Source: a virus
Strand: one strand, 5' to 3'
Length of the DNA stretch: 44,297 nucleotides
Virus record (IMG/VR): IMGVR_UViG_3300032116_000408
Coordinates: 1-44,297 of that record
In this document: one piece after another, positions 1 through 44,297 of the stretch
How positions within the stretch are numbered: position 1 is the stretch's first letter
How the letters are laid out: each line of letters starts with the position of its first letter
The notes under the pieces: generated by a model
Seen by the model: the letters and a program-made list of their open reading frames with translations, nothing else
The model's database searches: none
What the model was told of the DNA's origin: nothing
Position numbers and translations under genes: made by a program

Positions 1-2
1 AG

Positions 3-2009
3 TTTGATAACATGTTTAGTTATGGTGAGGGTAACATAATTGATTTCACAAAACTAAAAGGCACTATCGGATTATTTGCACCAAATGCAAGTGGTAAATC
101 AAGCATCATGGATGCACTTGCATTTTGTGTATTTGATAAGTTTAGTAAAGGGTTCAAAGCATCACATGTTTTAAATACTCAAAAGATGAGCTTTCGTTGT
201 AAATTTAATTTTGAGGTCAACGGTGTTGATTACTTTATTGAACGTGATGGTAAATCCGATAAAAAAGGAAATGTTAAAGTTGAGGTTAAGTTCTATAAAA
301 TAGAAAACGGTAATGAAGTACCATTAAACGGAGAAGCTCGGCGAAGTACAAATGATATAATCAGAGATTACGTAGGCACGTATGAAGATTTTATTTTAAC
401 GGTTCTTAGTATACAAAATAGTAAGGCCGGATCTTTTATCGATCTGGGTCAAACTGAACGTAAAGATTTGTTGTGCCAATTTATGGGATTAACTGTATTT
501 GATCAATTGTATAATTTGGCAAATGATAAGTTTAAAGAAACAAATACACTTTTAAAGAATGTAAGCAAAGAACAGTTACTACAAGAATTACAAAATGTAT
601 CCAGTAGTATTGATAGTAATAATACAAGTATTACACAATACAATTTAGAAGTAAAAGACTTAGAATCTAAAAAAGATGATCATAATAACAAGTTATTAGA
701 ACTATCAAATAATGTTATTAAGACATCTTCGTTTGATATTGACATTACTAAACTAGAATCCGAAAAGAAATCTTTAGAATCTAATATCAATAGATTTGAA
801 AAAGATATCAATGATAAAAAGACCAAGTTTTCATCTATTGAAACTGAGTTATATAGTTTATCTTCTTCATTAAAAAGTTGTGAAAATATAGAAACCGATT
901 ATGATCAATATAAAATTTATAAAGATGAAGAATCAAAAAAATCTTCAGAAATTGATAAGCTTAAAGTAGTAGTTAAAAATAAAATTGATAAACTTAAAAA
1001 ATTAGAAGAACACAAATATGATCCTAATTGTACGTATTGTATAAATAACGTTTTTGTGAAAGATGCTATCAAGACTAAAGAAGAACTGGAACATGATAAA
1101 AACAAAGGAAAATTATTGGTAGAAGAATATAATGTTATTAAATCTAAGTTAGATTTTTTTGGTGACATTGAATCTCGTTACAAAGAATGTCAACGTGTAA
1201 ATTCTGAAAAGGTTAGATTAGAAAAATCCAAAGAGATTTTGTCTACAGCAATACTACGTGATGAAAATTTTAAAATCAGATTACAAAACGATTTGAGTAA
1301 TGTAATTCATAATATTGAAAATTTTTATAAAAATAAAGATATTATTGAAAATAACATCAAGTTAATAACAGAAATTGATGTTGTAAAATCTTCTATCAAA
1401 GATTATGAATCTCAGATTAAATCATTGAATAATAAATTGTTTAATATTTCTACGGAAAAAGGAAGACTTGAGTTGCAGTATAAAAATACTACCGATCAAC
1501 TTAGCAAAGTTAAAGAGCTTGAAGATTCGTATGAGTCTTATAAACTATATACCAATGTTATAAGTCGGGATGGAATTCCGTATGAAATTATTACCAAGAC
1601 TTTGCCTGAAATTGAAAAAGAAGTTAATAATATTCTTCAACAGTTAGTTGAGTTTACAGTAACTATGCAAACAGATGGTAAGAATATTATGACTAATATA
1701 GTTTATGACGATAAACGTTGGCCACTTGAAATGGCAAGTGGCATGGAGAAGTTTGTAAGTGGATTAGCAATTAGAGTTGCTTTAATTAATATTAGTAATT
1801 TGCCTAGACCAAATATTATTTGTATAGACGAAGGATTTGGATGTGCTGACAGTGATCATTTGGGTCAAATGGGCGTGTTGTTTAATTATTTAAAACATCA
1901 ATTTGAGTTCATATGGATAATCAGCCATTTGGACCAAATGCGTGATATGGTGGATACCAGAGTGGAAATAAAAAAAGAAGGAGGATATAGTAAAGTAGTA
2001 TGTATTTAA
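3..2009 (+). CDS. gp46/Rad50-like recombination nuclease ATPase subunit (5' end outside window)
   Basis: SMC/Rad50-type ATPase, the equivalent of T4 gp46, which with gp47 processes DNA ends for recombination-dependent replication. The reading frame is open to the first bases of the window (F-D-N precedes the first Met at 12), so the true start lies upstream. Counting from that Met, a Walker A variant (APNASGKSS, residues 23-31) lies near the N-terminus. A long charged coiled coil is broken by a CxxC zinc hook (C340, C343). The ABC signature region (ASGMEKFVSG, about 575-584), Walker B (IICIDEGFG, D606 E607) and the H-loop (WIISHLDQ) follow. The family layout is therefore complete apart from the extreme N-terminus. 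The next gene starts 4 nt after the stop. A partner gp47 is not in the window and would be expected upstream. Confidence 0.9.
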   Translation, partial: FDNMFSYGEGNIIDFTKLKGTIGLFAPNASGKSSIMDALAFCVFDKFSKGFKASHVLNTQKMSFRCKFNFEVNGVDYFIERDGKSDKKGNVKVEVKFYKIENGNEVPLNGEARRSTNDIIRDYVGTYEDFILTVLSIQNSKAGSFIDLGQTERKDLLCQFMGLTVFDQLYNLANDKFKETNTLLKNVSKEQLLQELQNVSSSIDSNNTSITQYNLEVKDLESKKDDHNNKLLELSNNVIKTSSFDIDITKLESEKKSLESNINRFEKDINDKKTKFSSIETELYSLSSSLKSCENIETDYDQYKIYKDEESKKSSEIDKLKVVVKNKIDKLKKLEEHKYDPNCTYCINNVFVKDAIKTKEELEHDKNKGKLLVEEYNVIKSKLDFFGDIESRYKECQRVNSEKVRLEKSKEILSTAILRDENFKIRLQNDLSNVIHNIENFYKNKDIIENNIKLITEIDVVKSSIKDYESQIKSLNNKLFNISTEKGRLELQYKNTTDQLSKVKELEDSYESYKLYTNVISRDGIPYEIITKTLPEIEKEVNNILQQLVEFTVTMQTDGKNIMTNIVYDDKRWPLEMASGMEKFVSGLAIRVALINISNLPRPNIICIDEGFGCADSDHLGQMGVLFNYLKHQFEFIWIISHLDQMRDMVDTRVEIKKEGGYSKVVCI

Positions 2010-2013
2010 TATT

Positions 2014-4653
2014 ATGAAAATTTTGTTTATAACACCTCACTTATCTACCGGAGGAGCTCCTCAATACCTTTTAAAAAAAATATTAGAATTGATAAATAAC
2101 CACGAAATTTATTGTATTGAATATTCAAATATTACAGGAGGAGTTTTGGTTGTTCAAAGATCACAGATAGAACAATTATTGGGTAATAAACTTATAACTC
2201 TGACGGATAATAAAACCGAATTGATCGATCATATAAAAAATATAAATCCGGATATAATTCATTTAGAAGAATTGCCCGAATATTTTTGTGACCGAGAAAT
2301 ATCCAAAAAAATATATACCAATGAACGATCATATAAGATCATAGAAACCTCACACGACAGTAGTTTTAATATTTCACAAAAACAATTTTTTCCTGATAGT
2401 TTCGTTTTTGTTAGTGAGTATCAAAAAAACATGTTTTCACCGTTATCTATACCATCTTACGTGGTAGAGTATCCTATATCATATAAAGTAAAAACTGATC
2501 GTAATAAATCACTTTTAAATCTCGGATTGGATCCTAATAAAAAACATTTTCTGAATGTTGGGTTGTTTACTTCTAGAAAAAATCAGTCTGAAATTATTGA
2601 TTATGCCAGAAAATTATTAGATAAAAACGTACAATTTCATTTTGTCGGTAACCAAGCGGATAATTTTAAAAGCTATTGGGAACCTTTAATGAAAAGTTTT
2701 CCTGCAAATTGTAAATGGTGGGGAGAAAGACGAGACGTTGATACGTTTTACAACGCTATGGATGTTTTTATTTTTACTTCAAGAGGACACGCTAACGATA
2801 AAGAAACAAGTCCTTTAGTTTTAAGAGAAGCAATTGGTTGGAATATGCCTATATTGATGTATAATCTACCTGTATACTGTGGGATGTACAATAAATATAA
2901 AAATATTACGTGGTTAACTAATGATTTGGAAGATAATCTATTTTTAATAAAAAATTTCATATCTGATACCGTTATCAATGAGTCTACCGACCCCAAAACA
3001 ACATTAGATACATCTGTTAAAATTAATAATTTATTCAACGTTAAGTTTGAAAATTCAAATAAAATTGTTTTTGAATATTTAAGCGATAAAAATATAGAAT
3101 GTCACGTTGTTATAAAAGATGTTGATTCAAATATTCCTATCTATAATTTTAAGAATATTTTTTATAAAAATTCGACATTTTGGACCATTCCTATTCCAAC
3201 ACACGTGTTTGATTTTGAAAAAGAAGATACGTTTCGTGGATTTTTAATAGAAATATATGATCTAAATAAAAAAATAATAACGTCTACGGAATTGTATATT
3301 GATAAAAATAGAAAGAATGATAAATTTAAATTTAATATAATAAATCCTTTTGATTTGTTATTTCACAACTATCTAGAAATGTTTGTGAAAAAAAATTATG
3401 ATTGTTATGGTATAGATAATTTATCTACAGTTATAGATATAGGTGCAAACTCAGGATTATTTTCTAAACTGTGTTTTGATAAAAACGCAAAACAAATTTT
3501 TGCTATAGAGCCAAACATAAATTGTTTATCAAACTTACGTAGTATTTTTAACGACGAAAACAGAATTACAATTATTAATAAAGCTATCTCTGACTTTGTG
3601 GGGACGGTTGATTTGTATACAAACGATGATTGTACTACGTTAAGTTCTTTATATAAAGAACACGCTAATACTAATACTTGTACTCAAACCGTAGATTGTA
3701 CTACTTTGGAAAAAATAGTTAATGATTATAACATTAAACAAATATCTCTGCTTAAACTAGACGTAGAAGGAGCCGAGTATTCTATATTAGAAAATCTAAA
3801 CAAAAATATTTATGATATCACCGATTCAATTTTATTGGAATATCATGACAATAAAGACAAACGTGTTAAAAAGCTAGTGGAAATATTAGAATCACATGGA
3901 TTTAGTATTTTACAAGTTAGAAATCACAGTAAAAATAACGAAGATATAATTGACAATTATCTAAATATAGATAATGCAACTATATATGCAAAAAAAGAAA
4001 ATAAAAAAGAGTTACTAGTTACTGATATAGAATTCCTTAAAAAAGAAATTGCTAATATAAAAGGAATTTGCCATGTAGGATCTCACGTAGGAGCTGAAGT
4101 TAAAGAATATGTTAAAAATGATGTAGATACAATGGTTTGGGTCGAAGCCAATTATTTAATATTAAATAAATTAATTAATAATACGGCTAAGTTTGGTAAA
4201 AAACAATATTGGTTACCGTTTACTCTTTATAATAAAGATGATATAATTAAAAATTTTAATATATCAAATAACGAAGAAAGTTCTTCCGTTTTAGAGTTAG
4301 GAGAAGAACATAAAAAACAATATCCACACATTCACTATAATAATAAAATATCGGTATTGACAAAAAGATTTGATACATATGTCAATAGTCAGACTGATTT
4401 TAATTGGAATGATATTAATATGTTAGTAGTAGATTGTCAAGGATCAGATTTACAGGTTTTAGAAGGATTCGGAGATTTACTACACTCACCTTCGTTAAAG
4501 ATAATAAAAACAGAAGTAAACATAGGTAATATGTATGAAGGAAATGCTTCGGAAGAAGATATAGTTAAATATTTGTCAAACTTTAATTTTATTAAAAAGT
4601 ATTGGTTTTACACATATCATCAGTGGGGCGATATTGTTTTTGTTAAAAATTAA
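2014..4653 (+). CDS. Multidomain GT4 glycosyltransferase - FkbM methyltransferase - FkbM-like methyltransferase
   Basis: An 879-residue fusion for glycan assembly. Residues 1 to about 320 form a GT4 (GT-B fold) glycosyltransferase: N-terminal TPHLSTGGAPQYL, NVGLFTSRKNQ at the start of the second Rossmann half, and the donor-binding segment ending ETSPLVLREAIGWNMP. About 335-450 is a beta-rich linker. About 470-655 is an FkbM-family SAM methyltransferase, with VIDIGANSG (473-481) as the SAM loop and LKLDVEGAEY (from 580). A second, more divergent FkbM-like domain follows: GICHVGSHVGAE from 684 and VVDCQGSDLQVLEG around 804-817. FkbM enzymes O-methylate hydroxyls, often on sugars. The gene begins 4 nt after the gp46-like stop and ends 4 nt before the next glycosyltransferase start, so it heads a tight three-gene sugar block. 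Acceptor and donor are unknown. Confidence 0.85.
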   Translation: MKILFITPHLSTGGAPQYLLKKILELINNHEIYCIEYSNITGGVLVVQRSQIEQLLGNKLITLTDNKTELIDHIKNINPDIIHLEELPEYFCDREISKKIYTNERSYKIIETSHDSSFNISQKQFFPDSFVFVSEYQKNMFSPLSIPSYVVEYPISYKVKTDRNKSLLNLGLDPNKKHFLNVGLFTSRKNQSEIIDYARKLLDKNVQFHFVGNQADNFKSYWEPLMKSFPANCKWWGERRDVDTFYNAMDVFIFTSRGHANDKETSPLVLREAIGWNMPILMYNLPVYCGMYNKYKNITWLTNDLEDNLFLIKNFISDTVINESTDPKTTLDTSVKINNLFNVKFENSNKIVFEYLSDKNIECHVVIKDVDSNIPIYNFKNIFYKNSTFWTIPIPTHVFDFEKEDTFRGFLIEIYDLNKKIITSTELYIDKNRKNDKFKFNIINPFDLLFHNYLEMFVKKNYDCYGIDNLSTVIDIGANSGLFSKLCFDKNAKQIFAIEPNINCLSNLRSIFNDENRITIINKAISDFVGTVDLYTNDDCTTLSSLYKEHANTNTCTQTVDCTTLEKIVNDYNIKQISLLKLDVEGAEYSILENLNKNIYDITDSILLEYHDNKDKRVKKLVEILESHGFSILQVRNHSKNNEDIIDNYLNIDNATIYAKKENKKELLVTDIEFLKKEIANIKGICHVGSHVGAEVKEYVKNDVDTMVWVEANYLILNKLINNTAKFGKKQYWLPFTLYNKDDIIKNFNISNNEESSSVLELGEEHKKQYPHIHYNNKISVLTKRFDTYVNSQTDFNWNDINMLVVDCQGSDLQVLEGFGDLLHSPSLKIIKTEVNIGNMYEGNASEEDIVKYLSNFNFIKKYWFYTYHQWGDIVFVKN

Positions 4654-4657
4654 TCAT

Positions 4658-6373
4658 ATGAAATTAAGCGTAATAATACCGTGTTATAAATTTGAAGAGT
4701 ACATAGAGGAATGTGTAAATTCTGTACTTAATCAACAAGTTGATTTTGAATATGAAATAATAGTTAGGGATGATGGTTCTAATGATAACACTTACAATAT
4801 TATTCATAGTAAATTTTCTCATTTAAAAAATTTGAAATTGTTGGATAACAGTGTTAATTACGGCGTTTCTCACAATCCAATCATTCTTAATAAAGAATGT
4901 AAAGGCGAATACGTATTTTATATAGATGGAGACGATTATCTTACAGATATAAATTATTTTCAAAGAGCCGTTAGTTTTTTAGACAATAATAAACAATATG
5001 TAGTCTATTCTTCTGGATGTAAGTATAAACAAAATGATAAAATATTTCCAGAAACACACTGGGTTTGTAGTTCTTTAAAGATTGTTAAATTGAAAGATCT
5101 GCTTATAACAAATTATATTTGTTTTGGTAGAGTGTATAGAAGATTAGAAATAAATACAATGGATAAATTTTTGAATTATCCATATCCCGATTGGATTTTT
5201 AATTTTGAACTTTTAAAAAACGGCGATGGTTATTGTGATAATGATAAATGTGTTGGAATTTATAGGTTTAGAGAGTCGTGTGTATTTAGTACTAAAACCG
5301 ATGAGGAAAAAAATGTTAATAATGAAATAATAAAAAGAGAATTAGAACGTAGATATGTACATCATGTAAATAAAACTATTACTATAATTGATAGTTTTGT
5401 TCATAACGATGCTATCAAAAATAAACTAAGTAATACTTTAAATTGGATGAAAGAAGATGGACACGAAGTACTCTTAGTTTCTAATACTCTTATAGACATA
5501 AACATTATAAACGGAGTTAAATATTATTTATATGATAGTAATAATAACCTGTTTAGTGATACCTATACTAATTTACCGTATTTAGATACTTGGAAATTAA
5601 TTGGTAATATGGAATGTCACGATATATCTTATAGTCTCCAAAAACACGGTTTATCTGTATTAATAAATTTATTTAATTCTTTAATGTATGCTAAAAATTT
5701 GGGCTATACACATTTTCAAAGATTTGAAGTTGACGATTTGTACGGACCAAACTCTAGAAAATATATAAAAAATATTCCATTAGAATGTTTTTTTCAAAAT
5801 AAAAAAGGATTATTTTATTACAATGATAATAATAATCCACCGGACATATCTTTTCACTATTTCTATTGTGAAATAGACTATTTTTTAAATAAAATTAAAA
5901 AAATAACATGTGAATTAGATTATAAAAATTATTTACATGAAATTTATAATAATAATGATTTTAAAATAGTAGAAGTTTTTATATACGATTATCTTAAAAA
6001 AAATAAAGACGATGAAATTTTAAAAAAATCCGGTGGAGATCAAATGAAAAATGATTTTAAAGATACCATATGGAATACTGAAACCTCGGTATCTAATTAC
6101 GACAGTAAATATAGAGGATGTACCACAAGATTGTATAAATACAAAGATGAATATATATTACTAACATATAATTATACACCCAACGAAATTAAAAGATTTA
6201 TAAAAGTAGAATTTACGGATAATACAACTACATATATTAATCACACGGTTTCTTGTATACATGCTTGGAATTTTAATAATTTGAGCAAAAATACAAAAAA
6301 AATAGATGTTTATCAAAACGATATTTTGTTGTATACTGAAAAAACAGAAGATGTAAGTAGTTATATAAATTAA
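4658..6373 (+). CDS. GT2 family glycosyltransferase with long unknown C-terminal domain
   Basis: The first 220 residues are a GT-A fold family 2 glycosyltransferase: KLSVIIPCYKFEEYIEECVN at the N-terminus, EIIVRDDGSNDNT (nucleotide binding), and YIDGDDYL as the DXD-type metal/nucleotide site. The remaining 340 or so residues do not match a family I recognise. They include THFQRFEVDDLYGPNS, which looks like another nucleotide-sugar-like pocket, and a beta-rich end. An upstream ATG at 4634 would overlap the preceding gene by 20 nt. I prefer 4658, where the classic GT2 N-terminus begins 4 nt after the previous stop. It probably adds sugars in the same pathway as its neighbours; the substrate cannot be read from sequence. 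Confidence 0.85.
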   Translation: MKLSVIIPCYKFEEYIEECVNSVLNQQVDFEYEIIVRDDGSNDNTYNIIHSKFSHLKNLKLLDNSVNYGVSHNPIILNKECKGEYVFYIDGDDYLTDINYFQRAVSFLDNNKQYVVYSSGCKYKQNDKIFPETHWVCSSLKIVKLKDLLITNYICFGRVYRRLEINTMDKFLNYPYPDWIFNFELLKNGDGYCDNDKCVGIYRFRESCVFSTKTDEEKNVNNEIIKRELERRYVHHVNKTITIIDSFVHNDAIKNKLSNTLNWMKEDGHEVLLVSNTLIDINIINGVKYYLYDSNNNLFSDTYTNLPYLDTWKLIGNMECHDISYSLQKHGLSVLINLFNSLMYAKNLGYTHFQRFEVDDLYGPNSRKYIKNIPLECFFQNKKGLFYYNDNNNPPDISFHYFYCEIDYFLNKIKKITCELDYKNYLHEIYNNNDFKIVEVFIYDYLKKNKDDEILKKSGGDQMKNDFKDTIWNTETSVSNYDSKYRGCTTRLYKYKDEYILLTYNYTPNEIKRFIKVEFTDNTTTYINHTVSCIHAWNFNNLSKNTKKIDVYQNDILLYTEKTEDVSSYIN

Positions 6374-6389
6374 AAAATTGATATTTAAA

Positions 6390-8513
6390 ATGAAAATTGT
6401 ACAAGTACATCCAGGCATTTTACCAATTCCACCAAATGGTTGGGGGGCGGTTGAAAAAATTATATGGGAATATAAAAAAGCTTTTGAGAAAATGGGTCAT
6501 GTATGTGACATTTTATATTTAAATGATATAGATCCATCTAAATATGATGTAATACACGTACACGTTGCAAATTTAGCAATTATGCTTCGTAATAAAAATA
6601 TTCCTTATTTTTTTACATGTCACGATCACCACGCTTTTTTGTATACAAAAGAAAGTAATGTTTTTAAAGAAAATTACGAAGCCGCTAAATATTCTTTGAA
6701 GACTTTTGTACCAGCAAAGTATTTGGTTGAATATTTTGATTTAAAAAACGTTTTATATTTAAGTCACGGTGTAAATAACGAATTTTTTAAACCGTCACAA
6801 AATAATTTTAACACACATCGTTTGTTATGTGTTGCTAATAACGGTATAGCTCACGATAAATCGTATGATAGAAAAGGATTTTCATATGCTATACATGCAG
6901 CTGAGAAATTAAATTTACCTATTACCATAGCAGGTCCAGAAAATAATAAACATTTTTTTAAAAAATTCAATTCCGACTATGAAAAATTAACTTTAAAATT
7001 TAATTTAAACGAACAAGAATTATTAAAAGAGTACCAATCACATTCAATATTTTTACATTTATCAGATTTGGAAGCTGGTCATCCAAATTTAACTTTGTTG
7101 GAATCAATTGGGTGTGGATTACCAATAGTAGGAACATACGAAAAAAATAACGAATTGGAAGGTTTGTATAAAGTTGAAAGAGACGTTGACTGTATTGTTA
7201 ATGGCATCAATTATGTCATTGCTAATTATGAACAATTTAAAAATAAATGTTTATTTACATCAAAAATTAAAAGTTGGGATAATATTGTAATGAATTTAAT
7301 TAACATATATAACAATCAAACGATGGCTACACAATTGGTGGACATATACAATAATACAGAAATAACTTATAAGTCTCCAATTAATCCGATTGAAATCAAA
7401 AACGAATTTGTTTTTGATTTCAATAATGGACCAAAAGTAGAAATATTAGGATCAATCACGAAAAAATATAATATAAAAATGAAAGATCTTAATTCAAGTC
7501 AAATATTATATGAAACCGATATCACCAATAATATGTGGTGTGTAGCTAGTAAAAAATATTATATTCCGTGGAGAATTGAAATAAAAGATATAGAAACAAA
7601 TGAAATTTTTATATACGATCTTAATTTAGAAAATAAAAATGTTAAAATAATAAACGAGTCTCCTTCACTTGGAGATTATATATCGTGGATTTCTTATATT
7701 GATAAATTTCAGAAAACTCATAAGTGTATAGTTGATATATACACACCAAATAAAAATATATTTAAAGACTCATATCCAAATTTAAATTTTTATAATTATA
7801 ATCAAAATTTAAATAGTAATTATTTTGCTACATATAGAATAGGTTGTTTTGACCCATCCGACAGAAATTTATCACCTAAAGATTATAGAGAACAAAACTT
7901 ACAAGAAATTTCGGCAAATATTCTTGGTTTTGATTACGTAGAAATAACTCCTAGTATAATTGTGAACAACACTACACGTAAACTTGATGAAAAATACGTA
8001 TGTATTTCTACTGCATCAACGTCAGGTTGTAAACATTGGCAATATGACGGTGGATGGCAAAAAACTGTAGATTATTTGAATAAAATCGGATATAAAGTAG
8101 TTGTCATTCAAAAAGAACCGTTAAATTACATGGATTTAAAAAATTTATATAATGTGGTTCATCCAAAAACAGAAAATATCAATGATGCGATAAATTGGCT
8201 TTATAACTGCGAATTTTTTATAGGATTGAGTTCGGGTATTAGTTGGCTTGCTTGGGCATTACGTAAACCTGTAATTTTAATAAGCGGATTTACTAAAACT
8301 TTCAATGAGTTTTCCACTCCTTATAGATTAATAAACGAGTCGGTTTGTAACGGTTGTTGGAACAATAGTTTGTACAAATTAGACGGAGGAGATTGGAATT
8401 GGTGTCCTGTTAATAAAAATACAAAAGATCACTTTATATGTACTAAAACTATAACTCCCGATCAAGTAATTGATACAATCAATAAATTAACGGTTGATAA
8501 AAATTTGTTATAA
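6390..8513 (+). CDS. GT4 glycosyltransferase fused to a TibC/Aah-type (BAHT) O-heptosyltransferase domain
   Basis: Residues 1 to about 310 are a GT4 glycosyltransferase (NGWGAVEKIIWEY, FTCHDHHAF, and the EAGHPNLTLLESIGCGLPIV donor site from 228). Residues about 330 to 707 match the bacterial autotransporter heptosyltransferase family (TibC, Aah). There is a beta domain with NGPKVEILGS, then SPSLGDYISWISYID (from about 425), GLSSGISWLAWALRKP (from 612), NEFSTPYRLIN, and the diagnostic iron-finger cysteines C653, C656, C672 and C684 (CNGC...WNWCP...C). In that family the enzyme adds heptose to Ser residues of strand-loop-strand repeats on surface autotransporters. The start is set at the ATG 6390, where the GT4 fold begins (an ATG at 6378 is possible). 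It is the last gene of the sugar block; the tail sheath follows after a leader. A likely target is a phage virion protein or a host surface glycan (inference). Confidence 0.85.
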   Translation: MKIVQVHPGILPIPPNGWGAVEKIIWEYKKAFEKMGHVCDILYLNDIDPSKYDVIHVHVANLAIMLRNKNIPYFFTCHDHHAFLYTKESNVFKENYEAAKYSLKTFVPAKYLVEYFDLKNVLYLSHGVNNEFFKPSQNNFNTHRLLCVANNGIAHDKSYDRKGFSYAIHAAEKLNLPITIAGPENNKHFFKKFNSDYEKLTLKFNLNEQELLKEYQSHSIFLHLSDLEAGHPNLTLLESIGCGLPIVGTYEKNNELEGLYKVERDVDCIVNGINYVIANYEQFKNKCLFTSKIKSWDNIVMNLINIYNNQTMATQLVDIYNNTEITYKSPINPIEIKNEFVFDFNNGPKVEILGSITKKYNIKMKDLNSSQILYETDITNNMWCVASKKYYIPWRIEIKDIETNEIFIYDLNLENKNVKIINESPSLGDYISWISYIDKFQKTHKCIVDIYTPNKNIFKDSYPNLNFYNYNQNLNSNYFATYRIGCFDPSDRNLSPKDYREQNLQEISANILGFDYVEITPSIIVNNTTRKLDEKYVCISTASTSGCKHWQYDGGWQKTVDYLNKIGYKVVVIQKEPLNYMDLKNLYNVVHPKTENINDAINWLYNCEFFIGLSSGISWLAWALRKPVILISGFTKTFNEFSTPYRLINESVCNGCWNNSLYKLDGGDWNWCPVNKNTKDHFICTKTITPDQVIDTINKLTVDKNLL

Positions 8514-8515
8514 AA

Positions 8516-8560
8516 TAAAAAAAGATATAATAAATAGTTTAATCTTCCTTTTTTTATTTT
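8516..8560 (+). terminator. Possible imperfect terminator after the glycosyltransferase block
   Basis: An A-rich arm ending AAAGAT (to 8526) can pair with ATCTT (8542-8546) and, after a CC bulge, with the T-run that follows. The loop is about 15 nt. The U-rich 3' arm and its place just after the last sugar gene fit a weak intrinsic terminator, but the stem is nearly all A-T. Confidence 0.35.
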
Positions 8561-8593
8561 ATATTTATTGATTAAATATAACTTTTGAAAGGA
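8561..8593 (+). promoter_or_regulatory. Sheath leader: ATATTTATT variant and ribosome binding site
   Basis: ATATTTATT (8561-8569) is a one-base variant of the nonamer found before many late genes here, but it lies 34 nt from the start codon. A recognisable Shine-Dalgarno GAAAGGA (8587-8593) sits 10 nt before the sheath ATG, one of few clear ones in the window. Confidence 0.45.
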
Positions 8594-8603
8594 TATTAAC
8601 ATT

Positions 8604-11600
8604 ATGCCAATACAAGAAGGAGGCACATTTGCCCCAACACAAAATATAGTAAGTCCAGGCGTTTTTACCAGAGAAAACGATCTGTCGGGTTTAGCACAAG
8701 GAGTCGCTAACATCGGTGGTGCTATAGTAGCACCATTTTCTGACGGGCCCGCATTTTTCCCAGCAACTTTAACAGATGTAGCTACATTAGAAAATCGTTT
8801 CGGTGTTGCTGACGGTGTATATTACGGTCCATATACAGCAAAAGAATATCTACAACAACAAGGCATTGTCACAGTTGTTCGTGTAGGTGGTTTAACTGGT
8901 TACTGGCAAAAGAATCCATTACTTGTTTATGCACAACCAGGTACGTGGAATCGTGGATCAGATGCCGGTGCTATTACAACCGCATCATTCATGTATTTGG
9001 ACGATACAAATTATACTACCAATATTAATTATCAACAAAGTAGTTCTGTATTAATATCTTCTGGAAGTAACAATACAGTTGTCGGAAAAAATAATTTTAT
9101 TGGATTATCCGGTAAAATTACAGTAACCAAAGCCACTACAAGTGAAATTAGTTTATTTTTATTAAATAATATCAATGGTTTGCCATATTATTCAACACTT
9201 TCAAGTTCCTTGGCTACTTCAGCCAGTTTAGGTAAAGTATTAAAAATCACCACCACTGATTATTATAATGCATTTACCGCTTCTGTACAAAGACGCAATT
9301 TTACGGTAGGTAAAACAACTAACTATAGTTTGGCAAATTTTGATTTCCAAAAATCACGTTTTTCAGGATCTATTTCATCTAGCGCAACTACGTATTCATT
9401 GGTATTTGATACAAATACATTTGGTAATATTTCTGGTTCTCAAAATACTGCTCCTAGATCATCTACTCATCCGTATTACAGTTATTTGACTGCTTCATAT
9501 ACATTAATCGGAAATACCGTTGTATATGGATTAGTTTTTGCTAAATGTCCATCATCTCAAACTACTAATTTTTCAACGGCTAATTATAATTTGGCTAAGT
9601 CTACAGGTAGTTATGAATTCCGCGTTGATAATTCAAGAATATCTCTTAGCGGTTCAATCAATGTGAAATTTGGATCCGTAGCAGCTACAAGTTTAGTAAA
9701 TGCTGGATCGACTGATGGCACAGGAACATTAAGTGGCAGTGTTTTATACGCTGACCAACAATTAAATATAGGCGGAATCGGTCCTATTTTATTTACCAAG
9801 AAAGGCGCTCCATCGAATGCACAATATCCATATTATTATTTAACTTCAAGTGTACAAGCACAAGATGTAAGTGCAGAAACTGCAATTTCTACAGCGTTCG
9901 CTGAAAGTACTGCTACAAGTGTATTATTTAGTAGTTCTTATTTTAACGATACTAGTATTGGATATAATAGAGACGTGTTAAATGTTTCTAGTGGAAACGT
10001 TCAATTACTAAGCGGTAGTGTTGCTTCTGTTCGTGGATCAGGAACATGCGTTGCTGGTTTACAGTTAAAAGGTGTAATTAGCGGTAATTATGGTAAATAT
10101 ACAGGAACATTTACGCCAGACGGAACAAATAGTAATGACCCATGTAATCCAAATACTTCAGGTCGTCAAAATATGATTTTGGCAGTATTGGCTAACACTC
10201 AAAATGCTTCTGCTCAATTTAGCAGTGATTACGAGGTATATGGATTCAATAACACTACATTATCACAACTAACTAGTTCAACATTCCCATATAAGAATTT
10301 GATCAATCCAAACGAAAACGTTTATAATTTGGCTTTAAGATATAACTTTACAAATCCAAATGGCAGCGTTTCTTCTGGTACATACGGATATTACGATTTC
10401 AGTCTAAATGAAAATGATAATAACTATATTAAAGACGTATTTGGAGTTGATCCAACAGTTGGTAATCCTGATAAACAAATTGCTGGTCAAAAAGTTGAAG
10501 CTGCTTACAACTACGTTCTATTTGAAGATAGTATCAAGAAGTTCGTTGCTGAAAAAACCAGTAATTTGGGTTGGAAATTGCAAGTTGGTACAAATAGTAT
10601 ATCCGGAAGTACAATTGTGGGTGAACCACTTAAATTTGTAGATCAATATAGTACAAATTTAAACGCCGGTGATAGTCAATTCAGTATCACCAACGCAACT
10701 ACTCCTTGGATCTATTCACAGAAGATAGCTCCATTTAAAGGTAGTGCGGCTGAATCTCCGGAACCAACAAAATTCCAATTATTCAGAGTACATACTTTGA
10801 GCGACGGTACATTAAGTAATAAAAAATTTAAGATTGAAATTAGTAATGTTAAATTAGCAGGTACCGTACCTGGCAGCGATTGGGGCAGTTTCACATTAGC
10901 AGTACGTGCTTATAGTGATACCGATAAGAAGCCTAAGTATCTTGAAATTTTCCAAAATTGTAATTTGGATCCAGAATCAGCAAACTATGTAGCACGTAAA
11001 GTAGGCGATAGATATGCTTATATTACCTACGCTGGTAAAATCATTCAATTTGGAGATTTTGTTAACTTAAGCAGATATATTAGAATTGAAATGGCCGATA
11101 CTTCATATCCGGTTAGTTCAGTACCATACGGATTTGAATCATATAGTACTCCGATTGATAGTACAGCTAGTATTTATGTTCCTTACATTCAATATAGTAA
11201 GGCAAGTATCTATGGTTTAGCTCCAGGTAAATATCCTTCTGGTACAGTGTTTGGAGGTGTACCACAAACGGACGATGAAATTCAATCTCTATATCCTACA
11301 TCATCATTTGGTGTCGGTGTAGAAAATAATACACACCAATACTTTAATCCACTACCTTACTACGGCAATACAGATTCAAATGGTCTAAATATAGACTTTG
11401 ATCTAGAAGATAAAGTTTGGGGAACAAGTACTGCTAAATACTATGCTCAAGGTACTTCTGCAAGTACAGGTTCTTTATTAGCACCAAGTTTAAGTGGTAG
11501 TATTCCAAGTACCTATGACGCCGTTAATGAAAGTACGTATGTTAAACTACGTAAGTTCGTTGTTGGTTTCCAAGGTGGATTTGATGGTCAATGGCCAGCA

Positions 11601-12548
11601 ATTCCTATCAACGTAGGTAGTGCTATTACGCCAGGTAATACACAAGGTCTAGACTGTACAAATATCAACAGTCCAGGTAGTATTGCTTATAAACAATGTA
11701 TTGCTGCTCTAGGTAATGCCGATGAATTTGATATCAACTTGATTGTATTACCTGGTATCTTCCGTGAGATGCACAGTTATGTTACCGAATTGGTAATTGA
11801 TATGTGTGAAACTCGCCAAGATTGTTTCTATATCATGGATAATGTGGTGTTCCCAGCAAGCAATCAAACCGTAGGATTGATTGATGCAGCAGTAAATACT
11901 GTAGCTACAGTTGATAGTAATTATGTAGGTACTTATTATCCGTGGGTTAAGATCCTAGATACCAATACCAATAAGATTATTAGTGTACCACCTTCAGTTG
12001 TATTACCAGCGGTTTATGCTGCTAATGATAATGCTGCCGCTGAATGGTACGCTCCAGCCGGTTTAAACCGTGGTGGTATTCCTCAAGCAGTACAAGTACT
12101 TGATAGAGTAACACACAGCGAACGTGATACACTCTATGAAGGTCGTGTAAATCCAATCGCAGCATTCCCTGGCCAGGGTATCTGTGTATGGGGTCAAAAG
12201 ACTCTTCAAATCGCTCCAAGTGCTTTGGATCGTATCAATGTACGTCGTTTGTTGATCAACTTGAAGAAGTTTATCGCGAGCTCAAGCAACTACTTGGTAT
12301 TCGAACAAAACGTAGCTGCTACACGTAACAGATTCTTGAGTATCGTAACTCCATATTTGGAATCTGTACAACAACGTAACGGTATTTACGCATTCCAAGT
12401 CAAGATGGATGAAACTAATAATACACCCGATTTGATAGATAGAAATATTCTATATGGTCAAATCTATATTCAACCAACTCGTACTGCTGAATTTATTATA
12501 CTCGATTTCAACATACTTCCTACAGGAGGGGCTAGTTTTAATGTTTGA
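8604..12548 (+). CDS. Contractile tail sheath protein (gp18-like) with very large central insertion
   Basis: The sheath subunit surrounds the tail tube and contracts at infection. The N-terminus (IVSPGVFTRENDLSG, VANIGGAIVAPFSDGPAF, VTVVRVGG) and the last 330 residues (GFQGGFDGQWP, GGIPQAVQVLDRVTHSERD, NPIAAFPGQGICVWGQKTL, INVRRLLINLKKFI, RTAEFIILDFNI) are characteristic of T4 gp18-family sheaths. At 1314 residues it is about twice the T4 protein. The excess lies between residues about 130 and 980 and is rich in Ser, Thr, Gly and Asn. I infer surface-exposed extra domains on the outside of the tail. A good ribosome binding site is present at 8587, and a strong terminator follows the stop, so it is probably transcribed as its own unit at high level. 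Confidence 0.93.
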   Translation: MPIQEGGTFAPTQNIVSPGVFTRENDLSGLAQGVANIGGAIVAPFSDGPAFFPATLTDVATLENRFGVADGVYYGPYTAKEYLQQQGIVTVVRVGGLTGYWQKNPLLVYAQPGTWNRGSDAGAITTASFMYLDDTNYTTNINYQQSSSVLISSGSNNTVVGKNNFIGLSGKITVTKATTSEISLFLLNNINGLPYYSTLSSSLATSASLGKVLKITTTDYYNAFTASVQRRNFTVGKTTNYSLANFDFQKSRFSGSISSSATTYSLVFDTNTFGNISGSQNTAPRSSTHPYYSYLTASYTLIGNTVVYGLVFAKCPSSQTTNFSTANYNLAKSTGSYEFRVDNSRISLSGSINVKFGSVAATSLVNAGSTDGTGTLSGSVLYADQQLNIGGIGPILFTKKGAPSNAQYPYYYLTSSVQAQDVSAETAISTAFAESTATSVLFSSSYFNDTSIGYNRDVLNVSSGNVQLLSGSVASVRGSGTCVAGLQLKGVISGNYGKYTGTFTPDGTNSNDPCNPNTSGRQNMILAVLANTQNASAQFSSDYEVYGFNNTTLSQLTSSTFPYKNLINPNENVYNLALRYNFTNPNGSVSSGTYGYYDFSLNENDNNYIKDVFGVDPTVGNPDKQIAGQKVEAAYNYVLFEDSIKKFVAEKTSNLGWKLQVGTNSISGSTIVGEPLKFVDQYSTNLNAGDSQFSITNATTPWIYSQKIAPFKGSAAESPEPTKFQLFRVHTLSDGTLSNKKFKIEISNVKLAGTVPGSDWGSFTLAVRAYSDTDKKPKYLEIFQNCNLDPESANYVARKVGDRYAYITYAGKIIQFGDFVNLSRYIRIEMADTSYPVSSVPYGFESYSTPIDSTASIYVPYIQYSKASIYGLAPGKYPSGTVFGGVPQTDDEIQSLYPTSSFGVGVENNTHQYFNPLPYYGNTDSNGLNIDFDLEDKVWGTSTAKYYAQGTSASTGSLLAPSLSGSIPSTYDAVNESTYVKLRKFVVGFQGGFDGQWPAIPINVGSAITPGNTQGLDCTNINSPGSIAYKQCIAALGNADEFDINLIVLPGIFREMHSYVTELVIDMCETRQDCFYIMDNVVFPASNQTVGLIDAAVNTVATVDSNYVGTYYPWVKILDTNTNKIISVPPSVVLPAVYAANDNAAAEWYAPAGLNRGGIPQAVQVLDRVTHSERDTLYEGRVNPIAAFPGQGICVWGQKTLQIAPSALDRINVRRLLINLKKFIASSSNYLVFEQNVAATRNRFLSIVTPYLESVQQRNGIYAFQVKMDETNNTPDLIDRNILYGQIYIQPTRTAEFIILDFNILPTGGASFNV

Positions 12549-12563
12549 TAATAAATAATTCAC

Positions 12564-12600
12564 AAAACCTCGCTTAGAAATAAGCGAGGTTTTTGTTTTA
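12564..12600 (+). terminator. Strong rho-independent terminator after tail sheath
   Basis: A 13-bp stem (AAAACCTCGCTTA at 12564-12576 with its complement at 12581-12593) closes a GAAA tetraloop, and a T-rich tail follows. The flanking A and T runs would let it work in both directions. Confidence 0.92.
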
Positions 12601-12673
12601 ATTTTTTGGTTAGTCGGTTAATATTTATTAAATATCATATTAACTCTGTATTAATTTATATAAACAAATTGGT

Positions 12674-12754
12674 ATGTCATTTGTAGATAACACTACGTCT
12701 GGATATCACTATTTTCATAAAAACAAAGGAGTACCAATTGAAAGAAAAACTTGA
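12674..12754 (+). CDS. Possible 26-residue ORF, perhaps the broken 5' part of the next ORF
   Basis: ATG 12674 opens a 26-residue frame (begins MSFVDNTTSGYHYFHKNKG) ending in TGA at 12754, with no clear ribosome binding site. It overlaps the next small frame by 17 nt in a different phase, across an A-rich run (12741-12749). The two read sensibly as one roughly 60-residue protein if one frameshift is allowed. No function recognised. With the following ORF it fills most of the roughly 325 nt between the sheath terminator and the next substantial gene. Confidence 0.3.
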   Translation: MSFVDNTTSGYHYFHKNKGVPIERKT

Positions 12755-12857
12755 AAAATTTGATATTAATTTAAGTGAATGGCAAAATATGCAAATTAAT
12801 GGTTATGATAGAATATGGGACTGTGGACATATGAAATTTGAATGGAAACGTAATTAA
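12738..12857 (+). CDS. Possible 39-residue ORF with TTG start and strong Shine-Dalgarno
   Basis: TTG 12738 lies 6 nt after AAAGGAG (12725-12731), the best Shine-Dalgarno match in this part of the window. The frame continues for 39 residues to TAA at 12857. The C-terminal end (GYDRIWDCGHMKFEWK) has the aromatic, Cys/His-containing look of a real folded small protein rather than random sequence. It may be an independent gene or the 3' part of a frameshifted gene beginning at 12674. No family recognised. Confidence 0.45.
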   Translation: MKEKLEKFDINLSEWQNMQINGYDRIWDCGHMKFEWKRN

Positions 12858-12860
12858 TAC

Positions 12861-12869
12861 ATATTTATA
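12861..12869 (+). promoter_or_regulatory. ATATTTATA element before the 12874 gene
   Basis: Exact nonamer ending 4 nt before ATG 12874, with no Shine-Dalgarno between them. It begins 3 nt after the stop of the small upstream ORF. Confidence 0.5.
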
Positions 12870-12873
12870 TAAT

Positions 12874-13176
12874 ATGATACGGTTAAAATCTATACTTGCT
12901 ACGGCCAAACAAGAAAATGACACAAATCATTTAGTTAAAGAACAATTGTTAAAAGATTCTTCGTTAATAGATCAAGTGATAAATGACACAAACGTTCTTG
13001 TTGTTAACAATTTAAAAACGATAAAAGATATTTTGTCAAAAGAGCCACTGGATAAAGAAAAGTTAAAAATAGCATTAAATAATTATAAACGTTATTTTAA
13101 TAGAGATAACGGAGGTACACCTGAAGTTATTAGAGGAATGACTTTTCAAAAAGAGTTGGAAAATCTTTTAAAATGA
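12874..13176 (+). CDS. Small unknown protein, head of a three-gene overlapping unit
   Basis: A 100-residue, mostly helical, charged protein that I do not recognise. The frame is open from a TTG at 12838, but ATG 12874 is preferred: it follows the ATATTTATA element by 4 nt and gives an N-terminus (MIRLKSILATA) like those of its neighbours. Unlike theirs, this peptide lacks the Glu of the L-x-E protease pattern at the expected place. Its stop overlaps the start of the flavodoxin-like gene (ATGA at 13173), so the two are translationally coupled. Confidence 0.7.
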   Translation: MIRLKSILATAKQENDTNHLVKEQLLKDSSLIDQVINDTNVLVVNNLKTIKDILSKEPLDKEKLKIALNNYKRYFNRDNGGTPEVIRGMTFQKELENLLK

Positions 13177-13958
13177 TTAGTTTAACCGATCTATTGTTAG
13201 AAGCCAAACTTCCTCAAAGCGAGCAAGATATGGATCTTTATGCTCGTAAATACAAAAAAACAATAGATTATTTACGTACCAAGAACAAAGTACTATTGTT
13301 AACTACCAGTAATAGATGGAGTCAACACAAAGACGATGTTCCAAAGAGTACTCAATTAGCAATTAAAATACAAGAATTATTGGGTAAAGAAAAAGTCACA
13401 TTGATTGAAGTACCCAGTTTAAATATAGCTCCGTGTGAAGGCAATGTTAGTAGCAACTTAAAATACGACGGAAATCATTGTGGCGTTGCAAAAGCATTAT
13501 TAAAAGATAAAGAAAAGAATCCAAGTGGATATCATCGTTGTTGGGCAAGTCTTAATGAAAAAGGGGATGAACTTTGGAAGATTACCAAAGAACTGTTTGA
13601 AAGTGATTGTGTAGTATTTTTTGCTAGTGTTAGATGGGGTCAAGCTAATGGTTATTATCAAAAACTCATTGAACGTTTAACTTGGATTGAAAACAGACAC
13701 TCTACTCTTGGAGAAAAGAATGTTGTAAAAGACATTGAAGCTGGATTTATTGCAGTTGGACAAAATTGGCACGGTAAACAAGTTGTTGAAACTCAAAGAG
13801 CAGTATTAGGCGATTATTACCAATTCAAAACATCAGATGTATTGTTCTGGAATTGGCAATTTACACAAGATGATACAGACGAAACTAAACGTTCTTATGA
13901 TAAAGCAGTTAGAGTGTTTGATAAAACATTTTTAAAACCATATGATAAAGCTGAATAA
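13173..13958 (+). CDS. Flavodoxin-like / NAD(P)H-dependent FMN reductase-like protein with putative capsid-targeting peptide
   Basis: A 261-residue flavodoxin-fold protein. A first beta strand, KVLLLTTSNRWSQH (39-52), ends in the phosphate-binding T/S-rich loop. VTLIEVPSLNIAPCEGN follows, then DCVVFFASVRWGQANGYYQK and KLIERLTW, in the order seen in FMN reductase-like proteins (NADPH-dependent FMN reductase family). Before the domain is MISLTDLLLEA, which aligns without gaps to the T4 internal-protein capsid-targeting peptide (MKTYQEFIAEA, as I recall it). It ends in L-L-E followed by Ala, a gp21-type cleavage site. I infer packaging in the head and removal of 10 residues. The gene overlaps its neighbours on both sides (4 and 17 nt). 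Redox substrate unknown. Confidence 0.75.
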   Translation: MISLTDLLLEAKLPQSEQDMDLYARKYKKTIDYLRTKNKVLLLTTSNRWSQHKDDVPKSTQLAIKIQELLGKEKVTLIEVPSLNIAPCEGNVSSNLKYDGNHCGVAKALLKDKEKNPSGYHRCWASLNEKGDELWKITKELFESDCVVFFASVRWGQANGYYQKLIERLTWIENRHSTLGEKNVVKDIEAGFIAVGQNWHGKQVVETQRAVLGDYYQFKTSDVLFWNWQFTQDDTDETKRSYDKAVRVFDKTFLKPYDKAE

Positions 13959-14976
13959 TATATTAAACGAAGTAATACAAGAAGGCGGCGCTGGAGGCCA
14001 TATGGCACATCCATTTGATTTTGTAAATACAGGAGCTAAATTAGTGGATGTATTTTCTAAATCTGTAAAGTCATTAAAACAAGGCGCTGGCAGTGTTAAA
14101 ATAGATGGTGTAAATGCTAGTATTCGTTTGGTAAATGGACAATTTGTGATGGATCGTGGTAGCGCAAAACCACTTGATATCAAAGGAATGCGACCAGAAG
14201 ACTTGCCTAGTCGATTTGAACCAGGCCACGGATTTATAAATATTGGTACCAAAGTAATTAATATTTTTGATGAATCAATTCCTAGTACAAAATCAGAATT
14301 AAAAAAATTAGGATTGTTAGATAATCCAAATATATTGTTTAATATAGAATATGTAGAAGGACAAACCAATGTTTTGGGTTATGGCGAAATAGGAAACTTT
14401 TTAGCTATTCACGGATTGAAAGAAATTAAGCCAAAAACATTTGGTAAAGATGGAAGTGTTAAATCGAGAGTAGCCAGTGAAATTCCATATGACAAAATAG
14501 CGATGCAATCTTATATAAATAAATTAAATAAGATTGCTATGAAGTATGGATTTAAGGTGCTGGGTAGTGTTGATACTACTTTCAAATCAGAACCAAAACT
14601 AGCAAGTGTTTTAACTCAACCAGTTACATTGTATCCAACGGGTGAAGCTGTAACTAAGTCTTTGAAGGATTGGTTGAAAGGTTTGAAGTTTACAACTCCA
14701 CTAATTACAAGAGAACAATTTTTGAAAGCGGTTGAAAGTAGAAATATTAGTCAAAATTTTGCTGGGCAAGATTTAAATAAAGTGGTAAGTGATACAATTG
14801 TTTATTTAACTACGATTAAATTAGGCGATGAAATATTAAAAAATGCTACAAGTGAAATCGGAGATCTAGATAAACATGAAGGTATAGTTGTAAGAGATAC
14901 CAGTATTAGTTCTAACCCATTTAAAATTACAGGAAGTTTTATTATAAAAGGTCTCGGAAGTAAGTTTAAGAAATAA
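13942..14976 (+). CDS. Covalent nucleotidyltransferase (RNA/DNA ligase-like) with putative capsid-targeting peptide
   Basis: A 344-residue protein with the signature order of ATP-dependent ligases and capping enzymes: motif I SVKIDGVNASIRL with candidate nucleotidyl-lysine K53 (KxDG), a motif III-like ILFNIEYVEG near 130-140, motif IV HEGIVVRD (from 312), and motif V-like FIIKGLGSKFKK at the C-terminus. Such enzymes form a lysine-AMP adduct to join or modify nucleic acid ends. The N-terminus (MIKLNNILNE then V) matches the L-x-E head-protease pattern at residue 10, and EGGAGGHMAHPFD follows. The start overlaps the flavodoxin-like gene by 17 nt. Whether it seals RNA, DNA or something else cannot be told; no OB-fold extension is obvious. 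Confidence 0.75.
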   Translation: MIKLNNILNEVIQEGGAGGHMAHPFDFVNTGAKLVDVFSKSVKSLKQGAGSVKIDGVNASIRLVNGQFVMDRGSAKPLDIKGMRPEDLPSRFEPGHGFINIGTKVINIFDESIPSTKSELKKLGLLDNPNILFNIEYVEGQTNVLGYGEIGNFLAIHGLKEIKPKTFGKDGSVKSRVASEIPYDKIAMQSYINKLNKIAMKYGFKVLGSVDTTFKSEPKLASVLTQPVTLYPTGEAVTKSLKDWLKGLKFTTPLITREQFLKAVESRNISQNFAGQDLNKVVSDTIVYLTTIKLGDEILKNATSEIGDLDKHEGIVVRDTSISSNPFKITGSFIIKGLGSKFKK

Positions 14977-14994
14977 AATAAATACGTATTTGTT

Positions 14995-15636
14995 ATGAAA
15001 AAAGCATCAGGTAAAAGTAATCTATCAATTGTAAAAGATTACGTCGAAGGCAACCGTCCATTTGTACAGTTTGGTTACGATCCCAATTTAAACAATAATA
15101 AACGCAAAGAAGGTGAAGAGTGGGAAGACTCACAAGGTAGAAAGTGGATTTGGAAAAATGGTGTAAAACGTAGAGTTCCAAAGAAAGCTAAAATTATCAA
15201 CGAACAACGTTGTAAAGAATGTAATATGGATGTTCGGTGGGGGAATTATTTAGATGATCGTGTATGGCCAAAAACGGGCATGTGTTACGATTGTTATATT
15301 AATTTTCAAACCAATCTGAAATTGATTGGTATGTTTGAAATTTACAACGAACTTCAAGATTTGAAGAATGAACGTAGTATTTTAGAAGACTATAAGAAAA
15401 AATTTGAAGAAAGCAAAAAATTTTGTGAAGAAAATCAAGGTAAACCAGTTGAATTTTTAGAAGAAGATGGTTCTTTTGAACGATGGGAAGGTATTCAAGA
15501 TTATAATAAAATACTAGAAGATTTAAATAAAGATTTGGAGTTACTCTATAAACGTTTAGAAGAACTAAATGCCAAAATAAAAGAGTACGAAGAACAATAT
15601 GAGTCAGCAAAATCTCAGAGAAATAATAAAAAGTGA
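14995..15636 (+). CDS. Zinc-ribbon and coiled-coil protein next to terL (possible small terminase role)
   Basis: A 213-residue protein. The N-terminal part has VEGNRPFVQFGYDP and a W-rich strand pair (WEDSQGRKWIWKNG). A zinc ribbon follows (CKEC about 73-76, then CYDC about 97-100). The last 100 residues are a charged coiled coil. It sits directly upstream of and overlaps the terminase large subunit by 38 nt, the place of gp16 in T4. I do not see the gp16 helix-turn-helix, so a small terminase role rests on position only. Proteins with this W-strand plus zinc-ribbon plus coiled-coil plan are, from memory, recurrent next to terL in uncultured T4-like phages. The leader contains the palindrome AAATACGTATTT just before ATG. 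Confidence 0.6.
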   Translation: MKKASGKSNLSIVKDYVEGNRPFVQFGYDPNLNNNKRKEGEEWEDSQGRKWIWKNGVKRRVPKKAKIINEQRCKECNMDVRWGNYLDDRVWPKTGMCYDCYINFQTNLKLIGMFEIYNELQDLKNERSILEDYKKKFEESKKFCEENQGKPVEFLEEDGSFERWEGIQDYNKILEDLNKDLELLYKRLEELNAKIKEYEEQYESAKSQRNNKK

Positions 15637-16444
15637 GTATAAGAAGTGTATAGAAGATCCTATATACTTCATGAAAAAGTACGTTAAGATTCAACATCCT
15701 ATAAGAGGAACAGTTGGATTTGAACTATACCCATTTCAAGAAGAGGCTTTGGAAGAGTTTGTTGATAATCAATTAAACATTGTTCTTAAAAGTCGTCAGA
15801 TGGGTATTAGTACTCTTACCGCCGCATATAGTTTGTGGTTAATGACGTTCCACAATGATAAGAATATTCTTTGTATTAGTATTACTCAAGAAACCGCAAA
15901 AGAAATCGTTACCAAAGTAAGATTTGCAAATGATAATCTTCCAAGTTGGTTGAAAGTTCCTTGTGTAGAAGACAATAGATTATCATTACGATTGAAGAAT
16001 GGATCTCAAATCAAAGCGGTATCATCTGCCGGTACCGCAGGTCGTTCATCAGCTCTATCATTACTAATTATTGACGAAGCTGCATTTATCGATGGTATTG
16101 AGGAAATTTGGCTGTCTGCTCAATATACATTATCTACCGGTGGTAGAGCTATTATATTAAGTACTCCCAACGGCGTTGGTAACTTCTTCCATAAAACTTG
16201 GGTTGAAGCTGAAGAAGGTAAAAATAACTTCAAGACTATACGATTGCCATGGCATTTACATCCAGAAAGAGACCAGACTTGGAGAGATAAACAAACAGAA
16301 TTGTCGGGTGTGAAAGGAGCCGCACAAGAATGTGATTGTCTATGGGGAGACTCTGTTGTTAGAGTTAAAGATAAATTGTCTGGAAAAGAATTTGATATTT
16401 CTTTGGAAAAGTTATATTCTGGGGATTTACAATTATATGTATAA
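15599..16444 (+). CDS. Terminase large subunit, N-terminal half (ATPase) plus N-part of split intein
   Basis: Residues 1-246 are the packaging ATPase of a gp17-type terminase: Walker A-like KSRQMGISTL (64-73), Walker B LLIIDE (155-160), and coupling motif STPNG (188-192), followed by the linker region KGAAQECD. Instead of continuing into the nuclease domain, the frame enters an intein at C247 (CLWGDSVVRV) and stops after 35 intein residues. The matching C-part is encoded 758 nt downstream. After trans-splicing the two exteins join as QECD-CDFSTSG, the expected continuous terminase sequence, giving a mature protein of 529 residues (246 + 283). The gene starts inside the end of the upstream zinc-ribbon gene. 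The break is not a simple pseudogene because both intein ends are intact. Confidence 0.92.
   Translation: MSQQNLREIIKSEYKKCIEDPIYFMKKYVKIQHPIRGTVGFELYPFQEEALEEFVDNQLNIVLKSRQMGISTLTAAYSLWLMTFHNDKNILCISITQETAKEIVTKVRFANDNLPSWLKVPCVEDNRLSLRLKNGSQIKAVSSAGTAGRSSALSLLIIDEAAFIDGIEEIWLSAQYTLSTGGRAIILSTPNGVGNFFHKTWVEAEEGKNNFKTIRLPWHLHPERDQTWRDKQTELSGVKGAAQECDCLWGDSVVRVKDKLSGKEFDISLEKLYSGDLQLYV
16337..16441 (+). other. Split intein N-fragment (Int-N, 35 residues) in terL
   Basis: It begins with the catalytic Cys1 and block A (CLWGDSVVRV), then a short strand pair (EFDISLEKLY), and stops. It is much shorter than the roughly 90-100 residue N-part of classical split inteins. It resembles the atypically split TerL inteins typified by AceL-TerL, whose N-part is about 25 residues. 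Confidence 0.9.
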
Positions 16445-16447
16445 TAC

Positions 16448-17206
16448 ATGAATGTGATTGCGACTCATACGCATATGCCTAAAAATTATGCATCTATAGG
16501 ATGGAATAAAATCAAACAACAATTAAGTTGTGAAACAGATTTATATTCAACCGAGGAAACAAAATCCGAATTGTTAAAAAACGATTATTATAAATTTTTA
16601 TTTGGTCGTGCAAAGAATAGAACTTTGATGAAACAAAATCCAAAATTATACAAATCTATTCTTTTTCATACGGAGATTCTAGAAAAATCATTTAAACAAC
16701 AACAAAGTTACAAGGGATGGTATAGTTTTTCGTACCGAATTCGTTTTATTGTTGAACATAACTACGATTTAATAAAATTGAAATGTCAATGTGGAAAAAA
16801 AATAACATGGACTAAATATTGTCGTAGATGTCCTGAATATCATAAAACCCAGACCGGTAAATCACACACTCCGGAAACAAAACAAAAAATGAGAGTATCC
16901 GCGTTAAAGTATCTATCAGAAACAAAAGGACAAATTATACCCCGTTATAACAAGAGATCAATACAACTGATAGAGGAATTTGGTAATAAACATGGATATA
17001 CATTTAGACATGCTGAAAACGGAGGTGAGGTTTTTCTTAAAGAACTTGGTTATTGGTTGGATGCATATGATGAGAAAAATAACGTCGTGTTGGAAATATA
17101 TGAAAAAAGACACTATAAAAATGGTAAATTGAAACAACGAGATTTCCAACGAGAAAATGAAATTAAAAATTTATTAGGGTGTAAATTGTTCACGATTGAC
17201 ATATGA
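16448..17206 (+). CDS. Free-standing homing endonuclease (Vsr-like, EDxHD type) inside fractured terL
   Basis: A 252-residue nuclease gene lying between the two intein halves. It has a zinc-binding segment (C113, C115, C125, C128), a NUMOD3-like DNA-binding repeat (GKSHTPETKQKMRVSALKYL), and a C-terminal Vsr-like nuclease domain with E194, D205 (WLDAYDEKNNVVLEIYEKRH), E216, H222 and the RDFQRENEI helix. This matches the endonuclease class described in fractured, split-intein genes. It starts 3 nt after the Int-N stop and its stop overlaps the next start (ATGA), so all three frames form one translation unit. It presumably cuts uninterrupted terL alleles to spread the element. AT-rich and Lys-rich codon use differs little from its neighbours. 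Confidence 0.85.
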   Translation: MNVIATHTHMPKNYASIGWNKIKQQLSCETDLYSTEETKSELLKNDYYKFLFGRAKNRTLMKQNPKLYKSILFHTEILEKSFKQQQSYKGWYSFSYRIRFIVEHNYDLIKLKCQCGKKITWTKYCRRCPEYHKTQTGKSHTPETKQKMRVSALKYLSETKGQIIPRYNKRSIQLIEEFGNKHGYTFRHAENGGEVFLKELGYWLDAYDEKNNVVLEIYEKRHYKNGKLKQRDFQRENEIKNLLGCKLFTIDI

Positions 17207-17544
17207 ATCATTCGAAAATTAAACTAAATACTAGATTTCAGATTTTGACTCCGACTGGATATCAGGATTTTTTTGGAATCAGAAAAGTAAAAAAAGATTG
17301 TTATTATACCATTTTATTGAGTAACGGAAAAATAATAAAATGTTCGGATAATCATTCATTTATTTACAACAACGTCGAGGTTCGATCTCATGATATCAGT
17401 ATTGGATCAAAAATATCAGGAGTTGATGGTATAGAGGTGGTTGTTGTATCAATAGAAAAATTTGAAAACACGATTGATTTGTATGATATAGTAAATGTAT
17501 CAGGTGGTAATATTTTTAATGTAGATGGAATTGTTTCACATAAT
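17203..17544 (+). other. Split intein C-fragment (Int-C, 114 residues) in terL
   Basis: It carries block B (KCSDNHSFIYNN, with the conserved His in DNH), block F (IDLYDIVNVSGGNIF) and block G ending in His-Asn before Cys. With Int-N the total is 149 residues, the size of a complete mini-intein without a built-in endonuclease domain. Confidence 0.9.
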
Positions 17545-18396
17545 TGTGATTTTTCTACTTCTGGTAATCAAGTTGTTAGTGTAGATGTTCTTGAGTTTTA
17601 CAAACAAACATATTTAAAAGATCCTATAGAAAAACGTGGTAACAATCAAGATTTATGGATCTGGGATTATCCAAATTACAGCAAAAACTACATATTGACG
17701 GCGGATTGTGCTAGAGGAGATGGTGGAGATTTTAGTGCATTTCATGTTATTGACATTGAAACAATGGAACAAGTGGCTGAATACAAAGGTCAACTAACCA
17801 CTAAAGATTACGGTAATTTATTAGTCAGTGTAGCTACTGAATATAATAACGCATTGTTAGTTGTAGAAAATAACAACGTAGGATGGGGAACTCTTCAACA
17901 GATTATAGATAGAGACTATCAGAATACGTTTTATAGTGCAACCGATCTTACTATTGTAGATGTAGAAAAGTCTTATAGTAATAAATTACACGCGCAAGAT
18001 AAAAAATTAGTCGCTGGGTTTACAACAACGAGTAAAAATAGACCATTAATAGTGAGTAATTTAGAGTTATTTTTTAGACAAAAACAAGTTATAATCAAAT
18101 CAAAACGGTTATACGAAGAATTGAATGTATTTATTTGGAACGGACCGAAAGCCGAAGCGATGAGAGGTTATAACGACGATTTGGTGATGTCTATTGGTAT
18201 AGGATTATGGGTTCGTGAAACTGCTTTGAGGCTTAGAAACGATCAAATTGCATATAATAAAGCTATGATTTCTAAAATATCCAAAGTAACAAGTCCTGTA
18301 ATATTACCTAGAGAAATTAGCTCTATACCGGATTATCAAAAGACACTTGAATTTTCCGTTAATGATAAAAAAGAAAGTTTAACTTGGTTATTGTAA
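17203..18396 (+). CDS. C-part of split intein plus terminase large subunit C-terminal half (nuclease)
   Basis: The first 114 residues are intein, ending VDGIVSHN. C115 is the +1 nucleophile of the C-extein. The extein (283 residues) is the RNase H-like headful nuclease of gp17-type terminases: ILTADCARGDGGDFSAF with D168, LLVVENNNVGWG with E222, and the YNDDLVMS acidic pair at D325 and D326, which together make a plausible three-metal-ligand set. It starts on the ATGA overlap with the endonuclease and lacks its own Shine-Dalgarno, so translation probably depends on ribosomes finishing the endonuclease gene. Neither half can work alone; protein trans-splicing or non-covalent association is required for packaging. 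Confidence 0.92.
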   Translation: MNHSKIKLNTRFQILTPTGYQDFFGIRKVKKDCYYTILLSNGKIIKCSDNHSFIYNNVEVRSHDISIGSKISGVDGIEVVVVSIEKFENTIDLYDIVNVSGGNIFNVDGIVSHNCDFSTSGNQVVSVDVLEFYKQTYLKDPIEKRGNNQDLWIWDYPNYSKNYILTADCARGDGGDFSAFHVIDIETMEQVAEYKGQLTTKDYGNLLVSVATEYNNALLVVENNNVGWGTLQQIIDRDYQNTFYSATDLTIVDVEKSYSNKLHAQDKKLVAGFTTTSKNRPLIVSNLELFFRQKQVIIKSKRLYEELNVFIWNGPKAEAMRGYNDDLVMSIGIGLWVRETALRLRNDQIAYNKAMISKISKVTSPVILPREISSIPDYQKTLEFSVNDKKESLTWLL

Positions 18397-18405
18397 ATAC
18401 TTATA
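18397..18405 (+). promoter_or_regulatory. ATACTTATA element before portal gene
   Basis: One-base variant of the recurrent nonamer (C at position 4), 14 nt before ATG 18420. The gene for the 38140 tail protein has the same variant at the same 14-nt distance. Confidence 0.4.
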
Positions 18406-18419
18406 TAATAGAATAATAT

Positions 18420-20363
18420 ATGGCTGATCAATCATTTCAGGAATTAAGAAATCGTTCATTGTTTGCACGTTTGAAACGTTTGTTTTCAAACGATGTAATT
18501 GTTAGAAACATTGGCGGTAAAAAGTTAAAGGTAGTTGATACCGATGAAATTCAATATGCCACGGATCGTAATAGTTTAAGAGATCGTTTTAATAGATTAC
18601 GTACTACTTCATATAATCAATATACCAGAGATTTCAATCTATCATATCAAAGCAGTCGTGTAGAACTATTTCGTGACTATGATACGATGGACATGGATCC
18701 AATTCTAGCATCTGCTTTGGATATCTATGCCGATGAATGTACCACGCGAGATGAAATGGGGGAAATTTTACAAATTAAATCCAGTAATGATGAAATTAAA
18801 AACATACTTCATAACTTATTTTATGATATTCTAAATATTGAATTTAATCTATGGAGTTGGACTCGGTGTATGGTTAAATATGGAGATTTTTATCTTCGTT
18901 TACATATTAGTCCGGAATACGGTGTATATATGGTTGAACCGTTAAGCACTTATTATGTCACCCGAGTTGAAAATGCACATTTGCAAAACAAAAATTTTGT
19001 AAAATTTCAAGTTAATCTTCCATATGGCAATAAAATGGAAGATCTTGAAAATTATCAAATTGCACATTTTAGATTATTAAGTGATAGTAACTTCTTGCCA
19101 TACGGTAAGAGTATGTTGGAAGGTGCTCGTCGGGTTTGGAAACAATTGAGTTTGATGGAAGATGCAATGTTAATTCATCGTATCATGCGTGCTCCTGAAA
19201 AACGTATCTTCAAAGTTGATATCGGCAATATTCCTCCAAATGAAGTTGACAATCATATGGAACGAATTATGACTCAGATGAAAAAGGTTCCATATGTAGA
19301 TCAACAAACAGGCGATTACAATTTACGTTTCAATTTACAAAACATGGTTGAAGATTTCTTCTTGCCAGTTCGTGGTAGTGATAGTGGTACAAGCATTGAT
19401 AATTTGCCCGGATTGGAGTGGACAGGTACAGACGATATTGAATATCTTCGCAATAAGATGATGGCCGCACTTAAGATTCCAAAAGCATTTTTAGGATACG
19501 ATGAAAGTTTAAGTGGTAAAGCTACGTTAGCGGCTGAAGATATTCGTTTTGCTAGAACGATTCAACGTATACAGAGAATTATTGTAAGTGAATTAAATAA
19601 GATTGCCTTAATTCATTTATACAGTCAAGGATATCGCGATGAATCACTTGTTGATTTTACGTTAGAGTTGACCAATCCATCTACTATTTTTGAAAAAGAA
19701 AAAATAGATGTTTGGAAGAGTAAAGTTGAAGTATCTAAAGACATGCAAGAAAATAAGTTTTTTAGCAAAAAGTGGATTTATGAAAACGTGTTTGGTTTAA
19801 GTGATCAAAACATGATAGAGTTACAAAAACAATTAGTCGATGATGCTAAAGGTACTTATAGATTTAAGCAAATTGAAGACGAAGGTAATGATCCGGCGAT
19901 TAAGTTTTTGCAATCAAGTGAAGAAAAAACGGATGGAGAAGGTGGAGGAGATGAACCTCCCTCTGACAGTGGATTACCCACAGGAGATTCCGATATAAAT
20001 TCAGAACTATCAGGTAATAAAAAAGAAGAACCCCAAAAAGAACCAACTAAAGAACCATCTAAAGAACCATCTAAAGAACCAACTGGAGCTGCGGGGTCAA
20101 CTCCTCCAAAATTGTCCGAAAGAGATCAAAGTGGTAGAAAAGATGCTCGTAAATATCGGTTTGGAGAGGATCCCTTGGGTACGCTAGAAAATAACAGACG
20201 AAGTGATCTATCAGTAACACACAAATATAAAAACAAATCTCCATTATCATTGGAATCGTTGTCAGGACTTAATGATATGTTAAATACAGTTGATCAAGAA
20301 AAACAAATTTTAAGAGAGGGAAACGAAAAATCCTTTATGGATGAAAGAAATATAAAAGAATAA
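18420..20363 (+). CDS. Portal vertex protein (gp20-like)
   Basis: Dodecameric portal through which DNA is packaged by the terminase and to which the neck attaches. Recognised by the gp20-family core: FRDYDTMDMDPILASALDIYADE, split here as the family's Y-x-x-M-x-x-D region, then VYMVEPLSTYY, LPYGKSMLEGARRVWKQL, EDAMLIHRIMRAPEKRIF, and the conserved GSDSGTSIDNLPG followed by ALKIPKAFLGYDESLSGKAT. At 647 residues it is longer than T4 gp20 (about 520). The extra length is a hydrophilic C-terminal tail after residue 490, with a KEP[ST] repeat and a Gly/Glu-rich stretch. It follows terL by 23 nt. Confidence 0.95.
   Translation: MADQSFQELRNRSLFARLKRLFSNDVIVRNIGGKKLKVVDTDEIQYATDRNSLRDRFNRLRTTSYNQYTRDFNLSYQSSRVELFRDYDTMDMDPILASALDIYADECTTRDEMGEILQIKSSNDEIKNILHNLFYDILNIEFNLWSWTRCMVKYGDFYLRLHISPEYGVYMVEPLSTYYVTRVENAHLQNKNFVKFQVNLPYGNKMEDLENYQIAHFRLLSDSNFLPYGKSMLEGARRVWKQLSLMEDAMLIHRIMRAPEKRIFKVDIGNIPPNEVDNHMERIMTQMKKVPYVDQQTGDYNLRFNLQNMVEDFFLPVRGSDSGTSIDNLPGLEWTGTDDIEYLRNKMMAALKIPKAFLGYDESLSGKATLAAEDIRFARTIQRIQRIIVSELNKIALIHLYSQGYRDESLVDFTLELTNPSTIFEKEKIDVWKSKVEVSKDMQENKFFSKKWIYENVFGLSDQNMIELQKQLVDDAKGTYRFKQIEDEGNDPAIKFLQSSEEKTDGEGGGDEPPSDSGLPTGDSDINSELSGNKKEEPQKEPTKEPSKEPSKEPTGAAGSTPPKLSERDQSGRKDARKYRFGEDPLGTLENNRRSDLSVTHKYKNKSPLSLESLSGLNDMLNTVDQEKQILREGNEKSFMDERNIKE
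20037..20084 (+). repeat. 12-nt tandem repeat in portal C-terminal tail
   Basis: Four in-frame units of AAAGAACCA plus ACT or TCT, encoding KEPT, KEPS, KEPS, KEPT. Copy number could vary by slippage without changing frame. Confidence 0.85.
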
Positions 20364-20395
20364 ATACAAATACTATATATTTAAATAGTTCTTAT

Positions 20396-20404
20396 ATATT
20401 TATA
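20396..20404 (+). promoter_or_regulatory. ATATTTATA element before the 20420 gene
   Basis: Exact nonamer 15 nt before the ATG. Here it runs into TATAAATA (20401-20408) on the same strand, the octamer of T4 late promoters, so the site reads as the motif in both orientations. Confidence 0.45.
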
Positions 20405-20419
20405 AATAATATTAATATT

Positions 20420-21304
20420 ATGCATAAGAAAGCAAAACATTCAAAATTTAAGAATGCTGGAATATTGTTTGAACTTCTTACGCGTCAAATTACTGCAGAT
20501 ATTTTGGCGGGTAGAGATGAATCATTTACTAAAAATTTAATGTTTAAATACTTTCACGAAAGTAAAGAGCTTGGTAAAGAAGCACAGTTATACAATTTTG
20601 TTTTGCATCAAACCAGCAAAGATACCACATCCGCAGATCGTATTTTAAATGTTGTTTTACAAACACGTTCAAAATTAGATGAACGTGAATTGAACAAACA
20701 AAAATATAACGTAATCAAAGAAATAAAAGAAAAGTACAATATTGATGAATTTTTGAAGAACAAGATTCCCAATTATAAATTATACGCTTCTATTTATAAA
20801 CTATTTGAAAATCAAGTAGAATGTGAAGTTAAGTTTGATATAAAAGAGTTAGTCGAGTCCAGAGAATATATCGTTGAAAATTTAACTAAAGAAAAAAAGA
20901 ATAGTGAAGAAAGTTTGGATGTTTATGGAAGTCAGAGTGCAGAAGTAAGATTGTTAGCATATAAATTCTTGATTGAAAATTTTAACACTAAGTATAGTAA
21001 TTTGTTACCTTCACAAAAGAAACTACTTAAAGAATACATTACAAATATTAGTAATTCAAGTAAATTTACTAAATTTGTAAATGAAGAGTATAAAAGAATA
21101 AGCATTTTATTGAAAGAAAATTTACAAACTGTAAATTCCGATGTGGTTAAAATTAAAATAACAGAAGTTGTTAATCAGTTTTCAAATAAAAACGTTGCGG
21201 GTGTGGTAAAAGAAAATCAGTTAACTTCATTGTTGAATGCATACGAATTAGTTGAAGAACTTGAAAAGTTAAAGAATGAAGGTACATCTAAAAAAGAAAA
21301 TTAA
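20420..21304 (+). CDS. Conserved virion-associated protein of unknown function
   Basis: A 294-residue, helical, Lys/Glu-rich protein. The N-terminus (HSKFKNAGILFELLTRQIT) has the look of a conserved segment that I recall from other T4-like marine phages, always near the portal. No catalytic motif is visible. It sits between portal and prohead protease, where T4 has the head-core genes 67 and 68, so a core or head-assembly role is plausible but not shown. Its end overlaps the next gene by 29 nt. Confidence 0.75.
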   Translation: MHKKAKHSKFKNAGILFELLTRQITADILAGRDESFTKNLMFKYFHESKELGKEAQLYNFVLHQTSKDTTSADRILNVVLQTRSKLDERELNKQKYNVIKEIKEKYNIDEFLKNKIPNYKLYASIYKLFENQVECEVKFDIKELVESREYIVENLTKEKKNSEESLDVYGSQSAEVRLLAYKFLIENFNTKYSNLLPSQKKLLKEYITNISNSSKFTKFVNEEYKRISILLKENLQTVNSDVVKIKITEVVNQFSNKNVAGVVKENQLTSLLNAYELVEELEKLKNEGTSKKEN

Positions 21305-22295
21305 AGAACTTTTACATAAGTTAAAAGTTAAAAACGAAGCTAGTATGACTGGTACGGCTCCTGTAGCATCGGGTCCTGTTGCGGTAGGAGGAGATGCTGC
21401 TAGAACGCCATTTGCATTTTCAAAAAGAGGCACTCGTCCTTCAACTTATAATCAATTGGGTTATAAATTAGCAAAAAATATTAAAAAGAGTCCAAATTTT
21501 AAATTAGAAAATCAAGTTTATAGTCAACCTTCATATACAACACCATCTTTTAATATAGAACCAACCAATACATATTTTGACAAGAATGGATTGGTGCAAC
21601 ACAACGATCCCAACATTGATCCAAATTTAATAGGATATAAACAAGGCAATCTGCCTGTAACCGAAGGTTTTAATGGATTGAAATACGAACAAGAAGGACA
21701 AAAACCTTTACAACAAAACGTTAAACAGTCTTTACCAACCAATTCAGTTCAACCACTCAAACAACAATCTGTTACACCACCCACACAATCGGCTGTTCAA
21801 CCGTCGGTTAATATTAAAAATTATGATGTTTTACCAGATTTCACGTCGTTTGATACCAAATTAAAAAGTAGCACAGAATCTTTAAAAAACAATTTACAAA
21901 AAACTATTCAAGATAAAATTTTGGGTAAAAAAATAGTGGTAAGAGCTAGCAAAGGATATAAGCAACCAGAAACAGATTATACAATAAATGTTACAGGTGT
22001 AGCAATAGATTACTACTATGATAGATATGTTATTATTATAATAGGACGTGAAGAAAATAAACAAAAGGTTGCTAAGTTTTTCATTAAACCCGGATTTTCA
22101 ATAAAAATATTAGGCACAGCGGAGCTTAAACCTAAAGATAAATATCAGGTAGCTAAGTCTCAGGCATTGGTAAGTCCACAACAATCGGCTACACCAACAA
22201 ATACGGTGACTTCCGATGAAGAAGAAGCTTCAAAAACACCAGACGAAACTTCTTCTAAGAATCAACAACAATCTCCTACACAAGTAAAAGTATAA
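21276..22295 (+). CDS. Putative head-core or virion protein, unknown function
   Basis: A 339-residue protein. The N-terminus is basic and helical (KKKIKELLHKLKVKNEAS), followed by a Gly/Ala-rich stretch and DAARTPFAFSKRG. A long Gln/Pro/Asn-rich, probably disordered middle leads to one folded beta domain (VTGVAIDYYYDRYVIIIIG, about 235-285) and a Ser/Thr/Gln tail. I prefer ATG 21276, although it overlaps the previous gene, because the basic helix ending in NEAS resembles head-protein leaders. ATG 21345 is the alternative. The stop is 1 nt before the protease ATG, so they are co-translated. No family named. Confidence 0.7.
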   Translation: MKVHLKKKIKELLHKLKVKNEASMTGTAPVASGPVAVGGDAARTPFAFSKRGTRPSTYNQLGYKLAKNIKKSPNFKLENQVYSQPSYTTPSFNIEPTNTYFDKNGLVQHNDPNIDPNLIGYKQGNLPVTEGFNGLKYEQEGQKPLQQNVKQSLPTNSVQPLKQQSVTPPTQSAVQPSVNIKNYDVLPDFTSFDTKLKSSTESLKNNLQKTIQDKILGKKIVVRASKGYKQPETDYTINVTGVAIDYYYDRYVIIIIGREENKQKVAKFFIKPGFSIKILGTAELKPKDKYQVAKSQALVSPQQSATPTNTVTSDEEEASKTPDETSSKNQQQSPTQVKV

Positions 22296-22296
22296 T

Positions 22297-22902
22297 ATGA
22301 AACAAGTATTAATAGACGTATTACCATTTGAGTTTAAAAAATCGTCATTGAATGAATCTTATTCAGATGGAAAAATGGTAGTGACAGGCGTTCTTCAACG
22401 TGCTGATGCAAAAAATCAAAATGGTAGAGTATATCCATCCGAAATTTTAAAAAGAGAATCGGAGAAATACATGGACAATTTCGTAAAACAACGTCGTGCC
22501 ATGGGTGAATTAGACCACCCCGAATCTTCCGTTGTAAATTTGAAAAACGTTAGTCATAATATTATTGACATGGGATGGGACGGTAAAGATTTGATGGGTA
22601 CGGTTGAAATTTTACCAACTCCAAGTGGTAATATTTTGAAAGATCTTCTTAAGGCTGGTATTTTGTTGGGAATTAGTAGCCGGGGACTGGGATCTGTTAA
22701 AAAAGATATGAGAGAAAACGCAGATGTTGTACAAGACGATTTTGATTTAATAGCGTTTGATTTTGTTAGCAATCCAAGTACACAAGGAGCGTTTATGTAT
22801 CCACAAGGAAAAATAAATGAAAGTGTCGATCAATCAAAAACAATTATTAATCCTTATAGTAACGTTGAAAGAATTATCCACAACATTCTATCAGAACTAT
22901 AA
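22297..22902 (+). CDS. Prohead maturation protease (gp21-like)
   Basis: Serine protease that digests the scaffold and trims head proteins in the prohead before DNA packaging. Catalytic His is H74 in MGELDHPESS, the nucleophile is S127 or S128 in LLGISSRGLGSV, and VTGVLQRADAKNQNGRVYP is the typical N-terminal strand region. The fold is that of herpesvirus-type assemblins. At 201 residues it is close to T4 gp21 (about 212). Possible self-cleavage sites of the L/I-x-E type flank the core: SLNE before Ser21 and KINE before Ser176. The gene starts 1 nt after the preceding stop. Confidence 0.93.
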   Translation: MKQVLIDVLPFEFKKSSLNESYSDGKMVVTGVLQRADAKNQNGRVYPSEILKRESEKYMDNFVKQRRAMGELDHPESSVVNLKNVSHNIIDMGWDGKDLMGTVEILPTPSGNILKDLLKAGILLGISSRGLGSVKKDMRENADVVQDDFDLIAFDFVSNPSTQGAFMYPQGKINESVDQSKTIINPYSNVERIIHNILSEL

Positions 22903-22910
22903 TATTTATA
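22902..22910 (+). promoter_or_regulatory. ATATTTATA element before the 22915 gene
   Basis: Exact nonamer whose first base is the last base of the protease stop codon, ending 4 nt before ATG 22915. The 12-nt gap is almost entirely this element. Confidence 0.5.
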
Positions 22911-22914
22911 AAGT

Positions 22915-23340
22915 ATGAAATTAAAACATTTACTAGAAAATTCGACTGAACACGCATATACTCCACTTACCGTATATGAAAAGAAAAATATGGTTGAAAC
23001 TATCAAGGCTTATAATCAATATCGCAAAGGATTAAAAGCTGAGGGAGTATATGCTACCGCTCAAAAAATAATGGAGGCCGTTAACTTGGCCGAACGTTAT
23101 GCTTTAAAAGAATGTGGCGATTGGATGGAAGCTAAGATGGTGGAACGTGACATGAAAGAAATCAAACGTGATGCCGCTAAAATGTACGAAGAAGCACAAA
23201 AAATGAAATCCATTGAAAAACAACTAGAAATGTTGTATGAAGAAGTTGGTCGTCGTTTGGAAAGATATTTTGAAATTGCGGATATCACTCCGACAACCGA
23301 CACTAAGTCTTTAACTGATTCATCGGAATTGAATCAATAA
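22915..23340 (+). CDS. Small helical protein with putative head-protease leader, unknown function
   Basis: A 141-residue, strongly helical protein with the conserved-looking core ALKECGDWMEAKMVERDMKEIKR, split as CGDWMEAKMV and ERDMKEIKRD, ending RRLERYFEIADITP. The first residues MKLKHLLE then N fit the L-x-E pattern of head-protease leaders. It lies directly after the protease, where a head-core or virion protein would be expected. Its last 38 nt overlap the 3' end of a minus-strand gene, and its message probably ends at the hairpin at 23398. Confidence 0.7.
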   Translation: MKLKHLLENSTEHAYTPLTVYEKKNMVETIKAYNQYRKGLKAEGVYATAQKIMEAVNLAERYALKECGDWMEAKMVERDMKEIKRDAAKMYEEAQKMKSIEKQLEMLYEEVGRRLERYFEIADITPTTDTKSLTDSSELNQ

Positions 23341-23776
23341 ATTCAATCATTTTATTAAACGTTTCAAAAACGTATTTTCTATTTGTTTCTAATACATAGC
23401 CTTCGTCAGTTTTATAGACGAAGGCTTTTGTTTTTTCATTTTCCATTTTTATTGATGGAATTTCAATTTCACTAAACATTTTGTATTCATCATCAATACG
23501 AAAATTCATTTCTCCCAACATATCCAATTCTTTAAAATCCCATCCATTTGGGTGGTCAATATCTTCTAGTTTATAAATTTTTACATCTTCTTCAAAATTA
23601 TCATTATTAATAAAATTAATTAGTTTAGGACTTTTATAATTGTTATAATTATTATTCATTGAACGCACGTCGGGATTAGAATAAGGGTTTTCTTCTCCGG
23701 TTCTTTTAATATTTTTATAAGATTCCGTTTTATTATTTATATGTTTATTAAAGTTTGGATTGAAATTGTATGGCAT
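23303..23776 (-). CDS. Unknown minus-strand protein
   Basis: A 157-residue acidic protein, Asn/Tyr-rich at its N-terminus (MPYNFNPNFNKHINNK) and beta-rich after residue 80. The frame is open further upstream to 23860, but ATG 23776 is chosen because it begins 1 nt after the preceding minus-strand gene's stop. No family recognised. Its 3' end overlaps the plus-strand 22915 gene by 38 nt, and a plus-strand terminator hairpin is embedded in its coding sequence. Confidence 0.6.
   Translation of the reverse strand: MPYNFNPNFNKHINNKTESYKNIKRTGEENPYSNPDVRSMNNNYNNYKSPKLINFINNDNFEEDVKIYKLEDIDHPNGWDFKELDMLGEMNFRIDDEYKMFSEIEIPSIKMENEKTKAFVYKTDEGYVLETNRKYVFETFNKMIEFIDSIPMNQLKT
23398..23432 (+). terminator. 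Intrinsic terminator for the portal-protease unit, inside an antisense gene
   Basis: A 10-bp GC-containing stem (AGCCTTCGTC at 23398-23407 with GACGAAGGCT at 23417-23426) and a 9-nt loop are followed by TTTGTTTTTTC. The T-run is on the plus strand only, 58 nt after the 22915 gene stops, so it ends rightward transcription. The same bases encode part of the minus-strand protein. Confidence 0.8.
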
Positions 23777-23777
23777 A

Positions 23778-24371
23778 TTAAATGGATCCGAAAGTTGTGT
23801 TAATTCTATCAATAAAATCAGTAAGAGTTTTTGTTTTTTCAGAAATGTTACGATCATCAAAACTACTACTTAACAAGTCTAATATTTCTTTTTCCGTTTT
23901 GTCAGGAAAAGTTCTTTGAATAAAACAAGCATATTTGTATGTACCATCATTTTTATCAATTAATTTTTTAAATACAAATTTTTTGTTAGTACCATTACTG
24001 CTTACTTCAGTATAAATTTCGTTATTTTGTTTATCTATTTTAAAAGTTGTTTTTCCAAATCCAGAAAATCCAGTTTGTTTACCCTGAAACATTTCATATT
24101 CCTTTTCATCAAACGGTACACCAACTTGTTTTGATAAATGTTGTTTGAAACTTACTCCCTTTACTCTTTTTACTTTACTTAAACTATATTCATTTTCTTT
24201 TATTTGATTTAAAATTTCTTTTAATTTAGTAAAATGTTTAACGCTACTGGGTTTAATGGTACGTGCCATTTTACGAACGTTAGAAGATACATCATTGTTA
24301 TTAACATTACCTTTTTGTATGGCTCTCACCAATTTAAATAGATTTGCTTGTTTTTGACTTTTTGCAGGCAT
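23778..24371 (-). CDS. DUF3008-like protein
   Basis: A 197-residue protein. The first 60 residues match the small DUF3008 family pattern (MPAKSQKQANLFKLVRAIQK, then SSNVRKMARTIKPSSVKHF), found as stand-alone small proteins in many T4-like phages; function unknown. The remaining 137 residues look like a separate domain (GFSGFGKTTFKIDKQNNEIY). First gene of a two-gene minus-strand unit placed between plus-strand head genes. Upstream on its own strand is an ATATTTATT element followed by GATATATG. Confidence 0.7.
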   Translation of the reverse strand: MPAKSQKQANLFKLVRAIQKGNVNNNDVSSNVRKMARTIKPSSVKHFTKLKEILNQIKENEYSLSKVKRVKGVSFKQHLSKQVGVPFDEKEYEMFQGKQTGFSGFGKTTFKIDKQNNEIYTEVSSNGTNKKFVFKKLIDKNDGTYKYACFIQRTFPDKTEKEILDLLSSSFDDRNISEKTKTLTDFIDRINTTFGSI

Positions 24372-24525
24372 ATATCAATAAATATAAACTTTTTTATTAT
24401 ATTTTGATTTTTATTATATATTTATTAATCAAATACATCATTCTTTGATGTGACTTAAATTTATCTTCTTTGGAGTTCTTAATAACTTCACAAACACATA
24501 ACAATAAGAAAGGCAGTAATATAAT
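24372..24525. promoter_or_regulatory. Divergent control region between DUF3008-like gene and scaffold gene
   Basis: 154 nt without a gene. On the minus strand ATATTTATT lies at 24385-24377, about 5 nt before the DUF3008-like ATG. On the plus strand ATATTTATT is at 24418-24426, about 100 nt before the scaffold ATG, followed by a small hairpin (ACATCA/TGATGT at 24434-24450). AAGAAAGG (24506-24513) is a probable ribosome binding site, though its 12-nt spacing is long. Two copies of the element facing outward suggest that both genes are driven from here. Confidence 0.5.
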
Positions 24526-25635
24526 ATGAGCGATCTATTAAAAGAAAGTATCGCGGATGCTAAAGCTGTACGTGAAACGGCACTAGCAAACGCAAAAAGT
24601 TTTCTCGAAGAAAACTTTGCAGCAAGCGTAAAAGAAATGTTTGCTGAAAAACTAAAGGAAGAAATGGCTGAAGACGATTCCGCCGAAGAAACCGAAGGAG
24701 ATAAAATTGAAGAAAAATTGGGATCTTCAGGTATCGGCAAAGATGATAGCAATCTTGCTTCTAAACAACATCCCACAAAACCTTCTACTGTAGCAAATAA
24801 AAACACAACTCCCGCCGGTAAACAAGAATTTGATGTAAAATTGGAAGAATCTTCAACAGAAGATGGCGCCGAAGTTACAAGTGAAGAGTTGGATGAAATT
24901 CTAGCAGAATTAGAAAGCGAAGTTTCTGAAAATACAGAAGGTGCTTCAGACGTAGCAGAAGTTGACGATTCTTGTGAAATGGACGAAGAAATCAGTTTGG
25001 ATGAACTTCTAGCTGAATTAGAAGGTGAAGAAGCCGCGCCAGCTCCTGCTCCAGCAGCTGCAGCTCCAACACCAGCTCCAGCAGATCCTACAGCAGTTCA
25101 AGTGCCGGCAGCTCCAGTAGCACCTGCCGCTCCTGAAGATCAAACTCAGATGCCAGGTCAAGTACCCTCTCCTGTAGCTGAAGGCGACGTTACAGCCGAC
25201 GAAATGGCAGAAGCACTAATTGCAATTAACGAAGAAAACGAAACTCTTAAGAAACAGTTGGGTGAAGCACTGAATACCGTAAAATATATGAAGGGTGTTC
25301 TAGCCGAAACCAATTTATTGAATGCTAAGTTGCTTTATACCAATAAACTATTTAAAGGTAAAGGTTTAACCGAAGATCAAAAGCTTAAGATCATTAACAC
25401 TTTCGACTTGACCAAGAATATTCGTGAAGTCAAGTTGGCATATACAGTTTTGGCCGAATCACTTAATTCCGGTGCATCAGTTGTCAAGAAAAAGACTAAT
25501 ACAACTGCTCAAACTATCACCGAAGGTTTGGCAAGCAAACCAGTATCATCAACAAAGCCTGATTCTACCATTGTAGAACCTCAAGCCGATGTGATGACTT
25601 CAAGATTCCAAAAACTCGCAGGAATCAAGAAGTAA
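24526..25635 (+). CDS. Prohead scaffold (core) protein, gp22-like
   Basis: Internal scaffold around which the capsid shell assembles and which the prohead protease degrades. Acidic and helical: the N-terminus MSDLLKESIADAKAVRETA contains an L-x-E-like site, and the first third is Glu-rich. A long Ala/Pro linker covers about residues 165-207. The C-terminal third carries the conserved gp22 region (LLNAKLLYTNKLFKGKGL, then KIINTFDLTKNIREVKLAY). At 369 residues it is longer than T4 gp22 (about 269), mostly through the acidic and Ala/Pro segments. It lies directly before the major capsid gene, as in T4. Confidence 0.9.
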   Translation: MSDLLKESIADAKAVRETALANAKSFLEENFAASVKEMFAEKLKEEMAEDDSAEETEGDKIEEKLGSSGIGKDDSNLASKQHPTKPSTVANKNTTPAGKQEFDVKLEESSTEDGAEVTSEELDEILAELESEVSENTEGASDVAEVDDSCEMDEEISLDELLAELEGEEAAPAPAPAAAAPTPAPADPTAVQVPAAPVAPAAPEDQTQMPGQVPSPVAEGDVTADEMAEALIAINEENETLKKQLGEALNTVKYMKGVLAETNLLNAKLLYTNKLFKGKGLTEDQKLKIINTFDLTKNIREVKLAYTVLAESLNSGASVVKKKTNTTAQTITEGLASKPVSSTKPDSTIVEPQADVMTSRFQKLAGIKK

Positions 25636-25688
25636 AATTAGTTTGCGAGTAAAAACCTAACAGTAATTAATATAGAAAGAAACAAAAT

Positions 25689-27515
25689 ATGAGTATGGAT
25701 GTAAAGAGTCTATTGACAAATAATATGAATCCACAAGCCAAATTGATGGCTGAAACCCGTGGATTACAAAACAAATGGGAAAAGACAGGCCTACTAGAAG
25801 GTTGTGCTGGTGTTGAAAAGGCACACATGTCTATCCTCTTGGAAAACCAAGCAAAACAATTGCTTGACGAAGCAACCACCACTGGTACTTCTACCAGTTC
25901 TGAACAATGGGCTGGCGTAGCTCTTCCATTGGTTCGTCGTGTGTTCGCTGAGATCGCTGCGAAGGAATTCGTAAGCGTTCAACCAATGAACCTACCATCA
26001 GGTCTAATTTTCTATTTAGACTTCAAGTATGGTACAACCGCTCCTGGTACCGACTTACGTAATTTGAATAACGGTAGTGCTAAAACCACACGTGCCGGTA
26101 AACAATTGAACGATAGTTTGTTCGGTGGTACAGGTAAGAAATTGGGTTCTACCGACGACGCTGTTCGTGGTTTATATGGTCAAGGCGCATATGCTTATTC
26201 AGTTCGTCCAGTAAGTAGCTCTGCTATTACACTAACAAAAGTAGCAGGTACTACATCCACTGGTAATACAATTCAAACAGCTTCTTGGAATGACGTGCAA
26301 TTTGCTAGCGAATTGAGTTCGTCCGTAGTAGCTAAGAAATTGTTCAAGGTAATCTTGAATCATGACGACAATACTTCCGGTATTGCTGCTAATGGATATG
26401 TATATAATGCAGATTTAAACGCAGCTCGTTCATTCAATTTAATCTCAGGATCAACTACACCAACTACCTTACAAAGTAGTGGTCTCGTATTGAATACATA
26501 CACTAAGGCAATCAATACAGGCAGTTTGGGAGATCCATTCTATCAAACCGTATATATCGTATCAGCATCTAACAGTGCATTTGGCGGTGCGTCAAGCAAG
26601 GTTAAATTGATCTATAGTCTACAACCTACCGACAACCTACGTGGTGATTTTGAAGCTGGCAAGACTGCCGGTGAAGGATCCGGTACGGCCGGTAACGTTG
26701 CTACACAAAGCATTGATACCGATATCAGTATCCCAGAAGTTAACTTGGTACTAAACAGCGAACCTATCGTTGCTAAAACTCGTAAACTAAAGGCAGTCTG
26801 GACCCCAGAATTGGCTCAAGACTTGAATGCTTACCACTCTATCGATGCAGAAGCAGAACTTACTGCTCTATTGAGTGAATATGTAAGTATGGAAATTGAT
26901 CTTGAAATCCTAGATATGTTGAACGAATCCGTTCAAGGTATCACAACCGAAGCTTGGTCCGCCCAAATCGGCGTTGAGTTCAGCAAGTCAATCAACGCAA
27001 CAACCGGTGAAGCAGTCTTCACACGTAATGCAAACAGTTCACCAAACCGTACTGCTTACGTAAAGAGCACCTGGTTCCAAACTCTTGGTAACAAGATTCA
27101 AAAGGTGTCTAACACAATCCAAAAATTGACCCTCCGTGGTGGTGCTAACTTCTTGGTCGTAAGTCCAGACGTAGCAACAATCTTGGAATCAATCCCAGGA
27201 TATGTTGTAAACACTGACGGCGATCAAGCTAAGTTCGCAATGGGCGTAAGCCGTGTTGGTAGCTTCGCAAGTCGCTTCCAAGTTTACAAGAACCCATACA
27301 TGACCGATAACGTAGTATTGGTTGGTTTCCGCGGAAACAACTTCCTAGAAACCGGTGCTGTATATGCTCCTTATATCCCACTAATCCAAACTCCATTGGT
27401 CTATGATCCAGTGAACTTCACACCACGTAGAGGCGTAATGACCCGCTACGCTAAGAAGGTAGTGCGCCCAGAGTTCTATGGAAAAGTATTAATCGGTGAT
27501 CTCGATACCGTATAA
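25689..27515 (+). CDS. Major capsid protein (gp23-like)
   Basis: HK97-fold shell protein. Diagnostic parts are the N-terminal processed segment with MSILLENQAKQLLDEATTT, the domain opening EQWAGVALPLVRRVF and LIFYLDFKYG, IEVDLEILD-like MEIDLEILDML, VVSPDVATILESIPGY, and the end RYAKKVVRPEFYGKVLIGDL. The expected gp21 cleavage is after E61 (L-D-E before Ala62), close to the position in T4 gp23. At 608 residues it exceeds T4 gp23 (521); the excess is a Ser/Thr-rich region at about 165-320, probably a surface insertion domain. GAAAGA (25675-25680) precedes the start. C-ending codons are commoner than in its neighbours, as in highly expressed genes. Confidence 0.96.
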   Translation: MSMDVKSLLTNNMNPQAKLMAETRGLQNKWEKTGLLEGCAGVEKAHMSILLENQAKQLLDEATTTGTSTSSEQWAGVALPLVRRVFAEIAAKEFVSVQPMNLPSGLIFYLDFKYGTTAPGTDLRNLNNGSAKTTRAGKQLNDSLFGGTGKKLGSTDDAVRGLYGQGAYAYSVRPVSSSAITLTKVAGTTSTGNTIQTASWNDVQFASELSSSVVAKKLFKVILNHDDNTSGIAANGYVYNADLNAARSFNLISGSTTPTTLQSSGLVLNTYTKAINTGSLGDPFYQTVYIVSASNSAFGGASSKVKLIYSLQPTDNLRGDFEAGKTAGEGSGTAGNVATQSIDTDISIPEVNLVLNSEPIVAKTRKLKAVWTPELAQDLNAYHSIDAEAELTALLSEYVSMEIDLEILDMLNESVQGITTEAWSAQIGVEFSKSINATTGEAVFTRNANSSPNRTAYVKSTWFQTLGNKIQKVSNTIQKLTLRGGANFLVVSPDVATILESIPGYVVNTDGDQAKFAMGVSRVGSFASRFQVYKNPYMTDNVVLVGFRGNNFLETGAVYAPYIPLIQTPLVYDPVNFTPRRGVMTRYAKKVVRPEFYGKVLIGDLDTV

Positions 27516-27539
27516 TACTTAGTAGAAATAAAATAACTC

Positions 27540-27568
27540 AAAAACCCCAACGAAAGTTGGGGTTTTTT
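27540..27568. terminator. Bidirectional terminator between capsid gene and minus-strand Mom-like gene
   Basis: A 12-bp stem (AAAAACCCCAAC at 27540-27551, complement at 27556-27567) closes a GAAA tetraloop. T-runs occur on both strands. The minus-strand stop codon overlaps the outer stem, so both converging genes end here. Confidence 0.93.
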
Positions 27569-28340
27569 ATTCAAAAAATTGGTTATTATTTTGTACAATT
27601 ATTTCTTGAACTTCTTCTTTGAATGAAGCATTTTTGGGGTAATCAAGAACTTTATGTTTTAGTGATTTGACAAGTTTCTTGTTCTCTATTTTGTTGCTAA
27701 TAAATTTGATATAACGATACTTGCCACTTTCACGTTTACGCCAAAATGTTCTACCTATACGTTCTTTAAGTTTATCTACACTGTGTGTTTTCCACTTAGC
27801 ATATACACTTCTACTGTGTATCCATTTATAATTTGGAGGTCCATCTAAACTAACACTATAGTTGGGCATTAGTGCTACATCAACATAATTGTCTCCTTGA
27901 AAAAGAAAGCCCGTAGCTTGGTATATTGTACCTTTATGTCCTACTTCACTATCAGCATAACTTAAAATACATTTTATGTGGGGGTGTTCTTTATTGAGTA
28001 ATCTAAAACTTTCAGCTATACAATAACTTTCTATATTCTTGCCGTAACCGTCTGCAATCCACAGTCTTGTTAATTCTAACACATTATTGTTAACAAGTAG
28101 TGGTGATATACTGGTACTGGCGTTTCTACCCACGGCATTTCCATATACCAATACACCTATTAATCTTTCGTTAAATCCACCAAAGAATGTACTCTCAATA
28201 TATTCTTTGTAATAAACTCCATAAGCTACTGTACATAGACTCCATTTGTGAGTATAATGATTCTTTTCAATAAGTGTTTTTGCAACATTCTTATTGATGC
28301 TTTTGAGGTAAATTAATGTGGGATCAAAATACTCGGACAT
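27567..28340 (-). CDS. Mom-like DNA modification protein (GNAT-related)
   Basis: A 257-residue protein resembling the phage Mu Mom family, whose founding member converts adenine in DNA to a carbamoylmethyl form that blocks restriction enzymes. The visible pattern is: early KNHYTHKW (His28 Tyr29), RLIGVLVYGNAVGRNAS, VLELTRLWIAD (E89-x-x-R92), a helix CIAESFRLLN, then CILSYADSEVGHKGTIYQATGF (131-145 region), quoted here in two overlapping parts: ILSYADSEVGH and GHKGTIYQATGF. It lies on the opposite strand to the surrounding virion genes, suggesting separate, probably early, expression. A different GNAT-type reaction is possible; the base that is modified cannot be inferred. Confidence 0.7.
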   Translation of the reverse strand: MSEYFDPTLIYLKSINKNVAKTLIEKNHYTHKWSLCTVAYGVYYKEYIESTFFGGFNERLIGVLVYGNAVGRNASTSISPLLVNNNVLELTRLWIADGYGKNIESYCIAESFRLLNKEHPHIKCILSYADSEVGHKGTIYQATGFLFQGDNYVDVALMPNYSVSLDGPPNYKWIHSRSVYAKWKTHSVDKLKERIGRTFWRKRESGKYRYIKFISNKIENKKLVKSLKHKVLDYPKNASFKEEVQEIIVQNNNQFFE

Positions 28341-28346
28341 AAAACA

Positions 28347-28366
28347 AGTATATCATATGTTTGTCA
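28347..28366 (-). promoter_or_regulatory. Possible host-type extended -10 promoter for the Mom-like gene
   Basis: Reading the minus strand, TTGACA is followed after 9 nt by TGATATACT, a fit to an extended -10 (TGnTATAAT). The TTGACA is too close for a normal -35. Transcription would begin at or very near the ATG at 28340, giving a leaderless or near-leaderless message. Confidence 0.3.
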
Positions 28367-28392
28367 AAATACAAGTTTTTATATTATGTTTG

Positions 28393-28401
28393 ATATTTAT
28401 A
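28393..28401 (+). promoter_or_regulatory. ATATTTATA element before the lipoprotein gene
   Basis: Exact nonamer ending 4 nt before ATG 28406, in the divergent gap with the Mom-like gene; no Shine-Dalgarno is visible. Confidence 0.5.
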
Positions 28402-28405
28402 TTAT

Positions 28406-29329
28406 ATGAAAATTTTTATTTTATCAGTTTTATCTCTTAGTGTATTAACCAGCTGTAAAACGCCGAATGTAGATAAAATACAAAAAACAAAAGACGCTTT
28501 GACCGAAACCAGAGTAGAAAAGGCTAAAAATAACGATGAAAAATTGCAAGTTGTTTCTACACTTGCGGCGGGTACAGATTATTCTTTGAAAGCTGTAACA
28601 AATCCGCCTGTACAAGTTAAAACTGCTTTAGACTATAATAGTAGAATATTAAGTATTGCGGGCAATCCAAATGTTGATGAACTAAACAAGATGAAACAAA
28701 TTACGGATTTGTTGAACAGTGAAATTGAAAAAGAAAAAGAAAAGGGTGGTAAATTATTAAAAGAAAAAGATGTATTAATACAAGATTTACAAAATAAACA
28801 AAAAGAAATACACGATAGATACGAAGCTCAAATAAAAGGACTTGAAATACAAGCTTCTCAGGTTGCTAAAAAAGCTGATGCTTTACAAATAACCGTTGAT
28901 GAGGTGAACAGTTGGATGGGATTAGGTGGAGTAATGTATGGATTAAAAAGATTTGTAACTATAGGTGTTACAGGAATATTAATATTTTTAGTGTGTTTTA
29001 TGGTTTTAAGATTTTTGGCAGCGACGAATCCTATTGCAGGTGCAATATTTTCAATAGTCGAACATATAGTTGGCATGTTCATTAATATTTTAAAAGGACT
29101 TGCTCCGAAAGCTTTGCAATTTAGTAATCATATTGAATTGCCTATCTTTAATAAGTACAAAGATACTTTGGATACGGTTGTGGATACACTTGAAAATTTA
29201 AAAACCATTCAAAAAAGAGCTAATGTTCAAGTAACATTAAACGATGTGTTTGTTGAATTAGATAAAAATTTAGATTCACAAGAAAAGATTTTAGTAGGAG
29301 AATTAAAATCAATTAATAAATATGGATAA
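28406..29329 (+). CDS. Phage-encoded lipoprotein with coiled coil and two membrane segments
   Basis: A 307-residue protein. The N-terminus is a short lipoprotein signal peptide (MKIFILSVLSLSVLTSC) with lipobox LTSC and lipidated Cys17. Residues about 90-160 are a charged coiled coil (KEKEKGGKLLKEKDVLIQDL). Two hydrophobic segments follow at about 184-203 (VTIGVTGILIFLVCFMVL) and 208-229. The C-terminal 75 residues are soluble and helical. The combination would tether the protein to a membrane by lipid and span it again. Candidate roles are superinfection exclusion, lysis or envelope remodelling; none is shown. It opens the unit between the capsid and neck genes. I do not recognise a family. 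Confidence 0.75.
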   Translation: MKIFILSVLSLSVLTSCKTPNVDKIQKTKDALTETRVEKAKNNDEKLQVVSTLAAGTDYSLKAVTNPPVQVKTALDYNSRILSIAGNPNVDELNKMKQITDLLNSEIEKEKEKGGKLLKEKDVLIQDLQNKQKEIHDRYEAQIKGLEIQASQVAKKADALQITVDEVNSWMGLGGVMYGLKRFVTIGVTGILIFLVCFMVLRFLAATNPIAGAIFSIVEHIVGMFINILKGLAPKALQFSNHIELPIFNKYKDTLDTVVDTLENLKTIQKRANVQVTLNDVFVELDKNLDSQEKILVGELKSINKYG

Positions 29330-29337
29330 TATTTATA
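29329..29337 (+). promoter_or_regulatory. ATATTTATA element before the 29341 gene
   Basis: Exact nonamer beginning on the last base of the lipoprotein stop codon and ending 3 nt before ATG 29341. Confidence 0.5.
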
Positions 29338-29340
29338 ACT

Positions 29341-29943
29341 ATGATCAAATTTAACGATTTAATGGATAATGAAGAGTTGTGTGGCATGACTCTTGCACAA
29401 GACGCAGTTGTTAGTGATAATTTAAAATATCATCTTGAAAAACAAATACCATTAAGTGAAAATATTTTTAGAACTTATAGCGATAGTTATTTTGAGTTGT
29501 TGGAAGAAGTTCGTAGTTTATATCTCAACAACCAAATTGAATTATGTGATCCAGACGCTGAATTGGTGGAAAGTGATCTTGGTAAAAAAGAACTCTTCGA
29601 AGGTAGAGAAGTTTATTTGGATGCACCTATTGAAGTAGATGAAGACATTTTGATGGAAGCTAAACATCGGGGTAGAAATGTCACTCTTAATAGACCAATT
29701 AGAACTCCAGGCGGACCAAAGAAGTATGCTGTGTATGTAAAATCAAAAAGTGGCAAAATTAAAAAAGTAACATTTGGAGATCCTAATTTGAGAGTCAGAG
29801 GTCGTAGTAAAGCTCGCCGTAAGAGTTTTGCTGCTAGACATAAATGTGCACAAAAGAAAGATAGAACGACTGCTGGATATTGGAGTTGTCGTAGTCATCG
29901 TATTCGTAGTTTAGGCAATAAAGGCAGAGGCAAGTACTGGTAA
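29341..29943 (+). CDS. Putative internal head protein: acidic N-part, very basic Cys-containing C-part
   Basis: A 200-residue protein in two contrasting halves. Residues 1-106 are acidic and end in EDILME; the next residue is Ala107, so I-L-M-E before Ala is a good gp21-type cleavage site. Residues 107-200 are strongly basic (GRPIR-like RNVTLNRPIRTPGGPKKY, VKSKSGKIKKVTFGDPN, RGRSKARRKSFAARHKC, RTTAGYWSCRSHRIRS). This C-terminal block resembles a domain I recall in many marine T4-like phages, with no known function. Cleavage would release a small DNA-binding-like basic protein, as expected of a packaged internal protein (inference). It overlaps the next gene by 1 nt (TAATG). Confidence 0.7.
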   Translation: MIKFNDLMDNEELCGMTLAQDAVVSDNLKYHLEKQIPLSENIFRTYSDSYFELLEEVRSLYLNNQIELCDPDAELVESDLGKKELFEGREVYLDAPIEVDEDILMEAKHRGRNVTLNRPIRTPGGPKKYAVYVKSKSGKIKKVTFGDPNLRVRGRSKARRKSFAARHKCAQKKDRTTAGYWSCRSHRIRSLGNKGRGKYW

Positions 29944-30209
29944 TGAATCTGCCGTTCACAGAAAAGTTGTTGGGTAATAATCAGTATATAAGAGAATTTG
30001 ATGCTGATGTAGATACTCATGAATTAGAATGGCATATAGATCGTGAAGATAGAACAATAGAAGTTATAGAAAATGTGGATTGGCAAGTTCAATTAGATAA
30101 TAATCTACCACAATTACTTAGAGAAACAATATTTATACCTAAAGAAACATATCACCGTGTAATAAAAGGTAACGGTAATTTAAAAGTAAAAATAACAAAA
30201 CACATATGA
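29943..30209 (+). CDS. Small cupin-like protein
   Basis: An 88-residue beta-rich protein: LEWHIDREDRTIEVIEN, WQVQLDNNLPQLL, IFIPKETYHRVIKGNGNLK. The WHxDxxDR ... IPxxxxHRxIKG pattern has the spacing of a minimal cupin barrel with possible His ligands, and similar small proteins occur in marine phages (memory, not checked). Start and stop overlap both neighbours (TAATG at 29941, ATGA at 30206), so it is co-translated with the putative head protein and the GP88-like protein. Confidence 0.6.
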   Translation: MNLPFTEKLLGNNQYIREFDADVDTHELEWHIDREDRTIEVIENVDWQVQLDNNLPQLLRETIFIPKETYHRVIKGNGNLKVKITKHI

Positions 30210-31516
30210 AACTTATAGATTTATTAAACGAAGTAAAAATGTATAAAAGTTTGGGTTTGACTGCTGACGGTATTATCCCACTAGATACGTTTGTATGTGA
30301 ATGTAAAAATTGCGTAAATCAATCTCTATATGAAGCTATAAATGATGCCGATAACAATTTGAATATATATTTGACCGAAGCGAACAAAAAGGAGCCTATT
30401 AGTTATGAGCTGGCCGAATTAATGAAGAATATTATCCGTGACACTCGAGGAAGACTAAAACTATTGAGTGTATTAAGCGATCCAAAAACACTGAAGTCTT
30501 TCTTGGATGACAAAGGATATTTGACTGCAATTTTATATTTGGCTCCATCTGATTCATCGGGTCATGAAGTGTGTCCAAAGAAAAGTCCAGAATGTAACGC
30601 TGGTTGTTTGAATTTTGCTGGTAACCCTGCATATCTAAAAGCAAAATTAGCAGCAAGAACTAGAAAAACTCGTTGGTTGTTTGGTGATAAATTGACATCT
30701 GATGAGATGAAAAATATTCCTACAGATCCAAAAATTATAGATAGATTTTATGGCAAAGGTAGACCCGGACCAGAAGGCAAGCGTGGTAGAATATTGAACC
30801 CAATGCGCCCTGAAGACTTCATCGAAAGATTGCAAATTGAAATGGAGTTTTTGAAAAAAGTGGCTGATAAATACAATTTAAAGTTGGCAGTTAGATTAAA
30901 CGGCACGAGCGATATTGATTTTCATAAAAAATTGGAAAGTTGGAAATTTGCAAATCCAGATGTTAAATTTTATGACTATACAGCTGTGTTTAAATGGGCA
31001 ATGCAAAGTCTCGAAGATCCTTCAAACCCACATATGACTTTTTCAAGAAAAGAAACTTTACAAAATAATATAGAATGTGAAAAATATTTGAAGTCAGGCG
31101 GTAATATTTCTGCAATATTTGATGAATTACCAGAATATTATCGTGGTTATAAAGTAATTGATGCAGATAGAACCGATTTAAGATTTTTAGACGATGTTGA
31201 TCGTCCGATTGATCCCGATACAGGTAAACCCGTGGGTGTAATCGCCGGATTAAAGATGAAGGGATTTAGGTTAAAGGACGCATTTGCATTGGGTATAATA
31301 CAAAATAAGGGACCGGAAGATACATTTGTAATAAGAACCAAGGAATTGAGGGAAAGATTTGGAGATAAGTATTTTACACAAAAAATCTATTGGGGTGATC
31401 GTGCGCCAACAGAGCCAAACAATATTACTGCTAAACAGATCTATAAAGATAAAATCAAGAATTATTTAAATAAAATTTTAAGTAAATTGAAAGGTGCCGC
31501 CGATAAAACGAATTAA
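30206..31516 (+). CDS. GP88-like protein with putative capsid-targeting peptide
   Basis: A 436-residue protein. The centre matches the phage Gene Product 88 family pattern: LAPSDSSGHEVCPKKSPECN and AGCLNFAGNPAYLKAKLAAR with C123, C130 and C134, then RTRKTRWLFG and AVRLNGTSDIDFHK (R230, D236). Function of that family is not known; the Cys cluster suggests metal or Fe-S binding. A second Cys cluster, CECKNC (31-36), lies in the N-terminal extension. The N-terminus MKLIDLLNE then V fits the L-x-E leader pattern, and NEVKMYKSLG follows. It starts on an ATGA overlap with the cupin-like gene. Confidence 0.65.
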   Translation: MKLIDLLNEVKMYKSLGLTADGIIPLDTFVCECKNCVNQSLYEAINDADNNLNIYLTEANKKEPISYELAELMKNIIRDTRGRLKLLSVLSDPKTLKSFLDDKGYLTAILYLAPSDSSGHEVCPKKSPECNAGCLNFAGNPAYLKAKLAARTRKTRWLFGDKLTSDEMKNIPTDPKIIDRFYGKGRPGPEGKRGRILNPMRPEDFIERLQIEMEFLKKVADKYNLKLAVRLNGTSDIDFHKKLESWKFANPDVKFYDYTAVFKWAMQSLEDPSNPHMTFSRKETLQNNIECEKYLKSGGNISAIFDELPEYYRGYKVIDADRTDLRFLDDVDRPIDPDTGKPVGVIAGLKMKGFRLKDAFALGIIQNKGPEDTFVIRTKELRERFGDKYFTQKIYWGDRAPTEPNNITAKQIYKDKIKNYLNKILSKLKGAADKTN

Positions 31517-31568
31517 AAATATGATATGTAAATTAACAAATTATAAACTGTATATTTTTGTTGTTTAG

Positions 31569-31577
31569 ATATTTATA
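31569..31577 (+). promoter_or_regulatory. ATATTTATA element before the neck gene
   Basis: Exact nonamer ending 4 nt before ATG 31582, at the end of a 65-nt AT-rich gap. Confidence 0.5.
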
Positions 31578-31581
31578 ATTA

Positions 31582-32868
31582 ATGAGTGCTAATTTGGACC
31601 AAGACAGAGTGAGGTGGCCTGGGAGTGGAAGTGCTGTTAATAGCGGCAGTGTTCCATTCGGCTATTATCTAGACGAAACCTGTACATCAGGCGAGACTAC
31701 ATTTGAAAATGATTGTAGTAGCAGCGCGATGTGGGCAGCAAAACGTCTTGGATACCCGATTGTTGACATAGAAATGATTGATGTCAATTTTTATGCTTGT
31801 TTTGAAGAAGCTACGTTAGAATATAATCGTGTAATTAATGAATTTAATATCGTAAATAACTTAGTATCATTACAAGGTTTACCACAAAGTAAGTACGATA
31901 ATTTAACCGGGTTGGCAATGAAAAGTACAGGGTTGCCTTATGTTGTACAACTAAGCAAACAATATGGCGCAGAAGCATTGGTCGGTGGAGAATATGAAGT
32001 AAAAAGAAATTATATTAGTATTACAGGCAGTAGCAATCCGGCTAATACAAATCAAGTCTATGACTTAAATGCTTTAATAGGCGAAAATATAGAACATCTT
32101 ACTGGATCTAGAATAGAAGTGAAAAGAGTGTTTCATTACAGACCACCAGCTATAGCACGTATTTATGATCCATTTAGTATGACAGGTATGAGCTACAGCA
32201 ACGTACTTACCGAAATGGGATTTAGCGCATATAGTCCAGCAACACAATTCTTAATGACTCCTATATTTGAGGATTTGGAACGTGTACAAGCAATTGAATT
32301 CAACGATATGGTTAGAAAAAGTGCTTATAGCTTTGAAATATTAGGAAACAACAAATTAAGAATATTTCCTATACCAACCGACAGTTTTAAAATTTATATA
32401 GATTATATCGTTGAAAGTGAACGTGATATAACAAACTTTTACAGCGGATCTCGTTACGAATATATTAGTGATCCAAGCGATGTGCCTTACGAAAATTGTA
32501 CTTACTGCAAAATTAATCAGCCTGGCAAACAATGGATTAAAAAATATTTTCTAGCTTTATGTAAAGAAACACTCGGTCGTATTCTTCAAAAATATAGTAC
32601 CGTTCCAATTCCGGGTGGTGAAGTTACATTAGACGGTGCCGAATTAAGATCCGAAGCTAAAGAAGAAAAAGACACTTTGCTTGAAAAATTAAGAGATATG
32701 TTGGAAAAAACCTTGAGGGTTACACAATTGGAAAACAAGGGCAAAGAAGGTGAAGAAATGCAAAAGATGTTAGCTAGAGTACCACTACACATTTATATAG
32801 GGGTTTGGGCGTTTTTATTAATATATATTAATATATGGACAAACATCAATGTGGTATCTGCGGTTTAA
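31582..32868 (+). CDS. Neck protein, probably gp13-like
   Basis: A 428-residue virion protein. MWAAKRLGYPIVDIEMIDVN, FYACFEEATLEYNRVINEFN and LKIFIDY-like KIYIDYIVESERDI are typical of neck or head-completion proteins of uncultured T4-like phages. Order also supports it: it precedes gp14-like and gp15-like genes, as 13-14-15 in T4. The last 20 or so residues (VWAFLLIYINIWTNINVVSAV) read like non-native sequence, and they overlap the start of a homing endonuclease by 34 nt. The element has therefore probably replaced or extended the normal C-terminus just after VPLHIYIG. Confidence 0.7.
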   Translation: MSANLDQDRVRWPGSGSAVNSGSVPFGYYLDETCTSGETTFENDCSSSAMWAAKRLGYPIVDIEMIDVNFYACFEEATLEYNRVINEFNIVNNLVSLQGLPQSKYDNLTGLAMKSTGLPYVVQLSKQYGAEALVGGEYEVKRNYISITGSSNPANTNQVYDLNALIGENIEHLTGSRIEVKRVFHYRPPAIARIYDPFSMTGMSYSNVLTEMGFSAYSPATQFLMTPIFEDLERVQAIEFNDMVRKSAYSFEILGNNKLRIFPIPTDSFKIYIDYIVESERDITNFYSGSRYEYISDPSDVPYENCTYCKINQPGKQWIKKYFLALCKETLGRILQKYSTVPIPGGEVTLDGAELRSEAKEEKDTLLEKLRDMLEKTLRVTQLENKGKEGEEMQKMLARVPLHIYIGVWAFLLIYINIWTNINVVSAV

Positions 32869-33203
32869 AATATAAAAGTACACGATCTTTATCAATTCAT
32901 ATAAAATCTTCACATAAAATATCAACTGAAGAATATTATATAAAATATATTAATATAAATAAAAGTGAATGTAGTTATTGTAAATCTAAAACAAGATTTG
33001 TGTCTCTAGGAGATGGGTATTCAAAATACTGTGGTATTAAATGTTCAAAAGTACATTATTATAGTGATGTAAATAATAGGATTTTTGTATCGGAGAAAAC
33101 AAAGATTGCTATGAAAAATCCTATCGTTAAAGAAAAAATGTCTAAGTTTTTTTTGAAAAAAAAAATCAAAGGAAACTTTAGAAAAAATGAGCATATCCAG
33201 TAA
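32835..33203 (+). CDS. Homing endonuclease, N-terminal fragment (frameshifted)
   Basis: A 122-residue N-terminal part of a free-standing homing endonuclease: a C2H2-like finger (CGICGLKYKSTRSLSIHIKS ending in SSH), a ribbon with CSYC and CGIKC, then a NUMOD3-like basic repeat (EKTKIAMKNPIVKEKMSKFF). This order is usual in phage homing nucleases inserted between virion genes. The frame leaves the protein at an 8-T run, G, 10-A run (33147-33165) and stops at 33203. Removing one base there fuses it with the downstream nuclease part. Confidence 0.75.
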   Translation: MDKHQCGICGLKYKSTRSLSIHIKSSHKISTEEYYIKYININKSECSYCKSKTRFVSLGDGYSKYCGIKCSKVHYYSDVNNRIFVSEKTKIAMKNPIVKEKMSKFFLKKKIKGNFRKNEHIQ

Positions 33204-33729
33204 AAAAAGATTTGAAGATGAAAATTTTAAAAAAAAGATATATACCAAAGAAAGAAATGAAAAAATATCAATAGCAAAAAAGAAATATTGGGATACACAT
33301 CCGGAAGAGAAAAAACGTGTGGGTCAAATATGGAAAACGTTGAAAGAAGAAGACGAATCCAGGTGGAGGGAAAATTTATTAAGAGCATCTAGGTTAGGAT
33401 TTAAAAAAATTTTTTCTCCATCAGGAAACACATCGTTGGAGGAAAAATTATATAAACAACTAGAGTTAGAAAATATAAAATATATACCACAATATGTTAT
33501 AGATTATAAAGTATTTGACGCGTATTTACCTGATTATAATCTAGTAATTGAGGTAGATGGTATGTTTTGGCATCCAAAATCGTTGGACGAGTGTAAATAT
33601 AAATTTCAAAAAACATCATATTTTAATGATTTAGAAAAAGAAAATTTATTAAAACAAAAAGATATAAAATTAATACGAATACGAGAAAATGAATTTCCAG
33701 AATCAATCATTAACGTTATAAATAAATAA
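33187..33729 (+). CDS. Homing endonuclease, C-terminal nuclease fragment (Vsr/DUF559-like)
   Basis: A 180-residue frame, open from 33157 without an ATG, containing further NUMOD3-like repeats (KERNEKISIAKKKYWDTHPE). Its Vsr-like nuclease domain reads YVIDYKVFDAYLPDYNLVIE, then EVDGMFWH, then ENLLKQKDIKLIRIRENEF. The acidic residues of FDAYLP and VIEVDG are kept. As annotated it lacks the DNA-binding N-part encoded in the previous frame. It ends 22 nt before the gp14-like gene, so the whole element fills the gp13-gp14 gap without breaking the gp14-like gene. Confidence 0.75.
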   Translation: MSISSKKRFEDENFKKKIYTKERNEKISIAKKKYWDTHPEEKKRVGQIWKTLKEEDESRWRENLLRASRLGFKKIFSPSGNTSLEEKLYKQLELENIKYIPQYVIDYKVFDAYLPDYNLVIEVDGMFWHPKSLDECKYKFQKTSYFNDLEKENLLKQKDIKLIRIRENEFPESIINVINK

Positions 33730-33745
33730 TATTTATATATTTATA
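33729..33745 (+). promoter_or_regulatory. Two overlapping ATATTTATA elements before the gp14-like gene
   Basis: Copies at 33729-33737 and 33737-33745 share one base. The second ends 6 nt before ATG 33752 and the first begins on the endonuclease stop codon. The gp14-like gene can thus be expressed independently of the inserted endonuclease. Confidence 0.5.
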
Positions 33746-33751
33746 TATTAT

Positions 33752-34321
33752 ATGGCAGCCCCAGTAACACCACAATATCCAAAACAAAATCCAACCTTTC
33801 CCCAATATTGGACAAATGGTAGAAAAGATATTGGTATATATAATCCCAATTATTCGCCAGGAAGATATTTTTCTCCCAGAGACATTAATATGTTGAGTTC
33901 GGTTAATGCCGAATTGTTGGGTGATATTATTGAAAACGTAGTACAAGTGTTTAAGATCGCTACATATGAAACTGTTATCAACATATACGGCGAAAGTAGT
34001 AGTGAAAAAGGTAAAGTATTTTATCCGGGCATTAATATGACTGCTTTAATTCAACGTGAAGATTTAAATGCAGAAAATCAACAATTTGGTCCTGACAGAA
34101 AACAGGATATTGTTTATAGATTTAGAGAACGTGATTGTATAGTTACTAACTTTTTCCCTGAAATCGGTGATTTAGTTCTTTACAATGAACGTTATTATGA
34201 AATAGATAACGTTGTACAAGAACAATTTTTAGGTGGACATCCAGATAAATCATGGAGTTTGATAGTAAATACACACTATACTAGAATAAGCAAATTGAAT
34301 TTGGTAGAAAGACAAACTTAA
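33752..34321 (+). CDS. Neck protein, gp14-like
   Basis: A 189-residue protein joining head and tail. NAELLGDIIENVVQVFKIAT, NIYGESSSEKGKVFYPGI, LIQREDLNAENQQFGPDRKQ, and the end GDLVLYNERYYEIDNV plus GGHPDKSWSLIVNTHYTRIS follow the pattern of gp14-family neck proteins (membrane-free beta domains, conserved GDxVxYNExYYEIDNV). Shorter than T4 gp14 (256). It ends 3 nt before the next gene. Confidence 0.8.
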   Translation: MAAPVTPQYPKQNPTFPQYWTNGRKDIGIYNPNYSPGRYFSPRDINMLSSVNAELLGDIIENVVQVFKIATYETVINIYGESSSEKGKVFYPGINMTALIQREDLNAENQQFGPDRKQDIVYRFRERDCIVTNFFPEIGDLVLYNERYYEIDNVVQEQFLGGHPDKSWSLIVNTHYTRISKLNLVERQT

Positions 34322-34324
34322 TTT

Positions 34325-35794
34325 ATGCCTTGGGGACCAAATAACATTAATGACAGTAATAATTCACCAAATCCCATTGAAAATAATAAAAATCAATCGG
34401 ATGTAAAAAAGAATTATAATCGTGCATATGCAGTACGACGTGATACCGATAAAGAAAAAAATGTTACAATTACGTTATTGGATATAGATACGGCTATTAT
34501 TACAACATTAGAAAGTCAATTAAAATTGCAGGTAAACGATAATGGTGAAACAATAAAAGTACCTGTAATATATGGTAATCCGGAAAGATGGGTTGCTATG
34601 AAAAAAGATGGTGGTATACGAGATAATCAAGGTAAAATTTTGTTACCAGCGATGATGATTCGTAGAAAGAGTGTTGAAAATAATAAAGAGTTAGCCACGT
34701 TTAATCGTTATTTGACGTATCAAACAATAATGAATTATTCGGAAAAAAATAAATACGACAGATTTGATCTGATGAATAAGGATCTGTTTCCGAGTAAGCC
34801 AACTAAACAAATACTTAACGTTTCTTTACCTGTACATATAAATGTTACATATGAATGTATTATATGGACGGATTATGTTGATCAAAACAATAAATTACTG
34901 GAACAAATAAATTATGCAGCAAAAGATTATTGGGGTGATCGTGAAAGATATAAGTTCAGAGCTAGAATAGATAATTATACTATAGATCAAGAAGTTAATG
35001 ACGGCGAAGATCGTAATATTAAAACTACGTTTGATTTAAATGTAAATGCTTACCTTTTAAACGAAAATTTTACAACAAGTATGAGTGGTATCAAAAATAC
35101 CACATCAAAGATTTTTACAGTAAGAAAAATAAGATTACAAGAAAATGCTGTTTCTTCTGCATCCGAAATGGATGATATTGTACATAACACGGATACTACA
35201 AATGTAAAAGATAAACCGTTTGACTATGTTGATATAACAGGTCAAGGTACAATGGAATTGCAACAAAATGATATTAAAAATAATACGGGGTATAACAAAA
35301 TTGAACCCGGAAAAATTATTAAAACATTTTTTCACCCAGCTCCAAAGTCTTCAACAGATTATGGTGAAAATGGTTGGTTAGCTTATGATTCACAATACAT
35401 TTATGTTTATCAATATCCATTGGGATGGTTAAAAAGAGAAATATCAACATTTGATTATGATTATAGCAGTCAAACTTATATAAGCGGATATGACTGTAAT
35501 GGCAATCCTATTTATACCACGACAAATAGAAGACCCATAAATACCGCGTTTAGAATATTTCAAAGATTTCCAGATAAATTTTATCATCAAGTACCTTATC
35601 AATCAAGTGATTATGGTCAAGATGGATGGATAAGTTATGACGGTAGTTATTTTTATATTTATAGTCAAGGACAATGGCGACGTGTACCAATAAATGTATT
35701 TTCTCCTGTTACGGCTGATAATACATATTTGAGACCAGACGGCATTTCTTTTTATATAAGACCAGATGGAGTATCTATTTATTTAAGACCATAA
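34325..35794 (+). CDS. Tail completion / sheath stabiliser, gp15-like, with extra C-terminal repeats
   Basis: Residues 1 to about 260 resemble the gp15-type terminator at the head-proximal tail end: VPVIYGNPERWVAMKKDGGI, then DNQGKILLPAMMIRRKSVEN and VSLPVHINVTYECIIWTDYV. T4 gp15 is about 272 residues; this protein has 489. The added C-terminal 150 residues hold two copies of a repeat of about 40 residues (S-x-DYGxxGWxxYDxxYxYxY, near 338-378 and 420-460) and a terminal triplet of [YF]-x-RPDG-x-S units. These repeats may decorate or bind outward-facing partners. It begins 3 nt after the gp14-like stop. Confidence 0.75.
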   Translation: MPWGPNNINDSNNSPNPIENNKNQSDVKKNYNRAYAVRRDTDKEKNVTITLLDIDTAIITTLESQLKLQVNDNGETIKVPVIYGNPERWVAMKKDGGIRDNQGKILLPAMMIRRKSVENNKELATFNRYLTYQTIMNYSEKNKYDRFDLMNKDLFPSKPTKQILNVSLPVHINVTYECIIWTDYVDQNNKLLEQINYAAKDYWGDRERYKFRARIDNYTIDQEVNDGEDRNIKTTFDLNVNAYLLNENFTTSMSGIKNTTSKIFTVRKIRLQENAVSSASEMDDIVHNTDTTNVKDKPFDYVDITGQGTMELQQNDIKNNTGYNKIEPGKIIKTFFHPAPKSSTDYGENGWLAYDSQYIYVYQYPLGWLKREISTFDYDYSSQTYISGYDCNGNPIYTTTNRRPINTAFRIFQRFPDKFYHQVPYQSSDYGQDGWISYDGSYFYIYSQGQWRRVPINVFSPVTADNTYLRPDGISFYIRPDGVSIYLRP

Positions 35795-35798
35795 TTAT

Positions 35799-38081
35799 AT
35801 GCCAAATTTAACAGTATCAAACGTAATTGACACATTTATGCAATCTGCTACTCAAGCAGATGCTCGTACAGCTTTAGGTATATCCAGTATAGTAGGTAGT
35901 TCCGGTTCTGCTGGATCAAGCGGCAATTCAGGTACAAATGGAAGTAGTGGAAGTTCAGGCACAACGGGTACAAGTGGTAGTTCTGGATCAAGTGGTACAT
36001 CAGGTAATAGTGGTACACACGGTACAAGTGGTGAAAATGGAAGTAGTGGTACAAGTGGTACCAGCGGCGTCAGTGGTATTTCAGGCGGTGCAATTTTATA
36101 TTTTAATACGTCTGTACCACAATCTCCATACAAAGAAATTTCTATAACGCCTACCGGTAACATTGAAATAACTTCTAGTATCTTTATTGCTAGTGGTAGT
36201 ACGTCAATATTAGAATCATATCAAACTCCTGTTGGATATCCAAATGTAACCAGTATTCCGGCCGGTATTTGGTCAATGTTTTTACACACGTCAAAACTAA
36301 ACGCTTCGTCATCATTTGAAATATCAACAGACGTTTATGCTAGATCAGGTAGTTCAGAGGTTTATTTGTTTTCTACAGATCCAGTAGATGTTACGTCGGT
36401 TTTGGTGCCTAGTATGGTTATAACCGATGTATATGAGTCGGGATATAGTCTGTCCACACAAGATAGAATTGTAGTAAAGATTATAGCTAAAAATAAAAAT
36501 GTCTTTACAGACAAAATAACTTTTTATACCGAAGGACAGTTACATTATTCATATTCACAAACTACACTCGGTTCCGTTAGTGGTACAAGTGGTAGTAGCG
36601 GTACAAGCGGCATTAATGGTAGCAGTGGTACAGGTGGTAGTAGTGGTAGTAGCGGTACAACCGGTAGTAGTGGATCATCTGGTAGTAGTGGTAGTAGCGG
36701 TACAAGTGGTACAACAGGTACAAGTGGTAGCAGCGGTACAAGTGGCAGCAGTGGTACGTCAGGTACAAGTGGCACAACCGGCAGTAGTGGTAGTAGCGGT
36801 ACAACCGGCAGTAGTGGTACAAGTGGAATTAGTGGCAGTAGTGGCAGTAGTGGCAGTAGTGGCAGTAGTGGCAGTAGTGGTACCAGTGGTGTAGGAGGTA
36901 GCAGTGGTACAAGCGGCATTAGTGGTAGCAGTGGCACAAGTGGCACAGTTGGAAGTAGTGGTAGTAGCGGTACAAGTGGAAGTAGTGGCAGCAGTGGTAG
37001 CAGTGGTGTAGGAGGTAGCAGCGGTAGTAGTGGTTTAAATGGAAGTAGTGGTACAAGCGGTACTACCGGTAGCAGTGGTACAAGCGGTAGTAGCGGTAGC
37101 AGTGGCATTGGTAGTAGTGGCAGTGCTGGTTCAGCTGGTACAGGTGGTAGTAGTGGTACCAGTTTTGGTACGAGTGGTAGTAGCGGCAGTAGTGGTACAG
37201 GAATAAGCGGATCTGCCGGATCCGCTGGTACGGGTGGTAGTAGTGGTACCAGTTTTGGTACGAGTGGTAGTAGTGGAACTGACGGCACAAGCGGTAGTAG
37301 TGGAACTACCGGTACAAGTGGAAGTAGTGGAACTACCGGTACAAGCGGTAGTAGCGGTACAAGTGGAATTGGTGGTAGTAGTGGTACAAGTGGTAGCAGT
37401 GGAACTACCGGTACAAGTGGTAGCAGTGGAACCACCGGTACAAGTGGTAGCAGCGGTAGTAGTGGTACAAGCGGAATTAGTGGCAGTAGTGGTACAAGCG
37501 GAATTAGTGGCAGTAGTGGCAGTAGTGGCAGTAGTGGTACCAGTGGTGTAGGAGGTAGCAGTGGTACAAGCGGCATTAGTGGTAGCAGTGGCACAAGTGG
37601 CACGGTTGGTAGTAGTGGCACAAGCGGAGTCGGCGTTCCATCAGGCGGCACTACCAATCAAGTATTAGCAAAAGCAAGCAATGCCGATTACGATACTACA
37701 TGGGTAAATCAAACCGGTGGCGGCGGCGGTAGCAGTGGTAGTAGTGGTAGTAGTGGTAGTAGTGTAAGTGTATCAGGTACTTTAAATAGAGTAATTAAAT
37801 TTACAAGTTCAAGTACTATTGGGGATACGACAGCTCCATTAAGCGAATTTTCTGGAAGCATAGGTATAGGTGTTATTACGTCGTCAAATATATCTAATAA
37901 ATTACACGTTTCTTCTTCAAGTAATCCGGTAAGACTGGAAGGATTGGTTTCTTCTTCAAATGATACTAGATTTATGTCTGTAAACGCAACCGGCGTTATA
38001 AGATTTAGAAATATTACTATAGGTACCGCTTCACCTACAGGCGGGTATGACGGCGATATATACTTACAATATACCCCATAA
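35799..38081 (+). CDS. Tail fibre-like protein with long Ser/Thr Gly-X-Y repeats
   Basis: A 760-residue protein. The N-terminus (LTVSNVIDTFMQSATQADAR) is probably the attachment part. Residues about 32-98 and 259-610 are uninterrupted Gly-X-Y triplets, nearly all GSS, GTS, GTT, GIS or GVG, with almost no proline. Between them is a beta-sandwich-like domain (about 99-258). The C-terminus has the common fibre motif GGTTNQVLAKASNADYDTTW, a GSS linker and a final beta domain ending GDIYLQYTP. A collagen-like trimeric rod is likely. Dense Ser/Thr makes it an obvious candidate acceptor for the phage glycosyltransferases (inference). It starts 4 nt after the gp15-like stop. Confidence 0.85.
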   Translation: MPNLTVSNVIDTFMQSATQADARTALGISSIVGSSGSAGSSGNSGTNGSSGSSGTTGTSGSSGSSGTSGNSGTHGTSGENGSSGTSGTSGVSGISGGAILYFNTSVPQSPYKEISITPTGNIEITSSIFIASGSTSILESYQTPVGYPNVTSIPAGIWSMFLHTSKLNASSSFEISTDVYARSGSSEVYLFSTDPVDVTSVLVPSMVITDVYESGYSLSTQDRIVVKIIAKNKNVFTDKITFYTEGQLHYSYSQTTLGSVSGTSGSSGTSGINGSSGTGGSSGSSGTTGSSGSSGSSGSSGTSGTTGTSGSSGTSGSSGTSGTSGTTGSSGSSGTTGSSGTSGISGSSGSSGSSGSSGSSGTSGVGGSSGTSGISGSSGTSGTVGSSGSSGTSGSSGSSGSSGVGGSSGSSGLNGSSGTSGTTGSSGTSGSSGSSGIGSSGSAGSAGTGGSSGTSFGTSGSSGSSGTGISGSAGSAGTGGSSGTSFGTSGSSGTDGTSGSSGTTGTSGSSGTTGTSGSSGTSGIGGSSGTSGSSGTTGTSGSSGTTGTSGSSGSSGTSGISGSSGTSGISGSSGSSGSSGTSGVGGSSGTSGISGSSGTSGTVGSSGTSGVGVPSGGTTNQVLAKASNADYDTTWVNQTGGGGGSSGSSGSSGSSVSVSGTLNRVIKFTSSSTIGDTTAPLSEFSGSIGIGVITSSNISNKLHVSSSSNPVRLEGLVSSSNDTRFMSVNATGVIRFRNITIGTASPTGGYDGDIYLQYTP
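36848..36946 (+). repeat. 99-nt direct repeat, copy 1, in fibre gene
   Basis: Identical by eye to 37505-37603 (offset 657 nt); the next base differs (A at 36947, G at 37604). Encodes the segment containing GTSGVGGSSGTSGISG. Identity without synonymous change implies recent duplication or gene conversion. Confidence 0.85.
37143..37183 (+). repeat. 41-nt direct repeat, copy 1 (GSSGTSFGTSG block)
   Basis: Identical to 37233-37273, 90 nt downstream. A 21-nt core is also present at about 44061 in the last gene of the window, so the block is shared between two fibre genes. Confidence 0.8.
37233..37273 (+). repeat. 41-nt direct repeat, copy 2
   Basis: Second copy of the block at 37143. The Phe it encodes (SGTSFGTSG) breaks the Gly-X-Y triplet register, a possible hinge. 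Confidence 0.8.
37505..37603 (+). repeat. 99-nt direct repeat, copy 2, in fibre gene
   Basis: Partner of the copy at 36848. Upstream it carries three CAGTAGTGG units where the first copy has five, so the boundary shows slippage. Confidence 0.85.
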
Positions 38082-38116
38082 AAATAAAATAAAAATAAAA
38101 AACATATAAAATAAAG

Positions 38117-38125
38117 ATACTTATA
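38117..38125 (+). promoter_or_regulatory. ATACTTATA element before the 38140 gene
   Basis: Same C-variant and same 14-nt distance to the start codon as the portal gene, at the end of a 58-nt A-rich gap that otherwise shows nothing. Confidence 0.4.
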
Positions 38126-38139
38126 TTATATAATATTTT

Positions 38140-40986
38140 ATGCCTACAATTGCAAGTAATACATTAAGTTTACAAACAGATATTCCTACATGGGAGTGGA
38201 CACGGTTTGCGCCTGCCGTAAGTTCAGCGATCAGTTCAACTTGTGCAGCCGACAACGGTGATTTTAATCAAGCTGAATATGGTAGATACATTTACTATTT
38301 AATCAGTGCCACACAATTTTTTAGGTATGATACATGGACAGATATGTATCAACAATTGTCGTCACCTCCGATTGCACCTGCAACATTTAGTTCAATGAAA
38401 TTTTCAGGTGGGTTGGGCCCCGAAGGCATTACAATTGCAGCTACATCAAATTCTATAACAGTTGCTGCTGTAACAATGCAAAGTATGGTCGGTTATGATA
38501 TTGTTATCGTATCTGGCACGGGTGCTGGTCAACGCCGTACAATTACCGCCGTGGCGGATCCGATTGCTATTGATACCGGAGTTGTAACTGCTGTTAGCAA
38601 CACCATCGGTTCGCTAAACATTACCGATAGTACTAAATCTTGGAGTGGAAATATTCATGCTAATTATTCATTGCGTATAACAGGTAACACGGGTGTTAGC
38701 CAAATTCGTCGTATATTGTCAAATACAGCGACCGTTATAACGATGGGCGATACGACTCAGGCGAATAAATATTGGAATAATCCTGCTGTTTTTTCTCCGG
38801 CTATCGTTGCAACGGCAGGTTCTCAAGCGGTGTATGCAATTGAATCTCAAACATTAACCGTTGACAGTGCTTGGTCCGTTACACCGGACAGTACATCTGT
38901 TTATCGTATACAGTCTGGTATGGTAGGTTTAGTTAGTAGTGCAGCTGCTACACCATTTCATACCGTTCAAGCGTATGATATACTTACTGATATTTGGTAC
39001 GTATTACCAGCATATACAAACATGTTTGCAGCGGTTGGTACAGATTGTACGATTGAAAGAACAACGGAAAATTCGTCTATTTGGTATAGAGGTAAAGCTA
39101 GTTCCGGCACAACAACTACTCTTGTAGATAATACTCTAGGTGTTAGTATGGCTGCGTGGTCAACAAATCAATGGTTAAATTATTGGGTCTATATTTATTC
39201 TGGAACAGGCGAAGGACAGATTCGTCAAATTGTAAGTAATACATCAAATACATTAACGTGGTCAAGTGCAGGTACCGCGCCCGATAGTACGAGTAGATAT
39301 TTTATCATAGGATTTGACGCTGGCATAGCTACGTCAGGTGCATCAACTTCTATCACGGACAGTACGAAATCTTGGTCCGTTAATCGTTGGACAAATTATG
39401 TAGTACGTATTATGTCCGGTACAGGCGCTGGACAAGTTCGTCCTATTGCTAGCAATACATCCACAGCAATTACAATAATTGGTTCGTGGGATACAAATCC
39501 TGACAATACATCCGTATATACAATACAAGGAGATCCCGGTAAAGTATATATACAATTAGGCGGTATAGCCGGCATGTTGATTCATAATTTAGATTCAATG
39601 GTTGAAAGTTGGGGTCGTCAACAAGATTTTGGAATAGCAAGAAATGCTTCTGCTACGGTTGCTGGTAATTTACCAATTGCTATATCAACGTTAGCTAATG
39701 CTACAACTACAGCTACCGTGACAACTGCACATCCTCATCAATTTAGAATTGGTGATCTTGTAACTGTTAGAGGTGCAACCGACTCTAACTTCAACGTAAC
39801 AAATGTTGTGATTGCTACTGTACCTACCGCAACTTCATTCACATACACGATGGCCGGTACACCAGCGGTTACTACAATCGTTGGTTCACAAAGCACAACA
39901 ACGTTAACTGACGCAACAAAGAATTGGACCACAAATCAATGGGCTGGATTTACAGTTTATTTAAATACAGCCGCTGTTACCGCTGCTTCTGGTCTATCGA
40001 CTGGTCAAGGTGTACGTATAGCAAGTAATACAGCAACAACATTAACATTTGTTGGTGTTGGTAATGCTCCTATAAACGGAGTATCTCGTTATAGTATTTG
40101 TGCGTCTTCTGCAATTGGTGCGGCAGATAGTGGTGTCGCGACAGGAACGCAAAGCACAACAACATTACAAGATACGACAAAAGTGGGTTCATTTACTGTA
40201 AATAATACTCTAAATAGTACAACAATCACGGTTACGGCTGTTGCATCTGGTCAATTGTTTGTCGGTCACGCTGTATCGGGTACAGGTATTCCTACTGGCA
40301 CAGTAATTATTTCATTTGGAACGGGTACCGGTGGTGCTGGAACATACACTATTAGTCAAGCGTGTACAAGTACAAATACAGGTATAACTATGACTTCTGG
40401 ATGGGTAGTAAACGGATATGCGGGTAAACGTGTTCGTATTCTTACTTCCGTAGGTGCTGGTCCACAAGAACTTGCAATCACTAGCAATACTAATAATACA
40501 TTAACATTTTCTACTGCCACCGCGCCCACAAATGGTGTTAGTGGATATGTAATATTAGAATCTACTGTAAAAAGCACTGGTACAAGTATGAATTGGGCTT
40601 TCGGTACGAGTGATTCAAATATACGCGGTAGATATGCGTATATTGTTCGTGGAGGTGGTGTTATTGGATTTGATCGATGGGATTTAACCACCGATAGATT
40701 TAATTTAATGTTTACGTCACCCGCAACAGAAACATTAACGACCGGAACTATGACAGCATACGATGGTATGGATCGTATATTCTTCCATAAGGACGCTACA
40801 CAACGTGTATATTCATTGGATGTTGTAACAGGAAAAATTAATGGTGGTGGTATGTTCCCATACGTCGCGCCGACCGCTGTACTGGGAAATCGTATGGAGA
40901 TATTTACTACCAAAGATGGATTAAAGTATATGTGGTTAAATCGTTCTTCATTTCAAGAATGTTTTAGATGTTTAATATTTTGGTAA
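38140..40986 (+). CDS. Large modular tail or baseplate-associated structural protein
   Basis: A 948-residue beta-rich protein built largely from copies of a roughly 60-residue module: D-x-TKxW, then N-x-[WY]-x-x-Y-x-V-x-I, then SGTGxGQxRxIxSNTxxTxT, then PDxTSxYxI (clearest near residues 155-240, 345-400, 405-460, 590-650 and 735-790). Other module types are inserted: TAHPHQFRIGDLVTVRGA (about 535-590), and a GTGIPTGTVI type with GTYTIS (about 685-735), both familiar from phage tail proteins. The end (RIFFHKDATQRVYSLDV, GNRMEIFTTKDGLKYMWLNR) is another recurring fibre-like region. Probably an exposed tail or fibre component; no enzyme motif is visible. Confidence 0.75.
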   Translation: MPTIASNTLSLQTDIPTWEWTRFAPAVSSAISSTCAADNGDFNQAEYGRYIYYLISATQFFRYDTWTDMYQQLSSPPIAPATFSSMKFSGGLGPEGITIAATSNSITVAAVTMQSMVGYDIVIVSGTGAGQRRTITAVADPIAIDTGVVTAVSNTIGSLNITDSTKSWSGNIHANYSLRITGNTGVSQIRRILSNTATVITMGDTTQANKYWNNPAVFSPAIVATAGSQAVYAIESQTLTVDSAWSVTPDSTSVYRIQSGMVGLVSSAAATPFHTVQAYDILTDIWYVLPAYTNMFAAVGTDCTIERTTENSSIWYRGKASSGTTTTLVDNTLGVSMAAWSTNQWLNYWVYIYSGTGEGQIRQIVSNTSNTLTWSSAGTAPDSTSRYFIIGFDAGIATSGASTSITDSTKSWSVNRWTNYVVRIMSGTGAGQVRPIASNTSTAITIIGSWDTNPDNTSVYTIQGDPGKVYIQLGGIAGMLIHNLDSMVESWGRQQDFGIARNASATVAGNLPIAISTLANATTTATVTTAHPHQFRIGDLVTVRGATDSNFNVTNVVIATVPTATSFTYTMAGTPAVTTIVGSQSTTTLTDATKNWTTNQWAGFTVYLNTAAVTAASGLSTGQGVRIASNTATTLTFVGVGNAPINGVSRYSICASSAIGAADSGVATGTQSTTTLQDTTKVGSFTVNNTLNSTTITVTAVASGQLFVGHAVSGTGIPTGTVIISFGTGTGGAGTYTISQACTSTNTGITMTSGWVVNGYAGKRVRILTSVGAGPQELAITSNTNNTLTFSTATAPTNGVSGYVILESTVKSTGTSMNWAFGTSDSNIRGRYAYIVRGGGVIGFDRWDLTTDRFNLMFTSPATETLTTGTMTAYDGMDRIFFHKDATQRVYSLDVVTGKINGGGMFPYVAPTAVLGNRMEIFTTKDGLKYMWLNRSSFQECFRCLIFW

Positions 40987-41013
40987 AATAAAATAGAAAT
41001 ATATAGATTAATA

Positions 41014-41022
41014 ATATTTATA
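41014..41022 (+). promoter_or_regulatory. ATATTTATA element before the 41027 gene
   Basis: Exact nonamer ending 4 nt before the ATG. The string from here through TTATATGG is the same as that before the gp14-like gene. Confidence 0.5.
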
Positions 41023-41026
41023 TTAT

Positions 41027-41485
41027 ATGGCAGATAACGTAGGATATACACCGGGTGTAGGAGCAACAGTAGCCGCTGACGATATTGGAGGCATACTTTA
41101 TCAACGCATCAAACCAACGTTTGGTGGCGACGGCGTAGCAATCGATGTTAGTGTTGATAATCCGTATCCTGTTGTTTCCAATCGTAACGATTCACTTTTA
41201 GCGTTGATGCAACGGTTAGTAAAGGTGAATGAATCAAGTCAAGTTGTTGATTCAGCACAACGTCAACGTATCACAATTGATTCTATAACCGCTGGCGTCG
41301 CGCTTCCAACAGTTACCACAGTTACCACAGTTACCACAGTTACCACAGTTACCACAGTCACTACAGTCACTACAGTATCATCGATTACAAATATAGCAGG
41401 TATTGGTACTGATCAAGCACAATTATTAACAAGAGGATCTAACACATCTGCTTGGTATGATATAGTAAGAAGTAGAATAACATAA
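41027..41485 (+). CDS. Small virion-like protein with Thr-Val-Thr repeat
   Basis: A 152-residue protein. The N-terminal half (DIGGILYQRIKPTFGGDGVA, DNPYPV) is a common opening of small phage tail-associated proteins. The middle is seven TVT triplets in a row encoded by a 9-nt tandem repeat, then SSITNIAGIGT and the end RGSNTSAWYDIVRSRI. A trimeric beta-prism or coiled fibre segment is likely from the repeat. It lies between two modular structural genes, 19 nt before the next start. Confidence 0.7.
   Translation: MADNVGYTPGVGATVAADDIGGILYQRIKPTFGGDGVAIDVSVDNPYPVVSNRNDSLLALMQRLVKVNESSQVVDSAQRQRITIDSITAGVALPTVTTVTTVTTVTTVTTVTTVTTVSSITNIAGIGTDQAQLLTRGSNTSAWYDIVRSRIT
41309..41371 (+). repeat. 9-nt tandem repeat encoding Thr-Val-Thr
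   Basis: Five exact ACAGTTACC units (41309-41353) followed by two ACAGTCACT units (41354-41371), all in frame. The two unit types suggest repeated expansion. Confidence 0.92.
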
Positions 41486-41504
41486 ATATTAAATTTTTTT
41501 ATAC

Positions 41505-43112
41505 ATGGCAAATACATTTAAAAAAGTAATAGATCGTTTAATGTGGATACAAGTTCCGTCCGCACCGAATGCACATGCGGCTGCAACGTCAATGACAAGT
41601 GATCTCAGAAATGATACGTCACGTAATCCATTTGCATATCAATTAGTATCTAATACTGTATTGAATAGACAAAATATAATTACAAAAGGTTGGTCACTTG
41701 TAGTGTCGCCTGCTTTAGCAGGTACGTTTGGCGCTGGTTCTGCTATGACATTCGCCCCCAGCTTCGGTGCTGTAGGCACAATCGCGGCTGGTGCTACAAC
41801 TACATCAGTAATATTATCAACAGCACTCGCAACCGCTGTAGGAACAAATATGTTAGCAAATCGTGGTGGTAGTGGTGATTACGGTTTTAAAATAAGAATT
41901 ATAGGATTTGGTTCGGGAAAAACCGAAGAAAGATATATTGTAGCAAATACATCCGGTACCACACCTACAATTAACGTAGATTCTCCTTTTACGTTTACAC
42001 CTGCTTCAGGTGACAGATATGAAATTTTGGGAGGTCGTGTATTTATGTTGGGAGCCGGTACAACTGCTTCCAATATTTGGAGAAGTTTTGAAGTAGCTAC
42101 AAATACTTTATCTACAGGTTTAAGTACAACCGGATTACCTGCTACAATTGCAACTGATAGTGATTTTGTTACTTTAGACGAACAATATGTGCCTTATACG
42201 TTGATACCCGGTGAAGGAATGATAGTTGGATCAGGTACGTATAATAGCGGCAGTTTAAACTGTTTAACAGCTACAGCAACTGGTGCAAGTAGTTTAACAG
42301 GTCAATCATCTGGAGGAGACGCTGTAGTTGCAATTAATGAATATCGTAATTTTCAAATAAGAATTGTTGAAGATACTGGTACTCCTGCCGCGGTGGGTCA
42401 ACGTAGAATTATAGCATCGCATACAGCGGGGACGAGTCCTGTATATACACTTGGTACGGCTTGGTCTACACAACCATCTAGTACAGCTAAATATGTAATT
42501 GAACTACCAAATTTAATTTTATTAAGAAGTTCAGGTACCACCACCGTTTACACGTGGAATTATACAGATGCATCTATAAACAACGGTACAAATACTATAG
42601 CTTCAAATGCTTGGTCTACAACTTATTTTGGAGTGGCACCGGCAGTAAATGCAAGTGGTGGCGTTTGGTCTCCTAGTTTTGGAATTGTCCCAGACGTTGC
42701 TAGAAATGCAAGACACAGTTTTTGTTATTTCTTTAGAGGCGGCGCTACTACTTTAGACCTACTTGATATAGCCGGTGGTACTACAGGCAATTGGACCGGT
42801 AACATAACATATGATGGAGGCGTTGCATTAACCGTAGGCACATGTGGTGCTTATGCTCCCTTTGGAAGTGAAGGTAGAATGTTTTACATGAATATATATA
42901 CAGCATCCGCTGTTAATCAAATTTTTAGATTCGACGTTCAAAATCGTGTATTGAGTCCATATGTGCCGACGGATTATTTACAGGCAGGTACAGCAGCTGT
43001 AGGTAAACGTTTAGCCGCATATTGTGCTATAGATGGATCCGATAAATACGATGTTATATTGTTACAATCACATTTAACAGCTGTTAATAATGAATTAATT
43101 GTTTTAGTATAA
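41505..43112 (+). CDS. Modular tail or baseplate-associated structural protein
   Basis: A 535-residue protein opening FKKVIDRLMWIQVPSAPNAHA, then beta-rich. It carries two or more copies of the module seen in the 38140 protein (FKIRIIGFGSGKTEERYIVA ... SGDRYEI and VGQRRIIASHTAG ... STAKYVI), and an end (NQIFRFDVQNRVLSPYVPTD, VGKRLAAYCAIDGSDKYDVI) that is paralogous in layout to the end of that protein. Both probably sit in the same tail structure. No enzyme motif seen; Thr/Ser content is high. Confidence 0.7.
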   Translation: MANTFKKVIDRLMWIQVPSAPNAHAAATSMTSDLRNDTSRNPFAYQLVSNTVLNRQNIITKGWSLVVSPALAGTFGAGSAMTFAPSFGAVGTIAAGATTTSVILSTALATAVGTNMLANRGGSGDYGFKIRIIGFGSGKTEERYIVANTSGTTPTINVDSPFTFTPASGDRYEILGGRVFMLGAGTTASNIWRSFEVATNTLSTGLSTTGLPATIATDSDFVTLDEQYVPYTLIPGEGMIVGSGTYNSGSLNCLTATATGASSLTGQSSGGDAVVAINEYRNFQIRIVEDTGTPAAVGQRRIIASHTAGTSPVYTLGTAWSTQPSSTAKYVIELPNLILLRSSGTTTVYTWNYTDASINNGTNTIASNAWSTTYFGVAPAVNASGGVWSPSFGIVPDVARNARHSFCYFFRGGATTLDLLDIAGGTTGNWTGNITYDGGVALTVGTCGAYAPFGSEGRMFYMNIYTASAVNQIFRFDVQNRVLSPYVPTDYLQAGTAAVGKRLAAYCAIDGSDKYDVILLQSHLTAVNNELIVLV

Positions 43113-43129
43113 AATTTCTAAAACTAACT

Positions 43130-43291
43130 ATGACTATTAACGACTTAATAAATTTTTGTAACACTCGTTTAGAGTTTCTAAAAGCTTTAAAAATATCATA
43201 TATTCAATTAGGAGATTATGATATGATAAATAAAATTGAGGCTCAAATATTGGAAACCGAAAATACATTAAATCAATTAAGAAATTCTTAA
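43130..43291 (+). CDS. Conserved 53-residue small helical protein
   Basis: Starts MTINDLINFCNTRLEFLKAL, continues with YIQLGDYDMINKIEAQILET, and ends NTLNQLRNS. Two amphipathic helices with a short turn. I recall similar very small proteins among tail genes of T4-like marine phages. It begins 17 nt after the previous stop and lies in the same order as its larger neighbours, so it is probably real despite its size. Function unknown. Confidence 0.65.
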   Translation: MTINDLINFCNTRLEFLKALKISYIQLGDYDMINKIEAQILETENTLNQLRNS

Positions 43292-43305
43292 TTTTCTGAA
43301 ATATT

Positions 43306-43464
43306 ATGTTATTAACAATTTTATCCAATCAAGGAGCGGCTCCACCACAGAAGTTTTGGGTAAAAGTAGCGGGCGTTTGGAAGCTGGCTACAGCTTATAT
43401 AAAAATAAGCGGGGTGTGGAAAGTAACTACTCCGTTTGTTAAAGTATCAGGTGCTTGGAAATAA
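43306..43464 (+). CDS. 52-residue protein of three Trp-Lys repeats
   Basis: After a hydrophobic start (MLLTILSNQGAAPPQ) the protein is three copies of a short beta unit: FWVKVAGVWKLA, YIKISGVWKVT and FVKVSGAWK. Such V-K-V-x-G-x-W-K units are common as short repeats at the ends of phage tail and fibre proteins; here they make the whole protein. It lies 14 nt after the previous small gene. Perhaps a small cap or adaptor on a fibre (inference). Confidence 0.6.
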   Translation: MLLTILSNQGAAPPQKFWVKVAGVWKLATAYIKISGVWKVTTPFVKVSGAWK

Positions 43465-43505
43465 TATTATAAAAAATTGTTATTATATATAACTAAATTA
43501 GTTTT

Positions 43506-43514
43506 ATATTTATA
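43506..43514 (+). promoter_or_regulatory. ATATTTATA element before the last fibre gene
   Basis: Exact nonamer ending 4 nt before ATG 43519; no Shine-Dalgarno is visible. Confidence 0.5.
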
Positions 43515-43518
43515 ACAA

Positions 43519-44297
43519 ATGGCAAGTTGTAATCATAATATTTGTCCTCCAAATGCGTGTACTTTAACTAACGCAATAAAGGATTATAAAAAAGCTAGAT
43601 CAGGCATAAATGATGCTAGCTTAAAACCTTTTCTTAAAATAATAGAATCTTTACAGGCTGAAATTGCTTGTGGTGGAGGAGGTGGTGGTAATTGTGATTC
43701 GGGTATATATAAAGAGTTTTCTACTCCGTCTACTATTTGGAATTTTGATCATAATCTATCCTCAGCAATTGTAATAATACAAGTATATGACAACGATTTT
43801 AATCAATTAATTCCTACTACAATAGAACTTGTTAACAGTAATTTAGCTTTAATAAAATTTAGTACTAATGTCTCGGGATATGCCATAGCTGTAAAAGCAT
43901 GTGGTAATGGTAGTAGTGGCACAAGTGGACAGACATATGGTACTAGTGGTAGTAGCGGTAGTATTGGTACCAGTGGCACCGGCGGTAGTAGTGGTACATC
44001 AGGTACAGTTGGTAGTAGTGGATCTACTGGATCAGCGGGTACTGCTGGTACCGGAGGAAGTAGTGGTACCAGTTTTGGTACAAGTGGTACAAGCGGAAGT
44101 AGTGGTATAATTGGTAGCAGTGGCAGTAGCGGCACGAGCGGTACAAGTGGAACTACAGGTACAAGTGGAAGTAGTGGCACAACCGGTACAAGTGGTAGTA
44201 GTGGAACTACCGGCACAAGCGGTACAAGCGGAAGTAGTGGTATAATTGGCAGTAGTGGTAGTAGCGGTACCACAGGTAGTAGTGGTACAAGTGGTAG
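43519..44297 (+). CDS. Second Ser/Thr Gly-X-Y fibre protein (3' end outside window)
   Basis: 259 codons are visible and the frame is still open at the window end. The N-terminus is Cys-rich (MASCNHNICPPNACTLTN) with a short helical part, then a GGGGGG linker. A compact beta domain of a widespread fibre type follows (WNFDHNLSSAIVIIQVYDND, then LIPTTIELVNSNLALIKFST, about 70-128). From residue 131 it is Gly-X-Y triplets of GSS, GTS and GTT, including the SGTSFGTSG block shared at DNA level with the 35799 gene. Probably another collagen-like fibre. Confidence 0.8.
   Translation, partial: MASCNHNICPPNACTLTNAIKDYKKARSGINDASLKPFLKIIESLQAEIACGGGGGGNCDSGIYKEFSTPSTIWNFDHNLSSAIVIIQVYDNDFNQLIPTTIELVNSNLALIKFSTNVSGYAIAVKACGNGSSGTSGQTYGTSGSSGSIGTSGTGGSSGTSGTVGSSGSTGSAGTAGTGGSSGTSFGTSGTSGSSGIIGSSGSSGTSGTSGTTGTSGSSGTTGTSGSSGTTGTSGTSGSSGIIGSSGSSGTTGSSGTSG

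What the first reader, a model, noticed from the sequence alone, without database searches (positions are those of the whole stretch)
15599..18396. Fractured terL: atypically split intein divided by a free-standing homing endonuclease
Seen: the terminase ATPase half ends in an intein start (Cys247, CLWGDS) after 246 residues, and the frame stops 35 residues later. A Vsr-like endonuclease gene follows. A third frame then begins with 114 intein residues ending in His-Asn, followed by Cys and the terminase nuclease half. The two exteins join into continuous terminase sequence (QECD-CDFSTSG). Known: fractured genes with split inteins and EDxHD endonucleases were described from marine metagenomes, and AceL-TerL is an atypical split intein in TerL with a very short N-part. 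Inferred: this is a distinct member, with a 35/114 split, still carrying its endonuclease. A short N-part combined with an in-place endonuclease makes it a good example of how such splits arise.
Basis: partly seen in the sequence, partly recalled or inferred. Interest (0 to 1): 0.9.

Follow-up and report, generated by a model that had tools for sequence, protein, structure and literature searches.

The report
Mobile split intein fracturing a terminase
A phage's DNA-packaging gene is broken in two by a mobile element whose protein-splicing halves should rejoin the enzyme, and the element's cutting-enzyme gene is preceded by a copy of the very DNA site the element invades, possibly an off-switch.

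Summary
terL is split into TerL-N+IntN (246+35 aa), a 252-aa endonuclease ORF, and IntC+TerL-C (114+283 aa). IntC matches the consensus atypically split intein Cat (6dsl, E 1.3e-17). The endonuclease's C-terminal domain looks restriction-endonuclease-like, near I-Bth0305I and Vsr. It is a new member of the AceL/GOS-TerL kind and not rare: 10 of 15 non-redundant relatives found by IntC keep a near full-length endonuclease.

New here: (1) L007 and L154 share 1,200 of 1,208 element bases while their TerL halves differ at dS 0.6 and 1.2: the element moves as a unit. (2) Continuous, fractured, endonuclease-decayed, endonuclease-less and perhaps re-fused states coexist at one terL site. (3) Between IntN and endonuclease lies a 15-bp copy of the insertion site (CAAGAATGTGAT|TGT), clear in 9 of 17 lineages; summed over all 17, the junction ranks first of 1,186 terL coordinates. 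It lies beside a promoter-like motif, recalling the operator of the T4 autorepressor I-TevI. Splicing, cleavage and repression are untested.

The parts
15599..16336 (+). TerL N-extein (ATPase half), 246 aa, ends AAQECD
   Evidence: Pfam Terminase_6N 1.3e-12 and phrog_5989 3.1e-41; uninterrupted alleles up to 98% identical here exist
16337..16444 (+). IntN, 35 aa from Cys1, with stop codon 16442-16444; the first 27-28 residues are the conserved part
   Evidence: length is 30-38 aa in most relatives
16436..16443 (+). TATGTATA, one mismatch from TATTTATA, the 8-mer of its composition that (with its one-base-shifted form) is commonest just upstream of listed start codons in the window; putative promoter element, overlaps the IntN end
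   Evidence: fit is modest (18% of same-composition 8-mers fit as well here)
16447..16461 (+). Copy of the insertion site: CATGAATGTGATTGC against the terL junction CAAGAATGTGAT|TGT (13 of 15; 16446-16463 is 16 of 18)
16448..17206 (+). Homing endonuclease ORF, 252 aa; the start may really be the ATG at 16475, where relatives begin
   Evidence: alignment with ten relatives
16784..16831 (+). Cys113-x-Cys115 ... Cys125-x2-Cys128, putative zinc-binding knuckle, invariant in 11 of 11 aligned endonucleases; weak NUMOD3 match follows
16952..17203 (+). Nuclease domain (residues about 169-252), restriction-endonuclease-like; invariant E194, D205, E216, H222, D232, R235
17203..17544 (+). IntC, 114 aa, ending Ser-His-Asn; ATG overlaps the endonuclease stop (ATGA)
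17545..18396 (+). TerL C-extein (nuclease half) starting at Cys+1 (CDFSTSG)
   Evidence: phrog_24361 1.5e-13; joined to TerL-N without an insert in 105 held loci

Best explanation
This is a mobile fractured-gene element in the terL of a T4-like (Gp20 and Gp23 homologues) environmental phage. TerL is made as two proteins. IntN on the first and IntC on the second associate into a class-1-type HINT domain (Cys1, SxxH, terminal His-Asn, Cys+1) and splice in trans to give intact TerL (inferred from sequence and fold). The endonuclease encoded between them cuts uninterrupted terL at QECD|CDF (inferred). Repair from the element-bearing genome copies IntN, endonuclease and IntC together (transfer as a unit is shown by divergence in relatives). 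The endonuclease gene sits about 30 residues into the HINT fold, not at the canonical endonuclease site, so the gene stays broken and the intein works in trans. The copy of the insertion site next to a promoter-like motif just before the endonuclease gene is probably an operator at which the endonuclease limits its own expression (inferred).
For: Anatomy. IntC matches PDB 6dsl (Cat) at 1.3e-17. Model of the continuous relative L031 matches 6dsl (Foldseek 4.0e-06) and other inteins at Z up to 13.0. H51, D95, H113 and N114 of IntC are invariant in 16 of 16 aligned. Purifying selection where dS could be estimated: endonuclease omega 0.07-0.28 in full-length pairs with dS above 0.3; IntC 0.06-0.26 except one pair at dS 0.03; IntN (27 codons) 0-0.32. 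Movement: L007/L154 dS is 0.60 (TerL-N) and 1.23 (TerL-C) against 0.00, 0.01 and 0.03 for IntN, endonuclease and IntC; 8 differences in 1,208 bases. L024/L026: terL identical from 60 to 360 bp left and 180 to 600 bp right of the insert, 0.93-0.98 identical right beside it, 0.85 in IntC, a co-conversion-like pattern. Empty sites. Site copy; promoter motif.
Against: No splicing, cleavage or repression was measured. IntN alone has no meaningful PDB match, and Pfam intein matches are below cut-off. No Foldseek row for the endonuclease reached E 0.001; its best structural rows are mitoribosomal proteins (Z 9.0-10.4), I-Bth0305I is at Z 6.8, so the EDxHD label rests on fold class and residue pattern. 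Clear transfer as a unit was seen in 2 of the 14 pairs compared (L007/L154, L007/L009); in others element and exteins diverge alike or less clearly, or dS is saturated, and L024/L026 differ again 360-600 bp to the left. The window's nearest empty alleles show no co-conversion gradient. The site copy is not recognisable after the stop in 8 of 17 lineages nor in the loci inserted at Cys245. The motif's fit beside the copy is modest: on geometric mean 16% of same-composition 8-mers fit as well.
Confidence: 0.87

Rival explanations
1. The insertion-site copy is only a scar. An endonuclease pre-adapted to this terL site was captured by a mini-intein together with a piece of terL (collaborative-homing origin), and the copy has no present function.
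For: In one endonuclease clade a related sequence lies in frame at the IntN tail (QECDYL, QEGDYL). The continuous intein L280, nearest to L200, has QEPEYLL at the same place. Collaborative homing is described in PMC2988022 (passages).
Against: In 20 inserts chosen for having the copy, its 15 bp carry 1.60 bits per position against 0.76 upstream and 0.51 downstream, across endonucleases of which most aligned ones are about half identical to the window's. The frame relative to IntN and to the endonuclease varies (read). A neutral scar should decay at that distance.
Confidence: 0.3
2. The insert is a group I or II intron, or is read through by frameshifting, so TerL is made from one message or as one chain and the intein is not split.
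For: Introns in phage terL exist (ICP1, PMC10448857, passages).
Against: No Rfam match at gathering threshold in window 15000-19000. Insert length 1,208 leaves the exteins out of frame. An IntN stop recurs in relatives, while the continuous versions found (L031, L235, L280) have no endonuclease.
Confidence: 0.03
3. The two TerL halves work as separate subunits without splicing, and the intein pieces are decaying remnants.
For: A HEG-split ribonucleotide reductase that functions as two peptides is mentioned in PMC10448857 (passages).
Against: IntN and IntC are under purifying selection in the pairs that could be estimated, and H51, D95, H113 and N114 are invariant in the aligned IntC set, endonuclease-less L010 and L133 included.
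Confidence: 0.05

Closest known systems
AceL-TerL, GOS-TerL and engineered Cat: atypically split TerL inteins
   Same: Same host protein, short IntN and long IntC (AceL 25/104, GOS 37/115, Cat 30/104 as tabulated in PMC11766414, passages). IntC is homologous to Cat (6dsl).
   Different: Here an endonuclease gene preceded by a copy of the insertion site is in place, and close relatives of the element have measurably moved. The primary papers were not seen, so whether their loci carry an endonuclease was not checked.
Fractured genes with split inteins and a new endonuclease family (Dassa et al. 2009; title seen in reference lists, paper not held)
   Same: Gene halves carrying split-intein parts with a free-standing endonuclease between them (content recalled).
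   Different: Those are recalled as canonically split near the usual endonuclease site; here the break is near residue 30. I know of no site copy before the endonuclease in them, but did not see the paper.
Aeromonas phage PX29 genes 17A/17B; Serratia 92A1; Providencia PSTRCR_127; Vibrio 1.244.A
   Same: Split TerL with N- and C-intein parts around an endonuclease, at or next to the homologous terL position.
   Different: Endonuclease is GIY-YIG (PX29 record note; SegE GIY-YIG match above cut-off in Providencia, below it in Serratia; read by eye in Vibrio). It is in one ORF with IntC in PX29 and with IntN in Vibrio 1.244.A. No site copy in the two tested, L164 and L165.
I-TevI of the T4 td intron (GIY-YIG autorepressor)
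   Same: A homing-site-like operator at the endonuclease's own promoter (15 of 20 bases identical in I-TevI; PMC2988022, passages).
   Different: Another nuclease fold and a split intein instead of an intron; binding and repression not shown here.

Membership tests
Fractured gene with split intein | Host gene in two ORFs whose exteins join to a continuous protein | tested here: met
   Exteins join as QECDCDF; the same junction is uninterrupted in 105 held loci
Fractured gene with split intein | Free-standing endonuclease gene between the halves | tested here: met
   ORF 16448-17206. In 52 non-redundant inserts 41 have a near full-length separate endonuclease ORF, 4 of these with a stop in frame; the set is enriched for it because endonuclease queries were used; 10 of the 15 found by IntC alone have it
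Fractured gene with split intein | Trans-splicing activity | not testable with these tools
   Needs purified halves
Atypically split TerL inteins (AceL/GOS/Cat) | IntN of about 25-37 aa, IntC over 100 aa | tested here: met
   35 and 114 aa
Atypically split TerL inteins (AceL/GOS/Cat) | Homology to Cat/AceL HINT sequence and fold | tested here: met
   6dsl E 1.3e-17; model of relative L031 matches 6dsl E 4.0e-06, Z 9.3 over 99 residues
Class 1 intein | Cys1, block-B T/SxxH, C-terminal His-Asn, nucleophile at +1 | tested here: met
   Cys1; S-D-N-H; S-H-N; Cys+1. Block names recalled
EDxHD (I-Bth0305I/Vsr-like) homing endonuclease | Restriction-endonuclease-like core fold as in I-Bth0305I | tested here: inconclusive
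   3r3p Foldseek prob 0.92 but E 0.16; Z 6.8, rmsd 3.9, 73 aligned; Vsr 1cw0 Z 6.2; mitoribosomal rows rank higher. Fold class likely, family not settled
EDxHD (I-Bth0305I/Vsr-like) homing endonuclease | Catalytic E, D, H, D residues at the family positions | tested here: inconclusive
   E194, D205, E216, H222, D232 invariant in 11 of 11; no residue-by-residue superposition on 3r3p inspected; profile found no 3r3p by sequence
EDxHD (I-Bth0305I/Vsr-like) homing endonuclease | Cuts the uninterrupted target | not testable with these tools
   Only the footprint of movement was seen
I-TevI-type autorepressing endonuclease (works like, not membership) | Homing-site-like operator overlapping the endonuclease's promoter | tested here: inconclusive
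   Site copy significant; nearby motif within 1 mismatch of TATTTATA in 14 of 20; binding not tested
I-TevI-type autorepressing endonuclease (works like, not membership) | GIY-YIG nuclease | tested here: not met
   No GIY-YIG family match; model is restriction-endonuclease-like

The most novel reading that the evidence does not exclude
Fractured TerL split-intein elements carry their own off-switch. A phage-type promoter motif followed at once by a 15-bp copy of the homing site stands before the endonuclease gene. The endonuclease binds there without cutting, because the right half of the site is missing, and so represses itself, a convergent solution to that of I-TevI in an unrelated nuclease family. 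The copy began as the scar of the endonuclease's capture at a non-canonical position in the HINT fold, which would explain how atypically split inteins arise.
Probability: 0.45. Interest if true: 0.75.

Novelty: new variant of a known kind. Interest (0 to 1): 0.62.

Why it matters
Beyer et al. call it puzzling that endonucleases inside inteins always sit at one place in the fold (PMC6801210, passages). In these loci the endonuclease gene lies elsewhere: in most of the 52 inserts as a separate gene, in a few joined to one intein half, and in none of this family inside a continuous intein. That fits the view that an in-frame insertion elsewhere would hinder splicing and that fracture is the way round it. 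(L122 and L125 hold a different, continuous intein-like insert with an internal domain at nearly the same terL place.) One terL site shows, in extant phages, continuous inteins, fractured elements, decaying endonucleases, endonuclease-less split inteins and an apparent re-fusion, so the origin of atypical split inteins becomes testable. If the site copy is an operator, self-restraint of homing endonucleases has evolved more than once with the same logic. The many natural IntN/IntC pairs are also new material for protein ligation.

Tried and rejected
Intron: Rfam search of 4 kb around the element gave no match at gathering threshold. Assembly error: thought unlikely, same structure in five contigs. 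Chance origin of the site copy: tested against shuffles of the spacer, against every other 16-mer of the same terL, with 15-mers and a wider region (11 of 51 at p<0.01, 18 of 51 at p<0.05), and by lineage. Recent conversion of the copy from its own terL: copies match their own target no better than others' targets, 12.70 against 12.59 of 15. Protein-coding explanation of the copy: frames differ between loci (read). Sigma-70 promoters: 17 found, 17.5 expected, no signal. Endonuclease in cellular genomes: 109 pattern matches, none confirmed, so the host is unknown; nearest isolate TerL-N is 63.8% (Microcystis phage) and 60.6% (Flavobacterium phages). Endonuclease profile against PDB sequences: nothing relevant. 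Co-conversion gradient between the window and its nearest empty alleles: none. Right-hand copy of the site: L010's best match lay on that side (p about 0.014), within a general intein motif; not pursued. Direction of change between continuous and fractured states: not resolved, no rooted tree. Papers on this feature: searches listed none that by title or start of abstract describes a homing-site copy before a split-intein endonuclease; only open-licence papers are searched.
Full report
1. terL is carried by three ORFs on the + strand: 15599-16444 (TerL-N, 246 aa, plus a 35-aa IntN ending at stop 16442), 16448-17206 (endonuclease) and 17203-18396 (IntC, 114 aa, plus 283 aa of TerL-C). The endonuclease stop overlaps the IntC start as ATGA. 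Pfam and PHROGs identify both terminase halves. Five IMG/VR contigs carry the same structure at 100% protein identity, and diverged relatives keep the break. In 105 loci held when one search ran (some are one contig under two ids) TerL-N runs straight into TerL-C at the QECD|CDF junction.

2. The intein. IntC matches chain B of PDB 6dsl, the consensus intein Cat, at E 1.3e-17. L031 carries a continuous intein at the same terL position (144 aa). Its AlphaFold model (pLDDT 76) matches 6dsl in Foldseek (4.0e-06) and many inteins at Z up to 13.0. The break of the split forms falls, by alignment, at its low-confidence loop around 31-33, after the first helix. Across 16 IntC sequences C47, H51, D95, S112, H113 and N114 are invariant. 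Omega is well below 1 in most IntN, IntC and endonuclease comparisons. Exceptions are one IntC pair at dS 0.03 (0.52) and the 10-codon endonuclease remnant of L024/L026 (0.65); in several pairs dS was saturated or zero and omega could not be given. IntN alone found nothing meaningful in PDB. A review tabulates AceL-TerL as 25/104, GOS-TerL as 37/115 and Cat as 30/104 (PMC11766414, passages), so 35/114 is ordinary for this family.

3. The endonuclease. Ten relatives 50-90% identical to the window's protein share with it CxC...CxxC and E194, D205, E216, H222, D232 and R235. The model (pLDDT 80, pTM 0.47) places a restriction-endonuclease-like domain at about residues 166-252. Foldseek gives I-Bth0305I prob 0.92 (E 0.16) and Vsr 0.41 (E 0.49), with no row at E 0.001 or better and mitoribosomal proteins on top. 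The second aligner gives I-Bth0305I Z 6.8 and Vsr 6.2, below mitoribosomal proteins at Z 9.0-10.4. I therefore call it EDxHD/Vsr-like by fold and residue pattern, not proven family membership. Weak NUMOD3 matches occur in 7 of 11 (best E 0.0046). With this protein as query, 16 of 17 confirmed viral loci carry IntC; L160 is cut off by its contig end after TerL-N, IntN and part of the endonuclease. With the profile, 80 loci were kept of 399 relatives; 77 of the 80 carry IntC, and L228, L232 and L233 match only the C-terminal part of the endonuclease and lack IntC.

4. It moves as a unit. L007 and L154 differ at dS 0.60 in TerL-N and 1.23 in TerL-C, but at 0.00, 0.01 and 0.03 in IntN, endonuclease and IntC; the inserts differ at 8 of 1,208 bases. 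L007 and L009 show the same more weakly (0.73 and 1.58 against 0.00-0.15). These are 2 of 14 pairs compared; in the rest element and exteins diverge alike, or less clearly, or dS is saturated. L024 and L026 have identical terL from 60 to 360 bp left and from 180 to 600 bp right of the insert, but 0.93 (left) and 0.93, 0.95, 0.98 (right) in the 60-bp steps beside it, and 0.85 in IntC, as expected of gene conversion with a short co-converted tract. Against this, they differ again (0.92-0.98) from 360 to 600 bp on the left. The window itself shows no gradient against its nearest empty alleles, and between window and L007 dS is similar in element and exteins.

5. States at one site. Of 52 non-redundant inserts (from 104 loci), one search finds 41 with a near full-length separate endonuclease ORF (4 with one in-frame stop), 2 with the endonuclease fused to IntN (L214, L216), 3 partial (L024, L026, L231), 5 without this endonuclease by tblastn (L010, L133, L020 with a short remnant, and the GIY-YIG records L164 and L165), and 1 continuous (L031). 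Many of these loci were fetched with endonuclease queries, so the share is inflated; among the 15 found with IntC as query it is 10. A further scan gave 80 loci, of which I looked at 19. They add continuous inteins L235/L236 and L280/L282/L283 and further ones in other extein contexts (L246, L304, L310), a split one without endonuclease (L249), an endonuclease deletion that keeps the site copy (L261), and a remnant-bearing relative (L301) of endonuclease-less L133. L280 is nearest to L200 (TerL-N 86%, IntC 63%) and has QEPEYLL where L200 has QECDYL-stop, suggesting re-fusion; direction is inferred. L164 (Vibrio) has GIY-YIG in one ORF with IntN, L165 (PX29) in one ORF with IntC, and Serratia 92A1 and Providencia PSTRCR_127 have separate GIY-YIG-like genes. 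In none of the inserts of this family classified does an endonuclease sit inside one continuous intein; L122 and L125 hold a different continuous 371-codon intein-like insert with an internal domain next to this site.

6. The insertion-site copy. After the IntN stop many relatives carry CAAGAATGTGATTGT or a close form, the terL junction from -12 to +3; I assigned it to 20 of 51 non-redundant split inserts. Against all other 16-mers of the same terL, 13 of 51 inserts reach p<0.01 and 15 of 51 p<0.05 (p-values are per locus and loci are related). In one clade the spacer match is absent, but IntN ends in QECDYL, QEGDYL or similar; at the DNA level this is weak (p 0.007-0.65 in the 11 I assigned) and rests mainly on reading the protein tails. 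Taking 17 lineages inserted at Cys247, one each, the summed match is highest at exactly -12 of 1,186 coordinates scanned (181 against a best of 163 away from the junction, z 4.7); 9 of 17 have 12 or more of 15 and 8 have 7-9. In the 20 inserts chosen for having it, the copy carries 1.60 bits per position against 0.76 and 0.51 in its flanks. On an endonuclease tree of 41 rows, copy (either form) or no copy needs 7 changes. In loci inserted at Cys245 and in the GIY-YIG records L164 and L165 I found none.

7. A possible promoter. In the window TATTTATA lies 8-30 nt upstream of one of 31 listed start codons in 9 of its 16 + strand occurrences (8 genes), against a mean of 1.04 for the other 55 8-mers of that composition (which include its one-base-shifted form ATATTTAT, also 9); seven of the nine are 11-14 nt from the ATG. 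The same 8-mer, with at most one mismatch, lies in the 16 bases upstream of the copy in 14 of 20 inserts (exact in 5), most often starting at -10. AT-richness makes this fit modest. Whether the motif is a promoter or a translation signal is unknown.

8. Reading. T4's I-TevI has a homing-site-like sequence (15 of 20 bases) overlapping its late promoter, binds it as well as the homing site, cuts it about 100-fold less and represses its own expression (PMC2988022, passages). The arrangement here is the same in outline, with another nuclease fold and a split intein. I judge an operator somewhat more likely than a bare scar, and both may be true in succession. The position in the fold also bears on the question raised in PMC6801210 (passages) of why endonucleases occupy one site in inteins. 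A class 3 split intein with a GIY-YIG endonuclease (PMC7891396), a 15-aa IntN (PMC10189870), a split PolB intein with an HNH endonuclease (PMC6892783), the list of endonuclease families (PMC6083498) and a phage endonuclease survey (PMC10448857) were seen as passages only.

9. Limits. No splicing, cutting or binding was measured. Host unknown. The primary papers on fractured genes and AceL-TerL were not seen; the first is not held. Block names, the canonical split position and the EDxHD motif spacing are recalled.

Noticed in passing
window 32835-33729: A second endonuclease-like gene in two overlapping frames (C2H2-like zinc finger piece 32835-33203; Vsr/MTES_1575-like piece 33187-33729) overlaps the 3' end of ORF 31582-32868; Pfam matches are sub-threshold. 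Possibly frameshifted.
   Followed up: partly
window, upstream of genes at 20420, 22915, 28406, 29341, 31582, 33752, 41027, 43519: TATTTATA motif, mostly 11-14 nt before the start codon; perhaps a phage-wide expression signal.
   Followed up: partly
L304 and L310: terL with intein-like matches at three positions (after TerL-N residues about 69, 152 and 234); the last is continuous. Vibrio phage VP-1 (L163) also has one after residue 69.
   Followed up: no
L067 and L246: An additional intein-like insert near TerL-N residue 156-165 in the ATPase half.
   Followed up: no
L122 and L125: A different continuous 371-codon insert after TerL-N residue 245, reading like an intein with an internal domain.
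   Followed up: no
L027 insert 973-975: IntC frame is interrupted by one stop codon; decay, sequencing error or recoding not distinguished.
   Followed up: no
copies of the insertion site in relatives: Most of the 20 copies contain a start codon followed at once by a stop (ATGTGA, GTGTGA, ATGTAA), a by-product of the target or a translational element; some (L157, L183, L211) lack it (read).
   Followed up: no
window 27567-28340, - strand: Mom-like protein (Pfam Mom 1.4e-42) next to the major capsid gene.
   Followed up: no
window 35799-38081 and 43519 to end: Long GSSGTSG-type low-complexity repeats in ORFs of unknown role.
   Followed up: no
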